From positions 62,001 through 126,000 of the forward strand of contig NZ_VCNP01000054.1 of assembly GCF_006782915.1 (NCBI RefSeq): a stretch of 64,000 nucleotides of DNA. The letters run 5' to 3'. The position numbers and the translations under genes are program-made. This document shows, in pieces, positions 1 through 64,000 of this stretch. Numbering within the stretch: position 1 is the stretch's first letter; every line of letters begins with the position of its first letter. This stretch comes from Streptomyces calvus. GTDB lineage: Bacteria; Actinomycetota; Actinomycetes; Streptomycetales; Streptomycetaceae. A model generated the notes under the pieces. That model was given only the letters and a program-made list of their open reading frames with translations, did not search any database and had not been told where the DNA came from.

Positions 1-510
1 CCTCTTGGTCTCCAGACCGCCCCCGAAGCCGCCGATGCCGCCCCCGCTCTCCACGACCCGGTGGCAGGGCACGACCACCGGCAGCGGATTGGCGCCCATC
101 GCCGTCCCCACGGCCTGCGCGGCGCCGGGCTGCCCGACCCGGCCGGCCAGATCGCCGTACCCGACGACCGTGCCGAACGGCACGCCTCCGGCCAGCTCCC
201 GCAGCACCTCGCGGTTGAAGCCGGATATCAGCGACCAGTCCAGCGGCAGGTCGAACGCCTGCCGCTCGCCCGCGAAGTACGCCTCCAGCTGACGTATCGC
301 CTCGGCCAGCACGGGGTGGCCGGGCTCCTCGACGGGCTCGGTGCCGAGCCGGGACGCCAGCCGGCCGAGCGCGGTGTCGCGCACCTCGTCCGTGGCGTGG
401 AACACGACGTTGACCAGGCCGTCGCGGGTCGCGGCCAGGAGCAACGGGCCGATGGCGGTACCGACGACCGCCCACCCGACCCGCTGCTCGTACTGCCCAT
501 GGCTGTCCAT
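1..510 (-). CDS. ogt: O6-alkylguanine-DNA alkyltransferase (methylated-DNA-[protein]-cysteine S-methyltransferase), 3' end outside the window
   Basis: Suicide DNA-repair enzyme that moves alkyl groups from O6-alkylguanine onto its own cysteine. Read in reverse, the frame is open for 170 codons from ATG at 510 to the window edge. It contains the acceptor motif VVVPCHRVV followed by the glycine-rich GGIGGFGGG loop and the upstream GTVVGYGDLA segment typical of the family. The C-terminus lies beyond base 1. The start is supported by a -10 hexamer ending 7 nt upstream (518-523), which implies a leaderless mRNA. Base 511 onward has no Shine-Dalgarno sequence. The promoter belongs to the damage-inducible type also found at uvrA, uvrB and uvrC in this window. 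Confidence 0.93.
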   Translation of the reverse strand, partial: MDSHGQYEQRVGWAVVGTAIGPLLLAATRDGLVNVVFHATDEVRDTALGRLASRLGTEPVEEPGHPVLAEAIRQLEAYFAGERQAFDLPLDWSLISGFNREVLRELAGGVPFGTVVGYGDLAGRVGQPGAAQAVGTAMGANPLPVVVPCHRVVESGGGIGGFGGGLETKR

Positions 511-517
511 GCGCCCC

Positions 518-540
518 ACCGTACGACCCGCCACTGACAA
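518..540 (-). promoter_or_regulatory. PafBC/RecA-NDp-type DNA-damage promoter of ogt
   Basis: Read on the minus strand: TTGTCAGTG (540-532), 8-nt spacer, TACGGT (523-518), then 7 nt and ATG at 510. This matches tTGTCRgtg-N8-TAnnnT, the LexA-independent damage promoter described for actinobacterial recA, at every conserved position. The 7-nt distance predicts that transcription starts at the A of the ATG. Confidence 0.8.
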
Positions 541-576
541 CGCCGGGCCGGCCGGAGCGGCGACGGGAGGGACGGG

Positions 577-1449
577 TCAGCCGTCCACCGCCTCCTGGAC
601 CACGTCGGGCGTGTTGGTGATGATGCCGTCCACGCCGTAACCGTCCACCCGCCGGGCGTTCTCGGCGTCGTTCACGGTCCAGGTGAACACCTCGAGCCGC
701 TTGCCGTGCGCCCCGCGCAAGGCGTGCACGGCGTCCACGTAGTCGGCCGTCAGCGACCCGTACGACGGGTTGATCTGGTCGGTGAAGGCGGCGTACGAAG
801 GCAGGTCGGCCACCGGCGGCGTCCCGAGGAACCCGGTCTTCACCGCGGGCTTCAGCTCGTGGACCGTCCGCACGCTGTCCGCGCCGAAGCTCTGCACGAT
901 CAGCCGGTTGCGCACGTGCTCGCGGTCGAGCCACCCCTCGTTGCTGAGGACCTTGAGGGTCTGCCGCTCGATGCCCGGATACAGCTGGGGATTCTTGAGC
1001 TCCAGCAGCAGCTTCTGGTCGTACCGCTCGACGCGGTGCACGAACTGTTCGAGCGTCGGCACCCGCGCGCCCGCGTACGCGGGGTCGAACCAGCTGCCCG
1101 CGTCCAGACGGGCGATCTCCGCGGCGGTGAAGTCCTTCACCTTCCACGGAGCCCGGTCGGGGAAGACCTCCTCGACGTCGGTGGTGCGCTGCAGGCTGTC
1201 GTCGTGCAGCACGACGAGCTCGCCGTCCTTGGTGCGCTGGACGTCGTTCTCCACCCACTCGACACCGAGTTCGGCCGCCTTGTCGACGGCCGCCAGGGTG
1301 TTCTCCGGCGCGTATGCGGAGGCGCCGCGGTGAGCGATGACCACCGGGCCGGCACCGCTGTCCGCGGCCCGCGCGGGGGAGAACGTGAGCAGGAGGGCGG
1401 CGGTCCCCAGGACCGCGGTGGTCGAGGCGGCGACAGCGCGTGCGTGCAT
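577..1449 (-). CDS. secreted glycerophosphodiester phosphodiesterase
   Basis: Hydrolyses glycerophosphodiesters to glycerol-3-phosphate and an alcohol, probably outside the cell, and so scavenges phosphate and glycerol from lipid or teichoic acid breakdown. The 290-residue product starts with a signal peptide (MHARAVAASTTAVLGTAALLL... ending in ARA-AD about residue 28). Catalytic TIM-barrel motifs follow: IAHRGASAYAPENT near residues 38-51, ENDVQ, LHDDSLQRTT and LLELKN. These supply the metal-binding Glu/Asp and the catalytic histidines. GAGGAG lies 5 nt before the ATG. The gene is divergent from the MHYT gene, with a 277-bp intergenic region containing no other gene. Length is normal for the family. 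Confidence 0.93.
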   Translation of the reverse strand: MHARAVAASTTAVLGTAALLLTFSPARAADSGAGPVVIAHRGASAYAPENTLAAVDKAAELGVEWVENDVQRTKDGELVVLHDDSLQRTTDVEEVFPDRAPWKVKDFTAAEIARLDAGSWFDPAYAGARVPTLEQFVHRVERYDQKLLLELKNPQLYPGIERQTLKVLSNEGWLDREHVRNRLIVQSFGADSVRTVHELKPAVKTGFLGTPPVADLPSYAAFTDQINPSYGSLTADYVDAVHALRGAHGKRLEVFTWTVNDAENARRVDGYGVDGIITNTPDVVQEAVDG

Positions 1450-1726
1450 GCGTACTCCTCGCGTTGAACGGTCACGGTCAGCTCAACTCTGACAGCAGAC
1501 GGTCAACGCGAGACGGGCGCAGGATGGCCACAGATTGAACGGTGTTGCCCGAACTCCGCACACTGGTGCCTCACACGTGGGGCAAGGGCGTGTTTCTTTG
1601 CCGGAAAGTCGTTCGACCATTCCGGTGGGGTCATACTCTCTGCGTCAACCCAGGCCGCGTCGCGGTCCCGGGGAGGGGGCTCACATCGGGAATGCGGGAC
1701 GCACACGGCGGGAAGGGCAGCCGCGC

Positions 1727-2578
1727 ATGCAGGGCACGGTCGACGGATTCAGCTACGGCCTGGTCACACCGGTGGTGGCCTACCTCATGGCCTGCCTCGG
1801 CGGCGCCCTCGGCCTGCGCTGTGTCACCAGGGCGATGGTGACGTCCCGGTGCCGGCGTTCCGGCTGGCTCGTCCTGGGGTCCGCCGCCCTCGGCTCCGGC
1901 ATCTGGACGATGCACTTCGTCGCGATGCTGGGCTTCACCATCGAGGGCACGCCCATCCACTACGACCCCGTGATGACGTTCGCCAGCCTGGCCGTCGCCA
2001 TCGTCATGGTGGGCACGGGAATCTTCATCGTCGGCTACCGGGGCGCGACCGGGACCGCCCTGTTCACCGGCGGTACCGTCACCGGCCTCGGCATCGCCTC
2101 CATGCACTACCTGGGTATGGCCGGCATGAGCCTTGACGGACGGCTGGAGTACGACACCGTCACGGTGGCCGCCTCCGTCGCCATCGCCATGGCCGCCGCC
2201 AGCGCCGCCCTGTGGGCGGCCGGGCAGGCCAGGGGATTCCTGTGGAGCGTGGGCGCGAGCCTCGTCATGGGACTCGCGGTCACCGGCATGCACTACACCG
2301 GCATGGCGGCCCTCGACGTCCACGTCCACGGCACGGCGGACCCCCTCGCCGGAGAGCCCGCGTCCGACCTGCTCGGGCCGATGCTGGTGGGACCGCTCGC
2401 CTTCCTCGTCCTCGCCGGCATCGTGGTGATCTTCGACCCGCTCATGGTCATGGGCGCCCCCGCCGCGCCGCCCACCGAGCACAAGCCCGGCATCCCGGCC
2501 CACTCCCCGGTCCGGCCCTCCCGGCTGCGCCTCCGGGGCCCCGTGGAACACCGCTCCCGGACCCCGCAGCGCCGCTGA
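1727..2578 (+). CDS. MHYT-domain seven-helix membrane sensor protein
   Basis: Integral membrane protein of 283 residues made almost entirely of one MHYT domain. Three copies of the signature are visible: [10 protein letters not shown] at about residue 61, [10 protein letters not shown] at about 126 and [10 protein letters not shown] at about 187. These are thought to bind copper and sense a diatomic gas or redox change. Unlike many MHYT proteins there is no GGDEF, EAL or kinase output domain, only a Pro/Arg-rich cytoplasmic tail. The output is therefore unknown. The ATG at 1727 was chosen because GGAAGGGC sits just upstream and the hydrophobic domain begins at once. A longer in-frame reading to 1535 has no start signal and unlikely residues. 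uvrB follows after 40 bp under its own promoter. Confidence 0.85.
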
Positions 2579-2588
2579 TCCGGACCGG

Positions 2589-2611
2589 TTGTCAGTGGGG
2601 GGTCGTACGGT
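2589..2611 (+). promoter_or_regulatory. PafBC/RecA-NDp-type DNA-damage promoter of uvrB
   Basis: TTGTCAGTG (2589-2597), 8 nt, TACGGT (2606-2611), then 7 nt and ATG at 2619. It is an exact match to tTGTCRgtg-N8-TAnnnT. It overlaps the in-frame TTG at 2589, so that upstream codon cannot be the start. A leaderless transcript from 2619 is predicted. Confidence 0.82.
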
Positions 2612-2618
2612 TGATGAC

Positions 2619-4766
2619 ATGCGGCCCGTTTCCCAGATCGAACGCACGGTGGCGCCCTTCGAGGTCGTCAGCCCCTACCAGCCCAACGGCGACCAGCCCG
2701 CGGCCATCGCCGACCTCGCCCGGCGCATCGAAGCCGGTGAGAAGGACGTCGTCCTGCTCGGCGCGACCGGCACCGGCAAGTCCGCCACCACCGCGTGGAT
2801 GATCGAGAAGCTCCAGCGCCCCACCCTGGTCATGGCGCCGAACAAGACCCTGGCCGCCCAGCTGGCCAACGAGTTCCGCGAGCTGCTGCCGAACAACGCG
2901 GTCGAGTACTTCGTCTCGTACTACGACTACTACCAGCCCGAGGCGTACGTCCCGCAGTCGGACACCTACATCGAGAAGGACTCCTCGATCAACGAGGAGG
3001 TCGAGCGGCTGCGCCACTCCGCGACCAACTCGCTGCTCACCCGCCGCGACGTCGTCGTGGTCGCCTCCGTCTCCTGCATCTACGGCCTGGGCACACCCCA
3101 GGAGTACGTGGACCGCATGGTCCCCCTGCGCGTCGGCGACGAATTCGACCGGGACGAACTGCTGCGCCGCTTCGTGGACATCCAGTACACGCGCAACGAC
3201 ATGGCGTTCAGCCGCGGCACCTTCCGCGTCCGCGGCGACACCATCGAGATCTTCCCGGTCTACGAGGAGCTCGCCGTCCGCATCGAGATGTTCGGCGACG
3301 AGATCGAGGCCCTGTCCACGCTGCACCCGCTCACCGGCGAGATCATCAGCGACGACCAGCAGCTGTACGTCTTCCCGGCCTCCCACTACGTCGCCGGCCC
3401 CGAGCGCCTGGAGCGCGCGGTCAACGACATCGAGAAGGAACTCGGCGAGCGCCTGACCGAGCTGGAGAAGCAGGGCAAGCTGCTGGAGGCCCAGCGCCTG
3501 CGCATGCGCACCACCTACGACATCGAGATGCTCCGCCAGATCGGCTCCTGCTCCGGCGTGGAGAACTACTCGATGCACTTCGACGGCCGCTCGCCCGGCT
3601 CGCCGCCGAACACCCTGCTGGACTACTTCCCGGACGACTTCCTCCTCGTCATCGACGAGTCCCACGTCACCGTCCCGCAGATCGGTGCCATGTACGAGGG
3701 CGACGCCTCCCGCAAGCGCACCCTCGTCGACCACGGCTTCCGTCTCCCCTCCGCCCTCGACAACCGTCCGCTGAAGTGGGAGGAGTTCCAGGAGCGCATC
3801 GGCCAGACCGTGTACCTCTCGGCCACCCCCGGCCAGTACGAGCTCTCCCGCTCGGACGGCGTCGTCGAGCAGATCATCCGCCCCACCGGCCTGGTCGACC
3901 CCGAGGTCGTGGTCAAGCCCACCGAGGGCCAGATCGACGACCTGGTCCACGAGATCCGCTCGCGCGTGGAGAAGGACGAACGCGTCCTGGTCACCACGCT
4001 CACCAAGAAGATGGCCGAGGACCTCACCGACTACTTCCTGGAACTCGGCATCCAGGTCCGCTACCTGCACAGCGACGTCGACACGCTGCGCCGGGTGGAA
4101 CTCCTGCGCGAGCTGCGCAGCGGCGAGTTCGACGTGCTCGTCGGCATCAACCTGCTGCGCGAGGGCCTCGACCTGCCCGAGGTGTCCCTGGTGGCGATCC
4201 TCGACGCCGACAAGGAGGGCTTCCTGCGCTCCGGCACCTCCCTGATCCAGACCATCGGCCGCGCGGCGCGCAACGTCTCCGGCCAGGTCCACATGTACGC
4301 CGACAAGATGACCCCGGCGATGGAGAAGGCCATCGACGAGACCAACCGCCGCCGGGAGAAGCAGATCGCCTACAACCGGGCGAACGGCATCGACCCGCAG
4401 CCGCTGCGCAAGAAGATCAACGACATCGTCGCGCAGATCGCCCGCGAGGACATCGACACCGAGCAGCTGCTCGGCTCCGGCTACCGCAAGGCCAAGAAGG
4501 ACGGCGGCGGCACCAAGGCGCCCGTGCCCGCCCTCGGCAAGGCCGCCAAGGGCGCGAAGAGCACGAAGGGCGCCAAGGGCCGGACCGCCGAGACGGCGCC
4601 GACCGACCGTCCCGCCGCCGAACTCGCCGAACAGATCGAGGAACTGACCGCGCGGATGCGCGCCGCCGCGGCGGACCTCCAGTTCGAGATCGCGGCACGG
4701 CTGCGCGACGAGGTGTCGGAGATGAAGAAGGAACTGCGGCAGATGCAGGAGGCCGGCCTGTCCTGA
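2619..4766 (+). CDS. uvrB: excinuclease ABC subunit B
   Basis: Damage-verifying helicase of nucleotide excision repair. It is loaded by UvrA and recruits UvrC. The 715-residue product shows Walker A GATGTGKS at residues 48-55, the damage-probing beta-hairpin region [17 protein letters not shown] (about 101-117), Walker B LLVIDESH, helicase motifs including YLSATPG and [10 protein letters not shown], and a C-terminal UVR domain that binds UvrC. A basic Ala/Lys/Gly-rich linker (about residues 630-665) precedes the UVR domain. The ATG at 2619 is fixed by the promoter, whose -10 ends 7 nt before it. No Shine-Dalgarno is present, consistent with leaderless translation. Confidence 0.98.
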
Positions 4767-4823
4767 CGGCCCTGCACGCCATGTGTTGCAAGAACGACAC
4801 AAAGTGTGGACCTGGCTACGTCA

Positions 4824-4846
4824 CTGTCAGTGCCGCTGCGTAGGGT
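4824..4846 (+). promoter_or_regulatory. PafBC/RecA-NDp-type promoter upstream of terD
   Basis: CTGTCAGTG (4824-4832), 8-nt spacer, TAGGGT (4841-4846). Only the first, weakly conserved base differs from tTGTCRgtg-N8-TAnnnT. The start codon at 4903 lies about 50 nt beyond the expected transcription start, so this mRNA has a leader with its own ribosome binding site (GAGAGGGGA). It links terD to the same damage response as its uvrB neighbour. Confidence 0.65.
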
Positions 4847-4902
4847 TCTGGTCAACCGCGATTGCGCGGCAACAGGGGACAGTCCGAGAGGGGAATCAGC
4901 AC

Positions 4903-5481
4903 GTGACCGTCAACATGACCAAGGGTCAGGCCATCAGTCTGCAGAAGAACGACGGCGGCAGCCTGACCGCGGTGCGCATGGGTCTCGGCTGGCAGGCGGC
5001 TCCCCGTCGCGGCCTGTTCGGCTCCCGCACCCGGGAGGTCGACCTGGACGCCTCGGCCGTCCTGTTCGCCGACAAGCAGCCCGTCGACGTCGTCTTCTTC
5101 CGCCACCTGGTGAGCGACGACGGCTCCGTGCGCCACACCGGTGACAACCTCGTCGGCGGTGTCGGCCAGGGCGGCGACGACGAGGCCATCCTCGTCGACC
5201 TGTCGCGCGTCCCGGTCCACATCGACCAGATCGTCTTCACCGTGAACTCCTTCACGGGCCAGACCTTCCAGGAGGTGCAGAACGCGTTCTGCCGCCTCGT
5301 CGACGAGACCAACGGCCAGGAGCTCGCCCGCTACACGCTGGCCGGCGGCGGCGCCTACACGGCGCAGATCATGGCCAAGGTGCACCGCTCGGGCTCGGGC
5401 TGGACGATGACGGCCCTCGGCAACCCGGCCAACGGCCGCACCTTCCAGGACCTGATGCCGGCGATCCTGCCGGTCCTCTAG
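4903..5481 (+). CDS. terD: TerD-family stress/tellurium resistance protein
   Basis: Cytoplasmic beta-sandwich protein of the TerD/CABP family, 192 residues. The family binds Ca2+ and takes part in resistance to tellurite, phage and DNA-damaging chemicals; its biochemical role is unsettled. The signature is clear: MTKGQAISLQK at the N-terminus, DLDASAVLFA, FFRHLVSDDGSVRHTGDNLVG, and GGDDEAILVDLSRVP, with acidic calcium-site residues. The GTG at 4903 is chosen because GAGAGGGGA lies 6 nt upstream and family members begin TVNMTKG. It lies between uvrB and a TerD-FtsK fusion gene, under a damage-type promoter. Confidence 0.93.
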   Translation: MTVNMTKGQAISLQKNDGGSLTAVRMGLGWQAAPRRGLFGSRTREVDLDASAVLFADKQPVDVVFFRHLVSDDGSVRHTGDNLVGGVGQGGDDEAILVDLSRVPVHIDQIVFTVNSFTGQTFQEVQNAFCRLVDETNGQELARYTLAGGGAYTAQIMAKVHRSGSGWTMTALGNPANGRTFQDLMPAILPVL

Positions 5482-5491
5482 GCACCCGCAC

Positions 5492-5529
5492 GGCACGCCG
5501 GCCGCCGTCCTGGCGGACCGGCGCGTGCC
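5492..5529 (+). terminator. GC-rich hairpin after terD
   Basis: Imperfect inverted repeat: GGCACGCCGGCCGCC pairs with GGCGGACCGGCGCGTGCC across a 5-nt loop, 11 nt after the terD stop. It has no T-tract, as usual for Streptomyces hairpin terminators. Read-through into the following gene, which starts at 5569, is possible. Confidence 0.5.
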
Positions 5530-5568
5530 ACACGACACAGCACACGCGACATCAGGGGGACGAAGGCG

Positions 5569-7578
5569 ATGACGGCCGAGCTGGTGCGGGGGCAGAACCA
5601 TCCGCTCTCCCAGGCCCGTCTGGAGATCCGGATCTCGGCCGGCACGCCGATCGTGGCCGCGGCCGCACTCGGCGACGAGAACGGCCGGATCCACGGAGTG
5701 GACTGGGTGGCGCATCCCGGCGCCCCCACCCAGCCCGGTCTGGAGGTGTCGCGGCAGGCGGCCGCCGACCACCGCCTCGCGGTGGACCTGGACGCCGTGA
5801 CGGACGCGGTGCACCGCGTCAGCGTGCTGCTCGCCCTGCCCGCCCCCGGCGGCGGCCCCGGGCCCGTCCGTTTCGGCTCCGTGGCGGCCCCCTTCGTCGC
5901 CGTCACCGGCCTGGACGGAAGCGAGGTCGCCACCTACACCATCACGGGTCTGGAGGCCGAGTCGGCCGTCGTCGCGCTGGAGCTCTACCGGCGGCAGGGC
6001 GCCTGGAAGGTCCGCGCCGTCGGCCAGGGCTACGCGGGCGGCCTGGCCGAACTCCTCACCGACCAGGGCCTGCCCGAGGCCGTTCCGCTCGCGGGCAGCA
6101 TCCACGAGGCGGTGGCGAAGGGCCTCGCCCGCTCCGTGCAGGCACCGCCGCCCCGCCAGGCCGACGGCGACCGCTCACGGCAGGCGGCCGCCCCCGCGTT
6201 CGGTCCCGACCAGGGCGGCACGGCACCGCAGGGCTCCCCGGGTCCCGCCCAGCCGCCCTACGGAGGGCAGCAGACCGGCGGACCCGGACAGGACGGACCG
6301 CGGCCGGTGCACGGCGGTACCGGTGCGGTCGATCCGTCCGCGGCCACCGGTGGCGGCCCGGTGAACTACAGCCACCCCCGCCGGCAGACCTCCGCTCCGC
6401 CGCCGCCCCCGCCCGCGGCGCCGCCCGCCCAGCCCGGCCGGCCCGCGCAGCCCGTGGCGGGAGACGCGACCGGCTGGTCCATGGAGGAGCGGCTCTACAA
6501 CCAGGTCTGGGGCATGTTCGAGGACCTGGCCCGCACCACCGCCGCCTACCGGAGCGCCGTCGACTTCGCCGAGTCGCGCCTGGACAAGGAGCTCGAGCAG
6601 GCCCTGTCCGACCCGCGCAGCCGGATCGGCGGCCAGGGCGACGCCGCACGCGAGGCGGCCCGGGCACGGCAGGCCCAGCTCGTCGGCCAGGCGCGGGAGG
6701 CCCTCGACCGGGACCTCGCGCAGCTCGTCGCCGAGGCCGAGGTCGTCGAGCCCGCACTGCCTCCGGCGTTCGCCCGCTGGGACAACCCCGCCTGGCACGC
6801 CTACCGGGTGCCGATGGAGATACCCATGGCGCTGCGCCTGGGTGACCTCCGCCTTCCCGAGGCGGAGCGGATCCGCATTCCGATGCTGCTCCGGCTGCCG
6901 CTGGAGCGGGGGCTGTGGATCGACAGCGGACGGACCGAATCCTTCGACGGCACGTTCACCGACGCGCACGACATGCGGCGTCTCGCCATGGAGACGGCGG
7001 TGGCGCACGCGGCCCGGCTGCTCGCCGTGTACCCGGCGGGCGAGTTCACGGTCCACGTCATCGACCCCGCCGGCTCCGGTGCGCAGGCCCTGGCGCCGCT
7101 GACGCAGACCGGGGTGCTGGCCGCTCCGCCCGCACAGGGCGCCGCGGGAGTGACGGACGTCCTGGGCCGGCTCACCCAGCGGGTCGACCTGGTGCAGATG
7201 GCGCTGCGCGGCGGCGCACCGGACGCGCTGCCCCCCGGCCTCGACACCTCCCAGCAGCTGCTGATCGTCAACGACTTCCCGCACGGCTTCGACGACCGGG
7301 CCGTGAACCAGCTGCGGTACCTCGCCGACGAGGGCCCGTCCGTCGGCGTGCATCTGATGATGGTCGCCGACCGCCAGGAGTCCGCCGGGTACGGCCCGCT
7401 CCTCGACCCGCTGTGGCGTTCGCTGCTGCGGCTCACCGCGGTGCCCGACGACCATCTGGCCGACCCGTGGGTCGGGCACGCCTGGACCTACGAGCCACCG
7501 GTGGTGCCGCCGGGCAGCCAGGTGCTCCACCAGGTGCTCACCCAGGTGGCGGCGGCCCGTCGCGCCTGGAACCGGTGA
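5569..7578 (+). CDS. TerD-like domain fused to a degenerate FtsK/HerA-like ATPase domain
   Basis: 669-residue cytoplasmic protein. Residues 1-180 form a divergent TerD domain (SQARLEIRIS, GVDWVAHPGAP, VTGLDGSEVATYTITGLEAE, VRAVGQGYAGGL). Residues about 185-300 are a disordered Pro/Gln/Gly linker. From about 303 comes a helical segment (WGMFEDLARTTAAYRSAVDF) and a domain resembling FtsK/HerA-type NTPases: LRLPLERGLWIDS where the P-loop would sit, and QQLLIVNDFPHGFD as a Walker-B-like strand, followed by GVHLMMVADRQE. I see no GxxGxGK[ST], so ATP hydrolysis is doubtful. Such architectures are known from Ter-linked stress systems. The function is unknown; a scaffold or sensor role near TerD is an inference. 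ATG with GGGGGACG upstream. Confidence 0.8.
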   Translation: MTAELVRGQNHPLSQARLEIRISAGTPIVAAAALGDENGRIHGVDWVAHPGAPTQPGLEVSRQAAADHRLAVDLDAVTDAVHRVSVLLALPAPGGGPGPVRFGSVAAPFVAVTGLDGSEVATYTITGLEAESAVVALELYRRQGAWKVRAVGQGYAGGLAELLTDQGLPEAVPLAGSIHEAVAKGLARSVQAPPPRQADGDRSRQAAAPAFGPDQGGTAPQGSPGPAQPPYGGQQTGGPGQDGPRPVHGGTGAVDPSAATGGGPVNYSHPRRQTSAPPPPPPAAPPAQPGRPAQPVAGDATGWSMEERLYNQVWGMFEDLARTTAAYRSAVDFAESRLDKELEQALSDPRSRIGGQGDAAREAARARQAQLVGQAREALDRDLAQLVAEAEVVEPALPPAFARWDNPAWHAYRVPMEIPMALRLGDLRLPEAERIRIPMLLRLPLERGLWIDSGRTESFDGTFTDAHDMRRLAMETAVAHAARLLAVYPAGEFTVHVIDPAGSGAQALAPLTQTGVLAAPPAQGAAGVTDVLGRLTQRVDLVQMALRGGAPDALPPGLDTSQQLLIVNDFPHGFDDRAVNQLRYLADEGPSVGVHLMMVADRQESAGYGPLLDPLWRSLLRLTAVPDDHLADPWVGHAWTYEPPVVPPGSQVLHQVLTQVAAARRAWNR

Positions 7579-7605
7579 CCGCCCCACACCCTTGACCAAG
7601 CCTCG

Positions 7606-7632
7606 GTAAAGCCCCGCGACCTGGGGCTTTAC
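7606..7632 (+). terminator. intrinsic terminator
   Basis: Perfect 10-bp inverted repeat GTAAAGCCCC / GGGGCTTTAC with a 7-nt loop, followed by TGGTTTCTTT. It ends the terD/TerD-FtsK transcripts and insulates the terC leader. Confidence 0.85.
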
Positions 7633-7682
7633 TGGTTTCTTTACCTCTCTCTTTACCAATCCTTGGTGATTGAGGTATTGTC

Positions 7683-7835
7683 GACCGCACGGAGGGGAGT
7701 ACTCCCTGTCTGTGCGGCGACCCCGTCAATACGGATCAGGCCAGATCCCGGGGCGTCGGCCCGAAGGACCGTCCGGACGCAGTCGAGCGCCGGAGGCCCG
7801 GGTGGAAGAGACCTCCGGCAGCGACGACGCTGACA
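7683..7835 (+). promoter_or_regulatory. probable yybP-ykoY manganese riboswitch in the terC leader
   Basis: The leader contains the hallmark GGAGGGGAGTACTCCC at 7690-7705, enclosed by the helix CCGCAC (7684-7689) / GTGCGG. Further helices follow, including GCCGGAGG / CCTCCGGC near 7787-7820. The yybP-ykoY class is a Mn2+ sensor that commonly precedes terC and other manganese exporters. Assignment rests on the GGGGAGTA motif, the stem order and the downstream gene. I could not run a covariance model and the exact 3' boundary is approximate. Confidence 0.65.
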
Positions 7836-7866
7836 TTTGCCGTGTGACGTATCTGCCGGAGGCGCA

Positions 7867-8868
7867 GTGGATGTTTCCCCGACCCTATGGGTCCTGACGA
7901 TCGTGGGCCTGTGTGCCCTTATCGCCATCGACTTCTTCATCGGCCGCAAGCCGCATGACGTGTCCATCAAGGAAGCGGGGATCTGGACAGGCGTCTGGAT
8001 CGCCCTGGCCGCGCTCTTCGGGCTCGGCCTGCTGCTCTTCGGTGGCGGTCAGCCCGCGGGCGAGTTCTTCGCCGGCTTCATCACCGAGAAGTCGCTGAGC
8101 GTCGACAACCTCTTCGTCTTCGTCCTGATCATGGCGAAGTTCGCGGTGCCGTCCCAGTACCAGCAGCGGGTGCTCCTCGTGGGTGTCCTCATAGCGCTGG
8201 TGCTCCGCGCGATCTTCATCGCCGCGGGCGCGGCGATCATCGCCAGCTTCTCCTGGGTGTTCTACATCTTCGGCGCCTTCCTGATCTGGACCGCCTGGAA
8301 GCTCATCCAGGAGGCCCGGGCCGAGGAGCAGGACGAGGAGTACGAGGAGAACAAGCTGCTCAAGGCCGCCGAGCGCCGCTTCGGTGTGGCCGACCGGTAC
8401 CACGGCACCAAGCTGTGGATCGAGCAGAACGGCAAGCGGGTCATGACCCCGATGCTCGTCGTCATGCTCGCCATCGGCACCACGGACGTCCTGTTCGCGC
8501 TCGACTCGATCCCCGCGATCTTCGGTCTGACGCAGGACCCGTACATCGTGTTCACCGCGAACGCGTTCGCCCTGATGGGTCTGCGGCAGCTGTACTTCCT
8601 CATCGGCGGCCTGCTGAAGAAGCTGGTCCACCTCTCCTACGGCCTGTCGATCATCCTCGGCTTCATCGGGGTCAAGCTGGTGCTGCACGCGCTGCACGAG
8701 TCCGGGGTGCACGTCCCGGAGATCAGCATCCCCGTCTCGCTGGGCGTGATCTGCTCGGTCCTGATCGTCACCACGATCACCAGCCTCCGGGCCTCCCGCA
8801 AGCAGGCGGAGGCCGAGGCGGCCGCAGGCCGGGGCGACGGCACCATGAAGGACAACATCGACGTCTGA
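7867..8868 (+). CDS. terC: TerC-family integral membrane protein (probable Mn2+ exporter)
   Basis: 333-residue membrane protein with about nine hydrophobic helices. Family motifs are present: TEKSLSVDNLFVFVLIM near residues 77-93 and GTTDVLFALDSIPAIFGLT near 210-228. The acidic residues in these motifs are the expected metal ligands. TerC proteins export manganese, often to protect or metallate extracytoplasmic proteins, and are historically tied to tellurite resistance. The GTG at 7867 was chosen for GCCGGAGG just upstream; the protein then starts directly before helix 1. The manganese-type riboswitch ahead supports the substrate. The cytoplasmic loop EEQDEEYEENK is strongly acidic. A hairpin terminator follows. 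Confidence 0.9.
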   Translation: MDVSPTLWVLTIVGLCALIAIDFFIGRKPHDVSIKEAGIWTGVWIALAALFGLGLLLFGGGQPAGEFFAGFITEKSLSVDNLFVFVLIMAKFAVPSQYQQRVLLVGVLIALVLRAIFIAAGAAIIASFSWVFYIFGAFLIWTAWKLIQEARAEEQDEEYEENKLLKAAERRFGVADRYHGTKLWIEQNGKRVMTPMLVVMLAIGTTDVLFALDSIPAIFGLTQDPYIVFTANAFALMGLRQLYFLIGGLLKKLVHLSYGLSIILGFIGVKLVLHALHESGVHVPEISIPVSLGVICSVLIVTTITSLRASRKQAEAEAAAGRGDGTMKDNIDV

Positions 8869-8893
8869 CCCCGTCGGACACCGGGGACACCCG

Positions 8894-8938
8894 CACCGGG
8901 AGCGGAGGACAGCACCTTGCCTGCCACCGCTCCCGGTG
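8894..8938 (+). terminator. hairpin after terC
   Basis: Perfect 12-bp inverted repeat CACCGGGAGCGG (8894-8905) / CCGCTCCCGGTG (8927-8938) with a 21-nt loop, 26 bp after the terC stop. From here to 9154 no supported gene is seen. An in-frame ATG at 9002 with GAGGAG upstream would extend the next protein by 51 residues of unconvincing composition. Confidence 0.6.
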
Positions 8939-9154
8939 TCTGTCTGTCTCCACTCGCGCCGCCCGCCGGCGCCGACCGAATTCGACTCGTACGAGGAGGC
9001 CATGCGTGACCTTGATGACCCCGAGACGATCAGTGCGGTGGAACGGAGGGAAACATCGGCCGGCGGTTCCTTCCGCCGTGACCACGGCGCCCTGCCGACG
9101 GGCGGAGGACACCAGCGGGGTGCGACCCCCCTTCACGTCTGCGACGATCGCCCC

Positions 9155-10252
9155 ATGACCGCTCGGTTCAGGTCACTCGCGCAGTGGACGACCCTGGTAC
9201 CGGTGTTCGCCGTAGTCCTGCTGGTGCTGACCTGGGGGCGGGACCTGCCCGGCTGGATCGTCGCGGTGGTCACCCTGGTCCTCGCCGGGGCCGTGCTGGC
9301 GGCCGTCCACCACGCCGAGGTCGTCGCCCACCGGGTCGGCGAGCCCTTCGGCTCACTGGTCCTCGCGGTCGCCGTCACCGTCATCGAGGTGGCGCTGATC
9401 GTCACACTGATGATCGACGGTGGGGACAAGAGCGCGACCCTCGCCAGGGACACCGTCTTCGCGGCCGTGATGATCACCTGCAACGGCATCGTCGGACTGA
9501 GCCTGCTGGTCGGCTCCCTGCGTCACGGCACGGCGGTGTTCAACTCCGAGGGCACCGGCGCGGCCCTCTCCACGGTGGCGACCCTGGCGACCCTCAGTCT
9601 GGTGCTGCCGACGTTCACCACGAGCAAGCCGGGCCCGGAGTTCTCCACCGTCCAGCTCACGTTCGCGGCCGTGTCCTCGCTGATCCTCTACGGCTTGTTC
9701 GTCGCGACCCAGACCGTGCGACATCGCGACTACTTCCTGCCGATAACCAAGCAGGGCGCGCCGGCCGCACCGGACGAGCACGCCGAGGCGCCCTCCACAC
9801 GCACCGCCCTGATCAGCCTGGGGCTGCTGGGCCTGGCCCTGATCGGAGTGGTGGGCCTGGCCAAAGGCGTCTCGCCGACCATCGAGTCCGGAGTCGACGC
9901 GGCCGGCCTGCCCCACTCCGTCGTCGGTGTGATCATCGCGTTGCTGGTCCTCCTCCCGGAGACCATCGCCGCGACACGCGCCGCGCGCCGCAACCAGGTG
10001 CAGACCAGCATGAACCTCGCGCTCGGCTCGGCGATGGCCAGCATCGGCCTGACCATCCCCGCCGTCGCGCTGGCCTCCCTCTGGCTGCCCGGCCCGCTCG
10101 TCCTCGGCCTCGGCAACACCCACATGGTGCTGCTCGCCCTGACCGTCGTGGTCGGCGCGCTGACCGTGGTGCCCGGACGGGCCACACCGCTCCAGGGCGG
10201 AGTGCACCTGGTGCTGCTCGCCGCCTATCTGGAGCTGGCGATCAACCCGTAG
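9155..10252 (+). CDS. Ca2+/H+ antiporter of the CAX/ChaA family
   Basis: 365-residue membrane protein that exchanges cytosolic Ca2+ (or Na+/K+ in ChaA) for protons. About eleven hydrophobic helices are visible. The two inverted alpha-repeats carry the family acidic motifs: [17 protein letters not shown], followed by [15 protein letters not shown], in the first half, and [24 protein letters not shown], followed by [20 protein letters not shown], in the second. The ATG at 9155 places the first helix at residue 13; a start at 9002 is the alternative. With TerC and the calcium-binding TerD nearby, the block looks concerned with divalent cations. Confidence 0.9.
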
Positions 10253-10312
10253 TAACGGTCGACCGACCCGAGCAACGGTCGATCGACCCGAGCAACAGTC
10301 GGTCGACCCCTG
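10253..10312. repeat. three tandem 20-bp repeats
   Basis: Three direct units begin immediately after the antiporter stop codon: GTAACGGTCGACCGACCCGA (10253-10272) and two copies differing at a few positions (10273-10292, 10293-10312). Each contains a GGTCGACC-like dyad. The function is unknown. They lie between two convergent genes. Confidence 0.75.
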
Positions 10313-10400
10313 GCAGGGACGGTCGTCCCGGGGACGAGGACGGGGTCGGGAGGGGACGGCCGGCGCCCGGCCGGGGCGGCGTGCCCGCCCCGTACCGGCG

Positions 10401-11456
10401 TCAGTAGGTGACGGTGATGCGCCGGGCGGGCCCGTCCACCCGGGCCAGACCCCCGTAAGGGATCACCAACTGCGGGTCGGTGTGCCCGAGGTCCACGTCG
10501 AAGACGACGAGGGCGTCGGGCGCGTAGGTCCGCATCGCCCGGGTCACGGCCGCACGCTGCTCGGCGGCGTACGCGGCGCCCTCCTGCGGGCCGAGGGGCC
10601 GCTCGAAGAACCATGTCTTCGGGCGGCCCATCAGGAGCGCCGAGAACCGCCCGAGCAGCCCGCGCTCACCCATGTTCCGCAGGGTGCGGAAGACTTCCTC
10701 GGCGCTCGGCAGTTCCTCCGAGGTCTCCAGGAACAGCACACCGCCGTCGAACTCCGACAGGTCCCGGCCGAGCCCGCGGCCGGCCATCAGCATCCAGCCG
10801 ACGATCTCCAGGCAGCCGCCCCAGGTGCGGCCCTCGACCACGCGGTCGGCGTTCAGCCAGGTCCAGCCCGTGCCCGGCCGGGTCTCCGGCTCGGCGTCGA
10901 ACGTCGCGGGGTCCGCCCAGTCCCCGTCGACGTCCCGCCACCGTTCGGCCGGGCGCAGTTCGTACGGTCCCGGGGTGAACAGGGCCGCGCGCAGGGAGTC
11001 CGCGGTCTGCGGATGCATCGCCCCCGGGCGGCCCAGCTCGACCATCACGCTCCCGCCGTGGAAGCCGACGATCCCGGCCTCGCGCAGGAAGGCGAGCAGA
11101 TTGGTGTTGTCGCTCATGCCGAAGAACGGCTTCGGGTGCGCGCGCAGCAACTCCCGGTCGAGGAACGGCACCACGGTGATCTGGTCGTCGCCGCCGATCG
11201 ACGCGAAGACCGCCTTGATCCCGGGGTCGGCGAAGGCGGCATGGATGTCGTCGGCGCGCTGCCGGGGCGTCGCGCCCATGGTGCGGGTCGCCAGGTACTC
11301 GACCGGCTCCAGCCCGAACTCCTCGCGCAGCCGCCGCAGTCCCAGCTCGTAGGGGAGCGGGAAGAGCCCCGGAAGGCCGGAGGACGGCGAGATCACGGCG
11401 ACCCGGTCGCCCGGTTCGGGCTTGGGCGGGTACACCGGGTGCACGAGGTCGGTCAT
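10401..11456 (-). CDS. LD-carboxypeptidase / MccF-like serine peptidase, family S66
   Basis: 351-residue cytoplasmic peptidase. S66 enzymes cut L,D-bonds in muropeptides (LdcA) or inactivate microcin C-type aminoacyl nucleotides (MccF). Visible features are [12 protein letters not shown] at the N-terminus, [15 protein letters not shown], and the nucleophile loop [14 protein letters not shown] (Ser about residue 114). The C-terminal domain has LEIVGWMLM and [10 protein letters not shown], with the expected Glu and His. Lack of a signal peptide and the MccF-like length suggest an intracellular role, but the substrate cannot be told from sequence. A TAACCT hexamer ending 6 nt before the ATG suggests a near-leaderless mRNA. 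It is divergent from aroQ. Confidence 0.85.
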
Positions 11457-11558
11457 GCCGGAAGGTTAGGGCCCGGCGGCCGTCCGGCGCACCGTGATAA
11501 ACCGGGGGCGAGCAGCGGTCCCGGCGAGGACCGCCCACCCCGACGGACCGGAGGAACC

Positions 11559-12032
11559 GTGCCCCGCAACCTGGCCAACGCCCCGATCATGATCCTCAAC
11601 GGCCCCAATCTGAACCTGCTCGGGCAGCGTCAGCCGGAGATCTACGGATCGGACACGCTCGCCGACGTGGAGCGGCTGTGCGCGAAGGCGGCGGCGGGGC
11701 ACGGCGGAACCGTGGACCTGCGCCAGTCCAACCACGAGGGACAGCTGGTGGACTGGATCCACGAGGCGCGGCTGAACCACTGCGGCATCGTCATCAACCC
11801 CGGCGCCTACTCGCACACCTCCGTGGCGATCCTGGACGCGCTCAACGCCTGCGACGGGCTGCCCGTGATGGAGGTCCACATCTCCAACATCCACCGCCGC
11901 GAGTCCTTCCGGCACCACTCCTACGTCTCGCTGCGCGCCGACGGGGTCATCGCGGGGTGCGGCGTGCAGGGCTACGTCTTCGCGGTGGAGCGGATCGCGG
12001 CGCTGGCGGGACCGGGACTCGCCGAGGCGTAA
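11559..12032 (+). CDS. aroQ: type II 3-dehydroquinate dehydratase
   Basis: Third step of the shikimate pathway (or quinate catabolism): anti-elimination of water from 3-dehydroquinate. The 157-residue, dodecamer-type enzyme has all signature blocks: [18 protein letters not shown] with the catalytic lid Arg/Tyr, [32 protein letters not shown], and [18 protein letters not shown] with the catalytic His. GTG start with GGAGGA 4 nt upstream; family members begin a few residues before the NGPN motif. The gene stands alone, divergent from the S66 peptidase. Confidence 0.96.
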
Positions 12033-12083
12033 GTCCCGTTCGCCGGGCGGGCGGTCCTTACCGGCGCCGCCGCCGTCCGACGC

Positions 12084-12740
12084 TCACCAGCCCCGCGCGT
12101 GCCACTCCGGCAGGTGCGGGCGCTCCGCGCCCAGCGTGGTGTCGTTGCCGTGTCCGGGGTAGACCCACGTCTCGTCCGGGAGCACGTCGAAGATCTTGGT
12201 CTCGACGTCATGGATCAGACTGGCGAACGCCTTCGGATCCTTGTGGGTGTTGCCCACACCTCCCGGGAACAGGCAGTCCCCGGTGAACACGTGCGGATGC
12301 CCGTGCGGGTCGTCGTAGACGAGGGCGATGGAGCCGGGGGTGTGGCCCACCAGGTGGCGGGCGGTGAGCTCCACCCGGCCCACCCGGATGGTGTCGCCGT
12401 CGTCGACCAGGACGTCGGTCGGCACCGGAATGCCCTCGGCGTCGTCCCGGCCGGCGTGGGTGCGGGCGCCGGTCGCCGCCACGATCTCGGCGAGGGCCTG
12501 CCAGTGGTCGCCGTGCCGGTGGGTGGTGACGACGGACGCGATGCCGTCGTCACCGATCGTGCCCAGCAGGGTCTCCGCGTCGTTGGCCGCGTCGATCAGC
12601 AGTTGTTCGTCGGTGGCCCGGCAACGCAGCAGATAGGCGTTGTTGTTCATGGGGCCGACCGCGACCTTGGTGATCATCAGGTCCTTGAGTTCGTGCACGT
12701 CGGCTGGGCCGCCGACCGTCACCCGACCGCTGTACGTCAT
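12084..12740 (-). CDS. metallo-beta-lactamase-fold hydrolase (glyoxalase II-like)
   Basis: 218-residue hydrolase of the glyoxalase II-like MBL group. Zinc ligands are visible: TTHRHGDHW (HxHxDH), GHTPGS, FTGDCLFPGGVGNT and YPGHGNDTTLG. Glyoxalase II members hydrolyse S-lactoyl-thiol adducts; in actinomycetes the thiol would be mycothiol. That is an inference, strengthened by the mycothiol-type gene next to it on the same strand. The ATG at 12740 is supported by TAGGCT (12748-12753 on the minus strand), which ends 7 nt before it and implies a leaderless mRNA. Confidence 0.85.
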   Translation of the reverse strand: MTYSGRVTVGGPADVHELKDLMITKVAVGPMNNNAYLLRCRATDEQLLIDAANDAETLLGTIGDDGIASVVTTHRHGDHWQALAEIVAATGARTHAGRDDAEGIPVPTDVLVDDGDTIRVGRVELTARHLVGHTPGSIALVYDDPHGHPHVFTGDCLFPGGVGNTHKDPKAFASLIHDVETKIFDVLPDETWVYPGHGNDTTLGAERPHLPEWHARGW

Positions 12741-12837
12741 GGCCGTCAGCCTATAGCGGGACGCCGCGCCGGTCGTCCCGTACCCCGCGCCGGACGCCTC
12801 CCGGCACCGCACAGCCGGGCCGGTGCGACGACGGAAC

Positions 12838-13527
12838 CTAGAGCGGCGGGAGCGCCGGCAGGTCGCCGCCCTTCACCGCGAGGGCGGAGCCGTCCCGGCG
12901 GCCTGCCAGCCAGCCGAGCAGGTCGGCGGCCGTCCCCTCGACCGAGACCGGGTCGCCGGCCGCGCCGCCGCCGGTCGTCCAGGTGCGGCCGTCCGGGGCG
13001 GTGAGGGTCGTCGGCGGCACGTCCTTGTGGCCGTCGAACCGCTCCGCCAGGAAGTCGATCTCCCGCGCGGTGAACGCGGCCGGCAGGTCCTCCAGCTCGT
13101 AGCCGATCCCCAGGTCCACGTGGTGCAGCTCCACCTCGACCCAGCGCCGGAACGGCACCCGGGCCGCCCGGTCCGTGACCCCGTTGCGCAGCTCCACCGT
13201 GCGCGACCAGTCCGCCGGTGCCGCCCCCGCCGCGCGGAAGCGCTCCGCGCTCTCCCGCAGGTCGGCCAGCTGCTCGTCGAGCGGACGCGGCGCTCCCCGG
13301 TCGATGTCGGTGTCCCGGGCGTCGGCCGAGACGTACATGGGCCGGCCCTCGAGGACGTTCACCAGGGCGTCGGCGTTGCGGGCGAGGTGGGCCAGCACAT
13401 GGCCGCGGGTCCAGCCGGGAAGGCGTGACGACTGGGTCACAGCCGCGTTGTCCAGGGCGGCGACCGCGGTGAGCAGCCGATCGGTCGCTGCTTGTACAGA
13501 CGCCAGGTCATCAGCGTGATCAATCAT
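12838..13527 (-). CDS. maleylpyruvate isomerase/MDMPI-family mycothiol-dependent-type protein (DinB superfamily)
   Basis: 229-residue four-helix-bundle protein. The N-terminal segment SSRLPGWTRGHVLAHLARNADAL carries the conserved metal-site histidine of the DinB/MDMPI fold, and VEVELHHVDLGIGYE carries the second histidine pair. Family members are mycothiol-dependent isomerases or S-transferases that use a divalent metal. The substrate is unknown here. TAGGGT (13535-13540, minus strand) ends 7 nt before the ATG, pointing to a leaderless mRNA and fixing the start against longer readings. It transcribes away from uvrA. Confidence 0.8.
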   Translation of the reverse strand: MIDHADDLASVQAATDRLLTAVAALDNAAVTQSSRLPGWTRGHVLAHLARNADALVNVLEGRPMYVSADARDTDIDRGAPRPLDEQLADLRESAERFRAAGAAPADWSRTVELRNGVTDRAARVPFRRWVEVELHHVDLGIGYELEDLPAAFTAREIDFLAERFDGHKDVPPTTLTAPDGRTWTTGGGAAGDPVSVEGTAADLLGWLAGRRDGSALAVKGGDLPALPPL

Positions 13528-13672
13528 GGTGCCGACCCTAGTCCCGTCACACCTTCGGGTGAAGGTGCTGGACCCGTGCCCGAAATCGAATGCACGTGCT
13601 ATATGGTCGGGTGCGGCGTCGGGCATGCTGGAGAGCCGGGGTTTGTTGTCAACCCGTGAATCCGAACCGGCG

Positions 13673-13695
13673 TTGTCAGTGGCTCCCCCTAGTCT
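13673..13695 (+). promoter_or_regulatory. PafBC/RecA-NDp-type DNA-damage promoter of uvrA
   Basis: TTGTCAGTG (13673-13681), 8 nt, TAGTCT (13690-13695). It matches tTGTCRgtg-N8-TAnnnT exactly. The transcript would start near 13702, leaving a leader of about 50 nt with AAGAAAGG before the GTG at 13752. Confidence 0.82.
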
Positions 13696-13751
13696 GAGAA
13701 AGCACGGGGGCCCCGCCCCTGTCACTTCTCTCAAGAAAGGTGCGGACCGGC

Positions 13752-16763
<3,012 letters not shown>

Positions 16764-16778
16764 GGCGGCCCGCACCGA

Positions 16779-16829
16779 CACGCGCCGTGCCGCGCGGAGG
16801 ACCGACGTCCCCGCGCGGCACGGCGCGTG
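16779..16829. terminator. bidirectional terminator between uvrA and the sugar kinase
   Basis: Perfect 19-bp inverted repeat (arms 16779-16797 and 16811-16829, CACGCGCCGTGCCGCGCGG and its complement) with a 13-nt loop, placed between two convergent genes. Confidence 0.85.
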
Positions 16830-16833
16830 CGCG

Positions 16834-17751
16834 TCAGACGCCCCGCGCCTCCAGTTCGTGGGCGTACGGCGGTTCCGCGCCTGCCCGGGAGCAGGTGACC
16901 GCCGCTGCGCGCGCCGCGAAGCCGAGCAGCCCCCGCCAGCCCTCCGCGCCCAGCGCGGCCACGCCCTCGTCGCTGAGCGCGTCCCGAGCCGCGAGGCCGT
17001 GCAGCAGCGCCGCGTTCACCGTGTCACCGGCGCCGATCGTGTCCACCACCTCGACCCGCTCGCCCGGCACCGTGTACTCGCCGCCGTCGCGGGTGAACAC
17101 GGTCAGCCCGTCACCGCCCCGGGTGACCACGACCGCCGCCGGACCGGCCGCCAGCCACTCCCGCGGGGAACCGCCGAGCCACTCGGCGTCCTCCGCGGAC
17201 AGCTTCAGCAGCGACACCGACGGCAGCCAGCCCCTGAACCGCGCCCGGTAGGCGTCGGGGTCCGCTATCAACCCCGGCCGGATGTTGGGGTCCAGCGCGG
17301 TGAACACACCCCGCGCGTGAGCCGAGCGCATCAGCTCCTCGTAGGCGCTCGCGCCCGGCTCCAGCACCAGCGAACAGGTCCCGAAGGACACCGCGCGGGT
17401 ACCGGCCGGCAGAGCATCGGGCGTCGTGAACAGCCGGTCGGCGGTGCCCTCCACGTAGAAGGAGTACGCCGCCGAACCGTCGCTGCCGATGGTCGCGACG
17501 GCGAGCGTCGTCGGCTCGTCCCCGCGCTGCACCGACGACACGTCCACGCCGGTCTCCCGCAGCCGGTCCAGCAGCGCCTCCCCGAAGGCGTCACGGGACA
17601 CCCGCGAGCAGAACGCGGCGGGGGAGCCGAGGCGGCCCAGCGCCACCGCCGTGTTGAAGGGGCCGCCGCCGAGCGCCGGCGTCAGCGCCGCGAGCGCTCC
17701 CGCACCCCGCGGTACCAGGTCGATCAGTGCCTCACCGGCTACGACGATCAC
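16834..17751 (-). CDS. PfkB-family carbohydrate kinase
   Basis: 305-residue ribokinase-fold kinase that phosphorylates a sugar with ATP; fructokinase or 2-keto-3-deoxygluconate kinase are possible. Visible motifs: VVAGEALIDLVPRG at the N-terminus, the PfkB-1 region GGGPFNTAVALGRLG, LDPNIRPGL, VVTRGGDGL, and the PfkB-2 signature VVDTIGAGDTVNAALL with the catalytic Asp. GTG at 17751 overlaps the TGA of the upstream LacI gene (GTGA), so translation is coupled. GGAAG lies 6 nt upstream. The regulator probably responds to the kinase's substrate or product. Confidence 0.9.
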   Translation of the reverse strand: MIVVAGEALIDLVPRGAGALAALTPALGGGPFNTAVALGRLGSPAAFCSRVSRDAFGEALLDRLRETGVDVSSVQRGDEPTTLAVATIGSDGSAAYSFYVEGTADRLFTTPDALPAGTRAVSFGTCSLVLEPGASAYEELMRSAHARGVFTALDPNIRPGLIADPDAYRARFRGWLPSVSLLKLSAEDAEWLGGSPREWLAAGPAAVVVTRGGDGLTVFTRDGGEYTVPGERVEVVDTIGAGDTVNAALLHGLAARDALSDEGVAALGAEGWRGLLGFAARAAAVTCSRAGAEPPYAHELEARGV

Positions 17752-18839
17752 GAGGGACTTCCTTTCTGGGAACGCTCGGAATCCTTGGATCCGATCGTGG
17801 GGGCGACCTGCTCCGGTCCGTCCGGGCAGCCGCAGGACGTGCGGTGCACGAAGGCGCAGGGCAGCCGTTCGGTCCGCGGGGCCCGGTCGGGTTCGGCGAG
17901 GCGGTCCAGCAGGACCTGCACGGCCCGGGCGCCGATGTCCCGGCTGGGCTGGGCGATCGCCGTGAGGCGGGGCGAGAAGAGGTCCGCCCAGGCGAAGTCG
18001 TCGAAACAGCACAGCGCGATGTCGTCGGGCACGGACAGGCCGCGGTCCCGCAGGGCGCGCAGCGCGCCGATGGTCATGGCGTTGTTGGCGGTGACCAGCG
18101 CGGTGGGACGCGAACCGAGGGACAGCAGCGCGGCGGTGGCCCGCTCGGCGCCGGCCGACTCGGAGTCGCCGTGCACCAGGATCCGTTCGTCGTAGGGCAG
18201 GCCGGACGCCTCGAGACCCTGCCGGTAGCCGGTGATCCGCTCGGCGGTGGTGCTGAGCCCCGGCCGCCCGGCGACCAGCGCGATACGGCGGTGGCCGAGC
18301 CCGGCGAGATGGGTGACCAGCCGGGCCGTCGGTTCCGTGCTCTCGGCGCACACCTGGTCGAAGTGCGGACCGCCGTCGCCGCTCCCGGGCGCGTCGACCA
18401 GCCGGTCCAGGAACACCGCCGGCACCCGGTGCCGCCCGAGGTAGGCGAGCAGTTCGCGCGGCTGCGCGGACGGCGCGACGATCATGCCCTCCACCCGGCG
18501 TTCGTGCAGCAGCTGGACGACTTTGCGTTCGTGCTCCGGGTCGTCGTGCGGATCGGCGATGAGCAGGCTGTATCCGTGCTCCAGGGCGGCCGCCTCGGCA
18601 CCTTGGAGGATCTCCGTGAAGTACGGGTTGCTGACCGCCGACACCGCCAGCCCGATCGACCGGGTGCGGGACGTCACCAGGGAGCGGGCCAGCGCGTTCG
18701 GGGTGTAGCCGAGCTCCTCGACGGCGTCCAGGACCGCCTGCCGGGTGTGGGGCAGCACCGGACGGGTGTCGTTGAGGACGTGGGAGACGGTCGCGACGGA
18801 GACACCGGCGCGGCGTGCCACGTCCGCCATGGTGGCCAT
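17748..18839 (-). CDS. LacI-family transcriptional regulator
   Basis: 363-residue repressor. The N-terminal helix-turn-helix is MADVARRAGVSVATVSHVLN, followed by the hinge helix NALARSLVTSRTRSIGL and a periplasmic-binding-protein-like effector domain (NPYFTEILQGAEAAALEHGYSL, VVFLD-type strand, PDDIALCCFDDFAWADLFSP). The effector is probably the sugar handled by the overlapping PfkB kinase. ATG at 18839 has GGAGGAG 9 nt upstream; a second ATG three codons in is the alternative. A 30-bp palindrome upstream is the likely autoregulatory operator. Confidence 0.93.
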   Translation of the reverse strand: MATMADVARRAGVSVATVSHVLNDTRPVLPHTRQAVLDAVEELGYTPNALARSLVTSRTRSIGLAVSAVSNPYFTEILQGAEAAALEHGYSLLIADPHDDPEHERKVVQLLHERRVEGMIVAPSAQPRELLAYLGRHRVPAVFLDRLVDAPGSGDGGPHFDQVCAESTEPTARLVTHLAGLGHRRIALVAGRPGLSTTAERITGYRQGLEASGLPYDERILVHGDSESAGAERATAALLSLGSRPTALVTANNAMTIGALRALRDRGLSVPDDIALCCFDDFAWADLFSPRLTAIAQPSRDIGARAVQVLLDRLAEPDRAPRTERLPCAFVHRTSCGCPDGPEQVAPTIGSKDSERSQKGSPS

Positions 18840-18914
18840 GGTTGCGGTCTCCTCCGGTTGTCGCGGCGGGCTTCTTCCGTTTCCGGGTGGGGACGGTATC
18901 CCATGCGACGGGGG

Positions 18915-18944
18915 CGCGTAAACGCTTGCGCAAACGTTTACGCG
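18915..18944. promoter_or_regulatory. LacI-type operator upstream of the LacI/PfkB operon
   Basis: A 30-bp palindrome with a single mismatched pair; arms CGCGTAAACGCTTGC (18915-18929) and GCAAACGTTTACGCG (18930-18944). It contains two overlapping AAACGNTT-like LacI-family cores and lies 76 bp before the LacI start. It is the best candidate for autoregulation of the pair. Confidence 0.75.
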
Positions 18945-19108
18945 AGCCGCTCGCACGCTGGGCGGCCCACCTGCCCGCCCCGCCCCCACCCGCAGCCGCC
19001 CGAGACGACCTCGGTATCGTCCCCGGATGTCCGGTTGTGCGCGGCCGGCGCAGCGCCGCACCCCGCGCACACCCGACCGCACCGCCGTCCGACCCCGTGG
19101 AGCCCCTC

Positions 19109-19528
19109 ATGCCCGCCCGCCCCGCCGCGAGCCGCCGTACCGTCCTGCGGGGCGTCGCCCTCACACCCGTCGCCGGACTGGCGCTCGCCGCCTGCGCGCC
19201 CCCGGAGGACGGGCCCGCGCGGCCGACCGGCCCGGTGGAGCTCGGCGCCGAGAGCGAGGTGCCGCGGGGTGGCGCGAAGCTGTACCGGGAACACAACGTC
19301 GTGGTCAGCCGCGGCGAGGACGGCGCCCTCACGGCGTACAGCACCGTCTGCACGCACGCGCGGTGCCCCATCAACAAGCTGGAGGGGACGAAACTGATCT
19401 GCCCCTGTCACGGCAGCGAGTTCGACGCCACCACCGGCAAGGTGCTGCGCGAGCCGGCCGTGGCGCCCCTGATGGCGCTGTCCGTCGAGGTGAAGAACGG
19501 CACGATCACCGCGAAGCCGGAGGTCTGA
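19109..19528 (+). CDS. secreted Rieske [2Fe-2S] lipoprotein
   Basis: 139-residue Rieske protein. It begins with a twin-arginine-type signal (SRRTVLRG) that runs into a lipobox LALAACA with Cys at about residue 31, so it is probably exported folded and lipid-anchored. Cluster ligands are CTHARC and CPCHGS, the standard C-x-H...C-x2-H pair, followed by the proline loop. It is too short and lacks the helices of the bc complex Rieske subunit. It is an orphan electron-transfer protein of unknown partner. GGAG lies 7 nt before the ATG. Confidence 0.88.
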   Translation: MPARPAASRRTVLRGVALTPVAGLALAACAPPEDGPARPTGPVELGAESEVPRGGAKLYREHNVVVSRGEDGALTAYSTVCTHARCPINKLEGTKLICPCHGSEFDATTGKVLREPAVAPLMALSVEVKNGTITAKPEV

Positions 19529-19561
19529 CCGCCCCGGCCGGCCGCGGTCGGTGCCCGCCGC

Positions 19562-20509
19562 TCAGTCCCAGTCCCAGGCGATCCCCACGTACCCCGACCG
19601 CACACGCGGTTCCACCAGGTGCACCGAGCGGTGCCGTCCACTGAGCGCCAGCTCCTGGTGGCCGCTGCGCGGGGCCGCCGCCGACTGCTGGGTGAACCGG
19701 TGGCAGCGCACCGGGAGCGTCCCGGAACCGAAGCACACCTGGAGCGCGTACTGGCCACCGGGGGAGTCGGTGCCGTGCAGGTACTCGTGCGACACCCCGG
19801 CCGTGCCGTCCTCGACGGCATAGCGGAAGAGGAAGGTGTCCCCGGCGCGCAGCCGGGTGTCGAAGAGCAGTTCCGCCACGAGCACACCGGTGTCCTGGTG
19901 CCAACGCACCCGCCCCGTCCGGCAGTTCTCCAGGGCGTGCACGGTCATCCGCTCCGGCGCGGATCCGGGGTCGCCGTGGTGGACGGCCACATAACGGTCG
20001 CCGCCGTCCCGGTGCGCGCGCACTATGTGGTGCGACTCGCGCTCCGCCAGCTCGCGGCGCGGCCCGATCCGCACCCGCTCGTGGTGCGCCAGGCTGTGCA
20101 GCCCGCCGTCGCGCGGCGTGCCGAACTCGGCGAGCAGTCCTTGCAGTACGCCCGAGGCCTCCACCAGGGAGTGGTGGGACCGGCCGGTGGACCGGTGGTG
20201 CCCCGTGCGCTCGTCCGGCTCGACGAGCAGCCGGATCAGCGACTCCTCGGGCAGCTGCAGGATCTCCTCCAGCGCCCGTACGGCGCGCAGCGACTCCGGG
20301 CGCTGCGGGCGGCGCGCGCCCTGCTGCCAGTAACTCAGGCTCGTGACACCGACCTTCACGCCGCGGCGCGACAGATGGTGCTGCACCCGCTGCAACGGCA
20401 GCCCCCGCGCGGCGATCGCGGCGCGCAGGGCGACGTGGAAAGGGCCGCCGCGCAGGACCGAGTCCAGTTCCGTGGTGGCGGCGTCCGCGTGCTGTGTGGC
20501 GTGCGGCAT
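19562..20509 (-). CDS. XRE-like helix-turn-helix protein with C-terminal ligand/beta domain
   Basis: 315-residue protein. Residues about 25-80 (VALRAAIAARGLPLQRVQHHLSRRGV, SLSYWQQGARRPQRPESL) form a helix-turn-helix related to XRE regulators that ends in a winged-like turn. The rest is a domain rich in His and Arg with predicted beta strands (YVAVHHGD, TFLFRYAVEDG, YALQVCFGSGTLPV). It resembles large Streptomyces HTH paralogues; the targets are unknown. The ATG at 20509 was chosen because AGAAAGG lies 8 nt upstream. Confidence 0.7.
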   Translation of the reverse strand: MPHATQHADAATTELDSVLRGGPFHVALRAAIAARGLPLQRVQHHLSRRGVKVGVTSLSYWQQGARRPQRPESLRAVRALEEILQLPEESLIRLLVEPDERTGHHRSTGRSHHSLVEASGVLQGLLAEFGTPRDGGLHSLAHHERVRIGPRRELAERESHHIVRAHRDGGDRYVAVHHGDPGSAPERMTVHALENCRTGRVRWHQDTGVLVAELLFDTRLRAGDTFLFRYAVEDGTAGVSHEYLHGTDSPGGQYALQVCFGSGTLPVRCHRFTQQSAAAPRSGHQELALSGRHRSVHLVEPRVRSGYVGIAWDWD

Positions 20510-20700
20510 GCAGGGGCCTTTCTGTGATGTCCACAACGGCTGGTCGGACCGTTCCGCGCGGGTCACCCGGGAGCCGCCACCGTCGGCGCGGCGGAGCCTT
20601 CACATCCGTACGCCGTCGTTCAGGGCCCGGAGTTCCCCCGCATTGAAGCGTGTTGACCAAGTCCCGACAACACCTGTCGGCCCCACACCGCCACACACCG

Positions 20701-20739
20701 GCGGGGCCGTACCGGCCGTGGAGGCCGGTACGGCCCCGC
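20701..20739 (-). terminator. strong hairpin terminator
   Basis: Perfect 17-bp inverted repeat GCGGGGCCGTACCGGCC (20701-20717) / complement (20723-20739) with the 5-nt loop GTGGA. On the minus strand it lies 44 bp after the small protein gene at 20784-20945, whose transcript it should end. Confidence 0.75.
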
Positions 20740-20783
20740 GGCCCGTACCGTGATGCGGTTTTCGTCCTGAGTGAGGCCGGTTC

Positions 20784-20945
20784 CTAGGAGTCGCCGGCCG
20801 TGTCCTGTTCCCGCTGCCGCAGGCGCTTGGCGCGCACGATGTCGGGATCGCGCGGGTCGAGGGAGTCGATGATCGCGGCCCTCTCCTGCGCGTACCGGCG
20901 GGCCCGGGCCGGGCGTCGTGGTTTCTCGATCCGTGTCTGTCGCAT
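20784..20945 (-). CDS. small basic protein of unknown function
   Basis: 53-residue, highly charged soluble protein (MRQTRIEKPRRPARARRY, then AAIIDSLDPRDPDIVRAKRL). I recognise no domain. Support for a real gene: GGAGGG 9 nt before the ATG, a plausible amphipathic helical pattern, and a 17-bp hairpin terminator just downstream. Strong positive charge suggests nucleic acid or ribosome contact, which is speculative. A longer in-frame reading to 21044 has no start signal. Confidence 0.5.
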   Translation of the reverse strand: MRQTRIEKPRRPARARRYAQERAAIIDSLDPRDPDIVRAKRLRQREQDTAGDS

Positions 20946-21075
20946 CCGACCAGCCCTCCGACTCGTGAAGGTCCTCGTGACCGTCCGCCGCTCGCCCGAG
21001 GGACGGACCCCCCACCTTCCCGCTTCCCGCCCGCCGTAACCCATCCGGCCGCCACACGATCACGCGCGCGACCGC

Positions 21076-21483
21076 CGACCGGCCTCCGCGCGACCGCCCC
21101 GTCACGCCCGGGAGGCCCGTCCACCGGCCCTCGCGCGACCGTCCCGTCGCGCCCGGGAGGACCGCTCACCAGCCCTCGCAGGACCATCCCGCCTGGCCTC
21201 TAAGGGCCGCCCACCGGCCCTCGCAGGACCATCCCGCCTGGCCTCTAAGGGCCGCCCACCGGCCCTCGCAGGACCATCCCGCCGCGCTTCGGCGGCCCGC
21301 CCACCGAACCTCGCGCGACCGCCCCGTCACGCCTGGGAGGACCGCTCACCGGCCCTCGCAGGACCATCCCGCCGGGCCTCTAAGGACAGCCCACCGAACC
21401 TCGCGCGACCGCCCCATCGCGCCCCGGAGGACCGCCCACCGGTGGACTTCGCAGGGCCACTCCGTCGCGCCTCGGCGGCCCGC
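21076..21483. repeat. tandem array of about nine 45-bp repeats upstream of uvrC
   Basis: Units begin at 21076, 21123, 21168, 21213, 21258, 21303, 21348, 21393 and 21438. The period is exactly 45 bp in the middle. A more decayed copy follows to about 21538. Two subtypes mix: one containing GCAGGACCATCCCGCC with GGCCTCTAAGG, the other CGCGCGACCGCCCCGT with GGGAGGACCGCTC. The whole gap 20946-21632 (687 bp) has no supported gene. The 45-bp period keeps frames open by chance but no start or conserved protein is seen. Confidence 0.85.
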
Positions 21484-21602
21484 CCCGGCGGCTCCTCGCA
21501 CCACCGCCCGCCGGGCCTGTCGCCGCCCGCCCGCCGGACCGGGACGCCGCCGCCCGCCAGGACCGGAACCCGCCCGGCCCCGTCGTCCACAGGGCCGCCG
21601 CG

Positions 21603-21625
21603 GTGTCGGTGCCCGCCAGTAGGGT
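21603..21625 (+). promoter_or_regulatory. PafBC/RecA-NDp-type DNA-damage promoter of uvrC
   Basis: GTGTCGGTG (21603-21611), 8 nt, TAGGGT (21620-21625), then 7 nt and ATG at 21633. Only the weak first base deviates from tTGTCRgtg-N8-TAnnnT. A leaderless transcript is predicted that continues through rapZ, yvcK and whiA. Confidence 0.78.
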
Positions 21626-21632
21626 GTGAGAC

Positions 21633-23720
21633 ATGGCCGACCCCTCCAGCTACCGCCCCAAACCGGGTGAGATCCCCGACTCACCGGGGGTCTACCGGTT
21701 CCGCGACGAGCACCGCCGGGTGATCTACGTCGGAAAGGCGAAGAGCCTGCGCCAGCGCCTGGCGAACTACTTCCAGGACCTGGCCGGGCTGCACCCGCGC
21801 ACCCGCTCCATGGTCACCACGGCCGCCTCCGTGGAGTGGACGGTGGTGTCCACGGAGGTGGAGGCGCTCCAGCTGGAGTACTCCTGGATCAAGGAGTACG
21901 ACCCCCGGTTCAACGTCAAGTACCGCGACGACAAGAGCTACCCGTACCTCGCGGTGACGATGAACGAGGAGTTCCCGCGCGTGCAGGTGATGCGCGGTCA
22001 CAAGAAGAAGGGCGTGCGCTACTTCGGCCCGTACGCCCACGCCTGGGCGATCCGCGACACCGTGGACCTGCTGCTGCGCGTCTTCCCCGTCCGCACCTGC
22101 TCGGCCGGCGTCTTCAAGAACGCCGCCCGCACCGGCCGCCCCTGTCTGCTCGGGTACATCGGCAAGTGCTCGGCGCCCTGCGTGGACCGCGTCTCCGCCG
22201 AGGACCACCGCGAACTGGCCGAGGAGTTCTGCGACTTCATGGCCGGCCGCACCGGCACCTACCTCCGCCGGCTGGAGAAGCAGATGACCGAGGCGGCCGA
22301 GGACATGGAGTACGAGCGGGCCGCCCGCCTGCGCGACGACATAGGCGCCCTGAAGAAGGCCATGGAGAAGAACGCGGTCGTGCTCGCCGACGCGACCGAC
22401 GCCGATCTGATCGCGGTCGCCGAGGACGAGCTGGAGGCTGCCGTGCAGATCTTCCACGTCCGCGGCGGACGCGTGCGCGGCCAGCGCGGCTGGGTCACCG
22501 ACAAGGTCGAGGAGATCACCACCGGCGCCCTCGTCGAGCACGCCCTGCAGCAGCTCTACGGCGAGGAGAGCGGCGACGCCGTGCCCCGCGAGGTCCTGGT
22601 CCCCGCCCTGCCCGACCCGGTCGAGCCGGTCCAGCAGTGGCTCACCGGGCGGCGCGGCTCAGGCGTCTCCCTGCGCATCCCGCAGCGCGGCGACAAGAAG
22701 GCCCTGATGGAGACCGTGGAGCGCAACGCCCAGCAGGCGCTCGTGCTGCACAAGACCAAGCGCGCCTCCGACCTCACCACGCGCTCACGCGCGCTGGAGG
22801 AGATCAGCGACGCCCTAGGCCTGGACAGCGCCCCGCTCAGGATCGAGTGCTACGACATCTCGCACCTCCAGGGCGACGACGTGGTGGCGTCCATGGTCGT
22901 CTTCGAGGACGGACTGGCCCGCAAGAGCGAATACCGCCGCTTCCAGATCAAGGGATTCGCGGGACAGGACGACGTCCGCTCCATGCACGAGGTCATCACC
23001 CGCAGATTCCGCCGGTACCTGGCGGAGAAGGAGCGGACGGGGGAGTGGACCGACGGCCGGGACGGCGCCGAGGGCACGGCCCCCGACGGTCTCACCGAGC
23101 CCCCGGCGAGCACCCTCACCGAGGACGACGGCCGGCCCAAGCGCTTCGCCTACCCGCCCCAGCTCGTCGTGGTCGACGGCGGCGCCCCCCAGGTCGCGGC
23201 GGCCCGGCGGGCGCTCGACGAACTCGGCATCGACGACATCGCGGTGTGCGGCCTCGCCAAGCGGCTGGAGGAGGTCTGGCTGCCCGGCGACGACGACCCG
23301 GTGGTCCTGCCCCGCACCAGCGAGGGCCTCTACCTGCTCCAGCGGGTCCGTGACGAGGCCCACCGCTTCGCGATCACCTATCAGCGCGCCAAGCGCGCCA
23401 AGCGCTTCCGGTCCAGCCCGCTGGACGACGTGCCCGGCCTCGGCGACACGCGCAGGCAGGCACTGATCAAACACTTCGGGTCGTTGAAGAAGCTGCGATC
23501 GGCGACAATCGATCAGATCTGTGACGTTCCGGGCATAGGTCGCAAGACGGCCGAGACGATCGTCGCGGCCCTCGCCCGGGCGGCACCCGCCGCCCCCGCC
23601 GTGAACACGGCGACGGGCGAGATCATGGATGACACGGAAGAACCCGCGGACAGTACGGGTTCTCCAGGGGAGCCCGTGCCCACGGGCGCCCCGGACGAAC
23701 GACGGGGGCAGGAGCGATGA
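21633..23720 (+). CDS. uvrC: excinuclease ABC subunit C
   Basis: Dual-incision nuclease of nucleotide excision repair. The 695-residue product has the N-terminal GIY-YIG nuclease ([24 protein letters not shown], 3' incision), a UVR domain ([26 protein letters not shown]) that binds UvrB, an RNase H-like domain for the 5' cut ([22 protein letters not shown]), and C-terminal helix-hairpin-helix motifs ([40 protein letters not shown]). The ATG follows the promoter -10 by 7 nt and has no Shine-Dalgarno. Its stop overlaps rapZ by ATGA, so it heads the uvrC-rapZ-yvcK-whiA operon. Confidence 0.98.
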
Positions 23721-24715
23721 GCGAGCACGAGAGTGGACCCGCGGCGGAGCGGGCCGGAGCACCGCAGGAGACCGGCGGGGACGCCACCGGCCCCGGCCAG
23801 GACGACGGAGCACAGGTGAAGACGGGCAAGGACAACGGCTCGGTGCCCGAGGCGGGCATCCCCGAGCTGGTGATCATCTCCGGCATGTCCGGGGCCGGCC
23901 GCTCGACGGCCGCGAAGTGTCTGGAGGACCTCGGCTGGTTCGTCGTGGACAACCTGCCGCCCGCGCTGATCCCCACCATGGTGGAGCTCGGCGCCCGCTC
24001 CCAGGGCAACGTGGCGCGGATCGCCGTCGTGGTCGACGTCCGCGGCCGGCGCTTCTTCGACAACCTCCGCGAGTCCCTCGCCGACCTCGACGCCCGCGGC
24101 GTCACCCGGCGCACGGTCTTCCTGGAGTCCTCCGACGACGCGCTGGTGCGCCGCTTCGAGTCGGTGCGCCGCCCGCACCCCCTCCAGGGCGACGGCCGCA
24201 TCGTCGACGGCATCGCCGCCGAACGGACGCTGCTGCGCGAACTGCGCGGCGACGCGGACCTGGTGATCGACACCTCCGGCCTCAACGTGCACGAGCTGCG
24301 CGCCAAGATGCACGCGCAGTTCGCCGGCGAGGAGGAGCCCGAGCTGCGGGCCACCGTCATGTCCTTCGGCTTCAAGTACGGCCTGCCCGTCGACGCCGAC
24401 CTGGTCGTGGACATGCGCTTCCTGCCCAACCCGCACTGGGTCCCCGAGCTGCGCCCCTTCACCGGTCTCAACGAGGAGGTGGCCTCCTACGTCTTCAACC
24501 AGCCCGGCGCCAAGGAGTTCCTCGACCGGTACGCCGAGCTGCTGCGCATGATCGCCGCGGGCTACCGTCGTGAGGGCAAGCGCTATGTGACCATCGCCGT
24601 CGGCTGCACCGGCGGAAAGCACCGCTCGGTCGCCATGTCGGAGAAGCTCGCCGCCCGGCTGGTCGCCGAGGGTGTGGAGACGGTGGTCGTCCACCGGGAC
24701 ATGGGACGGGAATGA
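23717..24715 (+). CDS. rapZ: RapZ/YvcJ-family P-loop nucleotide-binding protein
   Basis: 332 residues. Residues 1-50 are an acidic, disordered extension. Walker A follows ([12 protein letters not shown], about residues 56-67), then the family segments [39 protein letters not shown] and the C-terminal domain [23 protein letters not shown]...[17 protein letters not shown]. In E. coli RapZ is an adaptor that binds small RNAs and RNase E in amino-sugar control. In Gram-positives (YvcJ) it hydrolyses GTP/ATP and the role is less clear. The order rapZ-yvcK-whiA is conserved in Gram-positives. ATG overlaps the uvrC stop. Confidence 0.93.
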
Positions 24716-25779
24716 CACCACGTACTCCGCGGCTGAGCCGGCTGCGCAGGGCGGTCCCCGAAGGACGGGCCGGGCGGCCGGTCGAGTCCCGCGGCGCGCG
24801 ACCGCGCCGCCGGGGCGCCCAGCCCAAGGTGGTCGCGCTCGGCGGCGGAATGGGCCTGTCCGCCTCGCTGGCCGCGCTGCGCCGCATCACCGGCGACCTG
24901 ACCGCCGTCGTCACGGTGGCCGACGACGGCGGCTCCAGCGGGCGCCTGCGCGACGAACTGGGGGTGCTGCCCCCCGGCGACCTGCGCAAGGCGCTGGCCG
25001 CGCTGTGCGGCGACGACGACTGGGGCCAGACCTGGGCCCGGGTCATCCAGCACCGCTTCCAGTCCCGGGGCGACCTGCACGAGCACGCGGTCGGCAATCT
25101 GCTGATCGTCGCGCTGTGGGAGCAGCTCGGCGACCATGTGCAGGCGCTCGACCTGGTCGGCCGGCTGCTCGGCGCGCAGGGACGGGTGCTGCCCATGTCC
25201 GCGGTCCCGCTGGAGCTCCAGGCCCTGGTCAAGGGCCACGACCCGGAGCGGCCCGACGAGGTCGACACCGTGCGCGGGCAGGCGACCGTCGCCCTCACCC
25301 CCGGCGAGGTGCAGTCCGTCCACCTCGTGCCGAACGACCCGCCGGCCGTCCCCGAGGCGGTGGAGGCGGTCCTCGACGCGGACTGGGTCGTGCTCGGTCC
25401 CGGATCCTGGTTCTCCTCGGTCATCCCGCACCTGCTCGTGCCCGAACTGCTGGACGCCCTCATCGCGACGAAGGCACGCCGGGTACTCTCGCTGAACCTC
25501 GCCCCGCAGCCAGGAGAAACCGAGGGCTTCTCCCCGCAGCGTCATGTGGAGGTTTTGGGACGACACGCCCCTAAACTCGCCCTGGACGTGGTGCTGGCCG
25601 ACGAGGCCGCCGTGCCCGACCGCGACTCGCTGACCGATGCCGCCAAGCGGCTGGGCGCCGCGGTCGAGCTGGCGCCGGTGGCCCGGCCCGACGGAAGCCC
25701 CCGGCACGACCCGGAGCTGTTGGCCGCCGCGTACGACCGTATTTTTCGGATGCATGGAAGGATCGGCCCATGGCGATGA
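24712..25779 (+). CDS. yvcK: YvcK/CofD-like UDP-sugar-binding protein (gluconeogenesis/morphogenesis factor)
   Basis: 355 residues with the CofD-like Rossmann fold: [20 protein letters not shown] near residue 38, [27 protein letters not shown], and NPVA-type downstream strands including [23 protein letters not shown]. In Bacillus and mycobacteria YvcK (CuvA) binds UDP-GlcNAc and links central metabolism to cell-wall synthesis. Catalytic cofactor transfer is not expected. ATG at 24712 overlaps the rapZ stop, and its end overlaps the whiA start by 10 bp. Confidence 0.92.
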
Positions 25780-26759
25780 CGGCAGCGGTGAAGGACGAGA
25801 TCTCCCGGCTCCCCGTCACCCGGACCTGCTGCAGAAAGGCGGAGGTCTCCGCCGTCCTGCGGTTCGCCGGCGGCCTCCACCTGGTGAGCGGGCGCATCGT
25901 GATCGAGGCGGAGCTGGACACCGCGATGGCGGCCCGCCGCCTCAAGCGCGACATCCTGGAGATCTTCGGCCACAGCTCCGAGCTGATCGTGATGGCTCCG
26001 GGCGGGCTGCGCCGCGGCTCGCGCTACGTCGTCCGGGTGGTCGCGGGCGGTGACCAGCTGGCCCGGCAGACCGGCCTGGTGGACGGCCGGGGCCGCCCGA
26101 TCCGCGGCCTGCCCCCGCAGGTGGTCTCGGGGGCCACCTGCGACGCCGAGGCGGCCTGGCGCGGCGCGTTCCTGGCGCACGGCTCCCTCACCGAGCCCGG
26201 CCGCTCCTCCTCCCTGGAAGTGACCTGTCCCGGCCCCGAGGCCGCGCTCGCCCTGGTCGGTGCCGCCCGCCGGCTGTCGATCGGCGCGAAGGCGCGCGAG
26301 GTGCGCGGCGTGGACCGGGTCGTGGTCCGTGACGGCGACGCCATCGGCGCCCTGCTCACCCGGCTCGGCGCCCACGAGTCGGTGCTGGCCTGGGAGGAGC
26401 GCCGGATGCGCCGCGAGGTGCGCGCCACGGCGAACCGGCTGGCCAACTTCGACGACGCCAACCTGCGCCGCTCCGCCCGCGCGGCCGTCGCCGCCGGCGC
26501 CCGCGTCCAGCGCGCCCTGGAGATCCTCGGCGACGACGTGCCCGAGCACCTCGCCGCGGCCGGCCGGCTGCGCATGGAGCACAAGCAGGCGTCCCTGGAG
26601 GAACTGGGCGCGCTCGCCGACCCGCCGCTCACCAAGGACGCGGTGGCCGGCCGTATCCGCCGGCTGCTCGCCATGGCCGACAAGCGGGCCGCCGATCTCG
26701 GGATCCCCGGCACGGAGGCCAACCTCAGCGAGGAACTGGCCGACAACCTCGCCGGCTGA
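25770..26759 (+). CDS. whiA: sporulation transcription factor WhiA
   Basis: 329-residue regulator of sporulation septation; in Streptomyces it works with WhiB at promoters carrying GACAC. It has the N-terminal LAGLIDADG-homing-endonuclease-like domain without nuclease residues ([48 protein letters not shown]) and the C-terminal helix-turn-helix ([27 protein letters not shown]). Two ATGs compete: 25770, and 25776, which overlaps the yvcK stop as ATGA. The longer reading [14 protein letters not shown] is used. In Streptomyces whiA also has an internal developmental promoter within yvcK, which I cannot confirm by eye. Confidence 0.97.
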
Positions 26760-26775
26760 CGGACGCTCAGCAGGC

Positions 26776-26811
26776 CGGCGCCGACGCCCACTCGGGTGGT
26801 CGGCGCCGTTC
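26776..26811 (+). terminator. terminator after whiA
   Basis: Inverted repeat CGGCGCCGAC (26776-26785) / GTCGGCGCCG (26799-26808), with an inner CCCA/GGGT extension, followed by TTCTT. It ends the uvrC-whiA operon. Confidence 0.8.
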
Positions 26812-26905
26812 TTCGCGTGTCGTGGACGCGCCCTTGACTCGATCATGCAGTGTCATGAGCCTGGCATTCGTTCGCTGCTGTGGCGGACCCACACCAGGGG
26901 GGTTC

Positions 26906-29860
26906 ATGAGACATACAGCGAGATCCGTCCTCGCCGCCGGCGCGCTCCTGATCGGCGGAGCGAGCATCGCACCCGTCGCCCAGGCACGACCCGCCGGCCC
27001 CGCGGCCGCGGAGACCGACGAGGTCAAGGTCTTCCACGCGGAGGTCACCCGGAAGCAGGTGCCCCTGCTGCTGGCGGCGGGGCAGGACGGCCACGAACTC
27101 GGCGAGCGCGTGCCCGCCGAGGGAACGGCCACCGTCGAGGTCCACCTCACCGACGGACAGGCCAGGAAGCTGGAGGGCCAGGGCGTCGACCTCACCGAGC
27201 ACACCGTGCCCGCCCGCGCCCGGGCCCGCGTCGAGGACGCAGCGGACGGCGTCTTCCGCCCGTACAGCAGCAAGGGCGGCCTCAAGGAGGAGATCCTGCG
27301 CACCGCGCGGGAACACCCCGGCCTCACCAAGGTCGTCTCCATCGGCAGGACGATCAACGGCCAGGACATCCTCGCCCTGAAACTCACCAAGAAGGCCAGG
27401 ACCACGAAGGACGGCTCGAAGCCCGCCGTCCTGTACCTGTCCAACCAGCACGCCCGGGAGTGGATCACGCCGGAGATGACGCGGCGGCTGATGCACCACT
27501 ACCTGGACTCCTACCGCACCGACCGGCGCATCAAGAAGATCGTCGACACCACCGAGCTGTGGTTCGTCCTGTCGGCCAACCCCGACGGCTACGACTACAC
27601 CTTCGCCGACGACGACAACCGCCTGTGGCGCAAGAACCTGCGCGACGTCAACGGCGACGGCGCCATCGGCACCGGCGACGGCGTCGACCTCAACCGGAAC
27701 TTCCCCTACAAGTGGGGCTACGACGACGAGGGCTCCTCCCCGCACCCCACCAGCCAGACCTACCGCGGCGCGGGTCCCGGCTCCGAGCCCGAGACCAAGG
27801 CGATCGACGCCTTCCAGAAGCGCATCGGCTTCACCTACGGCATCAACTACCACTCCGCCGCCGAACTCCTCCTCTACGGAGTCGGCTGGCAGGTGGCCAC
27901 GCCCACCCCCGACGACGTCCTCTACCGGGCCCTCGCCGGAACACCCGGCAACTCCGCGATCCCCGGTTACCACCCGCAGCTCTCCTCCGAGCTGTACACC
28001 ACCAACGGCGAGGCGGACGGCCACGCGGCCAACGTCAACGGCATGGCGATGTTCACCCCCGAGATGTCGACCTGCCAGACCGTCTCCGACCTCGACCCGG
28101 ACGACGAGTGGAACGCCCGCGACTGCCGGTCGGGCTTCACCTTCCCCGACGACGAGAAGCTGATCCAGCAGGAGTTCGCCAAGAACGTCCTGTTCGCGCT
28201 CTCCGTGGCCGAGAGCGCCGCCCATCCCGACCGTCCGTCCTCCGCGGTCGGCCTGGAGGCGGCCAACTTCACCCCGGCGGCCTTCGGCACCTCGTACGCG
28301 CGCGGCGGCGACCAGGAGGTCTCCGTCGTCGTGCGCAGGTCGGTGCGCGACAAGGAGCTGAAGTACCGCGTCAACGGCGGCCGCACGCACGAGAGGGACC
28401 TCGAACCCTGGCAGGGCGGCGAGCGGTACGGCGGCGACGACAACCTGTACTTCGACGAGTACCGGGCCGAGGTGGAGCACGGCGGGCCCGGCGACACGGT
28501 CGAGGTGTGGTTCACCGGCGAGAGCGCGAACGGCCGCGACGTCTCCAGTGAGCACTTCACCTACACCGTCGCCGAACGGCCCCGCGCGGACGTCCTCGTC
28601 GTCGCCGAGGAGGGCGCGAAGGCCGCGCACGCCGGGACGTACGTCGACGCGTTGCGGGCGAGCGGCCGGAAGGCGGCCGTCTGGGACGTCGCCGAGCGGG
28701 GCGCTCCCGACGCGCTGGGCGTGCTCGGCCACTTCGACACGGTCGTCCACTACACCGGCGCCGGCACGCCCGGCGTCGCCACCCAGCTGCAGCTGCGCGC
28801 CTTCCTCAACGAGGGCGGCCGGCTGATCGAGGCGGGCGAGCGGGCCGGCGGCGGCGTCGACCTCGGCGGCGGCGCCGTGTCCGACGACTTCGGCCAGTAC
28901 TACCTGGGCGCCTACTCGCGCACCTCCGCGCCCGGGGTCACCGCGTTCACCGGCTCCGGCGCGCTGGACGGCTTCACCGGCCCGCTGGGCGACGCGCCCG
29001 GCAACCCGCTGGACGAGGCCGGCAGCTACGGCGTCACCTCCGACGAACTGCCCGCCGACACCCACCCGCGGTTCGCGAGCGCCGGCGCCGGCCAGTACCC
29101 GGGGACGGCCGGGCCGTACGCCCCCTACGCCGGCTCGTACATGGCCGCCGCCGTCCACACCGACGACGGGTACAAGCGCCTCACCCGCACCGTCGACCTC
29201 ACCGGAATCGACGCGGCCGACCGGTCCGCCCTGCGCACCCAGCTCCTGTGGGACACCGAGCCCGGCTACGACCACGTCGTCGTGGAGGCGCACACCGTGG
29301 GCGCCGAGGACTGGACGACCCTGCCGGAGACGGGCGGCGCGACCCGCACCACCGTGCCGAGCGAATGCGCGGCCGGCTTCTACGTCGGCGGGCACCCCTG
29401 GCTGGAGCACTACCTGACCCTGTCCGACGACGGCTGCGCCGCGACCGGCACCAGCGGCTCCTGGAACGCCCTCACCGGCTCCTCCGGCGGCTGGCGGCAG
29501 GTCGGGTTCGACCTGAGCGCCTACGCCGGGAAGACGGTCGAGGTCTCGATCGCCTACGTCACCGACCCGGGCAGCGGCGGCCGCGGCGTCCTCGCCGACG
29601 AGGCCACCCTGGTCGTCGGCGGCACGGCCACCGGGACCGAGGGCTTCGAGACCTCCCTCGGCGTCTGGCGGACCCCCGGACCGCCCGCCGGCAGCCCGGC
29701 CGTCCTGAAGGACTGGACCCGCACCGGGGCGCTGTTCCGGACCCACGGCGCGGTCACCACCGACGACACCGTGCTGCTGGGCTTCGGCCTGGAGCACCTG
29801 TCCTCCCCGGCCGACCGCTCCGCCCTGCTGCGCAAGGCCCTGGCGGCCCTCGACGGGTGA
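26906..29860 (+). CDS. secreted zinc carboxypeptidase, family M14, with C-terminal beta domains
   Basis: 984-residue exported peptidase. A signal peptide (MRHTARSVLAAGALLIGG...AQA) and a propeptide-like region precede the M14 domain from about residue 115. Zinc ligands are HARE (His182, Glu185) with the third His in YHSAAELLLYG. Substrate-binding residues lie in NPDGYDYTF and GVDLNRNFPYKW, and the catalytic Glu is probably in FTPEMST. The remaining ~500 residues contain a flavodoxin-like ADVLVVAEEG...AAVWDVAERG segment and a MAM/immune-inhibitor-A-like jelly roll (LRTQLLWDTEPGYDHVVVEAH). It probably degrades external protein for nutrition. The ATG at 26906 follows a G-rich ribosome site. Confidence 0.92.
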   Translation: MRHTARSVLAAGALLIGGASIAPVAQARPAGPAAAETDEVKVFHAEVTRKQVPLLLAAGQDGHELGERVPAEGTATVEVHLTDGQARKLEGQGVDLTEHTVPARARARVEDAADGVFRPYSSKGGLKEEILRTAREHPGLTKVVSIGRTINGQDILALKLTKKARTTKDGSKPAVLYLSNQHAREWITPEMTRRLMHHYLDSYRTDRRIKKIVDTTELWFVLSANPDGYDYTFADDDNRLWRKNLRDVNGDGAIGTGDGVDLNRNFPYKWGYDDEGSSPHPTSQTYRGAGPGSEPETKAIDAFQKRIGFTYGINYHSAAELLLYGVGWQVATPTPDDVLYRALAGTPGNSAIPGYHPQLSSELYTTNGEADGHAANVNGMAMFTPEMSTCQTVSDLDPDDEWNARDCRSGFTFPDDEKLIQQEFAKNVLFALSVAESAAHPDRPSSAVGLEAANFTPAAFGTSYARGGDQEVSVVVRRSVRDKELKYRVNGGRTHERDLEPWQGGERYGGDDNLYFDEYRAEVEHGGPGDTVEVWFTGESANGRDVSSEHFTYTVAERPRADVLVVAEEGAKAAHAGTYVDALRASGRKAAVWDVAERGAPDALGVLGHFDTVVHYTGAGTPGVATQLQLRAFLNEGGRLIEAGERAGGGVDLGGGAVSDDFGQYYLGAYSRTSAPGVTAFTGSGALDGFTGPLGDAPGNPLDEAGSYGVTSDELPADTHPRFASAGAGQYPGTAGPYAPYAGSYMAAAVHTDDGYKRLTRTVDLTGIDAADRSALRTQLLWDTEPGYDHVVVEAHTVGAEDWTTLPETGGATRTTVPSECAAGFYVGGHPWLEHYLTLSDDGCAATGTSGSWNALTGSSGGWRQVGFDLSAYAGKTVEVSIAYVTDPGSGGRGVLADEATLVVGGTATGTEGFETSLGVWRTPGPPAGSPAVLKDWTRTGALFRTHGAVTTDDTVLLGFGLEHLSSPADRSALLRKALAALDG

Positions 29861-29924
29861 CACCCGACGTCAACTAGGGCTGACGATCCGTAGCGAAAAG
29901 GAGTGACAAGGGCCCGCCGGTCCG

Positions 29925-29959
29925 GGCGGTCCGCACCCTACCGACGGGTACGGACCGCC
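29925..29959 (+). terminator. hairpin terminator after the M14 peptidase
   Basis: GGCGGTCCG (29925-29933) pairs with CGGACCGCC (29951-29959), with an inner ACCC/GGGT helix in the loop. It lies between the peptidase and the gap promoter region. Confidence 0.65.
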
Positions 29960-30010
29960 GCGCCGGGTACCGGGCATCTCGATGTCACGGCCCGGGCCCC
30001 GGAGAGGTAG

Positions 30011-31093
<1,083 letters not shown>

Positions 31094-31121
31094 TCGCGGA
31101 GCAGGCAGCCTGATATGAGTG

Positions 31122-31161
31122 CAGGGCTCGGCCGGTGCGGCAACGCGCCGGCCGAGCCCTG
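31122..31161 (+). terminator. intercistronic hairpin between gap and pgk
   Basis: Perfect 14-bp inverted repeat CAGGGCTCGGCCGG (31122-31135) / CCGGCCGAGCCCTG (31148-31161) with a 12-nt loop. No T-tract. It may be a partial terminator or an mRNA 3'-end stabiliser for gap. Confidence 0.65.
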
Positions 31162-31239
31162 ACGCACGTATCGGAACGGTCGCCCTCTTTCGATCACGAG
31201 CGATCACGAGCGAACACGAGCTCAAGCCAGGGAGCCCCT

Positions 31240-32451
31240 ATGAAGACGATCGACGAACTCCTCTCCGAAGGTGTCGCGGGCAAGCGGGTCTTCGTCCGCG
31301 CCGACCTCAACGTGCCGCTGGACGGCACCACCATCACCGACGACGGCCGCATCCGCGCCGTGCTGCCCACCGTGAAGGCCCTCGCCGACGCGGGCGCCCG
31401 CGTGGTCGTCGCCTCGCACCTGGGCCGCCCCAAGGGCGCCCCGGACCCCGCCTTCTCGCTCGCCCCCGCGGCCGCGCGCCTCGGTGAACTCCTCGGCAGC
31501 GACGTGGCCTTCGCGACCGACACGGTCGGCGAGTCCGCCGGCGCCACCGTCGCCGGCCTGGCCGACGGACAGGTCGCGGTCATCGAGAACCTGCGCTTCA
31601 ACGCCGGCGAGACCAGCAAGGACGACGCCGAGCGCGGCGCGTTCGCCGACCGTCTCGCCGCCCTCGCCGACGTCTACGTGGGCGACGGATTCGGTGCCGT
31701 GCACCGCAAGCACGCCTCGGTCTTCGACCTGCCGGCCCGCCTGCCGCACTACGCCGGTCACCTCATCGCCACCGAGGTCGGCGTGCTGCGCAAGCTCACC
31801 GACGACGTCAAGCGCCCCTACGTCGTCGCCCTCGGCGGCGCGAAGGTCTCCGACAAGCTCGCCGTGATCGACCAGCTGCTCGGCAAGGCCGACCGGCTCC
31901 TCATCGGCGGCGGCATGGCGTACACCTTCCTCAAGGCCAAGGGCTACGAGATCGGCAAGTCCCTGCTGCAGGAGGACCAGATCCCGGCCGTCCAGGAGTA
32001 CCTGGAGCGCGCCGAGAAGAACGGGGTCGAGCTGGTCCTGCCGGTCGACACGCTGGTCTCCGGGGAGTTCCCCGACCTGAAGGCCAAGGCCGCGACCCAC
32101 CCCACCACCGTCGCCGCGGACGCCATCCCGGCCGACCAGGAGGGCCTGGACATCGGTCCGGAGACCCGCAAGCTGTACGCCTCGAAGCTCGCCGACGCCG
32201 CCACCGTCTTCTGGAACGGCCCGATGGGCGTCTTCGAGCACCCCGACTACGCCGAGGGCACCAAGGCGGTCGCCCAGGCCCTCATCGACTCCCCGGGCTT
32301 CACCGTGGTGGGTGGCGGCGACTCCGCCGCCGCGGTCCGTACCCTGGGCTTCGACGAGCAGGCATTCGGCCACATCTCGACCGGCGGCGGCGCCTCCCTC
32401 GAATACCTCGAGGGCAAGACGCTCCCCGGCCTCGCCGCACTGGAGGACTGA
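31240..32451 (+). CDS. pgk: phosphoglycerate kinase
   Basis: Makes ATP from 1,3-bisphosphoglycerate. 403 residues with the N-domain RVFVRADLNVPLDG, SHLGRPKG, ENLRFNAGE and DGFGAVHRKHAS, and the nucleotide-binding C-domain ALGGAKVSDKL, FWNGPMGVFE and GGGDSAAAV...ISTGGGASLEYLEGK. The start at 31240 has AGGGAG 5 nt before it and gives the family N-terminus. tpiA begins 6 bp after its stop. Confidence 0.98.
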   Translation: MKTIDELLSEGVAGKRVFVRADLNVPLDGTTITDDGRIRAVLPTVKALADAGARVVVASHLGRPKGAPDPAFSLAPAAARLGELLGSDVAFATDTVGESAGATVAGLADGQVAVIENLRFNAGETSKDDAERGAFADRLAALADVYVGDGFGAVHRKHASVFDLPARLPHYAGHLIATEVGVLRKLTDDVKRPYVVALGGAKVSDKLAVIDQLLGKADRLLIGGGMAYTFLKAKGYEIGKSLLQEDQIPAVQEYLERAEKNGVELVLPVDTLVSGEFPDLKAKAATHPTTVAADAIPADQEGLDIGPETRKLYASKLADAATVFWNGPMGVFEHPDYAEGTKAVAQALIDSPGFTVVGGGDSAAAVRTLGFDEQAFGHISTGGGASLEYLEGKTLPGLAALED

Positions 32452-32457
32452 CCCTCA

Positions 32458-33234
32458 ATGACCACCCGTACGCCGCTGATGGCGGGCAACTGGAAGATGA
32501 ACCTCAACCACCTCGAGGCCATCGCCCACGTCCAGAAGCTCGCCTTCGCCCTGGCCGACAAGGACTACGAGGCCGTCGAGGTCGCCGTCCTGCCGCCCTT
32601 CACCGACCTGCGCTCCGTGCAGACCCTGGTCGACGGCGACAAGCTGAGGATCAAGTACGGCGCCCAGGACATCTCGGCGCACGACGGCGGTGCCTTCACC
32701 GGCGAGATCTCCGGCCCCATGCTGGCCAAGCTGAAGTGCACCTACGTGGCGATCGGCCACTCCGAGCGCCGCCAGTACCACGCCGAGACCGACGAGATCG
32801 TCAACGCGAAGGTGAAGGCCGCCTACAAGCACGGCATCACCCCCATCCTCTGCGTCGGCGAGGAGCTGGAGGTCCGCGAGGCGGGCAACCACGTCGCGCA
32901 CACCCTCGCCCAGGTCGAGGGCGGTCTGAAGGACCTCCCGGCCGAGCAGGCCGAGACGATCGTCATCGCCTACGAGCCCGTGTGGGCCATCGGCACCGGC
33001 AAGGTCTGCGGTGCCGCGGACGCGCAGGAGGTCTGCGCCGCCATCCGCGGCAAGCTCGCCGAGCTGTACTCGCAGGAGCTGGCCGACAAGGTCCGCATCC
33101 AGTACGGCGGCTCGGTCAAGTCCGGCAACGTCGCGGAGATCATGGCGCAGGCCGACATCGACGGCGCGCTGGTCGGCGGCGCCTCGCTGGACGCCGACGA
33201 GTTCGTCAAGATCGTTCGTTTCCGCGACCAGTGA
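32458..33234 (+). CDS. tpiA: triosephosphate isomerase
   Basis: Interconverts dihydroxyacetone phosphate and glyceraldehyde-3-phosphate. 258 residues: substrate Lys in [10 protein letters not shown] (Lys13), catalytic His in IGHSERRQ, catalytic Glu in [12 protein letters not shown], phosphate loops [11 protein letters not shown] and LVGGASL. Translation is probably coupled to pgk, whose stop is 6 bp upstream. Confidence 0.98.
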
Positions 33235-33329
33235 GTATGCGCTAGCGGCGATCCGTCGTACCCTTGCGGGGTCCAGCAGTGTGCTGGGCCCCGCGTCGTC
33301 CATCCGCATCCGAGGAAGTTGGTCCAGCC

Positions 33330-33566
33330 GTGGTTCTGGGGTTCTCCATCGCCCTGATCGTCTTCAGCCTGCTGCTGATGCTGCTGGTGCTGATGCACAA
33401 GGGAAAGGGCGGCGGCCTCTCCGACATGTTCGGTGGTGGCATGCAGTCCTCCGTCGGCGGCTCCTCGGTCGCCGAGCGCAACCTCGACCGGATCACCGTC
33501 GTGATCGGTCTGCTGTGGTTCGCGTGCATCGTCGTGCTCGGCATCATGATGAAGATGAACAACTGA
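33330..33566 (+). CDS. secG: preprotein translocase subunit SecG
   Basis: Small accessory subunit of the SecYEG channel, 78 residues. Two transmembrane helices (VVLGFSIALIVFSLLLMLLVLM and TVVIGLLWFACIVVLGIMM) flank the conserved cytosolic loop KGKGGGLSDMFGGG. GTG at 33330 with GAGGAAG 11 nt upstream. It commonly follows tpiA in actinomycetes. Confidence 0.93.
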   Translation: MVLGFSIALIVFSLLLMLLVLMHKGKGGGLSDMFGGGMQSSVGGSSVAERNLDRITVVIGLLWFACIVVLGIMMKMNN

Positions 33567-33610
33567 CCGAGGGCATGATCACCCGCATTCCCACGCATTC
33601 CCCACGTAAG

Positions 33611-33655
33611 GCCCCATGTTCGGTACGCGCAGCTGAGCGCGGCCTATCATGGGGC
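33611..33655 (+). terminator. composite hairpin after secG
   Basis: GCCCCATG (33611-33618) pairs with CATGGGGC (33648-33655), with an inner GCGC/GCGC hairpin around AGCTGA. It lies 45 bp after secG and could end the gap-secG transcript. Weak by Streptomyces standards. Confidence 0.4.
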
Positions 33656-33727
33656 TTGCGTCTGGCTGCGGGGGAGGTAACTCCCATCACTGGACGCGCG
33701 TTGGGCCTTACGTAGACTGAGGCGCTC

Positions 33728-33760
33728 GCAGCGAAGCGGTACGCCGACTCGCTTCGCTGC
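33728..33760 (+). other. leader hairpin upstream of the RbpA-like gene
   Basis: Perfect 11-bp inverted repeat GCAGCGAAGCG (33728-33738) / CGCTTCGCTGC (33750-33760) with an 11-nt loop, 25 nt before the GTG start and just before the ribosome site AGGGAG. A regulatory role in translation or mRNA stability is an inference. Confidence 0.5.
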
Positions 33761-33784
33761 ACCATCACGCAGGGAGTTACGACC

Positions 33785-34120
33785 GTGGCAAGTGGCAACG
33801 CGATTCGGGGAAGCCGGGTCGGGGCGGGGCCGATGGGCGAGGCCGAGCGCGGCGAGTCCGCGCCGCGGCTGCGCATCTCCTTCTGGTGCTCCAACGGGCA
33901 CGAGACACAGCCGAGCTTCGCCAGCGACGCGCAGGTGCCCGACACCTGGGACTGCCCCCGCTGCGGCTTTCCGGCCGGACAGGACCCCGACAACCCGCCG
34001 GACCCGCCGCGCACCGAGCCGTACAAGACGCACCTCGCCTATGTGCGCGAGCGGCGCAGCGACGCGGACGGCGAGGCGATCCTCGCCGAGGCGCTCGCCA
34101 AGCTGCGGGGCGAGATCTAA
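33785..34120 (+). CDS. RbpA-family RNA polymerase-binding protein (paralogue)
   Basis: 111 residues with the RbpA core: a zinc-ribbon-like [13 protein letters not shown]...[11 protein letters not shown] (Cys-His-Cys-Cys ligands), and the C-terminal sigma-interacting helix segment [32 protein letters not shown]. RbpA stabilises housekeeping-sigma holoenzyme and open complexes in actinobacteria. The N-terminal tail [15 protein letters not shown] with MGEAERGES differs from the classic RbpA, so this is probably the second paralogue rather than the main one. GTG at 33785, AGGGAG 8 nt upstream. Confidence 0.85.
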
Positions 34121-34242
34121 CACCTTCCTGCCCCGGCGGTCTCCTTCTGTCGCCTTCAGTCTTCTTCTCGTTCACCGCTGATCAATTAGGTTGGGAACAG
34201 CCGGGACAGCGGGGACACCAAGGAAGAAGGCTGAAGTCCGAG

Positions 34243-35895
34243 ATGAACGCAGACGGCCGTATCAGGCTCAACCAGACGCCCGAGTGGACCGCTCTGGCCA
34301 AGCACCGTGAGGAGCTCGGCGAGGTGCGGCTGCGCGAGCTGTTCGCCGCCGACCCCGGCCGCGGCACCGCGTACACCCTCCGCGTCGGTGACCTGTACGT
34401 CGACTACTCCAAGCACCTGGTCACCGACGGGACGCTGGCGCTGCTGCGGGAGCTGGCCGCGGCGACCGATGTGTTCGGGCTGCGGGACGCGATGTTCCGC
34501 GGGGAGCGGATCAACACCACCGAGGACCGGGCCGTGCTGCACACGGCGCTGCGCGCGCCGCGTGAGGCGGTGGTCGAGGTGGACGGTGAGAACGTGGTGC
34601 CGGCCGTGCCCGCGGTGCTGGACCGGATGGCCGCCTTCGCCGAGCGGGTCCGTTCCGGCGAGGGGACCGGCCACACCGGCCGGCGCATCCGCCACGTCGT
34701 CAACATCGGCATCGGCGGCCCCGACCTGGGCCCCGCGATGGCGTACGAGGAGCTGCGCCCCTACACCGCGCGCGACCTGACCTTCCGGTTCGTGTCCAAC
34801 GTGGACGGCGCCGCCCTGCACGAGGCCACCCGTGACCTCGACCCGGCCGAGACGCTGTTCATCGTCGCCTCGAGGACGTTCACCACCATCGAGACGGTCA
34901 CCAACGCCCCCTCCGCGCGCACGTGGCTGCTGGACGCCCTGGGGGACGAGGCCGCCGTCGCCCGCCACTTCGTCGCCCTGTCGACCAACGCCGGCAAGGT
35001 CGCCGACTTCGGCATCGACACGGCCAATATGTTCGAGTTCTGGGACTGGGACGGGGGACGCTACTCCTACGACTCGGCGATCGGCCTGTCCCTGATGATC
35101 GCCATCGGCCCGGACCGCTTCCGTGAGATGCTCGACGGCTTCCGCATCGTCGACGAACACTTCCGCCCCGCGCCCGCCGAGGCCAACGTCCCGCTGCTGC
35201 TGGGCCTGCTGGGCATCTGGTACAACAACTTCTTCGACGCGCAGTCGCACGCGGTGCTGCCGTACGCGCACTACCTGTCGAAGTTCACCGCCTCCCTCCA
35301 GCAGCTCGACATGGAGTCCAACGGCAAGTACGTCGGCCGGGGCGGGCGCGAGGTGGAGTGGCAGACGGGGCCGGGGGTGGGGGGCACGCCGGGCACGCAC
35401 GGGCAGGACGCCTACTACCAGTTGATCCACCAGGGCACCAAGCTGATCCCCGCCGACTTCATCGGCTTCGCCGAGCCGGTCGCCGAGCTGAGCGACGGAC
35501 TCAAGGCGCAGCACGACCTGCTGATGGCCAACTTCTTCGCCCAGACGCAGGCGCTGGCCTTCGGCAAGACCCCGGACGAGGTACGCGGCGAAGGCGTGCC
35601 GGAGGAACTGGTCCCGCACAAGACGTTCAAGGGCAACCACCCCACCACCACGATCCTGGCGCGGGAGCTGACGCCGTCGGTGCTCGGCCAGCTCGTCGCG
35701 CTCTACGAGCACAAGGTGTTCGTGCAGGGCGCGGTCTGGAACATCGACTCCTTCGACCAGTGGGGCGTCGAACTCGGCAAGGTCCTCGCCAAGCGCGTCG
35801 AGCCCGCCCTCACCGAAGGCGCCAAGGTGCCCGGCCTGGACGCCTCCACGACGGCGCTGGTCGCCACGTACCGGGAGCTGCGCGGACGGCAGTGA
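34243..35895 (+). CDS. pgi: glucose-6-phosphate isomerase
   Basis: Interconverts glucose-6-phosphate and fructose-6-phosphate at the branch between glycolysis and the pentose phosphate pathway encoded nearby. 550 residues, full length: [55 protein letters not shown] with the catalytic Glu region, [11 protein letters not shown] and [10 protein letters not shown] with the catalytic Lys. Two departures from the usual signature: SRTFTT instead of SKTFTT, and HGQDAYYQ where GQHAFYQ is typical. ATG at 34243; AAGGAAGAAGG lies rather far (13 nt) upstream. A hairpin follows. Confidence 0.95.
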
Positions 35896-35902
35896 GGCCG
35901 CC

Positions 35903-35940
35903 ACGGGAAAGCGGACGGCAGCACGCCGTCCGCTTCCCGT
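35903..35940 (+). terminator. terminator after pgi
   Basis: ACGGGAAAGCGGACGG (35903-35918) pairs with CCGTCCGCTTCCCGT (35926-35940) with one bulged A and a 7-nt loop, 8 bp after the pgi stop. Confidence 0.82.
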
Positions 35941-35985
35941 AGAATCCACGGCGTTCATCACAGCGAGCGCTCGGGGGAGCACAAG

Positions 35986-36939
35986 GTGGCACGTACGCGT
36001 GGGAGTTGGACCGGCGGTGGCTTGACCCCCAAGTCCGTTCTGATGCCCCATCACTTCGCGCAGGCGGTGTTCCACCCGGCGTGGATCCCCGATTCGCTCG
36101 ACCCGAAGATCGAGCGGCTCAAGCGCTTCCGGATCATCGCGGGCGCGGTGGCCTCGCTGGGTGTCTACACCTTCGTCGAGGGCGGATTCGCCGTCACGGA
36201 GCTGCTGGAGAACGCGCTGACCGCCTCGGTGGTGCTGCTGTTCCTCACCCCGATGACGGTCGGCGTGATGCTCTTCGTGTGGCGGCGCACCGGCACGGCA
36301 CGGCAGTTGAGAGTGCCGCTGTTCAACGCCCTGAAACTGCTGCTGCTGTTCGTCGGCTGCGTCGTCGCCCTGGTGTTGCTGGTGCAGACGACGAACTCGG
36401 CGGGCGGCAACTTCGCCGTGATCATGGGCGCGGGCCTGACGATGATGTGGATGCTCATCTTCGTGGCCTACGGAGCCGTGCGGGTCTCCGGCAACTTCTT
36501 CGGCACGGCCGCCGTGCACCGCTGCCTGCCCGCCCTGCTCGCCACGGTGACCAGCTGGCTGATGGCCATTCCCGACCTCGTCACCGGTGACCTGCACGGA
36601 CTCAGCCTCACCATGGGCGTCGTCTTCATCCTGGGCGCCCCGGTCACGGTCACCGCGATCGCCCTGGTGGAGATGGGCCGGCTGAAGCGCCGCTACGGCA
36701 TCCGGCTCGGCGCCCACCCGGCGAGCCTCCCGCCGATCCCGGGCCTCCCGCCGCTCCCCGGTCACCCGCCGATGCCGCCCACGACCGGACTGCCGTACCT
36801 CCCGCCGCAGGGCAACCCCTACGGCCAGCCGTACGCGCCCGGCGGCGGCAACCCGTACGCGCCCGGCGCCGGCAACCCGTACGTCGCGCACCCGCAGCCG
36901 CCGTACAACCCGCCGCCGCAGCGCCCCTACGGCAGCTGA
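35986..36939 (+). CDS. polytopic membrane protein with Pro/Gly/Tyr-rich tail
   Basis: 317 residues, no recognised family. About six transmembrane helices between residues 48 and 225 (for example IIAGAVASLGVYTFVEGGF, LLLLFVGCVVALVLLVQ, GLTMMWMLIFVAYGAV). A cytosolic-looking tail follows from about 240, made of PPIPGLPPLPGHPP and repeated NPYAPG/NPYGQPYAPGG units. Such tails occur on many actinobacterial membrane proteins and are presumably disordered. GTG at 35986 with GGGGGAG 7 nt upstream. It stands alone between the pgi terminator and a convergent ABC exporter operon. Confidence 0.75.
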   Translation: MARTRGSWTGGGLTPKSVLMPHHFAQAVFHPAWIPDSLDPKIERLKRFRIIAGAVASLGVYTFVEGGFAVTELLENALTASVVLLFLTPMTVGVMLFVWRRTGTARQLRVPLFNALKLLLLFVGCVVALVLLVQTTNSAGGNFAVIMGAGLTMMWMLIFVAYGAVRVSGNFFGTAAVHRCLPALLATVTSWLMAIPDLVTGDLHGLSLTMGVVFILGAPVTVTAIALVEMGRLKRRYGIRLGAHPASLPPIPGLPPLPGHPPMPPTTGLPYLPPQGNPYGQPYAPGGGNPYAPGAGNPYVAHPQPPYNPPPQRPYGS

Positions 36940-36972
36940 CCGGCCCGGACGGCCGACCGGCCGGGACGGGAC

Positions 36973-39255
36973 TCAGGCCACCGCGCTCAGCGTGTCCGCC
37001 AGACGCCGCCGGGCGGCGCGCGCGGCCGGGAGCGCGGCGAGCGCGGCGGCGCCCAGCACGGCGGCCGTGCCGAGCAGCACCAGGATCGCGGGGGAGGGGC
37101 CCCGGGCGATGCCGGCGCCGATACCGCTCGACCGGCCCTGGGCGTCGATCAGCCAGTGCGCCAGCGGCAGCCCCAGGGCCATGGCCAGCAGGACGGCCGC
37201 GAAGGCCGTGGCGGCGGTGGCCGTGACCGTGACGGCGGTGATCTGCCGCGGGGACAGACCGATGGCCTTGAGCGCCAGCAGGTCCCGCTCGCCCTCGCGG
37301 ACCGTGCCGCCGATCGCCGTCAGCAGCTCGATCAGCCCGATCAGGGCGAGGATCGCGACCAGCCCGAGCACGACCGCGCGCAGCGGTGACAGCCCGTCGG
37401 CCGGATTGGCCACGGTGTGCACGTCCAGGTGGCCGCGGCCCGCCCCGGCCAGCCGCGCGGCGACCGCACCCGGGTCGGCCCCGGGCTCCAGGCGGAGCTG
37501 GTAGAGGCTCGGCCGCAACTGCGGATCGTTGGCGCGCAGCGTGTCGAGCGAGGTGGAGATGACCCGGCCGGCGTTCTCCGGCTCGATGCTGCGCCCGACG
37601 ATGTGCAGGATCTGCGGCTGGTCGCCCACGGTCATCCGCACCCAGTCGCCCACCTCGACGTGCAGCAGGTCCAGCAGCCCCTGCCCGGCCACCGCCTCGT
37701 CCGGACCGCGCGCGGCCCGGCCCTCGGCCAGCGTGAACGGATACGGTTCCTGCCGGGTGCCGAGGCCGCGCAGCGCGATGGTGGCGGTCTGGCCGGGCAC
37801 CAGCGCGGCCACCTCCACACCCGGATGGGCGGCGGCGACCTGCGGATCCCGCTCCAGCAGGGCGCGGGTCTCCCGGTCGCTCAGCGAGGCGTCCGCGCGC
37901 ACGCTGAGCGCCGTGGGCAGACCCATCCGCTCGGGGTTGCTGTGGAAGCGGTCGATGGTGGTCCACGCGCTGAGCGCCACGACGATCAGCAGCAGCGGCA
38001 GCGCCAGCCTGGCCACCGCGCCCAGGGCACGAGGGCGGCGCGTGAACGCCTTGTGCCAGCCCAGGACCAGCGCCGGCGGCACCCGCGCGCCCAGCGCCCG
38101 CCGCGCCACACCGGTCAGCCGGCCGGCCGGTGCCGCCGCCGGACGCGGCACCGGCACCGGCGGCACCCGGCCCGCACGCCAGGCGGCCAGTCCCGTGGTC
38201 GCACCGATGAACAGCACCGCCGCCACCGGCACCACGAACAGCGCCACCGTGTGCCCGGGCAGCCCCTGCCACACGGCGACCGCGTCGCCGAGCCGCCCCG
38301 GCACCCCGCTGCCCAGCGCCTCGGTGAGCACTGCGGCGGCCACAGCGCCGAGCAGCGCGTAGAGCAGGTGCTGGATGAGGAAGACCCGCACGACCTGGCC
38401 GGGCGTGAAGCCGATCGCCTTGAGGATGGAGATGTCCCGCAGATGCCCCCGGATCCGGGTGGCGATCGCCCCGTGCACGGCGAACCCGGCGGCGACCAGC
38501 GCGCCCAGGCCGAACAGCCCGAGCACCTGGCCGAGCAGCCGGTTGTCGCCCTGTGCCTCGGCGCGGGCCTGCTGCCAGGTGGCGACCTCGCCGATCGCCC
38601 CGGCGCCCAGCTCGGTCACCGCCCGCTGCACGGCGTACCCGGTGTCGCCCGGGTCGGTCAGCCGCAGCCCGACCACCTGGCCGTCCGGGGCCGCCACGGC
38701 CGACGGCAGGGCCCACACCAGGCCGCTGCGCTCACCCGGCCGGTAGCGCGGCTCGGCACTGTCGGCGACGCCCACGACGGTCAGCCGGCGGGCGGTGCCG
38801 GGCACGGTGAGCGTGTCACCGGGCGCCGTCAGCAGCGCGCGGGCGAGCCGGCTCTCCAGGACGACGCCGTCGGGGGTGGCCGGGTCCAGCCAGCGCCCGG
38901 AGGCGAGCAGCGGGCGGCCCACCTCGGGCCGGGCGGAGGTGCCGCGCAGTTCGGCGGAGGCCCGGCCGGCCCGCGAGGCGAGGGTGAGCGAGGAGGTCGG
39001 GTAGGGGCCGGCGACCGCGTCCACGCCGTCCAGGTCGGCCAGCCTGCCCGCGTCGGCGGAGGCGGTGGTGTGCAGCGTGACGTGCGCGCCGTGCGCCTGG
39101 GTGAAGACCCGCTGCCAGGGGTTGGTCGCATAGCCGAACAGGGCCGTGGCCAGCAGCAGCGAGGCGACGATGCCCGCGGTGGCGAGCACCAGGAACAGCG
39201 CCTCGCCGCGGTGCGTCCGCAGATCGGAGTGCGCCCAGCGCAGCGTCGCTCGCAC
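36973..39255 (-). CDS. FtsX/MacB-type ABC transporter permease
   Basis: 760-residue permease with two FtsX-like modules: a first helix (GEALFLVLATAGIVASLLLATALFGYA), a large extracellular region, three central helices (LGLFGLGALVAAGFAVHGAIATRI... with IRDISILKAIGF-like coupling segment LRDISILKAIGFTPGQV), a second extracellular region, and a C-terminal triplet with the matching coupling segment RDLLALKAIGLSPRQI. It probably moves a lipid or lipoprotein-like substrate or acts as a mechanotransmission exporter. It pairs with the ATPase upstream. GTG at 39255 with GGAAGGGC about 10 nt upstream. Confidence 0.88.
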   Translation of the reverse strand: MRATLRWAHSDLRTHRGEALFLVLATAGIVASLLLATALFGYATNPWQRVFTQAHGAHVTLHTTASADAGRLADLDGVDAVAGPYPTSSLTLASRAGRASAELRGTSARPEVGRPLLASGRWLDPATPDGVVLESRLARALLTAPGDTLTVPGTARRLTVVGVADSAEPRYRPGERSGLVWALPSAVAAPDGQVVGLRLTDPGDTGYAVQRAVTELGAGAIGEVATWQQARAEAQGDNRLLGQVLGLFGLGALVAAGFAVHGAIATRIRGHLRDISILKAIGFTPGQVVRVFLIQHLLYALLGAVAAAVLTEALGSGVPGRLGDAVAVWQGLPGHTVALFVVPVAAVLFIGATTGLAAWRAGRVPPVPVPRPAAAPAGRLTGVARRALGARVPPALVLGWHKAFTRRPRALGAVARLALPLLLIVVALSAWTTIDRFHSNPERMGLPTALSVRADASLSDRETRALLERDPQVAAAHPGVEVAALVPGQTATIALRGLGTRQEPYPFTLAEGRAARGPDEAVAGQGLLDLLHVEVGDWVRMTVGDQPQILHIVGRSIEPENAGRVISTSLDTLRANDPQLRPSLYQLRLEPGADPGAVAARLAGAGRGHLDVHTVANPADGLSPLRAVVLGLVAILALIGLIELLTAIGGTVREGERDLLALKAIGLSPRQITAVTVTATAATAFAAVLLAMALGLPLAHWLIDAQGRSSGIGAGIARGPSPAILVLLGTAAVLGAAALAALPAARAARRRLADTLSAVA

Positions 39256-39297
39256 CGGCCTCAGCCCTTCCGCGCGGGGCGGTCGTTCACGCGCATG

Positions 39298-40050
39298 TCA
39301 GTCCCTGAGCTCCAGCACACCCGAGGCTCCCCGCCGGCGCGGCGCCGGACCGGCGTCGAGTGCGGCGTCGTCGGCGATCCGGCCGTCGAAGAAGCTGATC
39401 ACCCGGTCCGCGGCGCTCGCCAGCCGGGCGTCGTGCGTGACCAGCAGGATCGTCTGCCCGCGCTGGTGGAAGCGGGACAGCAGCCGCATCACCTCGCGGG
39501 TGCCCTTGCTGTCCAGGCTGCCCGCGGGCTCGTCCGCCAGCAGCAGCGGCGGGTGGTTGACCAGCGCCCGGGCCAGCGCGACCCGCTGCTGCTCACCGCC
39601 GGACAGCTCGCCCGGCATGCTCCGCTCCTTGCCCTCCAGCCCCAGCTCGGCCAGGAGTTCCTCGCGTCCGGCGCGGGCCTTCTTCGGCGACACCCCGGCG
39701 AGCAGCGCCGGCAGCTCGACGTTGTCGGCGACCGACAGGTCGGAGACGAGGTTGAAGAACTGGAAGACGATCCCGATGCGCTTGCGGCGCTCCACCGCCC
39801 AGCGGGCCTCGCTGTAGCCGTCGGTGCGTTCGCCGTCCAGCCAGATGCTGCCCGCGTCGGGCCGCTGGAGCCCGCCGAGCAGGTGCAGCAGGGTCGACTT
39901 GCCGGCGCCGGACGGGCCGGTGATCGCCACGAACTCGCCGCGCGCCACCCGCAGGTCGACCCCGCGCACGGCGTGCGCCGGAGCGCCCTCGCCGTGGTGC
40001 GTCTTGGCCAGGCCTTCGGCGCGCAGCACGGGAGCGGGACTGTCGCTCAC
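39298..40050 (-). CDS. MacB/LolD-type ABC transporter ATPase
   Basis: 250-residue ATPase: Walker A GPSGAGKSTLLHLLGG, Q-loop VFQFFNLVSDLSVADNV, signature LSGGEQQRVALARAL, Walker B LLLADEPAGSLDS, and H-loop LLVTHD. The length and the NLV...NVELP segment fit the MacB/LolD group that works with FtsX-type permeases, here the next gene. GTG at 40050 overlaps the padR stop (GTGA), so it is translationally coupled to its regulator. Confidence 0.93.
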   Translation of the reverse strand: MSDSPAPVLRAEGLAKTHHGEGAPAHAVRGVDLRVARGEFVAITGPSGAGKSTLLHLLGGLQRPDAGSIWLDGERTDGYSEARWAVERRKRIGIVFQFFNLVSDLSVADNVELPALLAGVSPKKARAGREELLAELGLEGKERSMPGELSGGEQQRVALARALVNHPPLLLADEPAGSLDSKGTREVMRLLSRFHQRGQTILLVTHDARLASAADRVISFFDGRIADDAALDAGPAPRRRGASGVLELRD

Positions 40051-40562
40051 TCCAGCTCCTCCAGCTCCTCCTGGCACCGCTCCAGCCAGTCGAGGTCGGC
40101 CTGCAGATGCAGCATCGCGCCCTCGATCAGCAGATGGGAGATGCGGTTCTCCCGGTCCTCGGCGGCGGCCAGTTTCGACAACTGCCGCATGGTGTTCAGG
40201 TACTGGCGCCGCTGCTTGTTGATCAGCGCGATCTGGTCGGCGAGTCCGGTCCGCGGGGCCAGGGCCAGTTTCATGAAGAACTCGTCCCGCACCCGGGGTT
40301 CGTCCGCCGTCTCCTCGTACCAGGCGCGCAGCGCCTCCCGCCCGGCGTCGGTGAGGTGGTAGACCTTCTTGTTGGGCCGGCCGGCCTGCTCGACGTCCTC
40401 GCCCTCGATCAGTCCCGTCTTCTCGAGACGGCCGAGGGTGACGTAGATCTGGCCGACGTTCGGCTGAGGGTACGCGGCGCCCAGCAGTTGCTCAAGGTCC
40501 TGCTTGAGCTCGTAGCCGTGGGCCGCGCCGCGGGCGAGCAGAGCCAGGAGGTGCAGCCGCAC
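40047..40562 (-). CDS. PadR-family transcriptional regulator
   Basis: 171-residue repressor: winged helix (LALLARGAAHGYELKQDLEQLL, GQIYVTLGRLEKTGLI, YHLTDAGREALRAWYEE) and the helical C-terminal dimerisation domain of the PadR-s2/Vir type. It probably represses its own operon with the downstream ABC exporter and releases on binding a small toxic compound. GTG at 40562 follows GGAGGAG by 7 nt. An AT-rich palindrome at 40619-40633 is a candidate operator. Confidence 0.9.
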   Translation of the reverse strand: MRLHLLALLARGAAHGYELKQDLEQLLGAAYPQPNVGQIYVTLGRLEKTGLIEGEDVEQAGRPNKKVYHLTDAGREALRAWYEETADEPRVRDEFFMKLALAPRTGLADQIALINKQRRQYLNTMRQLSKLAAAEDRENRISHLLIEGAMLHLQADLDWLERCQEELEELE

Positions 40563-40618
40563 TCGAGCTCTCCTCCTCGGGGCTTTTGGGTAATGTGCCG
40601 CAGGGCCTAGTATCGCCC

Positions 40619-40633
40619 ATACCTAACAGGTAT
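40619..40633. promoter_or_regulatory. palindrome in the padR / binding-protein divergent region
   Basis: ATACCT-AAC-AGGTAT, a perfect 6-bp dyad that continues into TATACAT. It lies 57 bp before padR and 57 bp before the binding protein on the other strand, so it could serve PadR or the sugar regulon. It shares TACCTAAC with two sites near the glucosidase gene. Confidence 0.55.
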
Positions 40634-40689
40634 ACATGGCAGCTGACCCGGGCAAGGGTGCCCGGGTGCCGGTGTACAGGGAGGAACCT

Positions 40690-41961
40690 ATGCGGTGGGT
40701 GCATGCCGCGGGTAGGGTCCTCCTCGTCCTGGTCGTGGTCCTGACCGGCTACGTTGCCTCCGGGGCGCGGGCCGACGAGCGCGGCGGGAGCGGCCGCGGG
40801 CCGCTCACCCTGGCCACCGCCGGGGACCTCACCGGGTACCTCGGCTCGGTCCTCGACGGCTGGAACCGCACCCATCCCGGCGAGAAGGTGACCCTCGTCG
40901 AGCTGCCCGACTCGGCCGACGAGACCCGCGCGCAGATGATCACCGACCTGCGGGGCGGTGAGCGCGGCCGGTTCGACGTGCTCAACATCGACGTCAGCTG
41001 GACCTCGGAGTTCGCCGCCGCCGGCTGGATCCGCCCACTGCCGCGCGACCGCTTCCCGCTCGGCACCTTCCTGCCGCGGGTCGAGGACACGGCCACCTAC
41101 GACGGCCGCCTCTACGCCGTCCCGTACGTCACCAACGCCGGACTGCTCCTCTACCGCAAGGACGTCCTCGACGCGGAGGGCGTGCCGCCGCCGCGCACCT
41201 GGGCCGAGCTGGAACGGGCCGCGAAGACCCTCGCCCCGCGGCACGGACTGCACGGCTACGCGGGCCAGTTCCTGCCCTACGAGGGCCTGACCGTCAACGC
41301 GGCCGAGGCCGTCTACTCGGCGGGCGGCACCATCCTCGGCGACGAGGGCGAGCGCGTCACCGTGAACTCGCGGGCGGCCCGGGAGGGCATCGGCTTCCTG
41401 GCGCGCGGCGTGCGCGAGGGCTGGATCCCGCGCGAGGCGCTGACGTACAAGGAGGAGGAGTCCAAGCAGGCCTTCCAGGACGGCCGGCTGCTCTTCCTGC
41501 GGAACTGGCCCTACGCCTACGTCGCCGCCTCCGCCCCGGGCTCCGCGGTCGCCGGGAAGGTCGGCGCCGTGCCGCTGCCGGGGCCGGACGGCCCCGGTAC
41601 CAGCGTGCTCGGCGGCTCCAACCTCGCCGTCAGCAGCCACGCCCGGCACCCCGACTCCGCCGCACGCCTGATCGCGTACCTCACCAGTGAGCGGGTCCAG
41701 CGCCAGGTCCTCACGCGCGGCGCGCTGCCGCCGGTGCGGGCCGCGCTGTACGAGGACCCCGCGCTGGTCCGGCGCTTTCCCTATCTGCCCACCCTGCGCG
41801 AGAGCGTGTTCACCGCCGCTCCGCGCCCCAAGAGCCCGCACTACGACCAGGTGAGCCTGGTGGTGCAGGCGGTGGTGCACGACGCGATGAACGGGCGGCA
41901 GACGCCCGAGGCCGCGGTGCGCCGGCTGGCGTCCGAACTCGCCGCCATCTCCTCCCGCTGA
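40690..41961 (+). CDS. extracellular sugar-binding protein of an ABC importer
   Basis: 423-residue family 1-type solute-binding protein. The signal peptide (MRWVHAAGRVLLVLVVVLTGYVASGARA) ends without a lipobox cysteine, which is unusual for a Gram-positive binding protein; it may be released, or anchored by the uncut helix. The binding fold shows LTLATAGDLTGYLGSVLDGWN, RFDVLNIDVSWTSEFAAAGWI, YAVPYVTNAGLLLYRKDVL and VLGGSNLAVSSHARHPD, as in maltose/trehalose-binding proteins. It lies upstream of a glucosidase and a second binding protein plus permeases. ATG with GGGAGGAA 6 nt upstream. Confidence 0.88.
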   Translation: MRWVHAAGRVLLVLVVVLTGYVASGARADERGGSGRGPLTLATAGDLTGYLGSVLDGWNRTHPGEKVTLVELPDSADETRAQMITDLRGGERGRFDVLNIDVSWTSEFAAAGWIRPLPRDRFPLGTFLPRVEDTATYDGRLYAVPYVTNAGLLLYRKDVLDAEGVPPPRTWAELERAAKTLAPRHGLHGYAGQFLPYEGLTVNAAEAVYSAGGTILGDEGERVTVNSRAAREGIGFLARGVREGWIPREALTYKEEESKQAFQDGRLLFLRNWPYAYVAASAPGSAVAGKVGAVPLPGPDGPGTSVLGGSNLAVSSHARHPDSAARLIAYLTSERVQRQVLTRGALPPVRAALYEDPALVRRFPYLPTLRESVFTAAPRPKSPHYDQVSLVVQAVVHDAMNGRQTPEAAVRRLASELAAISSR

Positions 41962-41972
41962 ATCTCCCTCTA

Positions 41973-41989
41973 GTTACATGTTAGGTAAC
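41973..41989. promoter_or_regulatory. operator-like dyad upstream of the glucosidase operon, site 1
   Basis: GTTAC-ATGTTAG-GTAAC. It contains TGTTAGGTA, the complement of the TACCTAACA element at site 2 and in the padR intergenic region. Probably bound by the local sugar regulator, which is not encoded next to it. Confidence 0.5.
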
Positions 41990-42092
41990 GCGGACGTCTC
42001 AACTGTGCCCGTTCTGCCCCAGTAATTACCCGTATGCACCGGTCAACTCCGAGCGGAATCGCGTACGTTCATTGACACCCTCTCGGCGCGCC

Positions 42093-42113
42093 TACCTAAC
42101 ATGCATGCATAAC
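42093..42113. promoter_or_regulatory. operator-like element upstream of the glucosidase operon, site 2
   Basis: TACCTAACATG followed by CATGCATAAC, inverted relative to site 1 and about 120 bp downstream of it, 29 bp before the glucosidase start. Paired inverted sites suggest looping or cooperative repression. Confidence 0.5.
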
Positions 42114-42141
42114 GACTGCTCCTCACAGACAGGTCAATGGG

Positions 42142-43761
42142 GTGAACAGGCACCACTGGTGGCGTGACGCGGTGATCTATCAGGTGTACGTCCGCAGCTT
42201 CCTGGACAGCACCGGTGACGGCATCGGCGATCTCGCGGGGGTCAGGGCGGGGCTGCCGTACCTGAAGAAGCTCGGCGTGGACGGCATCTGGCTGAGCCCC
42301 TTCTACCCCTCACCGCAGCACGACCACGGCTACGACGTGGCCGACTACTGCGACGTCGACCCGGTCTTCGGCGACCTCGCCGAGTTCGACCGGCTGGTGG
42401 ACGCCGCCCGGCGGCTCGGCGTCAAGGTGCTGCTCGACATCGTCCCCAACCACTGCTCCAGCGAGCACCCCTGGTTCCGCGCCGCCCTCGCCGCGGCCCC
42501 CGGCAGCCCCGAGCGCGCCCGCTTCCACTTCGCCGACGGCCGCGGCCCCGACGGCACCGAGCCGCCCAACAACTGGCACGCCATGTTCGGCGGCCCCGCC
42601 TGGACCCGCGTCACCGAGCCCGACGGCCGGCCCGGCCAGTGGTACCTGCACATGTTCACGCCGGAACAGCCCGACTGGAACTGGCGCGAGCCCGAGGTCG
42701 CCGCCGAGTTCGACCGCATCCTCCGCTTCTGGCTGGACCGGGGCGTCGACGGCTTCCGCATCGACGTCGCCGCCGGCCTCTTCAAGCACCCCGAACTGCC
42801 CGACTCGCCCGACCCGGAGGCCGACGCCCGCACCCGCGACTCGGTCAACCCGCTCGCCTGGAACCAGCCCGAGGTGCACGACGTGTGGCGGCACTGGCGC
42901 GCGGTGTGCGAGGAGTACACCGCCCGCGACGGCCGCGAACGCCTGCTGGTCGGCGAGGTCTCCGTGCCCACCGCCCGCGAGCACGCCCGCTACGTCCGCC
43001 CGGACGAGCTCCACCAGGCGTTCTTCTTCGACCTGCTCGGCGCGCCCTGGGACGCCGACGCCTTCCGCAAGGTCATCTCCGAGGCGATCGACGACATCGC
43101 CGGCACCGGCTCGACCGTCACCTGGGTCCTCAACAACCACGACCAGGTCCGCACCGTCACCCGCTACGGCGAACCCACCCCCGAGGGCAGCGGACTCGGA
43201 CCCGCCCGCGCCCGCGCCGCCGCGCTGCTGATGCTGGCGCTGCCCGGAGCCGCGTACATCTACCAGGGCGAGGAACTGGGCCTGCCCGAGGTCGTGGACC
43301 TGCCCGACGACGTGCTCACCGACCCCATCTTCCGCCGCACCGGCAGCCGCGCCCGGATCCGCGACGGCTGCCGGGTGCCGCTGCCCTGGTCCGGCCAGGC
43401 GTCACCGTTCGGCTTCACCTCCGGCGCCGAAGGGGCCAAGCCCTGGCTGCCGCAGCCCGAGTGGTTCGCCGAGCACGCCACCGACCGCGCCCTCGCCGAC
43501 ACCCGGTCCTTCTGGCACCTGTACCGCGACGGCCTGCAACTGCGCGCCGCCCTACCGCAGTTGGGCGACGGTTCGCTGCGCTGGCTGGACACCCAGCCCG
43601 GCGTCCTCGCCTTCGCCCGCGGCGACCTCGTCTGTGCCGTCAACTTCGGCACCGCCCCCGTACCCGCTCCGTTCCCCGGCACCCCGCTGCTCGCCAGCGG
43701 ACCCTGCGAGGCCGGAGTACTCCCCGGCTCCACCGCCGCCTGGTGGATCGACGGCTCCTGA
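42142..43761 (+). CDS. GH13 alpha-glucosidase (oligo-1,6-glucosidase-like)
   Basis: 539-residue cytoplasmic glycoside hydrolase without signal peptide. GH13 conserved regions: DIVPNHCS, DGFRIDVA with nucleophile Asp208, LVGEV with acid/base Glu272, and NNHDQV with Asp334. The N-terminus WWRDAVIYQVYVRSFLDSTGDGIGDL and the QPDWNW segment fit the oligo-1,6-glucosidase/alpha-glucosidase subfamilies. It would hydrolyse imported alpha-glucosides (maltose, isomaltose, trehalulose type; exact substrate unknown) to glucose for the glycolytic and pentose phosphate genes nearby. GTG at 42142; the ribosome site is weak (AGGTC). Confidence 0.9.
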   Translation: MNRHHWWRDAVIYQVYVRSFLDSTGDGIGDLAGVRAGLPYLKKLGVDGIWLSPFYPSPQHDHGYDVADYCDVDPVFGDLAEFDRLVDAARRLGVKVLLDIVPNHCSSEHPWFRAALAAAPGSPERARFHFADGRGPDGTEPPNNWHAMFGGPAWTRVTEPDGRPGQWYLHMFTPEQPDWNWREPEVAAEFDRILRFWLDRGVDGFRIDVAAGLFKHPELPDSPDPEADARTRDSVNPLAWNQPEVHDVWRHWRAVCEEYTARDGRERLLVGEVSVPTAREHARYVRPDELHQAFFFDLLGAPWDADAFRKVISEAIDDIAGTGSTVTWVLNNHDQVRTVTRYGEPTPEGSGLGPARARAAALLMLALPGAAYIYQGEELGLPEVVDLPDDVLTDPIFRRTGSRARIRDGCRVPLPWSGQASPFGFTSGAEGAKPWLPQPEWFAEHATDRALADTRSFWHLYRDGLQLRAALPQLGDGSLRWLDTQPGVLAFARGDLVCAVNFGTAPVPAPFPGTPLLASGPCEAGVLPGSTAAWWIDGS

Positions 43762-43802
43762 ACAGCACGGTCAACTTCCGTATCCCCGAAGGGACATCAA
43801 CG

Positions 43803-45131
43803 ATGATGCGACGACGTACCACCCTGCTCACCGGATGCACCGCCCTCGTGCTCGCGCTCGGCGCCACCGCCTGCGGCAGCGGCGACCCCGTCTCGGCCGG
43901 CGGCGGCGACAAGGCGCTCAGCGGCCAGACCGTCACCGTCGCGGGCGTGTGGTCCGGCAGCGAGCAGAAGAACTTCCAGAAGGTGCTGGACGCCTTCACG
44001 GAGAAGACCGGCGCGAAGACGCAGTTCGTCTCCACCGGCGACAACGTCTCCACCGTCGTCGGCAGCAAGATCGAGGGCGGCAACGCCCCCGACGTCGTCA
44101 TGGTCCCGCAGGTCGGCGTGCTCAAGCAGTTCGCCGAGAAGGGCTGGCTCAAGCCGCTGGAGGGCAAGGTCAAGTCCACCATCGGCACCAACTTCGCCGA
44201 GGTGTGGCAGAACTACGGCAGCGTCGACGGCACCCTGTACGGCCTGTACTTCAAGGCCGCCCACAAGTCGACCGTCTGGTACAGCCCCGAGGCGTTCGAA
44301 CAGGCCGGCGTCACCCCGCCGAAGACCTACGACGCCATGCTGAAGAACGGCCGGACCATCTCCGACTCCGGCCTCGCCGCGTTCTCCGTCGCCGGACAGG
44401 ACGGCTGGACCCTCACCGACTGGTTCGAGAACGTCTACCTCTCCCAGGCCGGCCCCGAGAAGTACGACGCCCTCGCCGCGCACGAGATCAAGTGGACCGA
44501 CCCGACGGTGGTCGAGGCGCTCACCACGCTCGGCAAGCTGTTCAAGGACAAGCAGCTCGTCGCGGGCGGCCAGAAGGAAGCCCTCAACACCGACTTCCCC
44601 GGCTCCGTCGAGAAGGTCTTCGGCCCCAAGGCCGAGGCGGCCATGGTCTACGAGGGCGACTTCGTCGCGGGCGTCGCCAAGGACCAGTTCGGCAGGACCA
44701 TCGGCACCGACGCCAACTTCTTCCCCTTCCCGCCGGTCGGCGACGGCAAGGCGCCCGTGGTCAGTGGCGGTGACGCGGCCGTCGTCCTGAAGGACGGCAA
44801 GAACAGCGACGCCGGCATGGCGCTCGTGGAGTACCTGGCCACCCCGGAGGCCGCCGCCGTGTGGGCGGAGGCCGGCGGCTTCCTCTCCCCGAACAAGGAG
44901 CTCGACCTCTCCTCCTACGGCGACGACGTCACCCGCGCCACCGCCGAGTCCCTGGTCGGGGCCGGCGACTCGGTCCGCTTCGACATGTCCGACCAGGCCC
45001 CGGCGGCCTTCGGCGGCACCAAGGGCGTCGGCGAGTGGAAGATCCTCCAGGACTTCCTGCGCGACCCGGCCGACCCGGCGAAGACCGCCGCCGCGCTCGA
45101 GGACGCCGCGGCCAAGGCGTACGGGAACTGA
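43803..45131 (+). CDS. sugar-binding lipoprotein of an alpha-glucoside-type ABC importer
   Basis: 442 residues. Lipoprotein signal with lipobox LGATAC (Cys about residue 24), then the binding domain: VTVAGVWSGSEQKNFQKVLDAF, NAPDVVMVPQVGVLKQF, YGLYFKAAHKSTVWYSPEAFEQAG, AAMVYEGDFVAG and VVSGGDAAVVLKDGKNSDAG. It resembles AglE-type alpha-glucoside binding proteins. It follows the glucosidase by 41 bp and precedes two permeases, forming one operon. No ATPase gene is present; in Streptomyces the shared ATPase MsiK usually serves such importers. Start at the first of two adjacent ATGs. Confidence 0.92.
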   Translation: MMRRRTTLLTGCTALVLALGATACGSGDPVSAGGGDKALSGQTVTVAGVWSGSEQKNFQKVLDAFTEKTGAKTQFVSTGDNVSTVVGSKIEGGNAPDVVMVPQVGVLKQFAEKGWLKPLEGKVKSTIGTNFAEVWQNYGSVDGTLYGLYFKAAHKSTVWYSPEAFEQAGVTPPKTYDAMLKNGRTISDSGLAAFSVAGQDGWTLTDWFENVYLSQAGPEKYDALAAHEIKWTDPTVVEALTTLGKLFKDKQLVAGGQKEALNTDFPGSVEKVFGPKAEAAMVYEGDFVAGVAKDQFGRTIGTDANFFPFPPVGDGKAPVVSGGDAAVVLKDGKNSDAGMALVEYLATPEAAAVWAEAGGFLSPNKELDLSSYGDDVTRATAESLVGAGDSVRFDMSDQAPAAFGGTKGVGEWKILQDFLRDPADPAKTAAALEDAAAKAYGN

Positions 45132-45136
45132 CGGCC

Positions 45137-46501
45137 ATGACAGCCACACTCCTCAAGGAGGCGAGCCCCCCGGCCGCCCCGCATCCGGACGGCTCACGCG
45201 GCCGGCGCCTGCGCCGGCGCGGGCGGGTCATCGCCCTGCTGTTCGTCTTCCCCGCACTGCTCCTGCTGGGCGCGCTGGTCGTGTACCCGGTGCTGTTCTC
45301 CGTCGGCCGCAGCTTCTTCGACGCCTCCGGCAACGAGTTCGTCGGCGGCGAGAACTACGCCGAGATGTTCCGCGACCCGGCCACCCTCAAGGCCATCCGC
45401 AACACCGCGATCTGGGTCGTGGTGGCGCCGACGCTGCTGACCGGGCTCGGACTGATCCTGGCCGTCCTGGTCGAGAAGGTCCGCTGGGCCACCGCCTTCA
45501 AGCTGCTGCTGTTCATGCCGATGGCGGTGTCCTTCCTCGCGGCCGGCATCATCTTCCGCCTCGCCTACGACGAGGACCCCGACAAGGGCGTGCTCAACGC
45601 CGCCGTCGTCTCCGTCCACGACGCCTTCGAGGGCTCCTCCTCCTACCCGACCGCCCGCGCCCGCGACGGCGAGGGCCTGACCGCGCGGCCGGACGGCTCG
45701 TACGTCACCGGCGCGGACGTCTCACCCGGCGGCACCGCGGCGCTCGGCCTGGTCGGTGTCGCCCCCAAGGACCTGCCGGGCGACGCCGAACCGGCCCGCC
45801 CGGCGGCCTCCCGCTCGGCGGGCGCCGACGAGATCGGCGGCGTCGTGTACCTCGACTTCACGCCCGGCGGAGGCGGTAAGCCCGGCGTGGTCGACCCGGA
45901 CGAGAGCGGACTGCCCGGGATGAAGGTCGAGGCGGTCCGCGACGGCAGCACCGTCGCGACCGCGACCACCGGGGCCGACGGCTCCTTCCGCTTCACCGGA
46001 CTGGACGGCGGCGCCTACACGCTGAAGCTGCCGTCCGCGAACTTCGCGGCACCCTACGACGGCATCTCCTGGCTCGGCCCGGCGCTCGTCACGCCGGCGA
46101 TCATCGGAGCGTACCTATGGATCTGGACCGGTTTCGCGATGGTGCTCATCGGCGCGGGCCTCGCCACCCTGCCCAGGGACGCGCTGGAAGCGGCACGCAT
46201 GGACGGTGCCAACGAGTGGCAGATCTTCCGCCGTATCACGGTTCCGTTGCTCGCGCCCGTGCTCACCGTCGTCTTCGTGACCCTGGTGATCAACGTCATG
46301 AAGGTCTTCGACCTGGTTTACATCATCGCGCCCGGACCCGTGCAGGAGGACGCAACCGTGCTGGCGACGCAGATGTGGCTGGTGTCGTTCGGCGGGGGCA
46401 ACAACCAGGGCCTCGGCAGTGCGCTCGGTGTGCTGCTCCTGCTGCTGGTCATCCCGGCCATGGTGTTCAACGTCCGCCGTTTCCGAAGGAGTCAGCGATG
46501 A
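45137..46501 (+). CDS. MalF/AglF-type sugar ABC permease with a large extracytoplasmic insertion
   Basis: 454 residues, about 150 longer than ordinary permeases of this class. Helices 1-3 lie at about 31-56, 91-112 and 120-144. An insertion of roughly residues 150-310 follows. It contains a linker rich in Gly/Ala/Pro and a beta domain of the prealbumin/carboxypeptidase-regulatory type (GMKVEAVRDGSTVATATTG, ADGSFRFTGLDGGAYTLKLP). The remaining helices and the EAA coupling loop (ALEAARMDGANEWQIFRRIT) follow. The insertion sits where E. coli MalF carries its P2 loop, which contacts the binding protein. Start ATG at 45137; stop overlaps the next permease by ATGA. Confidence 0.92.
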   Translation: MTATLLKEASPPAAPHPDGSRGRRLRRRGRVIALLFVFPALLLLGALVVYPVLFSVGRSFFDASGNEFVGGENYAEMFRDPATLKAIRNTAIWVVVAPTLLTGLGLILAVLVEKVRWATAFKLLLFMPMAVSFLAAGIIFRLAYDEDPDKGVLNAAVVSVHDAFEGSSSYPTARARDGEGLTARPDGSYVTGADVSPGGTAALGLVGVAPKDLPGDAEPARPAASRSAGADEIGGVVYLDFTPGGGGKPGVVDPDESGLPGMKVEAVRDGSTVATATTGADGSFRFTGLDGGAYTLKLPSANFAAPYDGISWLGPALVTPAIIGAYLWIWTGFAMVLIGAGLATLPRDALEAARMDGANEWQIFRRITVPLLAPVLTVVFVTLVINVMKVFDLVYIIAPGPVQEDATVLATQMWLVSFGGGNNQGLGSALGVLLLLLVIPAMVFNVRRFRRSQR

Positions 46502-47337
46502 ACGCGATCCGCCGCGGCCTGAGCAGCGCGGTGGTGCAGGCCTTCCTGGTCGTCATCGGCCTGGTGTGGATGACCCCGCTGGCCGGTCTGTTCCTGTCCT
46601 CGCTGCGGTCCGCCGAGGAGACCGCCGAGGGCGGCTGGTGGACCGTGTTCACCAGCCCCGGGCAGCTGTCCTTCGACAACTACTCGGCGCTGCTGGACAA
46701 CTCGGGCATCACCCAGGCGTTCTGGAACACCGTGCTGATCTCGGTGCCGACGACCGTGCTGGTCGTGGTGGTGGCCGCGCTCGCCGGCTACGCCTTCGCG
46801 TGGCTGGACTTCCCCGGCCGCGAGCCGATCTTCCTGCTCGTGGTCGCGCTGCTGGTGGTGCCCGTCCAGATCGGCCTGCTGCCGGTGGCCAAACTCTTCG
46901 GCCAGCTGGGGCTGTTCGGCACGATCCCGGGTGTGGTGCTGTTCCACGTCGCCTACGGGCTGCCGTTCGCGATCTTCCTGCTGCGGAACTACTTCGCCGA
47001 GATGCCGAAGGAGATGCTGGAGGCCGCGCGGATGGACGGCGGCAGCGAATGGCGGATCTTCATCCGGCTGGTGCTGCCGGTGGGGCGTCCGGCCATCGCC
47101 AGCCTCGCCATCTTCCAGTTCCTGTGGGTGTGGAACGACATGCTGGTGGCGCTGCTGTTCGCGGACAGCTCGGCGCAGCCGCTGACCGTGCAGCTCCAGT
47201 CGCAGATCCGGCAGTTCGGCAGCAACATCGACGTGCTGGCGCCCGGGGCGTTCCTGTCGCTGGTGGTGCCGGTGGTCGTGTTCTTCGCCTTCCAGCGGCA
47301 CTTCGTGCAGGGAGTCATGGCGGGATCCGTGAAGTAG
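46498..47337 (+). CDS. MalG/AglG-type sugar ABC permease
   Basis: 279-residue permease with six helices, no insertion, and the EAA loop MLEAARMDGGSEWRIFIRLVLP that contacts the ATPase. Other family segments are FRNTVLIS-like AFWNTVLISVPTTVLVVV and YGLPFAIFLLRNYFAEMPKE. It is partner of the preceding MalF-like permease; ATG overlaps that gene's stop. Two hairpins follow. Confidence 0.94.
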   Translation: MNAIRRGLSSAVVQAFLVVIGLVWMTPLAGLFLSSLRSAEETAEGGWWTVFTSPGQLSFDNYSALLDNSGITQAFWNTVLISVPTTVLVVVVAALAGYAFAWLDFPGREPIFLLVVALLVVPVQIGLLPVAKLFGQLGLFGTIPGVVLFHVAYGLPFAIFLLRNYFAEMPKEMLEAARMDGGSEWRIFIRLVLPVGRPAIASLAIFQFLWVWNDMLVALLFADSSAQPLTVQLQSQIRQFGSNIDVLAPGAFLSLVVPVVVFFAFQRHFVQGVMAGSVK

Positions 47338-47338
47338 C

Positions 47339-47419
47339 GGAACGGCAAGGGGCGGCGGGGCCGGAAGCCCTCGCCGCCCCTTGCCGTTCCCGGCCCCCGT
47401 CCGCACCCGGACGGGGGCC
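47339..47419. terminator. double hairpin, bidirectional terminator
   Basis: First hairpin: perfect 19-bp arms 47339-47357 (GGAACGGCAAGGGGCGGCG) and 47372-47390. Second: 12-bp arms 47392-47403 (GGCCCCCGTCCG) and 47408-47419 with a 4-nt loop. They lie between the permease and the convergent pgl gene. Confidence 0.88.
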
Positions 47420-47446
47420 CTGGCGTTCAGGCGCCGGACGAACCGG

Positions 47447-48232
47447 TCACGGCGACGCCGGCGGATACAGCGACCTCGGCAGTTGCGAGGCCGCCGCCGC
47501 GTCCAGCAGCCACAGCGTGCGGGCGCGGCCGTACGCGCCCGCCGCCGGCGCCTGGATCTCGCCCGCGCCCGACAGGGCGATCGCCGCGGCCTCCGCCTTG
47601 TCCTCGCCGGCCGCCAGCAGCCACACCTCGCGGGCCGCGCGGATCGCCGGGAGGGTCAGCGTCACCCGGGTCGGCGGCGGTTTGGGGGCGCCGTGCACGC
47701 CTACCACCGTGCGCTCCGTCTCCCGGACCGCCGGCAGCTCCGGGAAGAGCGACGCCACATGGGTGTCCGGGCCGACGCCCAGCATCAGCACGTCGAACGT
47801 CGGGACCGGACCGTGGTTCTCCGGGCCCGCCGACGCGGCCAGCTCGTCCGCGTACGCCGCGGCCGCCGCGTCCACGTCGGAGCCGTACGGGCCGTCCGAC
47901 GCGGGCATCGCGTGCACCCGCTCGGGGTCCAGCGGCACCGAGTCCAGCAGTGCCCGGCGGGCCTGGGTGACATTGCGCTCCGGGTCGCCCTCCGGCAGGA
48001 ACCGCTCGTCGCCCCACCACAGGTCCAGCCGGCCCCAGTCGACCGCGTCCCGCGCGGGCGCCGACGCCAGCGCGGCCAGCAGACCGTTGCCGTTGCGGCC
48101 GCCGGTCAGCACGACGGACGCCGAACCCCGCGACGCCTGGGCGTCCACGATCTTCGTGATCAGCCGGGCCGCCGCGGCCTGCGCCATCAGCTCCTTGTCC
48201 CGGTGCACGACCAGCTGCGGTGCCGTACTCAC
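47447..48232 (-). CDS. pgl: 6-phosphogluconolactonase
   Basis: Hydrolyses 6-phosphogluconolactone, second step of the oxidative pentose phosphate pathway. 261 residues of the DevB/SOL type: VVLTGGRNGNGLLAAL, WWGDERFLPEGDPERN, FDVLMLGVGPDTHVASLFP and RVTLTLPAIRAAREVWLL. The first motif is usually LTGGSTP; here it reads LTGGRNG. GTG overlaps the opcA stop (GTGA). Last gene of the tkt-tal-zwf-opcA-pgl operon. Confidence 0.95.
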   Translation of the reverse strand: MSTAPQLVVHRDKELMAQAAAARLITKIVDAQASRGSASVVLTGGRNGNGLLAALASAPARDAVDWGRLDLWWGDERFLPEGDPERNVTQARRALLDSVPLDPERVHAMPASDGPYGSDVDAAAAAYADELAASAGPENHGPVPTFDVLMLGVGPDTHVASLFPELPAVRETERTVVGVHGAPKPPPTRVTLTLPAIRAAREVWLLAAGEDKAEAAAIALSGAGEIQAPAAGAYGRARTLWLLDAAAASQLPRSLYPPASP

Positions 48233-49290
48233 TTCGCCGCCGCCTTCTTCACCGGTGCCTGCGCCGTCGCCCGGGACGCGGGAGCTTTCGCAGCCGACTC
48301 GACGGGCGCCGGGACAGCCTCGCGTCCGGAGTCTCCTTTGGCCGGCCGCTCACCGGACCCCTCCGCGCCCTTCAGCCGCTCCACGCCGTAGCGCAGCGCC
48401 GACGCGTAGGTGTCGTCCGGGTCCAGCCGCCGCAGCTCCTCCGCGATCAGCTCCGCCGTGTCCCGGCGCTTGAGCGCCACCGCACGCTTCGGCTGGCCCT
48501 GGATGGACAGCGTCGCCAGCGAACCGTCGGCACGGTCCAGCACGATCGGCCCGCAGTCGGTGTCCATCCGTACCGCGGTGAGCCCCGGACCGGGGGACTG
48601 CGAACGCCTGACGGGCACGTCCAGCCGGTCCGCGAGCCACATCGCCAGCAGCTCGCAGCTCGGGTTGAACTCCTCGCCCTCCACCTCGACGCCCCGCACC
48701 TCGCAGGCGACCTGGTCCAGCGCCGCCGCCAGCATCGACCGCCACGGCGTGATGCGGGTCCACGACAGGTCCGTGTCGCCCGGGGTGTAGGCGTCGGCGC
48801 GGGCCGCCAGCTCCTCCACCGGCTTCTCGCAGGCGTAGGTGTCGGTCACCCGGCGCTGGGCCAGCGCGCCCAGCGGGTCCTTCGCCGGGTCCAGCGGGGC
48901 GTTGACCGGCCACCACACCACCACCGGCGCGTCCGGCAGCAGCAGCGGCAGCACCACCGACTGGGCGTGGTCCACGACCTCGCCGTACAGCCGGAGCACC
49001 ACCGTCTCGCCGGTGCCCGCGTCCGCGCCCACCCGCACCTCGGCGTCGAGGCGGGACTGCGTACGGTCACGCGGCGAGCGGGAGACCCGCTTGATGACCA
49101 CCAGCGTGCGCGAGGGATGCTCGCGCGAGGCGTCGCCGGCCGCCTTCAGCGCGTCGTAGGCGTTCTCCTCGTCCGTCACGATGACCAGCGTGAGCACCAT
49201 GCCGACGGCCGGGGTACCGATGGCCCGGCGCGCCTGCACCAGCGCCTTGTTGATCTTGCTGGCCGTGGTGTCCGTGAGGTCTGTCTTCAT
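48229..49290 (-). CDS. opcA: glucose-6-phosphate dehydrogenase assembly protein OpcA
   Basis: 353-residue partner needed for activity or redox control of glucose-6-phosphate dehydrogenase in actinobacteria and cyanobacteria. Family segments: TPAVGMVLTLVIVTDEENAYDALKAA, HPSRTLVVIKR, VVLPLLLPDAPVVVWWP and DLSWTRITPWRSMLAAALDQV. The last ~45 residues are Ala/Lys/Pro-rich and disordered. ATG overlaps the zwf stop (ATGA), consistent with a fixed ratio of the two proteins. Confidence 0.95.
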   Translation of the reverse strand: MKTDLTDTTASKINKALVQARRAIGTPAVGMVLTLVIVTDEENAYDALKAAGDASREHPSRTLVVIKRVSRSPRDRTQSRLDAEVRVGADAGTGETVVLRLYGEVVDHAQSVVLPLLLPDAPVVVWWPVNAPLDPAKDPLGALAQRRVTDTYACEKPVEELAARADAYTPGDTDLSWTRITPWRSMLAAALDQVACEVRGVEVEGEEFNPSCELLAMWLADRLDVPVRRSQSPGPGLTAVRMDTDCGPIVLDRADGSLATLSIQGQPKRAVALKRRDTAELIAEELRRLDPDDTYASALRYGVERLKGAEGSGERPAKGDSGREAVPAPVESAAKAPASRATAQAPVKKAAAK

Positions 49291-50780
49291 GGCCGGCGCC
49301 AGCTCCGTCCGTCTCGCTCGAGCATTTCGTCCGCCTCGACGGGTCCCCAGGTACCCGCGGGGTACTGGGCGGGCCTGCCGTTCGCGTCCCAGTACTCCTC
49401 GATCGGGTCGAGGATCTTCCAGGACAGCTCGACCTCCTCGGTGCGCGGGAAGAGGTTGGAGTCGCCGAGCAGGACGTCGAGGATCAGCCGCTCGTACGCC
49501 TCCGGGCTGGACTCGGTGAACGACTCGCCGTAGGCGAAGTCCATCGACACGTCCCGGATCTCCATCGACGTGCCCGGCACCTTGGAACCGAAGCGGACGG
49601 TGACGCCCTCGTCGGGCTGGACGCGGATGACGATCGCGTTCTGCCCGAGCTCCTCGGTGGCCGTGGTGTCGAACGGGGAGTGCGGGGCGCGCTGGAAGAC
49701 GACGGCGATCTCCGTCACGCGCCGGCCGAGGCGCTTGCCGGTGCGCAGGTAGAAGGGGACGCCCGCCCAGCGGCGGTTGTCGATGCCCAGCTTGATCGCG
49801 GCGTAGGTGTCGGTCTTCGAGGACGGGTCGATGCCCTCCTCCTCCAGGTAGCCGACCGCCTTCGCGCCGCCCTGCCAGCCGGCCGCGTACTGCCCGCGCA
49901 CCGTGTCGCGGCCCAGGTCCTTCGGCAGCCGCACGGCGCCGAGCACCTTGGTCTTCTCCGCGGCGAGCGCGTCCGCGTCGAAGGAGGCGGGCTCCTCCAT
50001 CGCGGTCAGCGCGAGCAGTTGCAGCAGGTGGTTCTGGATGACGTCGCGGGCGGCGCCGATGCCGATGTCCTCGGCCATGGTGATCTGCACATGGTCCACG
50101 AAGGACCGGTTCCAGATCGGTTCGAACATCGTGTTGGCGAAGCGCAGCGCCAGGATGTTCTGGACGGTCTCCTTGCCGAGGTAGTGGTCGATCCGGAAGA
50201 CCTGGTCCGGGGCGAACACCTCGTGGACGATCGAGTTCAGCTCCTCGGCCGACTTCAGGTCGTGCCCGAACGGCTTCTCGATGACGGCCCGCCGCCAGGA
50301 GCCGTCGGTCTGGTCGGCCAGCCCGTGCTTCTTCAGCTGCTGGATGACCACCGGGAACGACCGGGGCGGCACCGACAGGTAGAACGCGAAGTTCCCGCCC
50401 GTGCCCTGCGCCTTGTCCAGCTCCTCGATCGTGTCGCGCAGCCGCTCGAAGGACTCGTCGTCGTCGAAGGTGCCCTGCACGAAGCGCATGCCCTGGATGA
50501 GCTGCTGCCAGACCTCCTCACGGAAGGGCGTGCGGGCGTGCTCCTTGACCGCGTCGTGGACCTCCTGCGCGAAGTCCTCGTTCGCCCACTCGCGGCGGGC
50601 GAACCCCACCAGCGAGAAGCCCGGCGGCAGCAGACCCCGGTTGGCGAGGTCGTACACGGCCGGCATCAGCTTCTTGCGGGACAGGTCGCCCGTCACACCG
50701 AAGATGACCAGGCCCGACGGCCCCGCGATACGCGGGAGCCGTCGGTCCGCCGGGTCACGCAGCGGGTTGCTGCTCGACAA
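49287..50780 (-). CDS. zwf: glucose-6-phosphate dehydrogenase
   Basis: First, NADP-reducing step of the oxidative pentose phosphate pathway. 497 residues: coenzyme motif FGVTGDLSRKKLMPA, active-site RIDHYLGKETVQN with the catalytic His, IEKPFG and YWDANGRPAQYPAGTWGP. The start is a TTG at 50780: GGAGGG lies 9 nt upstream, inside the end of tal, and no ATG or GTG fits the family N-terminus SSSNPLRDP. It overlaps opcA by 4 bp. Confidence 0.96.
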   Translation of the reverse strand: MSSSNPLRDPADRRLPRIAGPSGLVIFGVTGDLSRKKLMPAVYDLANRGLLPPGFSLVGFARREWANEDFAQEVHDAVKEHARTPFREEVWQQLIQGMRFVQGTFDDDESFERLRDTIEELDKAQGTGGNFAFYLSVPPRSFPVVIQQLKKHGLADQTDGSWRRAVIEKPFGHDLKSAEELNSIVHEVFAPDQVFRIDHYLGKETVQNILALRFANTMFEPIWNRSFVDHVQITMAEDIGIGAARDVIQNHLLQLLALTAMEEPASFDADALAAEKTKVLGAVRLPKDLGRDTVRGQYAAGWQGGAKAVGYLEEEGIDPSSKTDTYAAIKLGIDNRRWAGVPFYLRTGKRLGRRVTEIAVVFQRAPHSPFDTTATEELGQNAIVIRVQPDEGVTVRFGSKVPGTSMEIRDVSMDFAYGESFTESSPEAYERLILDVLLGDSNLFPRTEEVELSWKILDPIEEYWDANGRPAQYPAGTWGPVEADEMLERDGRSWRRP

Positions 50781-50784
50781 GGTC

Positions 50785-51903
50785 TCAGCCCTCCGCGGGG
50801 GCGAGGCGCTGCAACTCCGCCTCGGTCGACTTCAGCAGGTCGTTCCAGGACGCCTCGAACTTGTCGACGCCCTCGTCCTCCAGAAGCTGCACCACCTCGT
50901 CGTAGGAGATGCCGAGCGCCTCGATCGCGTCGAGGTCGGCGCGGGCCTGCTCGTAGGTGCCGCTCACCGCGTCACCCCGGATCTCGCCCTGCTCCTCGGT
51001 GGCCACCAGCGTCGCCTCCGGCATGGTGTTCACCGTGTTCGGCGCCACCAGCTCGTCGACGTACATGGTCGACTTGTACGCCTTGTCCTTCACACCGGTC
51101 GACGCCCACAGCGGACGCTGCTTGTTGGCGCCCTCGCGCTCCAGCGCGGTCCAGCGCTCGGTCGCGAAGACCTCCTCGTACGCCTGGTAGGCCAGGCGGG
51201 CGTTGGCGATGGCGGCCTTGCCGCGCAGCGCCTTGGCCTCGTCGGTGCCGAGCGCGTCGATCCGCTTGTCGATCTCGCTGTCCACGCGGGACACGAAGAA
51301 GGACGCCACGGAGTGGATCTTCGACAGGTCCAGGCCCTTGGCCTTCGCCTTCTCCAGACCCGCCAGGTAGGCGTCCATGACCGCTCGGTAACGCTCCAGC
51401 GAGAAGATCAGCGTGACGTTGACGCTGATGCCGTTGCCGATCGTCTCGGTGATCGCCGGCAGACCCGCCTCGGTGGCCGGGATCTTGATCAGGGTGTTGG
51501 GCCGGTCCACCAGCCAGGCCAGCTGCCGGGCCTCGGCGACCGTGGCGCGGGTGTTGTGGGCCAGGCGCGGGTCGACCTCGATCGAGACCCGGCCGTCCTG
51601 GCCGTCGGTGGCGTCGAAGACCGGGCGCAGGATGTCGGCGGCGTCGCGGACGTCCGCCGTGGTGATCATGCGGATGGCCTCTTCGACGGTGACCTTGCGG
51701 GCGGCGAGGTCGGTCAGCTGCTGGTCGTAGCCGTCGCCCTCGGAGATCGCCTTCTGGAAGATCGTCGGGTTGGTGGTGACGCCCACGACGTGCTGCTGGT
51801 CGATCAGCTCGGCGAGGTTGCCGGACGTGATCCGCTTGCGCGACAGGTCGTCCAGCCAGATCGCGACGCCTTCCTCGGAAAGGCGCTTCAGTGCGTCTGT
51901 CAT
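50785..51903 (-). CDS. tal: transaldolase
   Basis: Transfers dihydroxyacetone units between sugar phosphates. 372 residues, the longer actinobacterial/cyanobacterial type: [28 protein letters not shown] with the Schiff-base Lys, [28 protein letters not shown] and [14 protein letters not shown] preceded by GGAGAT. It lies 4 bp upstream of zwf and 34 bp downstream of tkt in the same operon. Confidence 0.96.
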
Positions 51904-51937
51904 GGAAATTCCATCTCCTACGTGTCGTATAAGGGCG

Positions 51938-54025
51938 TCAGCGCTGGGCTGCGGCGATCGATTCCCGGGCCTGGGCGGCCACGTTCTCGGCGGTGAAGCC
52001 GTACTCCTCGAACAGCGCCTTGCCGTCGGCGGAGGCGCCGAAGTGCTCCAGGGACACGATGCGCCCCGCGTCCCCCACGTACTTGTGCCAGGTCAGGCCG
52101 ATGCCCGCCTCGACGGCGACGCGCGCCTTCACGGACGGCGGCAGGACGCTGTCCCGGTACCCCTGGTCCTGCTCCTCGAACCACTCCACCGACGGCATGG
52201 ACACCACACGCGTCGGCACGCCGGACGCCTGGAGCCGCTCGCGCGCCTCCACGGCGACGTGCACCTCGGAGCCGGTGGCGATCAGGATCACCTGCGGCTC
52301 GCCGCCCTCGGCGTCGAACAGTACGTACCCGCCGCGCGCGGCGTCCTCGTTCGGCTCGTACGTCGGCACGCCCTGGCGGGTCAGCGCCAGACCGTGCGGG
52401 GCGCCCTTGCCGAACTCCTTGGTCCAGCGCCGGAGGATCTCGCGCCAGGCGATCGCGGTCTCGTTGGCGTCGGCCGGGCGGACGACGTTCAGACCCGGGA
52501 TGGCGCGCAGCGAGGCCAGGTGCTCGACCGGCTGGTGCGTCGGGCCGTCCTCGCCGAGGCCGATGGAGTCGTGCGTCCACACGTACGTCACTGGCAGGTG
52601 CATCAGCGCCGACAGCCGCACCGCGTTGCGCATGTAGTCGGAGAACACCAGGAAGGTGCCGCCGTAGATGCGGGTGTTGCCGTGCAGCGCGATGCCGTTC
52701 ATCTCCGCGGCCATCGCGTGCTCGCGGATGCCGAAGTGGATGGTGCGGCCGTAGGGGTCGGCCTCCGGCAGCGGGTTGCCCGCGGGCAGGAAGGAGCTGG
52801 TCTTGTCGATCGTGGTGTTGTTGGAACCGGCGAGGTCGGCCGAGCCGCCCCACAGCTCCGGCACCACCGCGCCGAGCGCCTGCAGCACCTTGCCGGACGC
52901 GGCACGGGTGGCCACGCCCTTGCCCGGCTCGAACAGCGGAATGGCGTCCTGCCAGCCCTCGGGCAGCTCACCGGCGGAGATGCGGTCGAACTCCGCGGCG
53001 CGCTCGGGGTTGTTGTCCCGCCACTGCTGGAAGGACTTCTCCCACACCGCGCGGGCCGCCTGGCCGCGCTCCAGCGCCTTGCGGGTGTGCCCGATGACCT
53101 CGTCGGCCACCTCGAACGTCCGCTCCGGGTCGAAGCCCAGCACCCGCTTGGTGGCCGCCACCTCGTCGTCGCCGAGCGCCGAGCCGTGCGCGGCCTCGGT
53201 GTTCTGCGCGTTCGGCGCCGGCCAGGCGATGATCGACCGCATGGCGATGAAGGACGGCTTGTCCGTGACCTTCTTCGCCTCCTGGATCGCGTCGTAGATC
53301 GCGTTCGGGTCCAGGTCGCCGTCCGCCTTCGGGGCGACCCGCTGCACGTGCCAGCCGTACGCCTCGTACCGCTTGCAGGTGTCCTCCGAGACGGCCGTCT
53401 CGGTGTCGCCCTCGATGGAGATGTGGTTGTCGTCCCACAGCAGGACGAGGTTGCCGACCTTCTGGTGGCCGGCCATCGAGGACGCCTCGGCGGCGATGCC
53501 CTCCTGGAGGCAGCCGTCGCCGGCGATGCAGTACACGAAGTGGTCGAACGGGGACTCGCCCTCGGCGGCCTCCGGGTCGAACAGGCCCCGCTCGTAACGG
53601 GCGGCCATGGCCATGCCGACGGCGTTGGCGACGCCCTGGCCCAGCGGGCCGGTCGTCGTCTCCACGCCCGTGGTGTGGCCGTACTCCGGGTGGCCCGGCG
53701 TCTTCGAGCCCCAGGTGCGGAAGGACTTCAGGTCGTCCAGCTCCAGGCCGAAGCCCGCCAGGTACAGCTGGGTGTAGAGAGTCAGGGACGAATGCCCGGC
53801 GGACAGGACGAAACGGTCACGTCCGACCCAGTCGGCGTCCGCCGGGTCGTGCCGCATCACCTTCTGGAAGAGGGTGTACGCGGCAGGTGCCAGGCTCATC
53901 GCCGTACCCGGATGGCCGTTACCGACCTTCTGTACGGCATCGGCGGCCAGGACGCGGGCGGTGTCGACGGCCCGCTGGTCCAACTCGGTCCACTCGAGGT
54001 CTGTGGTGGTCGGCTTTGTGCTCAC
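51938..54025 (-). CDS. tkt: transketolase
   Basis: Thiamine-diphosphate enzyme that moves two-carbon units in the pentose phosphate pathway. 695 residues: [13 protein letters not shown], ThDP/metal motif [14 protein letters not shown]...[25 protein letters not shown], the catalytic [15 protein letters not shown] with Glu, and RPADANE. GTG at 54025; the ribosome site is not obvious (GGAG about 14 nt away). First gene of the five-gene pentose phosphate operon, divergent from ctaB. Confidence 0.97.
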
Positions 54026-54371
54026 CCTGAGTCAGGGCTCCTCTCCACATGTCGGATGCCGGTGACGGCCCACCGGCGAGGTCGAGCCTACCCCCGTGGG
54101 ACGTGGGTTCCCCCGAGTCGTTCCAGAGTGCGGTCACTCCCGCCGATCCGCCTCCTGACCGGTCCGTTTTCCCATTTCGCAGATGAATACGGAGCCGCTC
54201 ATCCGGGTGCTCAATCGAGCCGCCGGGCGCACCTCGGAGGGCGCCGTCCAACACGAGGCGACCCCCGCGAATGTCCGGGTCTGGGCAACGTCTACAGTGG
54301 CGTGGTACGCGCGAGCCTTTACCGCCACTTCACCACGGTGAGGCTTGCTGGGATGTCTCTTAGGGGTGTGC
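54026..54371. other. divergent intergenic region between tkt and ctaB
   Basis: 346 bp without a supported gene. On the minus strand a TAGGCT hexamer (54085-54090) is a possible tkt -10 element; on the plus strand TACAGT (54293-54298) may serve ctaB. Neither has a convincing -35 at 17-18 bp, so the promoter calls are tentative. No operator-like palindrome was seen. Confidence 0.4.
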
Positions 54372-55349
54372 GTGACGGCCGTTGAATCCCGTCCTGGGGG
54401 TACCTCCCAGGCCCTCAAGGCTCTGGGGGAGGGAGTAGGGACCATCCAGAGCCCTGCCCGTCGGCCGTTCGGCGCCCGCGCGATGGCGTTCGTGGCTCTC
54501 ACCAAGCCGCGGATCATCGAACTTCTGCTGATCACCACCGTTCCGGTGATGTTCCTGGCGCAGCAGGGCGTGCCCGACCTGAAGCTGGTGCTGCTGACCT
54601 GCCTCGGCGGCTACCTGTCCGCGGGCGGCGCCAACGCGCTCAACATGTACATCGACCGCGACATCGACGCCCTGATGGACCGCACCTCGCAGCGTCCGCT
54701 GGTGACCGGCATGGTCAGCCCGCGCGAGGCCCTGGTCTTCGGCATCACCCTGGCGGTCGTCTCGACGCTGCTGTTCGGCCTCACCGTCAACTGGCTGTCC
54801 GCCTGGCTCGCCCTCGGAGCGCTCCTCTTCTACGTCGTCGTCTACACGATGATCCTCAAACGGCGTACGTCGCAGAACATCGTGTGGGGCGGGATCGCCG
54901 GCTGCATGCCGGTGCTGATCGGCTGGTCCTCGGTCACCGACTCGATGTCCTGGGCGCCGGTCGTCCTCTTCCTCGTCATGTTCTTCTGGACGCCGCCGCA
55001 CTACTGGCCGCTCTCCATGAAGGTCAAGGACGACTACGCACGCGTGGGCGTGCCCATGCTCCCGGTCATCGCCTCCAACAAGGCGGTCGCCAAGCAGATC
55101 GTCCTCTACAGCTGGGTCATGGTCGGCGTGTCCCTGCTGCTGACCCCGCTCGGCTACACGGGCTGGTTCTACACCGCGGTCGCCCTGGCCGCCGGCGGCT
55201 GGTGGCTGTGGGAGGCGCACGCGCTGCTGAACCGCGCGAAGGCGGAGGCGACCGGCGGCAAGCTCAAGGAGATGCGCCTGTTCCACTGGTCCATCACCTA
55301 TGTGTCGCTGCTCTTCGTGGCCGTCGCGGTGGACCCCTTCCTGCGGTAG
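54372..55349 (+). CDS. ctaB: protoheme IX farnesyltransferase (heme O synthase)
   Basis: Attaches farnesyl to heme b to make heme O for cytochrome aa3 oxidase. 325 residues, nine helices: [24 protein letters not shown], the prenyl-diphosphate site [20 protein letters not shown] and [31 protein letters not shown] at 54372. The N-terminal tail (residues about 8-28) includes sequence encoded by a Streptomyces-type GGGGGTACCTCCC repeat and is longer than I expect for the family. ctaA, for the next step of heme A synthesis, lies 2.4 kb away on the other strand. Confidence 0.95.
54394..54434. repeat. Streptomyces-type dispersed repeat inside the ctaB 5' end
   Basis: CTGGGGGTACCTCCCAG (54394-54410), a near-perfect dyad, followed by CTCTGGGGGAGGG (54421-54433). 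This pairing of GGGGGTACCTCCC with CTGGGGGAG is a recurrent dispersed element in Streptomyces intergenic DNA, from general knowledge. Here it lies within coding sequence and keeps the frame. Confidence 0.5.
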
Positions 55350-55442
55350 GCCCTCCGGCACCCGGATACGGGCGGGGCGCGTGGCCAAGGCCACGGACCC
55401 CGCCCGTCGCCGTTTGATCTACCCGTCGGTAGCATCCTGGTC

Positions 55443-55775
55443 ATGGCAGACACGCAGCAGGTGGACCCGAAGGCCGAGCAGAAGGCGGCCCGACTCGCCA
55501 AGCAGATCAACGGCTTCGCCAAGGCGCACGGCGGCGCCGAGGGGCAGGTCGCGTACATCGGGCGGCGCGGCGCCCGGATCGTGCTCGTCGGAGCGGACGG
55601 CGGCTGGGGCGACCTGGTCGCGCCCACCCACGAGATCGCGCTGAAGGCCGTCGAGAAGTCCGGCATCACCGTGCACGAGGACTTCGACGGCGAGTTCGCC
55701 GCGAAGGTGCGGACCGGCCCGTACGAGTGGAGCCGCATGGCCGGCATCCAGATCGGCGGCCCCTCCAACGACTGA
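55443..55775 (+). CDS. conserved actinobacterial protein of unknown function
   Basis: 110-residue soluble protein: a Lys/Ala-rich amphipathic N-terminal helix (EQKAARLAKQINGFAKAHGG), then alternating strands (AYIGRRGARIVLVGADGGWGDLVAP) and a C-terminal PYEWSRMAGIQIGG. I recognise no domain. TAGCAT (55430-55435) ends 7 nt before the ATG and there is no Shine-Dalgarno, so a leaderless mRNA is likely. The regular composition and promoter support a real gene. Confidence 0.8.
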   Translation: MADTQQVDPKAEQKAARLAKQINGFAKAHGGAEGQVAYIGRRGARIVLVGADGGWGDLVAPTHEIALKAVEKSGITVHEDFDGEFAAKVRTGPYEWSRMAGIQIGGPSND

Positions 55776-55858
55776 AACCGGCTCGGGGCAACACCTACTC
55801 ACCGGTTCACCCGTTAGGACCTGTGGCAGCACAGCGTCCACACGGGGAGAGCCCGGAG

Positions 55859-56965
55859 ATGATCGACCCGACGTCCCTGGTCGACCAGTACTGTCACGGT
55901 GTGCTCCGCACGGAGCTGGGCCTCGGCACCTTCGAGGCCCAGCTGGCCCGCACCGAGGGCCCGCCCGCGCCCGGCACCACCCTCTTCGACACCCAGACCG
56001 GTTTCGCCGTGCGCCGCTGGTGCCCGCCGCTGCTCGGCCTGGAGCCGCACTGCCCGCCCGCCCGCTACCTCGCCCGGCGCCGCGAACTCGGCGTCCTGGA
56101 GGCGGGACGCCGGCTGCTGCGGGGCAGCGGCATCACCGCCTACCTGGTGGACACCGGGCTGCCCGGCGACCTCACCGGCCCCGACGAGCTGGGCCGCGCC
56201 GCGGACGCCGAGGCCCACGAGATCGTCCGCCTGGAACAGCTGGCCGAACAGGTCGCCGACACCTCGGGCACCGTCGAGTCCTTCCTCGCCAACCTCGCCG
56301 AGTCCGTGCACGGAGCCGCCGCGCACGTCGCCGCGTTCACCTCCGTCGCCGGTCCCCGGCACGGGCCGGTGCTCACCGCCGAGCCGCCCGGGCCGGGCGA
56401 GGTGCGCGGCGCGGCCGGCCGCTGGCTGGCGGCGCGGCACGCCGGGGACCAGCTGAGCGACCCGGTGCTGCTGCGGCACCTGCTGTGGATCGCGGTCGCC
56501 TCCGGCCGGCCCCTCCAGCTCCACGCCGGCCTCGGTGAACCCGGGGCGCGCATCGACGCCGGCGACCCGGTCCTGCTGACCGACTTCGTACGGGCCACCG
56601 CGGGACTCGGCACCGACCTGGTCCTGCTGCACGGCTACCCGTACCACCGCCACGCCGCCCACCTCGCCGGTGTCTTCCCGCACGTCTACACCGACTGCGG
56701 CGCCGCCCTGGTGCGCACCGGCGCCCGCGCGGCGACCGTCCTCGCGGAGATCCTGGAACTCGCCCCCTTCGGCAAGATCCTCTTCTCCAGCGGCGCCCGG
56801 GGCCTGCCCGAACTGCACGTCGTCGGGGCGTGCCTGTTCCGCGAGGCGCTCGCCCGGGTGCTCGGGACCTGGGTGGCCGAGGGAGCCTGGTCGCTCGACG
56901 ACGCCCAGCGGGTGGCCGGCCTGATCGCCGCGGGCAACGCGGGCCGGGTGTACGGGCTGGAGTGA
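55859..56965 (+). CDS. amidohydrolase-family protein
   Basis: 368-residue TIM-barrel protein resembling amidohydrolase-2 enzymes: LQLHAGLGEPGARIDAGDPVLLTDFV, LVLLHGYPYHRHAAHLAGVFPHVYTDCG, and KILFSSGARGLPELHVVGA. These keep the strand 5/6 histidines. However the N-terminal metal motif HxH is replaced by DQYCHG, and the expected late Asp is unclear (SSGARG). Activity may therefore be altered or need a different metal site. GGAGAGCCCGGAG precedes the ATG. Substrate unknown. Confidence 0.78.
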   Translation: MIDPTSLVDQYCHGVLRTELGLGTFEAQLARTEGPPAPGTTLFDTQTGFAVRRWCPPLLGLEPHCPPARYLARRRELGVLEAGRRLLRGSGITAYLVDTGLPGDLTGPDELGRAADAEAHEIVRLEQLAEQVADTSGTVESFLANLAESVHGAAAHVAAFTSVAGPRHGPVLTAEPPGPGEVRGAAGRWLAARHAGDQLSDPVLLRHLLWIAVASGRPLQLHAGLGEPGARIDAGDPVLLTDFVRATAGLGTDLVLLHGYPYHRHAAHLAGVFPHVYTDCGAALVRTGARAATVLAEILELAPFGKILFSSGARGLPELHVVGACLFREALARVLGTWVAEGAWSLDDAQRVAGLIAAGNAGRVYGLE

Positions 56966-57005
56966 CCGGGTGTACGGGCCGGAGCGGGGCGGGAAGACTG
57001 GACGG

Positions 57006-57773
57006 GTGCCGACCGACGCCCTGCTCGACCGCTTCCTCACCGGCCTCGCGCCGCTCGCCCCCGTGTCCGTCTGGGCGCACGGCTCACTGGCCGGCGGCGA
57101 CTACGTGGAGGGCCGCAGCGACCTGGACCTGATCGCGGTCCTGGACCACCCGATCGGCGCGCGGACGGTGTGGCGCCTGGCTCTGCTGCACGCCCGGCTG
57201 CGCGGCGAACCGCTCGCCGGCCGGCTCCACTGCACCTACCTCACACCGGACACCGCGGCGGGCGCCGAACGGCGCCACCTCACCTGGGCGCACGAGGAGC
57301 TTTTCAGGCGCCCGGTCACCCCGGTCACCCGGACCGAGCTGCACACCTTCGGCAAGGTCCTGCACGGGGCGCCGCCCGCACAGGTGCTGCCACCGGTGCC
57401 GGACGGCGAACTGGCCGCGTTCGTGGTGCGCGACCAGCGCGAGTTCTGGCGGCGCGAGGTGGACCGGGCGGCCAACTGGACCCAGGACGTCTGGGTCGAC
57501 CTGGGCCTGCTGACCTTCGCCCGCGCCACCGTCACCCTCCGCGAGGGCCGCCTGATCACCAAACGGGAGGCCCTCGACGTCCTGCCCGGCCTCGGCGCCC
57601 CCGGCGAGGTCGTCGAGGACATCAGGAGGCGGCGCTACGGTGCCGCCGCGGAGTCGCCCGCCGCGGAGCCGCCCGCCGAGGAGTCGCCCGCCGAGGAGTG
57701 GACCGTACGCCGGGCCCGGCTGACCCGGAACTACCTGGGGCCGGCGATCGACGCGCTCGCGGCGGGTTCCTGA
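57006..57773 (+). CDS. nucleotidyltransferase-fold protein (aminoglycoside adenylyltransferase-like)
   Basis: 255-residue protein with the minimal nucleotidyltransferase signature HGSLAGGDYVEGRSDLDLIAV: GS followed by the DxD metal site. A helical C-terminal domain like those of streptomycin-type adenylyltransferases follows, then an acidic Ala/Glu/Pro insert (AAESPAAEPPAEESPAEE). The substrate is unknown; antibiotic modification is only one option. GTG at 57006 has GGGAAG 10 nt upstream; GTG at 56970 is the alternative. Its 3' end overlaps convergent ctaA by 43 bp. Confidence 0.7.
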   Translation: MPTDALLDRFLTGLAPLAPVSVWAHGSLAGGDYVEGRSDLDLIAVLDHPIGARTVWRLALLHARLRGEPLAGRLHCTYLTPDTAAGAERRHLTWAHEELFRRPVTPVTRTELHTFGKVLHGAPPAQVLPPVPDGELAAFVVRDQREFWRREVDRAANWTQDVWVDLGLLTFARATVTLREGRLITKREALDVLPGLGAPGEVVEDIRRRRYGAAAESPAAEPPAEESPAEEWTVRRARLTRNYLGPAIDALAAGS

Positions 57774-58807
57774 GCGGCCGGTACGGCCGCGTCCGGCGCC
57801 GTGACCCCGGGGCGCTCGCGCAGGGACAGCAGGACGCGCAGCACCCAGATCCACATCACGCACGAGCCGAACATGTGCAGGCCGACCAGCACCTCGGGCA
57901 GGTCCGTGAAGTACTGGACGTAGCCGATGGCACCCTGCGCGAGCAGGATCACGAACAGTTCGCGGGTCCGGGCGAGCGGCGCCGCGGGCGCGTCGACCGC
58001 CTTCAGCACGAACCACAGCGCGAACGTCAGCGTCACCACGATCCACGCCAGCACGGCGTGCAGCTTGCTGACCGTCTCCCAGTCCAGCGGCATCCGCGGG
58101 ACCTCACTGGAGTCACCCGCGTGCGGGCCCGCGCCGGTGACCACGGTGCCGACGGCGATCAGCAGCACGGAGACCGCCACCATGCACCACACCAGCTGCC
58201 GCACGGCCTTGCCCACCAGCGGACGCGGCTCGCCGTCGCCCTCCCGGGTGCGCTGCCACATCACCGTGGCGACCGCGATCAGGGCCGAGGAGAGCAGGAA
58301 GTGCGCGGCCACGGTGTACGGGTTCAGACCGACGAGGACCACGATGCCGCCGAGGATCGCGTTGCCCATCACGATCCAGAACTGCGCCCAGCCCAGCAGG
58401 GTCAGGCCGCGCCGGTACGGCTTCTGTGAGCGGGCGGCGACGATCGCCCAGCCGACGGCCGCGCACAGCACGTAGGTCAGCAGACGGTTGCCGAACTCGA
58501 TGACGCCGTGCAGGCCCATCTCGCTGGTGGTGGTGATCGAGTCCTCGGTGCACTTGGGCCAGGTCGGACAGCCGAGGCCCGAACCGGTCAGCCGCACGGC
58601 ACCGCCGGTGACCACGATCACCACCGCCATGACGAGAGCGGCGAGGGCGGCGCGCCGGACGGTCCGGGGGTCCGGGGTCCAGCGTGCGGCGATGAAGGCG
58701 AGCGGGTTGCGCAGGGCCGCCTGGGCGTCGGCGCGGGTCACGTTTGGCACGCGGTCCATCGTAGGCGGCCGCTTGTGCACGCTTTCACGAGGGTCCGGCT
58801 CGGCCAT
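57731..58807 (-). CDS. ctaA: heme A synthase (COX15/CtaA)
   Basis: Oxidises heme O to heme A for aa3-type oxidase. 358 residues with eight helices and the heme-ligand histidines in GLHGVIEFGNRLLTYV, NPYTVAAHFLLSSAL, SKLHAVLAWIVV and VGLHMFGSCVMWIW, plus the paired cysteines in GSGLGCPTWPKC. Start: ATG at 58807 has GGAG 8 nt upstream, directly after the preceding permease stop. ATG at 58759 (MDRVPNVTRADAQ) is closer to other actinobacterial homologues and remains possible. C-terminal tail is Ala/Pro-rich. Confidence 0.92.
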   Translation of the reverse strand: MAEPDPRESVHKRPPTMDRVPNVTRADAQAALRNPLAFIAARWTPDPRTVRRAALAALVMAVVIVVTGGAVRLTGSGLGCPTWPKCTEDSITTTSEMGLHGVIEFGNRLLTYVLCAAVGWAIVAARSQKPYRRGLTLLGWAQFWIVMGNAILGGIVVLVGLNPYTVAAHFLLSSALIAVATVMWQRTREGDGEPRPLVGKAVRQLVWCMVAVSVLLIAVGTVVTGAGPHAGDSSEVPRMPLDWETVSKLHAVLAWIVVTLTFALWFVLKAVDAPAAPLARTRELFVILLAQGAIGYVQYFTDLPEVLVGLHMFGSCVMWIWVLRVLLSLRERPGVTAPDAAVPAAQEPAASASIAGPR

Positions 58808-58812
58808 GGCAC

Positions 58813-59583
58813 CTACTCCCAGCGGAAGAACTTCCCGGCCGCCGCGAGACCCGCGACCGCCCACACGGCGAGGATCCCGAGGTTGCCCCACGGCATCCCG
58901 GCCCCGTGCTGGAGCACGTCCCGCAGGCCCTCCGACAGCGCGGAGATCGGCAGCAGACCGAGCACGTCCTGCGCCGCGTCCGGGAACCGGTCCAGCGGCA
59001 CGACCACCCCGCCGCCGACGAGCAGCAGCAGGAACACCAGGTTCGCGGCGGCGAGCGTCGCCTCGGCCTTCAGCGTGCCCGCCATCAGCAGACCGAGCCC
59101 GGAGAACGCGGCCGTGCCCAGCACCAGCAGCAGGAGCACGGCCAGGGGGCTGCCCTGCGGGGACCAGCCGAGCGCGAGGGCGATCGCCGTCACCAGGACC
59201 ACCTGGAGGACCTCGGTGACCAGCACGGACAGCGTCTTCGCGGTCATCAGGCCCCAGCGCGGCAGCGGCGACGCGGCCAGCCGCTTCAGCACGCCGTAGC
59301 GGCGTTCGAAACCGGTCGCGATGGCCTGACCGGTGAACGCCGTCGACATCACCGCGAGCGCGAGGATGCCGGGCGCGAGGAAGTCGACCGTCTCGCCGTC
59401 GCCGGTGTCCACCACGTCCACGGTGCTGAAGAGCACCAGCAGCAGCGTGGGGATGACCACGGTGAGCAGCAGCTGCTCGCCGTTGCGCAGCAGCATCTTC
59501 GTCTCGAGCACCGCCTGCGCGGCGATCATGCGGGCCAGGGGAGCGGCCCCCGGCCTCGGGGAGTAGGTGCCGGTGGCCGTCAC
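58813..59583 (-). CDS. ABC-2-type transporter permease
   Basis: 256-residue permease with six helices of the DrrB type: LLLTVVIPTLLLVLFSTV, FLAPGILALAVMSTAFTGQAIATGFERRYGVLKRL (the conserved ABC-2 segment) and LLLLVGGGVVVPLDRFP. It pairs with the upstream ATPase, whose stop it overlaps (GTGA). Location just before ctaA is common in actinomycetes; a role in export linked to heme or oxidase assembly is an inference only. Confidence 0.9.
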   Translation of the reverse strand: MTATGTYSPRPGAAPLARMIAAQAVLETKMLLRNGEQLLLTVVIPTLLLVLFSTVDVVDTGDGETVDFLAPGILALAVMSTAFTGQAIATGFERRYGVLKRLAASPLPRWGLMTAKTLSVLVTEVLQVVLVTAIALALGWSPQGSPLAVLLLLVLGTAAFSGLGLLMAGTLKAEATLAAANLVFLLLLVGGGVVVPLDRFPDAAQDVLGLLPISALSEGLRDVLQHGAGMPWGNLGILAVWAVAGLAAAGKFFRWE

Positions 59584-60503
59584 GCGCGCAGCTCCTTGCC
59601 GGTGAGCTCCAGGAAGACGTCTTCGAGGGTGTGCCGCTCGACCGAGATCCGGTCCGGCATCACCCCGTGCTGCGCGCACCAGGAGGTGACGGTGGCCAGC
59701 AGTTGCGGGTCGACCTTGCCGACGACCCGGTACGAGCCCGGGGCCACCTCGGCCGCCGAGGTGTCGGCGGGCAGGGCCTTCAGCAGGGAGGCCACGTCCA
59801 GGCCGGGCCGCCCGGAGAAGCGGAGCGTGTTCTCGGCGCCGCCACGGCACAGCTCCTCCGGGGAGCCCTGGGCGATGACCCGGCCGGCGTCGATGATCGC
59901 CACGTCGTCGGCGAGCTGCTCGGCCTCGTCCATGTAGTGCGTGGTGAGGATGACGGAGACACCGTCGGCGCGCAGGTCCCGTACCAGGTCCCAGGTGGCG
60001 CGGCGGGCCTGCGGGTCGAGGCCGGCGGTCGGCTCGTCCAGGAACACCAGCTCCGGACGGCCCACCACGGCCATCGCCAGCGCGAGCCGCTGCTGCTGGC
60101 CGCCGGACAGGCGCCGGTAGGACGTACGGCCGCAGGAGCCGAGGCCGAGCCGCTCGATCAGCGCGTCCACGTCCAGCGGATGCGCGTGCAGCTTCGCCAC
60201 GTGCCGCAGCATCTCGTCCGCCCGTGCGCCCGAGTAGACGCCGCCGGACTGGAGCATCACCCCGACGCGGGGCCGCAGCGCCGCCGACTGCCTCACCGGG
60301 TCGAGGCCCAGGACGCGCACCGTGCCGGAGTCCGGCCGGCGGTACCCCTCGCAGGTCTCGACCGTGGTCGTCTTGCCCGCCCCGTTGGGGCCGAGCACGG
60401 CGGTCACGCCCTGCCGGGCCACCAGGTCGAGGCCGTCCACCGCGGTCTTCGTTCCGTACCGCTTCACCAGGGCCTGGACCTGGACCACGGGCTCACTTCG
60501 CAT
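59580..60503 (-). CDS. ABC transporter ATPase (DrrA type)
   Basis: 307-residue ATPase: Walker A GPNGAGKTTTVETCEG, Q-loop VGVMLQSGGVY, signature LSGGQQQRLALAMAV, Walker B LVFLDEPTAGLDP, H-loop LTTHYMDEA, and the C-terminal regulatory extension found in DrrA-like exporters (MPDRISVERHTLEDVFLELTG). Works with the ABC-2 permease encoded next. The ATG at 60503 has a weak GTGAGC ribosome site. Substrate unknown. Confidence 0.93.
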   Translation of the reverse strand: MRSEPVVQVQALVKRYGTKTAVDGLDLVARQGVTAVLGPNGAGKTTTVETCEGYRRPDSGTVRVLGLDPVRQSAALRPRVGVMLQSGGVYSGARADEMLRHVAKLHAHPLDVDALIERLGLGSCGRTSYRRLSGGQQQRLALAMAVVGRPELVFLDEPTAGLDPQARRATWDLVRDLRADGVSVILTTHYMDEAEQLADDVAIIDAGRVIAQGSPEELCRGGAENTLRFSGRPGLDVASLLKALPADTSAAEVAPGSYRVVGKVDPQLLATVTSWCAQHGVMPDRISVERHTLEDVFLELTGKELRA

Positions 60504-60534
60504 GGGTCACGAGTCTAGGGAGACGACCGGGGGG

Positions 60535-61347
60535 TCAGACCGTGGGGTGCTGGAAGTCCTCCTCGCGGGGCCGGTGCACCGGCAGCCACCGCTCGGCGTA
60601 GGCCACCGCGTCCGCCACCGGGAACAGCCGCGCCGCGGCCGCCCCGACCGTGCCGCGCACGACGGGACGGTCCCGTTCGAAGTCGTGCCCCAGCTCGTCG
60701 AAGCGTTCGGAGCTGATGGCCACCTCGGTCACCGTCTCCCAGCCGCCCGGACCGGGGCGGCCCACCGTGACGCGCGGCGACGGGACCCGGTACTCGGCGA
60801 GGTGGAAGCAGGTGCAGCTGTCGTATCCGGCGCCGAGCAGCAGCACCCGCGCGCCGAGCCGCTCCAGTTCCGCCAGCGGGCTGCGTTCGCCGAGCCGGCA
60901 GTCGGTGGCGTGGCCCGCGACGATCCGTGCCGCGCGGGCGCCGACGGCCGCGAACGACGTCTGCGGGTGCGCGCTGCGCAGCGCCCCGGGCCAGGTCCGC
61001 ACGGTCTCCGGGACCACGCCGACCCCGCGCGAGGGCGTGGTCAGCGGGTCGTAGGCGGGCATGGTGGCCCGGATGGTCTCCCACCACTCCTCGGGCACGG
61101 GCGGTGCCTGCCACAGCGCCGGGTCGGAGAGGTGGCCGGACTGGGTGGGGACCACCAGCGTGCCGTCGGGGCCGAGCGCGTCGAGCAGCGCCCGGACGAC
61201 CGTGACCGCCCCGCCGTTGACCCAGCCGAGGGCGCTGAGCGAGGAGTGCACGAGGAGGCTCTCACCGGCCCGGACACCGAGCTCGCGCAGCTGCGCGGCG
61301 AGTGTGTCGCGGGTCACGAGTGGGCCGGTGGGAGGGGGTACGGGCAT
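60535..61347 (-). CDS. AAC(3)-family N-acetyltransferase-like protein
   Basis: 270 residues of the antibiotic acetyltransferase (AAC(3)) fold: [57 protein letters not shown] and [18 protein letters not shown]. The histidine in [10 protein letters not shown] and the Glu/Asp context match catalytic positions of AAC(3) enzymes. A chromosomal copy in a Streptomyces core region suggests a housekeeping substrate or self-protection; resistance is not proven. ATG at 61347 ([10 protein letters not shown]) was preferred to a longer reading to 61401. Divergent from sufR. Confidence 0.82.
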
Positions 61348-61422
61348 GGTCCGGGAGTCTTCCGCACACCGCTGCCGTGTGCCACCGATTTGATCGATCA
61401 AAGATCGTTTCCGCAGGTCAGA

Positions 61423-61436
61423 TTAGGTATACCTAA
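61423..61436. promoter_or_regulatory. 14-bp palindrome upstream of sufR, candidate SufR operator or iron box
   Basis: Perfect palindrome TTAGGTATACCTAA, 72 bp before the sufR start. Its half-sites resemble DtxR/IdeR iron boxes (TTAGGT...ACCTAA) but with shorter spacing. An Fe-S-sensing SufR site is the simplest reading because sufR heads the suf operon. Confidence 0.65.
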
Positions 61437-61508
61437 GTGACGCAGCGCACTGTCGGGGCGTTCAAGCGCGGCTTGCCGGTCTCCGCCGAATTACGCAACA
61501 ATGGCGTT

Positions 61509-62240
61509 GTGAAAAACGGTGCACGATCGACCGAGCCTCCTCATGAGGAGCTGGCGACCGGTGAGCGGTCCACCCGCAACCGGGTCGCCCGGTCCATCCT
61601 GGACCACGGCCCCTCGACCGTCGCCGAACTGGCCGAGCGACTCGGACTCACCCAGGCGGCCGTCCGCCGGCACCTGGACGCGCTGGCCGCGGACAACGTC
61701 GTGGAGGCTCGCGAGCGACGGGTCTACGGCGCGCGCACGCGCGGACGCCCGGCCAAGGTGTTCGCCCTGACGGACTGCGGCCGTGACGCCTTCGACCAGT
61801 CCTACGACAAGCTCGCCGTGGACGCCCTGCGCTGGATCGGCGAACGGGAGGGCGGCAGCAAGGCGATCGCCGCCTTCGCCCGCGCCAGGATCGCCGCCCA
61901 CGCCGAGTCCTACCGCCAGGCCGTGGAGGCCGCCGCCCCCGAGGAGCGGGCATCGGCCCTGGCCAAGGCGCTGAGCGCGGACGGGTACGCTGCAACCGCG
62001 CGCAGCGCTCCCCACCCCCAGCAGGGCGAGCAGCTCTGCCAGCACCACTGCCCGGTCGCCCACGCCGCCGAGCAGTTCCCGCAACTGTGCGAGGCCGAGA
62101 CGGAATTTTTCGCCGAGCTCCTCGGTACGCACGTACAGCGGCTGGCGACGATCGCGCACGGCGACGGCGTCTGCACGACGTTCATCCCCAAGATTTCCCA
62201 CACCGCATCTGCAAGCACGTCCGGGAGGAACCCCGCATGA
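61509..62240 (+). CDS. sufR: Fe-S-sensing repressor SufR
   Basis: 243-residue winged-helix regulator of the suf operon. HTH at about 26-70 ([34 protein letters not shown]), then the wing [18 protein letters not shown]. Cysteines 177, 181, 194 and 222 ([21 protein letters not shown]) give the expected [4Fe-4S] ligand set, so the cluster-loaded form should repress and loss of the cluster relieve it. GTG at 61509 was chosen from the conserved [15 protein letters not shown] start; an earlier GTG at 61437 lies against the operator. Overlaps sufB by ATGA. Confidence 0.9.
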
Positions 62241-63658
62241 CTCTCCCCACGGAGACTGCCCACCCCGAGCTGGAGGGTCTGGGCAAGTACGAATACGGCT
62301 GGGCCGACCGTGACGACGCCGGTGCCTCCGCGCGCCGCGGCCTGAACGAGGACGTCGTCCGCGACATCTCGTCCAAGAAGGACGAGCCGGAGTGGATGAC
62401 CAAGCTCCGCCTCAAGGGCCTGCGCCTGTTCGAGAAGAAGCCCATGCCGAACTGGGGCTCCGACCTCTCCGGCATCGACTTCGACAACATCAAGTACTTC
62501 GTGCGCTCCACGGAGAAGCAGGCGGAGTCCTGGGAGGACCTCCCCGAGGACATCAAGAACACCTACGACAAGCTGGGCATCCCCGAGGCGGAGAAGCAGC
62601 GCCTCGTCGCCGGCGTCGCCGCCCAGTACGAGTCGGAGGTCGTCTACCACCAGATCCGCGAGGACCTGGAGGAGCAGGGCGTCATCTTCCTGGACACCGA
62701 CACCGCGCTGAAGGAGCACCCGGAGCTCTTCAAGGAGTACTTCGGCACCGTGATCCCGGCCGGTGACAACAAGTTCGCCGCGCTGAACACCGCCGTGTGG
62801 TCCGGCGGCTCCTTCATCTACGTCCCGCCGGGCGTGCACGTCGAGATCCCGCTCCAGGCCTACTTCCGGATCAACACCGAGAACATGGGCCAGTTCGAGC
62901 GAACCCTGATCATCGTCGACGAGGGTGCCTACGTGCACTACGTCGAGGGCTGCACCGCCCCGATCTACAAGAGCGACTCCCTGCACTCCGCGGTCGTCGA
63001 GATCATCGTCAAGAAGAACGCCCGCTGCCGCTACACGACCATCCAGAACTGGTCGAACAACGTCTACAACCTGGTCACCAAGCGCGCCGTCGCCTACGAG
63101 GGCGCGACCATGGAGTGGATCGACGGCAACATCGGCTCCAAGGTGACGATGAAGTACCCGGCCGTCTACCTCATGGGCGAGCACGCCAAGGGCGAGACGC
63201 TGTCCATCGCCTTCGCCGGCGAGGGCCAGCACCAGGACGCCGGCGCCAAGATGGTCCACATGGCCCCGAACACGTCGTCCAACATCGTCTCCAAGTCGGT
63301 GGCGCGCGGCGGCGGCCGCACCTCCTACCGCGGTCTCATCGAGATCGGCGAGGGCGCCCCGGGCTCCAAGTCCAACGTGCTGTGCGACGCCCTGCTCGTC
63401 GACACCATCTCCCGCTCGGACACCTACCCGTACGTGGACGTCCGCGAGGACGACGTGTCCATGGGCCACGAGGCGACCGTCTCCAAGGTCTCCGAGGACC
63501 AGCTCTTCTACCTGATGAGCCGCGGTCTGAGCGAGGACGAGGCGATGGCGATGATCGTGCGCGGCTTCGTCGAGCCGATCGCCAAGGAACTGCCGATGGA
63601 GTACGCCCTCGAACTCAACCGGCTGATCGAACTGCAGATGGAAGGCGCGGTCGGCTGA
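62237..63658 (+). CDS. sufB: Fe-S cluster assembly scaffold SufB
   Basis: 473-residue core scaffold of the SUF Fe-S assembly complex, working with SufC and SufD. Segments: [61 protein letters not shown] (beta-helix), [20 protein letters not shown] with conserved Cys, [12 protein letters not shown] with the second conserved Cys, and [28 protein letters not shown] at the C-terminus. In actinomycetes SUF is the main Fe-S assembly route. It supplies repair and respiratory proteins. ATG overlaps the sufR stop; GGGAGGAA is the ribosome site. Confidence 0.98.
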
Positions 63659-63715
63659 CCCACCCCGCCGTCCGTCCAGCCCCTTACGCAAAGGAAAGCG
63701 AGCATTACGACAGCC

Positions 63716-64000
63716 ATGGCTGAGGCTCAGAACATCCCCGTGGGCTCCACCACCGCGGGCTCGATCGCGGTGGCCGCCGAGTCGACCGTCGCCACCCGCA
63801 TGAGCGCGCCCCCGTCCTTCGACGTGGCGGACTTCCCCGTCCCTCACGGCCGAGAAGAGGAATGGCGCTTCACCCCGCTGGAGCGGCTGCGCGGCCTGCA
63901 CGACGGCACCGCCACCGCCACCGGCGAGGGCGTCAAGGTCGCCGTGGAGGCGCCCGAGGGCGTCACCGTCGAGACCGTCGGACGCGACGACGCCCGGCTC
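63716..64000 (+). CDS. sufD: Fe-S cluster assembly protein SufD, 3' end outside the window
   Basis: 95 codons are visible to the window edge: MAEAQNIPVGSTTAG, then FPVPHGREEEWRFTPLERLRGL, the characteristic SufD N-terminal segment. SufD pairs with SufB and SufC. The first ATG in frame (63716) lies 17 nt from AAAGGAAAG (63690-63698), too far for good initiation. An in-frame ATT at 63704 has 5-nt spacing, so a non-ATG start adding ITTA is possible. It is 57 bp after sufB in the same operon. Confidence 0.9.
   Translation, partial: MAEAQNIPVGSTTAGSIAVAAESTVATRMSAPPSFDVADFPVPHGREEEWRFTPLERLRGLHDGTATATGEGVKVAVEAPEGVTVETVGRDDARL

Follow-up and report, generated by a model that had tools for sequence, protein, structure and literature searches.

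A RecA-NDp/PafBC-type box upstream of terD in Streptomyces calvus, possibly added to an older promoter within one Streptomyces lineage

Background

In Streptomyces calvus the gene terD follows the excision-repair gene uvrB after a gap of 136 nt, and the locus raises the question of what triggers a ter gene in an actinomycete, and whether DNA damage is that trigger. An earlier note on this DNA, a stretch of 64,000 nt called the window here, had claimed that terD carries the same PafBC-type damage promoter as uvrB. A RecA-NDp promoter consists of a TTGTCRGTG-like -26 box, an 8-nt spacer and a TANNNT -10, and the operator consensus of LexA is the palindrome TCGAAC-N4-GTTCGA. In a passage of PMC5087735 the RecA-NDp sequence is aligned for S. 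coelicolor recA, for SCO6735 and for orthologues of SCO6735, and SCO6735 is given as 5-fold up after UV. According to a section of PMC8223512, RecA-NDp is also found in other Actinobacteria and is closely similar to the PafBC consensus.

For ter genes a comparison comes from E. coli. An excerpt of PMC8123226 reports about 5-fold higher UVC resistance in E. coli carrying a minimal ter operon and, as far as that excerpt goes, this makes a damage wiring of terD plausible. The terBCDE genes of E. coli resemble the present case in having a TerD-family protein and, in the same excerpt, a link of ter to UV survival, but the gene set and the host differ. A literature search gave no paper containing both words PafBC and TerD.

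Results

The string CTGTCAGTG-N8-TAGGGT is present exactly as claimed at 4824-4846 of the plus strand, with TAGGGT at 4841-4846. The motif ends 56 nt from the terD GTG (4903) and 39 nt from the ribosome-binding site (4886-4893), the latter distance being slightly off the figure of about 50 nt given previously. Features of the region are collected in Table 1.

Table 1. Positions of terD promoter features, neighbouring genes and related motifs in the window
Feature	Position	Strand	Basis
RecA-NDp motif before ogt	518..540	-	23-mer search, Pfam
uvrB RecA-NDp promoter TTGTCAGTG-N8-TACGGT, 7 nt 5' of ATG (2619)	2589..2611	+	
uvrB	2619..4766	+	Pfam UvrB domains
Dyad GTGTTG-N6-CGACAC in -61 element	4783-4800	+	
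Conserved element TGTTGCAAGAACGACACAAA near -61	4784..4803	+	near-tree changes, fixed spacing, 0 or 1 copy per genome
-26 box CTGTCAGTG, RecA-NDp/PafBC type	4824..4832	+	motif search, weight matrix, near relatives
Extended -10 TGCGTAGGGT (TAGGGT 4841-4846)	4837..4846	+	column conservation in near loci; other genera
Predicted transcription start, 7-8 nt past -10	4853..4854	+	inferred from -10
Leader hairpin CCGCG-ATTG-CGCGG	4856..4869	+	near-tree changes, fold
Ribosome-binding site GAGAGGGG	4886..4893	+	conserved in near loci
terD, 192 aa, TerD domain	4903..5481	+	Pfam PF02342 E 2.1e-42
Second TerD-domain gene	5569..7578	+	Pfam
Terminator-like hairpin 3' of second TerD gene	7603..7635	+	terminator scan
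RecA-NDp motif before uvrA	13673..13695	+	23-mer search

The 23-mer of the terD site, with up to three mismatches, has 6 matches in the window against 0.97 expected, and none of 100 shuffles reached 6. Three of the other copies lie before ogt, uvrB and uvrA. Further matches in the window, with two and three mismatches, are at 21603-21625 (+) and 29935-29957 (-). In a weight matrix built from the 17 sites that precede repair genes in the same genome, the terD site scores 23.5; the 17 sites, each left out in turn, score 20.3-27.0. This lower limit was reached by 6 of 4000 background stretches of 130 nt, and true sites may be among the 6. The terD site is beyond chance. Its sequence puts it among the RecA-NDp/PafBC-type promoters, of which recA and SCO6735 are known Streptomyces examples.

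Other promoter and operator types were also looked for. A scan for sigma-70-type promoters gave no site in 4700-7900, its E. coli consensus making it a weak test for this host; by eye, the hexamer 17 nt 5' of TAGGGT (ACGTCA) agrees with TTGACA at 3 of 6 positions. The site is in this respect like a RecA-NDp promoter, a type that lacks a good housekeeping -35. A LexA (SOS) site at terD was rejected, since the operator palindrome has no match with up to three mismatches from 4688 to 9194. The nearest LexA-like match, with three mismatches, is at 4672-4687 within uvrB, and in the whole window 47 matches of this quality were counted where 26 are expected.

The 8.0-Mb genome has 38 copies of the strict motif, YTGTCRGTG-N8-TANNNT, and none of its reversed pattern; with one mismatch allowed there are at least 152 matches against 8 reversed. 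The first letter of the strict motif is C in 14 of the 38 sites, that of terD included. The genes behind the sites were picked by a script as the nearest long open reading frame with high third-position GC, taken from its first possible start (two were picked by hand), so some gene calls or starts may be wrong. By Pfam, clear repair or replication genes follow 17 of the 38 sites: recA, two UvrD-type helicases, xseA, recQ, dnaX, an AlkZ-like glycosylase, ogt, uvrB, uvrA, an exonuclease with a BRCT domain, a RecD2 HHH-domain protein, a PD-(D/E)XK nuclease, a DEAD-box helicase, ruvC, an MgsA/RarA-type ATPase and a uracil-DNA glycosylase. In this genome the motif is a marker of a DNA-repair regulon. 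The remaining 21 sites include those of terD, FolB, MurB, a sigma factor, SWIM, WGR, YjbR, SUKH-4 and MFS, with seven genes giving no Pfam hit; the sigma factor, SWIM, FolB, WGR, SUKH-4 and MFS genes are non-repair genes behind a strict motif (L006, L007, L012, L013, L018 and L019). At 20 of the 38 sites, with starts as picked by the script, 5-10 nt separate the -10 from the first possible start codon, which suggests that damage-response mRNAs are leaderless at such sites. The genome also has an adjacent pair of WYL-WCX genes, the second of which encodes the PafC HTH domain, i.e. a pafB-pafC pair in which the name pafB is given by adjacency.

Strong enrichment of the motif was found in all 41 sampled Streptomyces genomes, which have 22-59 sites each and 1582 in total, against 15 reversed and at most 2 reversed in any genome. 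This sits badly with a remark in one passage of a 2022 paper (PMC9380542), where an initial search suggested a lack of conservation of the M. smegmatis PafBC motif in S. venezuelae; the 41 genomes may or may not include that species.

Conservation in near relatives was followed in the 80 loci that are best by TerD protein among the matches listed. In 53 of these best 80 listed the strict motif lies within 160 nt upstream of terD, and 27 are without it. Six of them do not have the full stretch upstream of uvrB and were excluded from the paired count. Of the remaining 74 of the best 80 listed, 70 carry the strict box at uvrB and 51 carry it at terD, with 20 loci having it at uvrB only and one at terD only; the four without a strict uvrB motif deviate solely in its first letter. 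The strict state at terD takes at least 16 changes on the tree of these near loci (81 sequences). Within the terD box, read as GTCnGnG, the letters G, T, C, G and G change 2, 3, 0, 0 and 2 times, and T4825 and T4831 change 11 and 12 times, much as the flanks do. On the same tree the first letter of the uvrB box changes 4 times and its A/G position 3 times. Zero changes elsewhere in the uvrB box are partly so by construction, because the pattern used to select these boxes holds TGTC, GTG, TA and the last T constant; 79 of the best 80 listed loci match it.

With the window included, the box is kept at terD in 54 of the 81 tips of the near tree. Neutral decay was simulated from a root carrying the motif, with base frequencies and transition bias guessed and 120 runs for each setting. 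At scales 2 and 3, where changes per site match those of the flanks, the mean retention was 12 tips (maximum 38) and 6 tips (maximum 23), respectively. The observed 54 tips were reached in 48% of the runs at scale 0.5, 5% at scale 1 and 0% at 1.5, so that under slower neutral rates drift could account for the retention. If flank rates are the right yardstick, the excess of 54 tips over the neutral means suggests that the terD box is partly maintained in the near clade, and less strictly than that of uvrB.

The wider distribution was taken from 79 upstream stretches that we selected from the TerD search hits. In 70 of the 79, covering 15 genus labels, the C-terminus of UvrB is encoded no more than 600 nt upstream of terD. 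Six of the other nine are second TerD copies within a genome and three come from other families; none of the nine has the motif. Among the 70 uvrB-linked loci the strict terD motif is found in 6 of 27 from Streptomyces and 0 of 43 from other genera, and a relaxed pattern adds four Streptomyces loci and one from another genus. The relaxed pattern allowed spacers of 7-9 nt, and all five additions have N8, the spacing whose conservation in related species the earlier note had named as a check. Matrix scores within the repair range were obtained at terD in 7 of the 27 Streptomyces loci and in 0 of the 43 others.

The regions upstream of uvrB were fetched for 40 of these 70 loci, and here the box was counted with any first letter. 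All 27 spread Streptomyces genomes have it at uvrB, and 8 of them have it at terD; of the 13 genomes from other genera, 8 have it at uvrB and none at terD, the five without it at uvrB being scored in the stretch taken, where a position miss is possible. The terD box does not have the conservation at orthologous promoters that the uvrB box has, and the motif before terD, which the earlier note had proposed to look for in other Streptomyces, was not found in most of the spread Streptomyces genomes. This lowers the standing of terD as a core member of the regulon, and does not bear on whether the site works in this way here. The two promoters are the same in motif type. In evolutionary terms they are not, because the terD box is not conserved across the genus.

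The sequence around the box contains other conserved parts. Changes per site on the near tree are 0.5 in the block 4783-4803 and 1.5 in the -10, against 7.5 in the stretch 4804-4823. With up to four mismatches, the upstream element TGTTGCARGAMCGMCACAAA is present in 25 of the 28 rows from Streptomyces and in 9 of the 43 from other genera, and none of 2000 single-base shuffles came to four, the consensus having been derived from the same Streptomyces rows in which it was counted. Its distance to the -10 is 31-33 nt in all 30 rows that have both (of 34 with the element). A looser exact pattern has one match in 27 of the 41 Streptomyces genomes and two in none, and the reversed pattern gave 13 hits in this genus search, all in two genomes (6 in G009 and 7 in G338). 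A regulon of the element within the genome itself was rejected, the terD copy with 0 mismatches and two copies with 3 mismatches giving three sites against seven reversed. If transcription starts 7-8 nt past the -10, the centre of the dyad would be near -61. This is a common position for an activator.

Two other readings of the element are unlikely. As an RNA hairpin it would have its fourth pair broken in 14 of 113 elements, those with CGCCAC (11) or TGCCAC (3) as right arm, and none of these has a compensating left arm. One variant of the 113, GTGTCG/CGATAC, retains its pairs; pairing is little tested overall because the same arms occur in 97 of the 113, and the fold of the element alone is no better than that of shuffles (z -1.11). 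A coding sequence is unlikely because the distance to the -10 can be 31, 32 or 33 nt, and no reading frame across the element would survive this. In the leader, the 5' arm of the hairpin has 0.8 changes per site on the near tree and its loop 8-21, the arms being conserved and the loop variable; the fold of the whole leader is no better than shuffles (z -0.84). An Rfam RNA was rejected, with no match up to E 1 in 4700-5000. After the leader hairpin (4856-4869), which lies where the terD leader is predicted to begin, there is a conserved CAACAGGGGA. The earlier note made no mention of these older parts of the terD promoter, nor of possible read-through from uvrB.

In the second TerD gene the TerD domain covers residues 33-164 of 669 and is the sole Pfam domain; of its earlier description as TerD-FtsK the first half is confirmed, and Pfam gives no FtsK domain. 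A scan of 4700-7900, by which terminators without a T tail are missed, gave no plus-strand terminator-like site between uvrB and the hairpin at 7603-7635, so transcripts from uvrB may run on through terD into the second TerD gene. Stretches with five or more T in 8 nt are present upstream of terD in only 9 of the best 80 near loci listed and 17 of the 70 far loci.

In S. coelicolor, SCO1966 is excinuclease ABC subunit B (PMC3897704), and SCO1965 is likely to be its terD, judging by the adjoining gene number and the label. The strict box is present at a locus titled S. violaceoruber NRRL S-981 (L095). SCO1965 is called an export associated protein in a passage of one proteome study (PMC3293853) and counted among tellurium resistance proteins in a passage of another (PMC7244524), both studies not being on DNA damage. 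Within what those passages report, detection of the protein indicates that basal expression exists and does not require damage.

Discussion

The explanation that we favour, with some reservation, is a composite terD promoter, in which a PafBC box has been added to an older promoter in one Streptomyces lineage. The older part would be the -61 element with the extended -10, common to most of the Streptomyces examined and to some other genera of Streptomycetaceae, and it probably gives basal expression of terD. Judging by its distribution, the RecA-NDp/PafBC box at -26 would have been gained within one Streptomyces lineage. On the mechanism described for mycobacteria (PMC11804915), PafBC activated by single-stranded DNA after damage would join RNA polymerase and the housekeeping sigma factor at the box and raise terD, with read-through extending the response to the second TerD gene. 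A tentative elaboration, for which we see perhaps one chance in three, joins the lineage-gained PafBC box at -26 to a second input, a dedicated activator that would have the -61 element as its only target in the genome. If that were true, an old ter stress gene would have been coupled to DNA damage within Streptomyces.

The proposal of a PafBC-type promoter at terD thus keeps the motif, its N8 spacer and -10, the regulon context, the pafBC pair and the retention in the near clade, and loses genus-wide conservation. Participation of terD in the damage response is likely in this species and many near relatives; for the genus or the family as a whole it lacks support. Like recA, uvrA and uvrB in the same genome, terD has the -26 box, the N8 spacer and a TANNNT -10. 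It differs from the known RecA-NDp/PafBC regulon in a box that begins with C, a feature of a minority of the strict sites, in a 56-nt leader where many other sites have a start codon almost directly after the -10, and in a box that is limited to a clade and sits on a second conserved promoter architecture.

It is conceivable, though we think it rather unlikely, that any damage response of terD comes mainly by read-through from the strongly conserved uvrB promoter, with the terD box as a minor or decaying extra. The persistent linkage of the two genes, the box at uvrB in every Streptomyces genome of the spread sample, the small share of loci with T-rich stretches upstream of terD and the interval free of plus-strand terminator-like sites in the window all fit such an arrangement, but the terminator scan is blind to sites without a T tail, the 136-nt gap has conserved promoter parts and a leader of its own, and the terD box is retained in the near clade beyond the neutral means at flank-matched rates. 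That retention likewise counts against a non-functional -26 match, with the old promoter of -61 element and extended -10 under another regulator and damage playing no part. Absence of the box from most of the family sample, while most Streptomyces and some other genera retain the -61 element and the -10, and the uneven constraint within the box would agree with it, but the terD matrix score is typical of repair genes and background stretches hardly ever reach that range, and we consider this reading improbable. The composite promoter, if real, supplies an actinomycete ter gene with a trigger that can be tested. It is also a clean example of a regulon that gained a member inside a single genus, for which the adjoining conserved uvrB box serves as the control.

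A different arrangement is seen in four loci of genus label g7 (L152, L156, L158 and L161), which share another block upstream of terD, GAACCGGGAT...GCGTCTTGTTAGGGT, possibly a promoter of another type.
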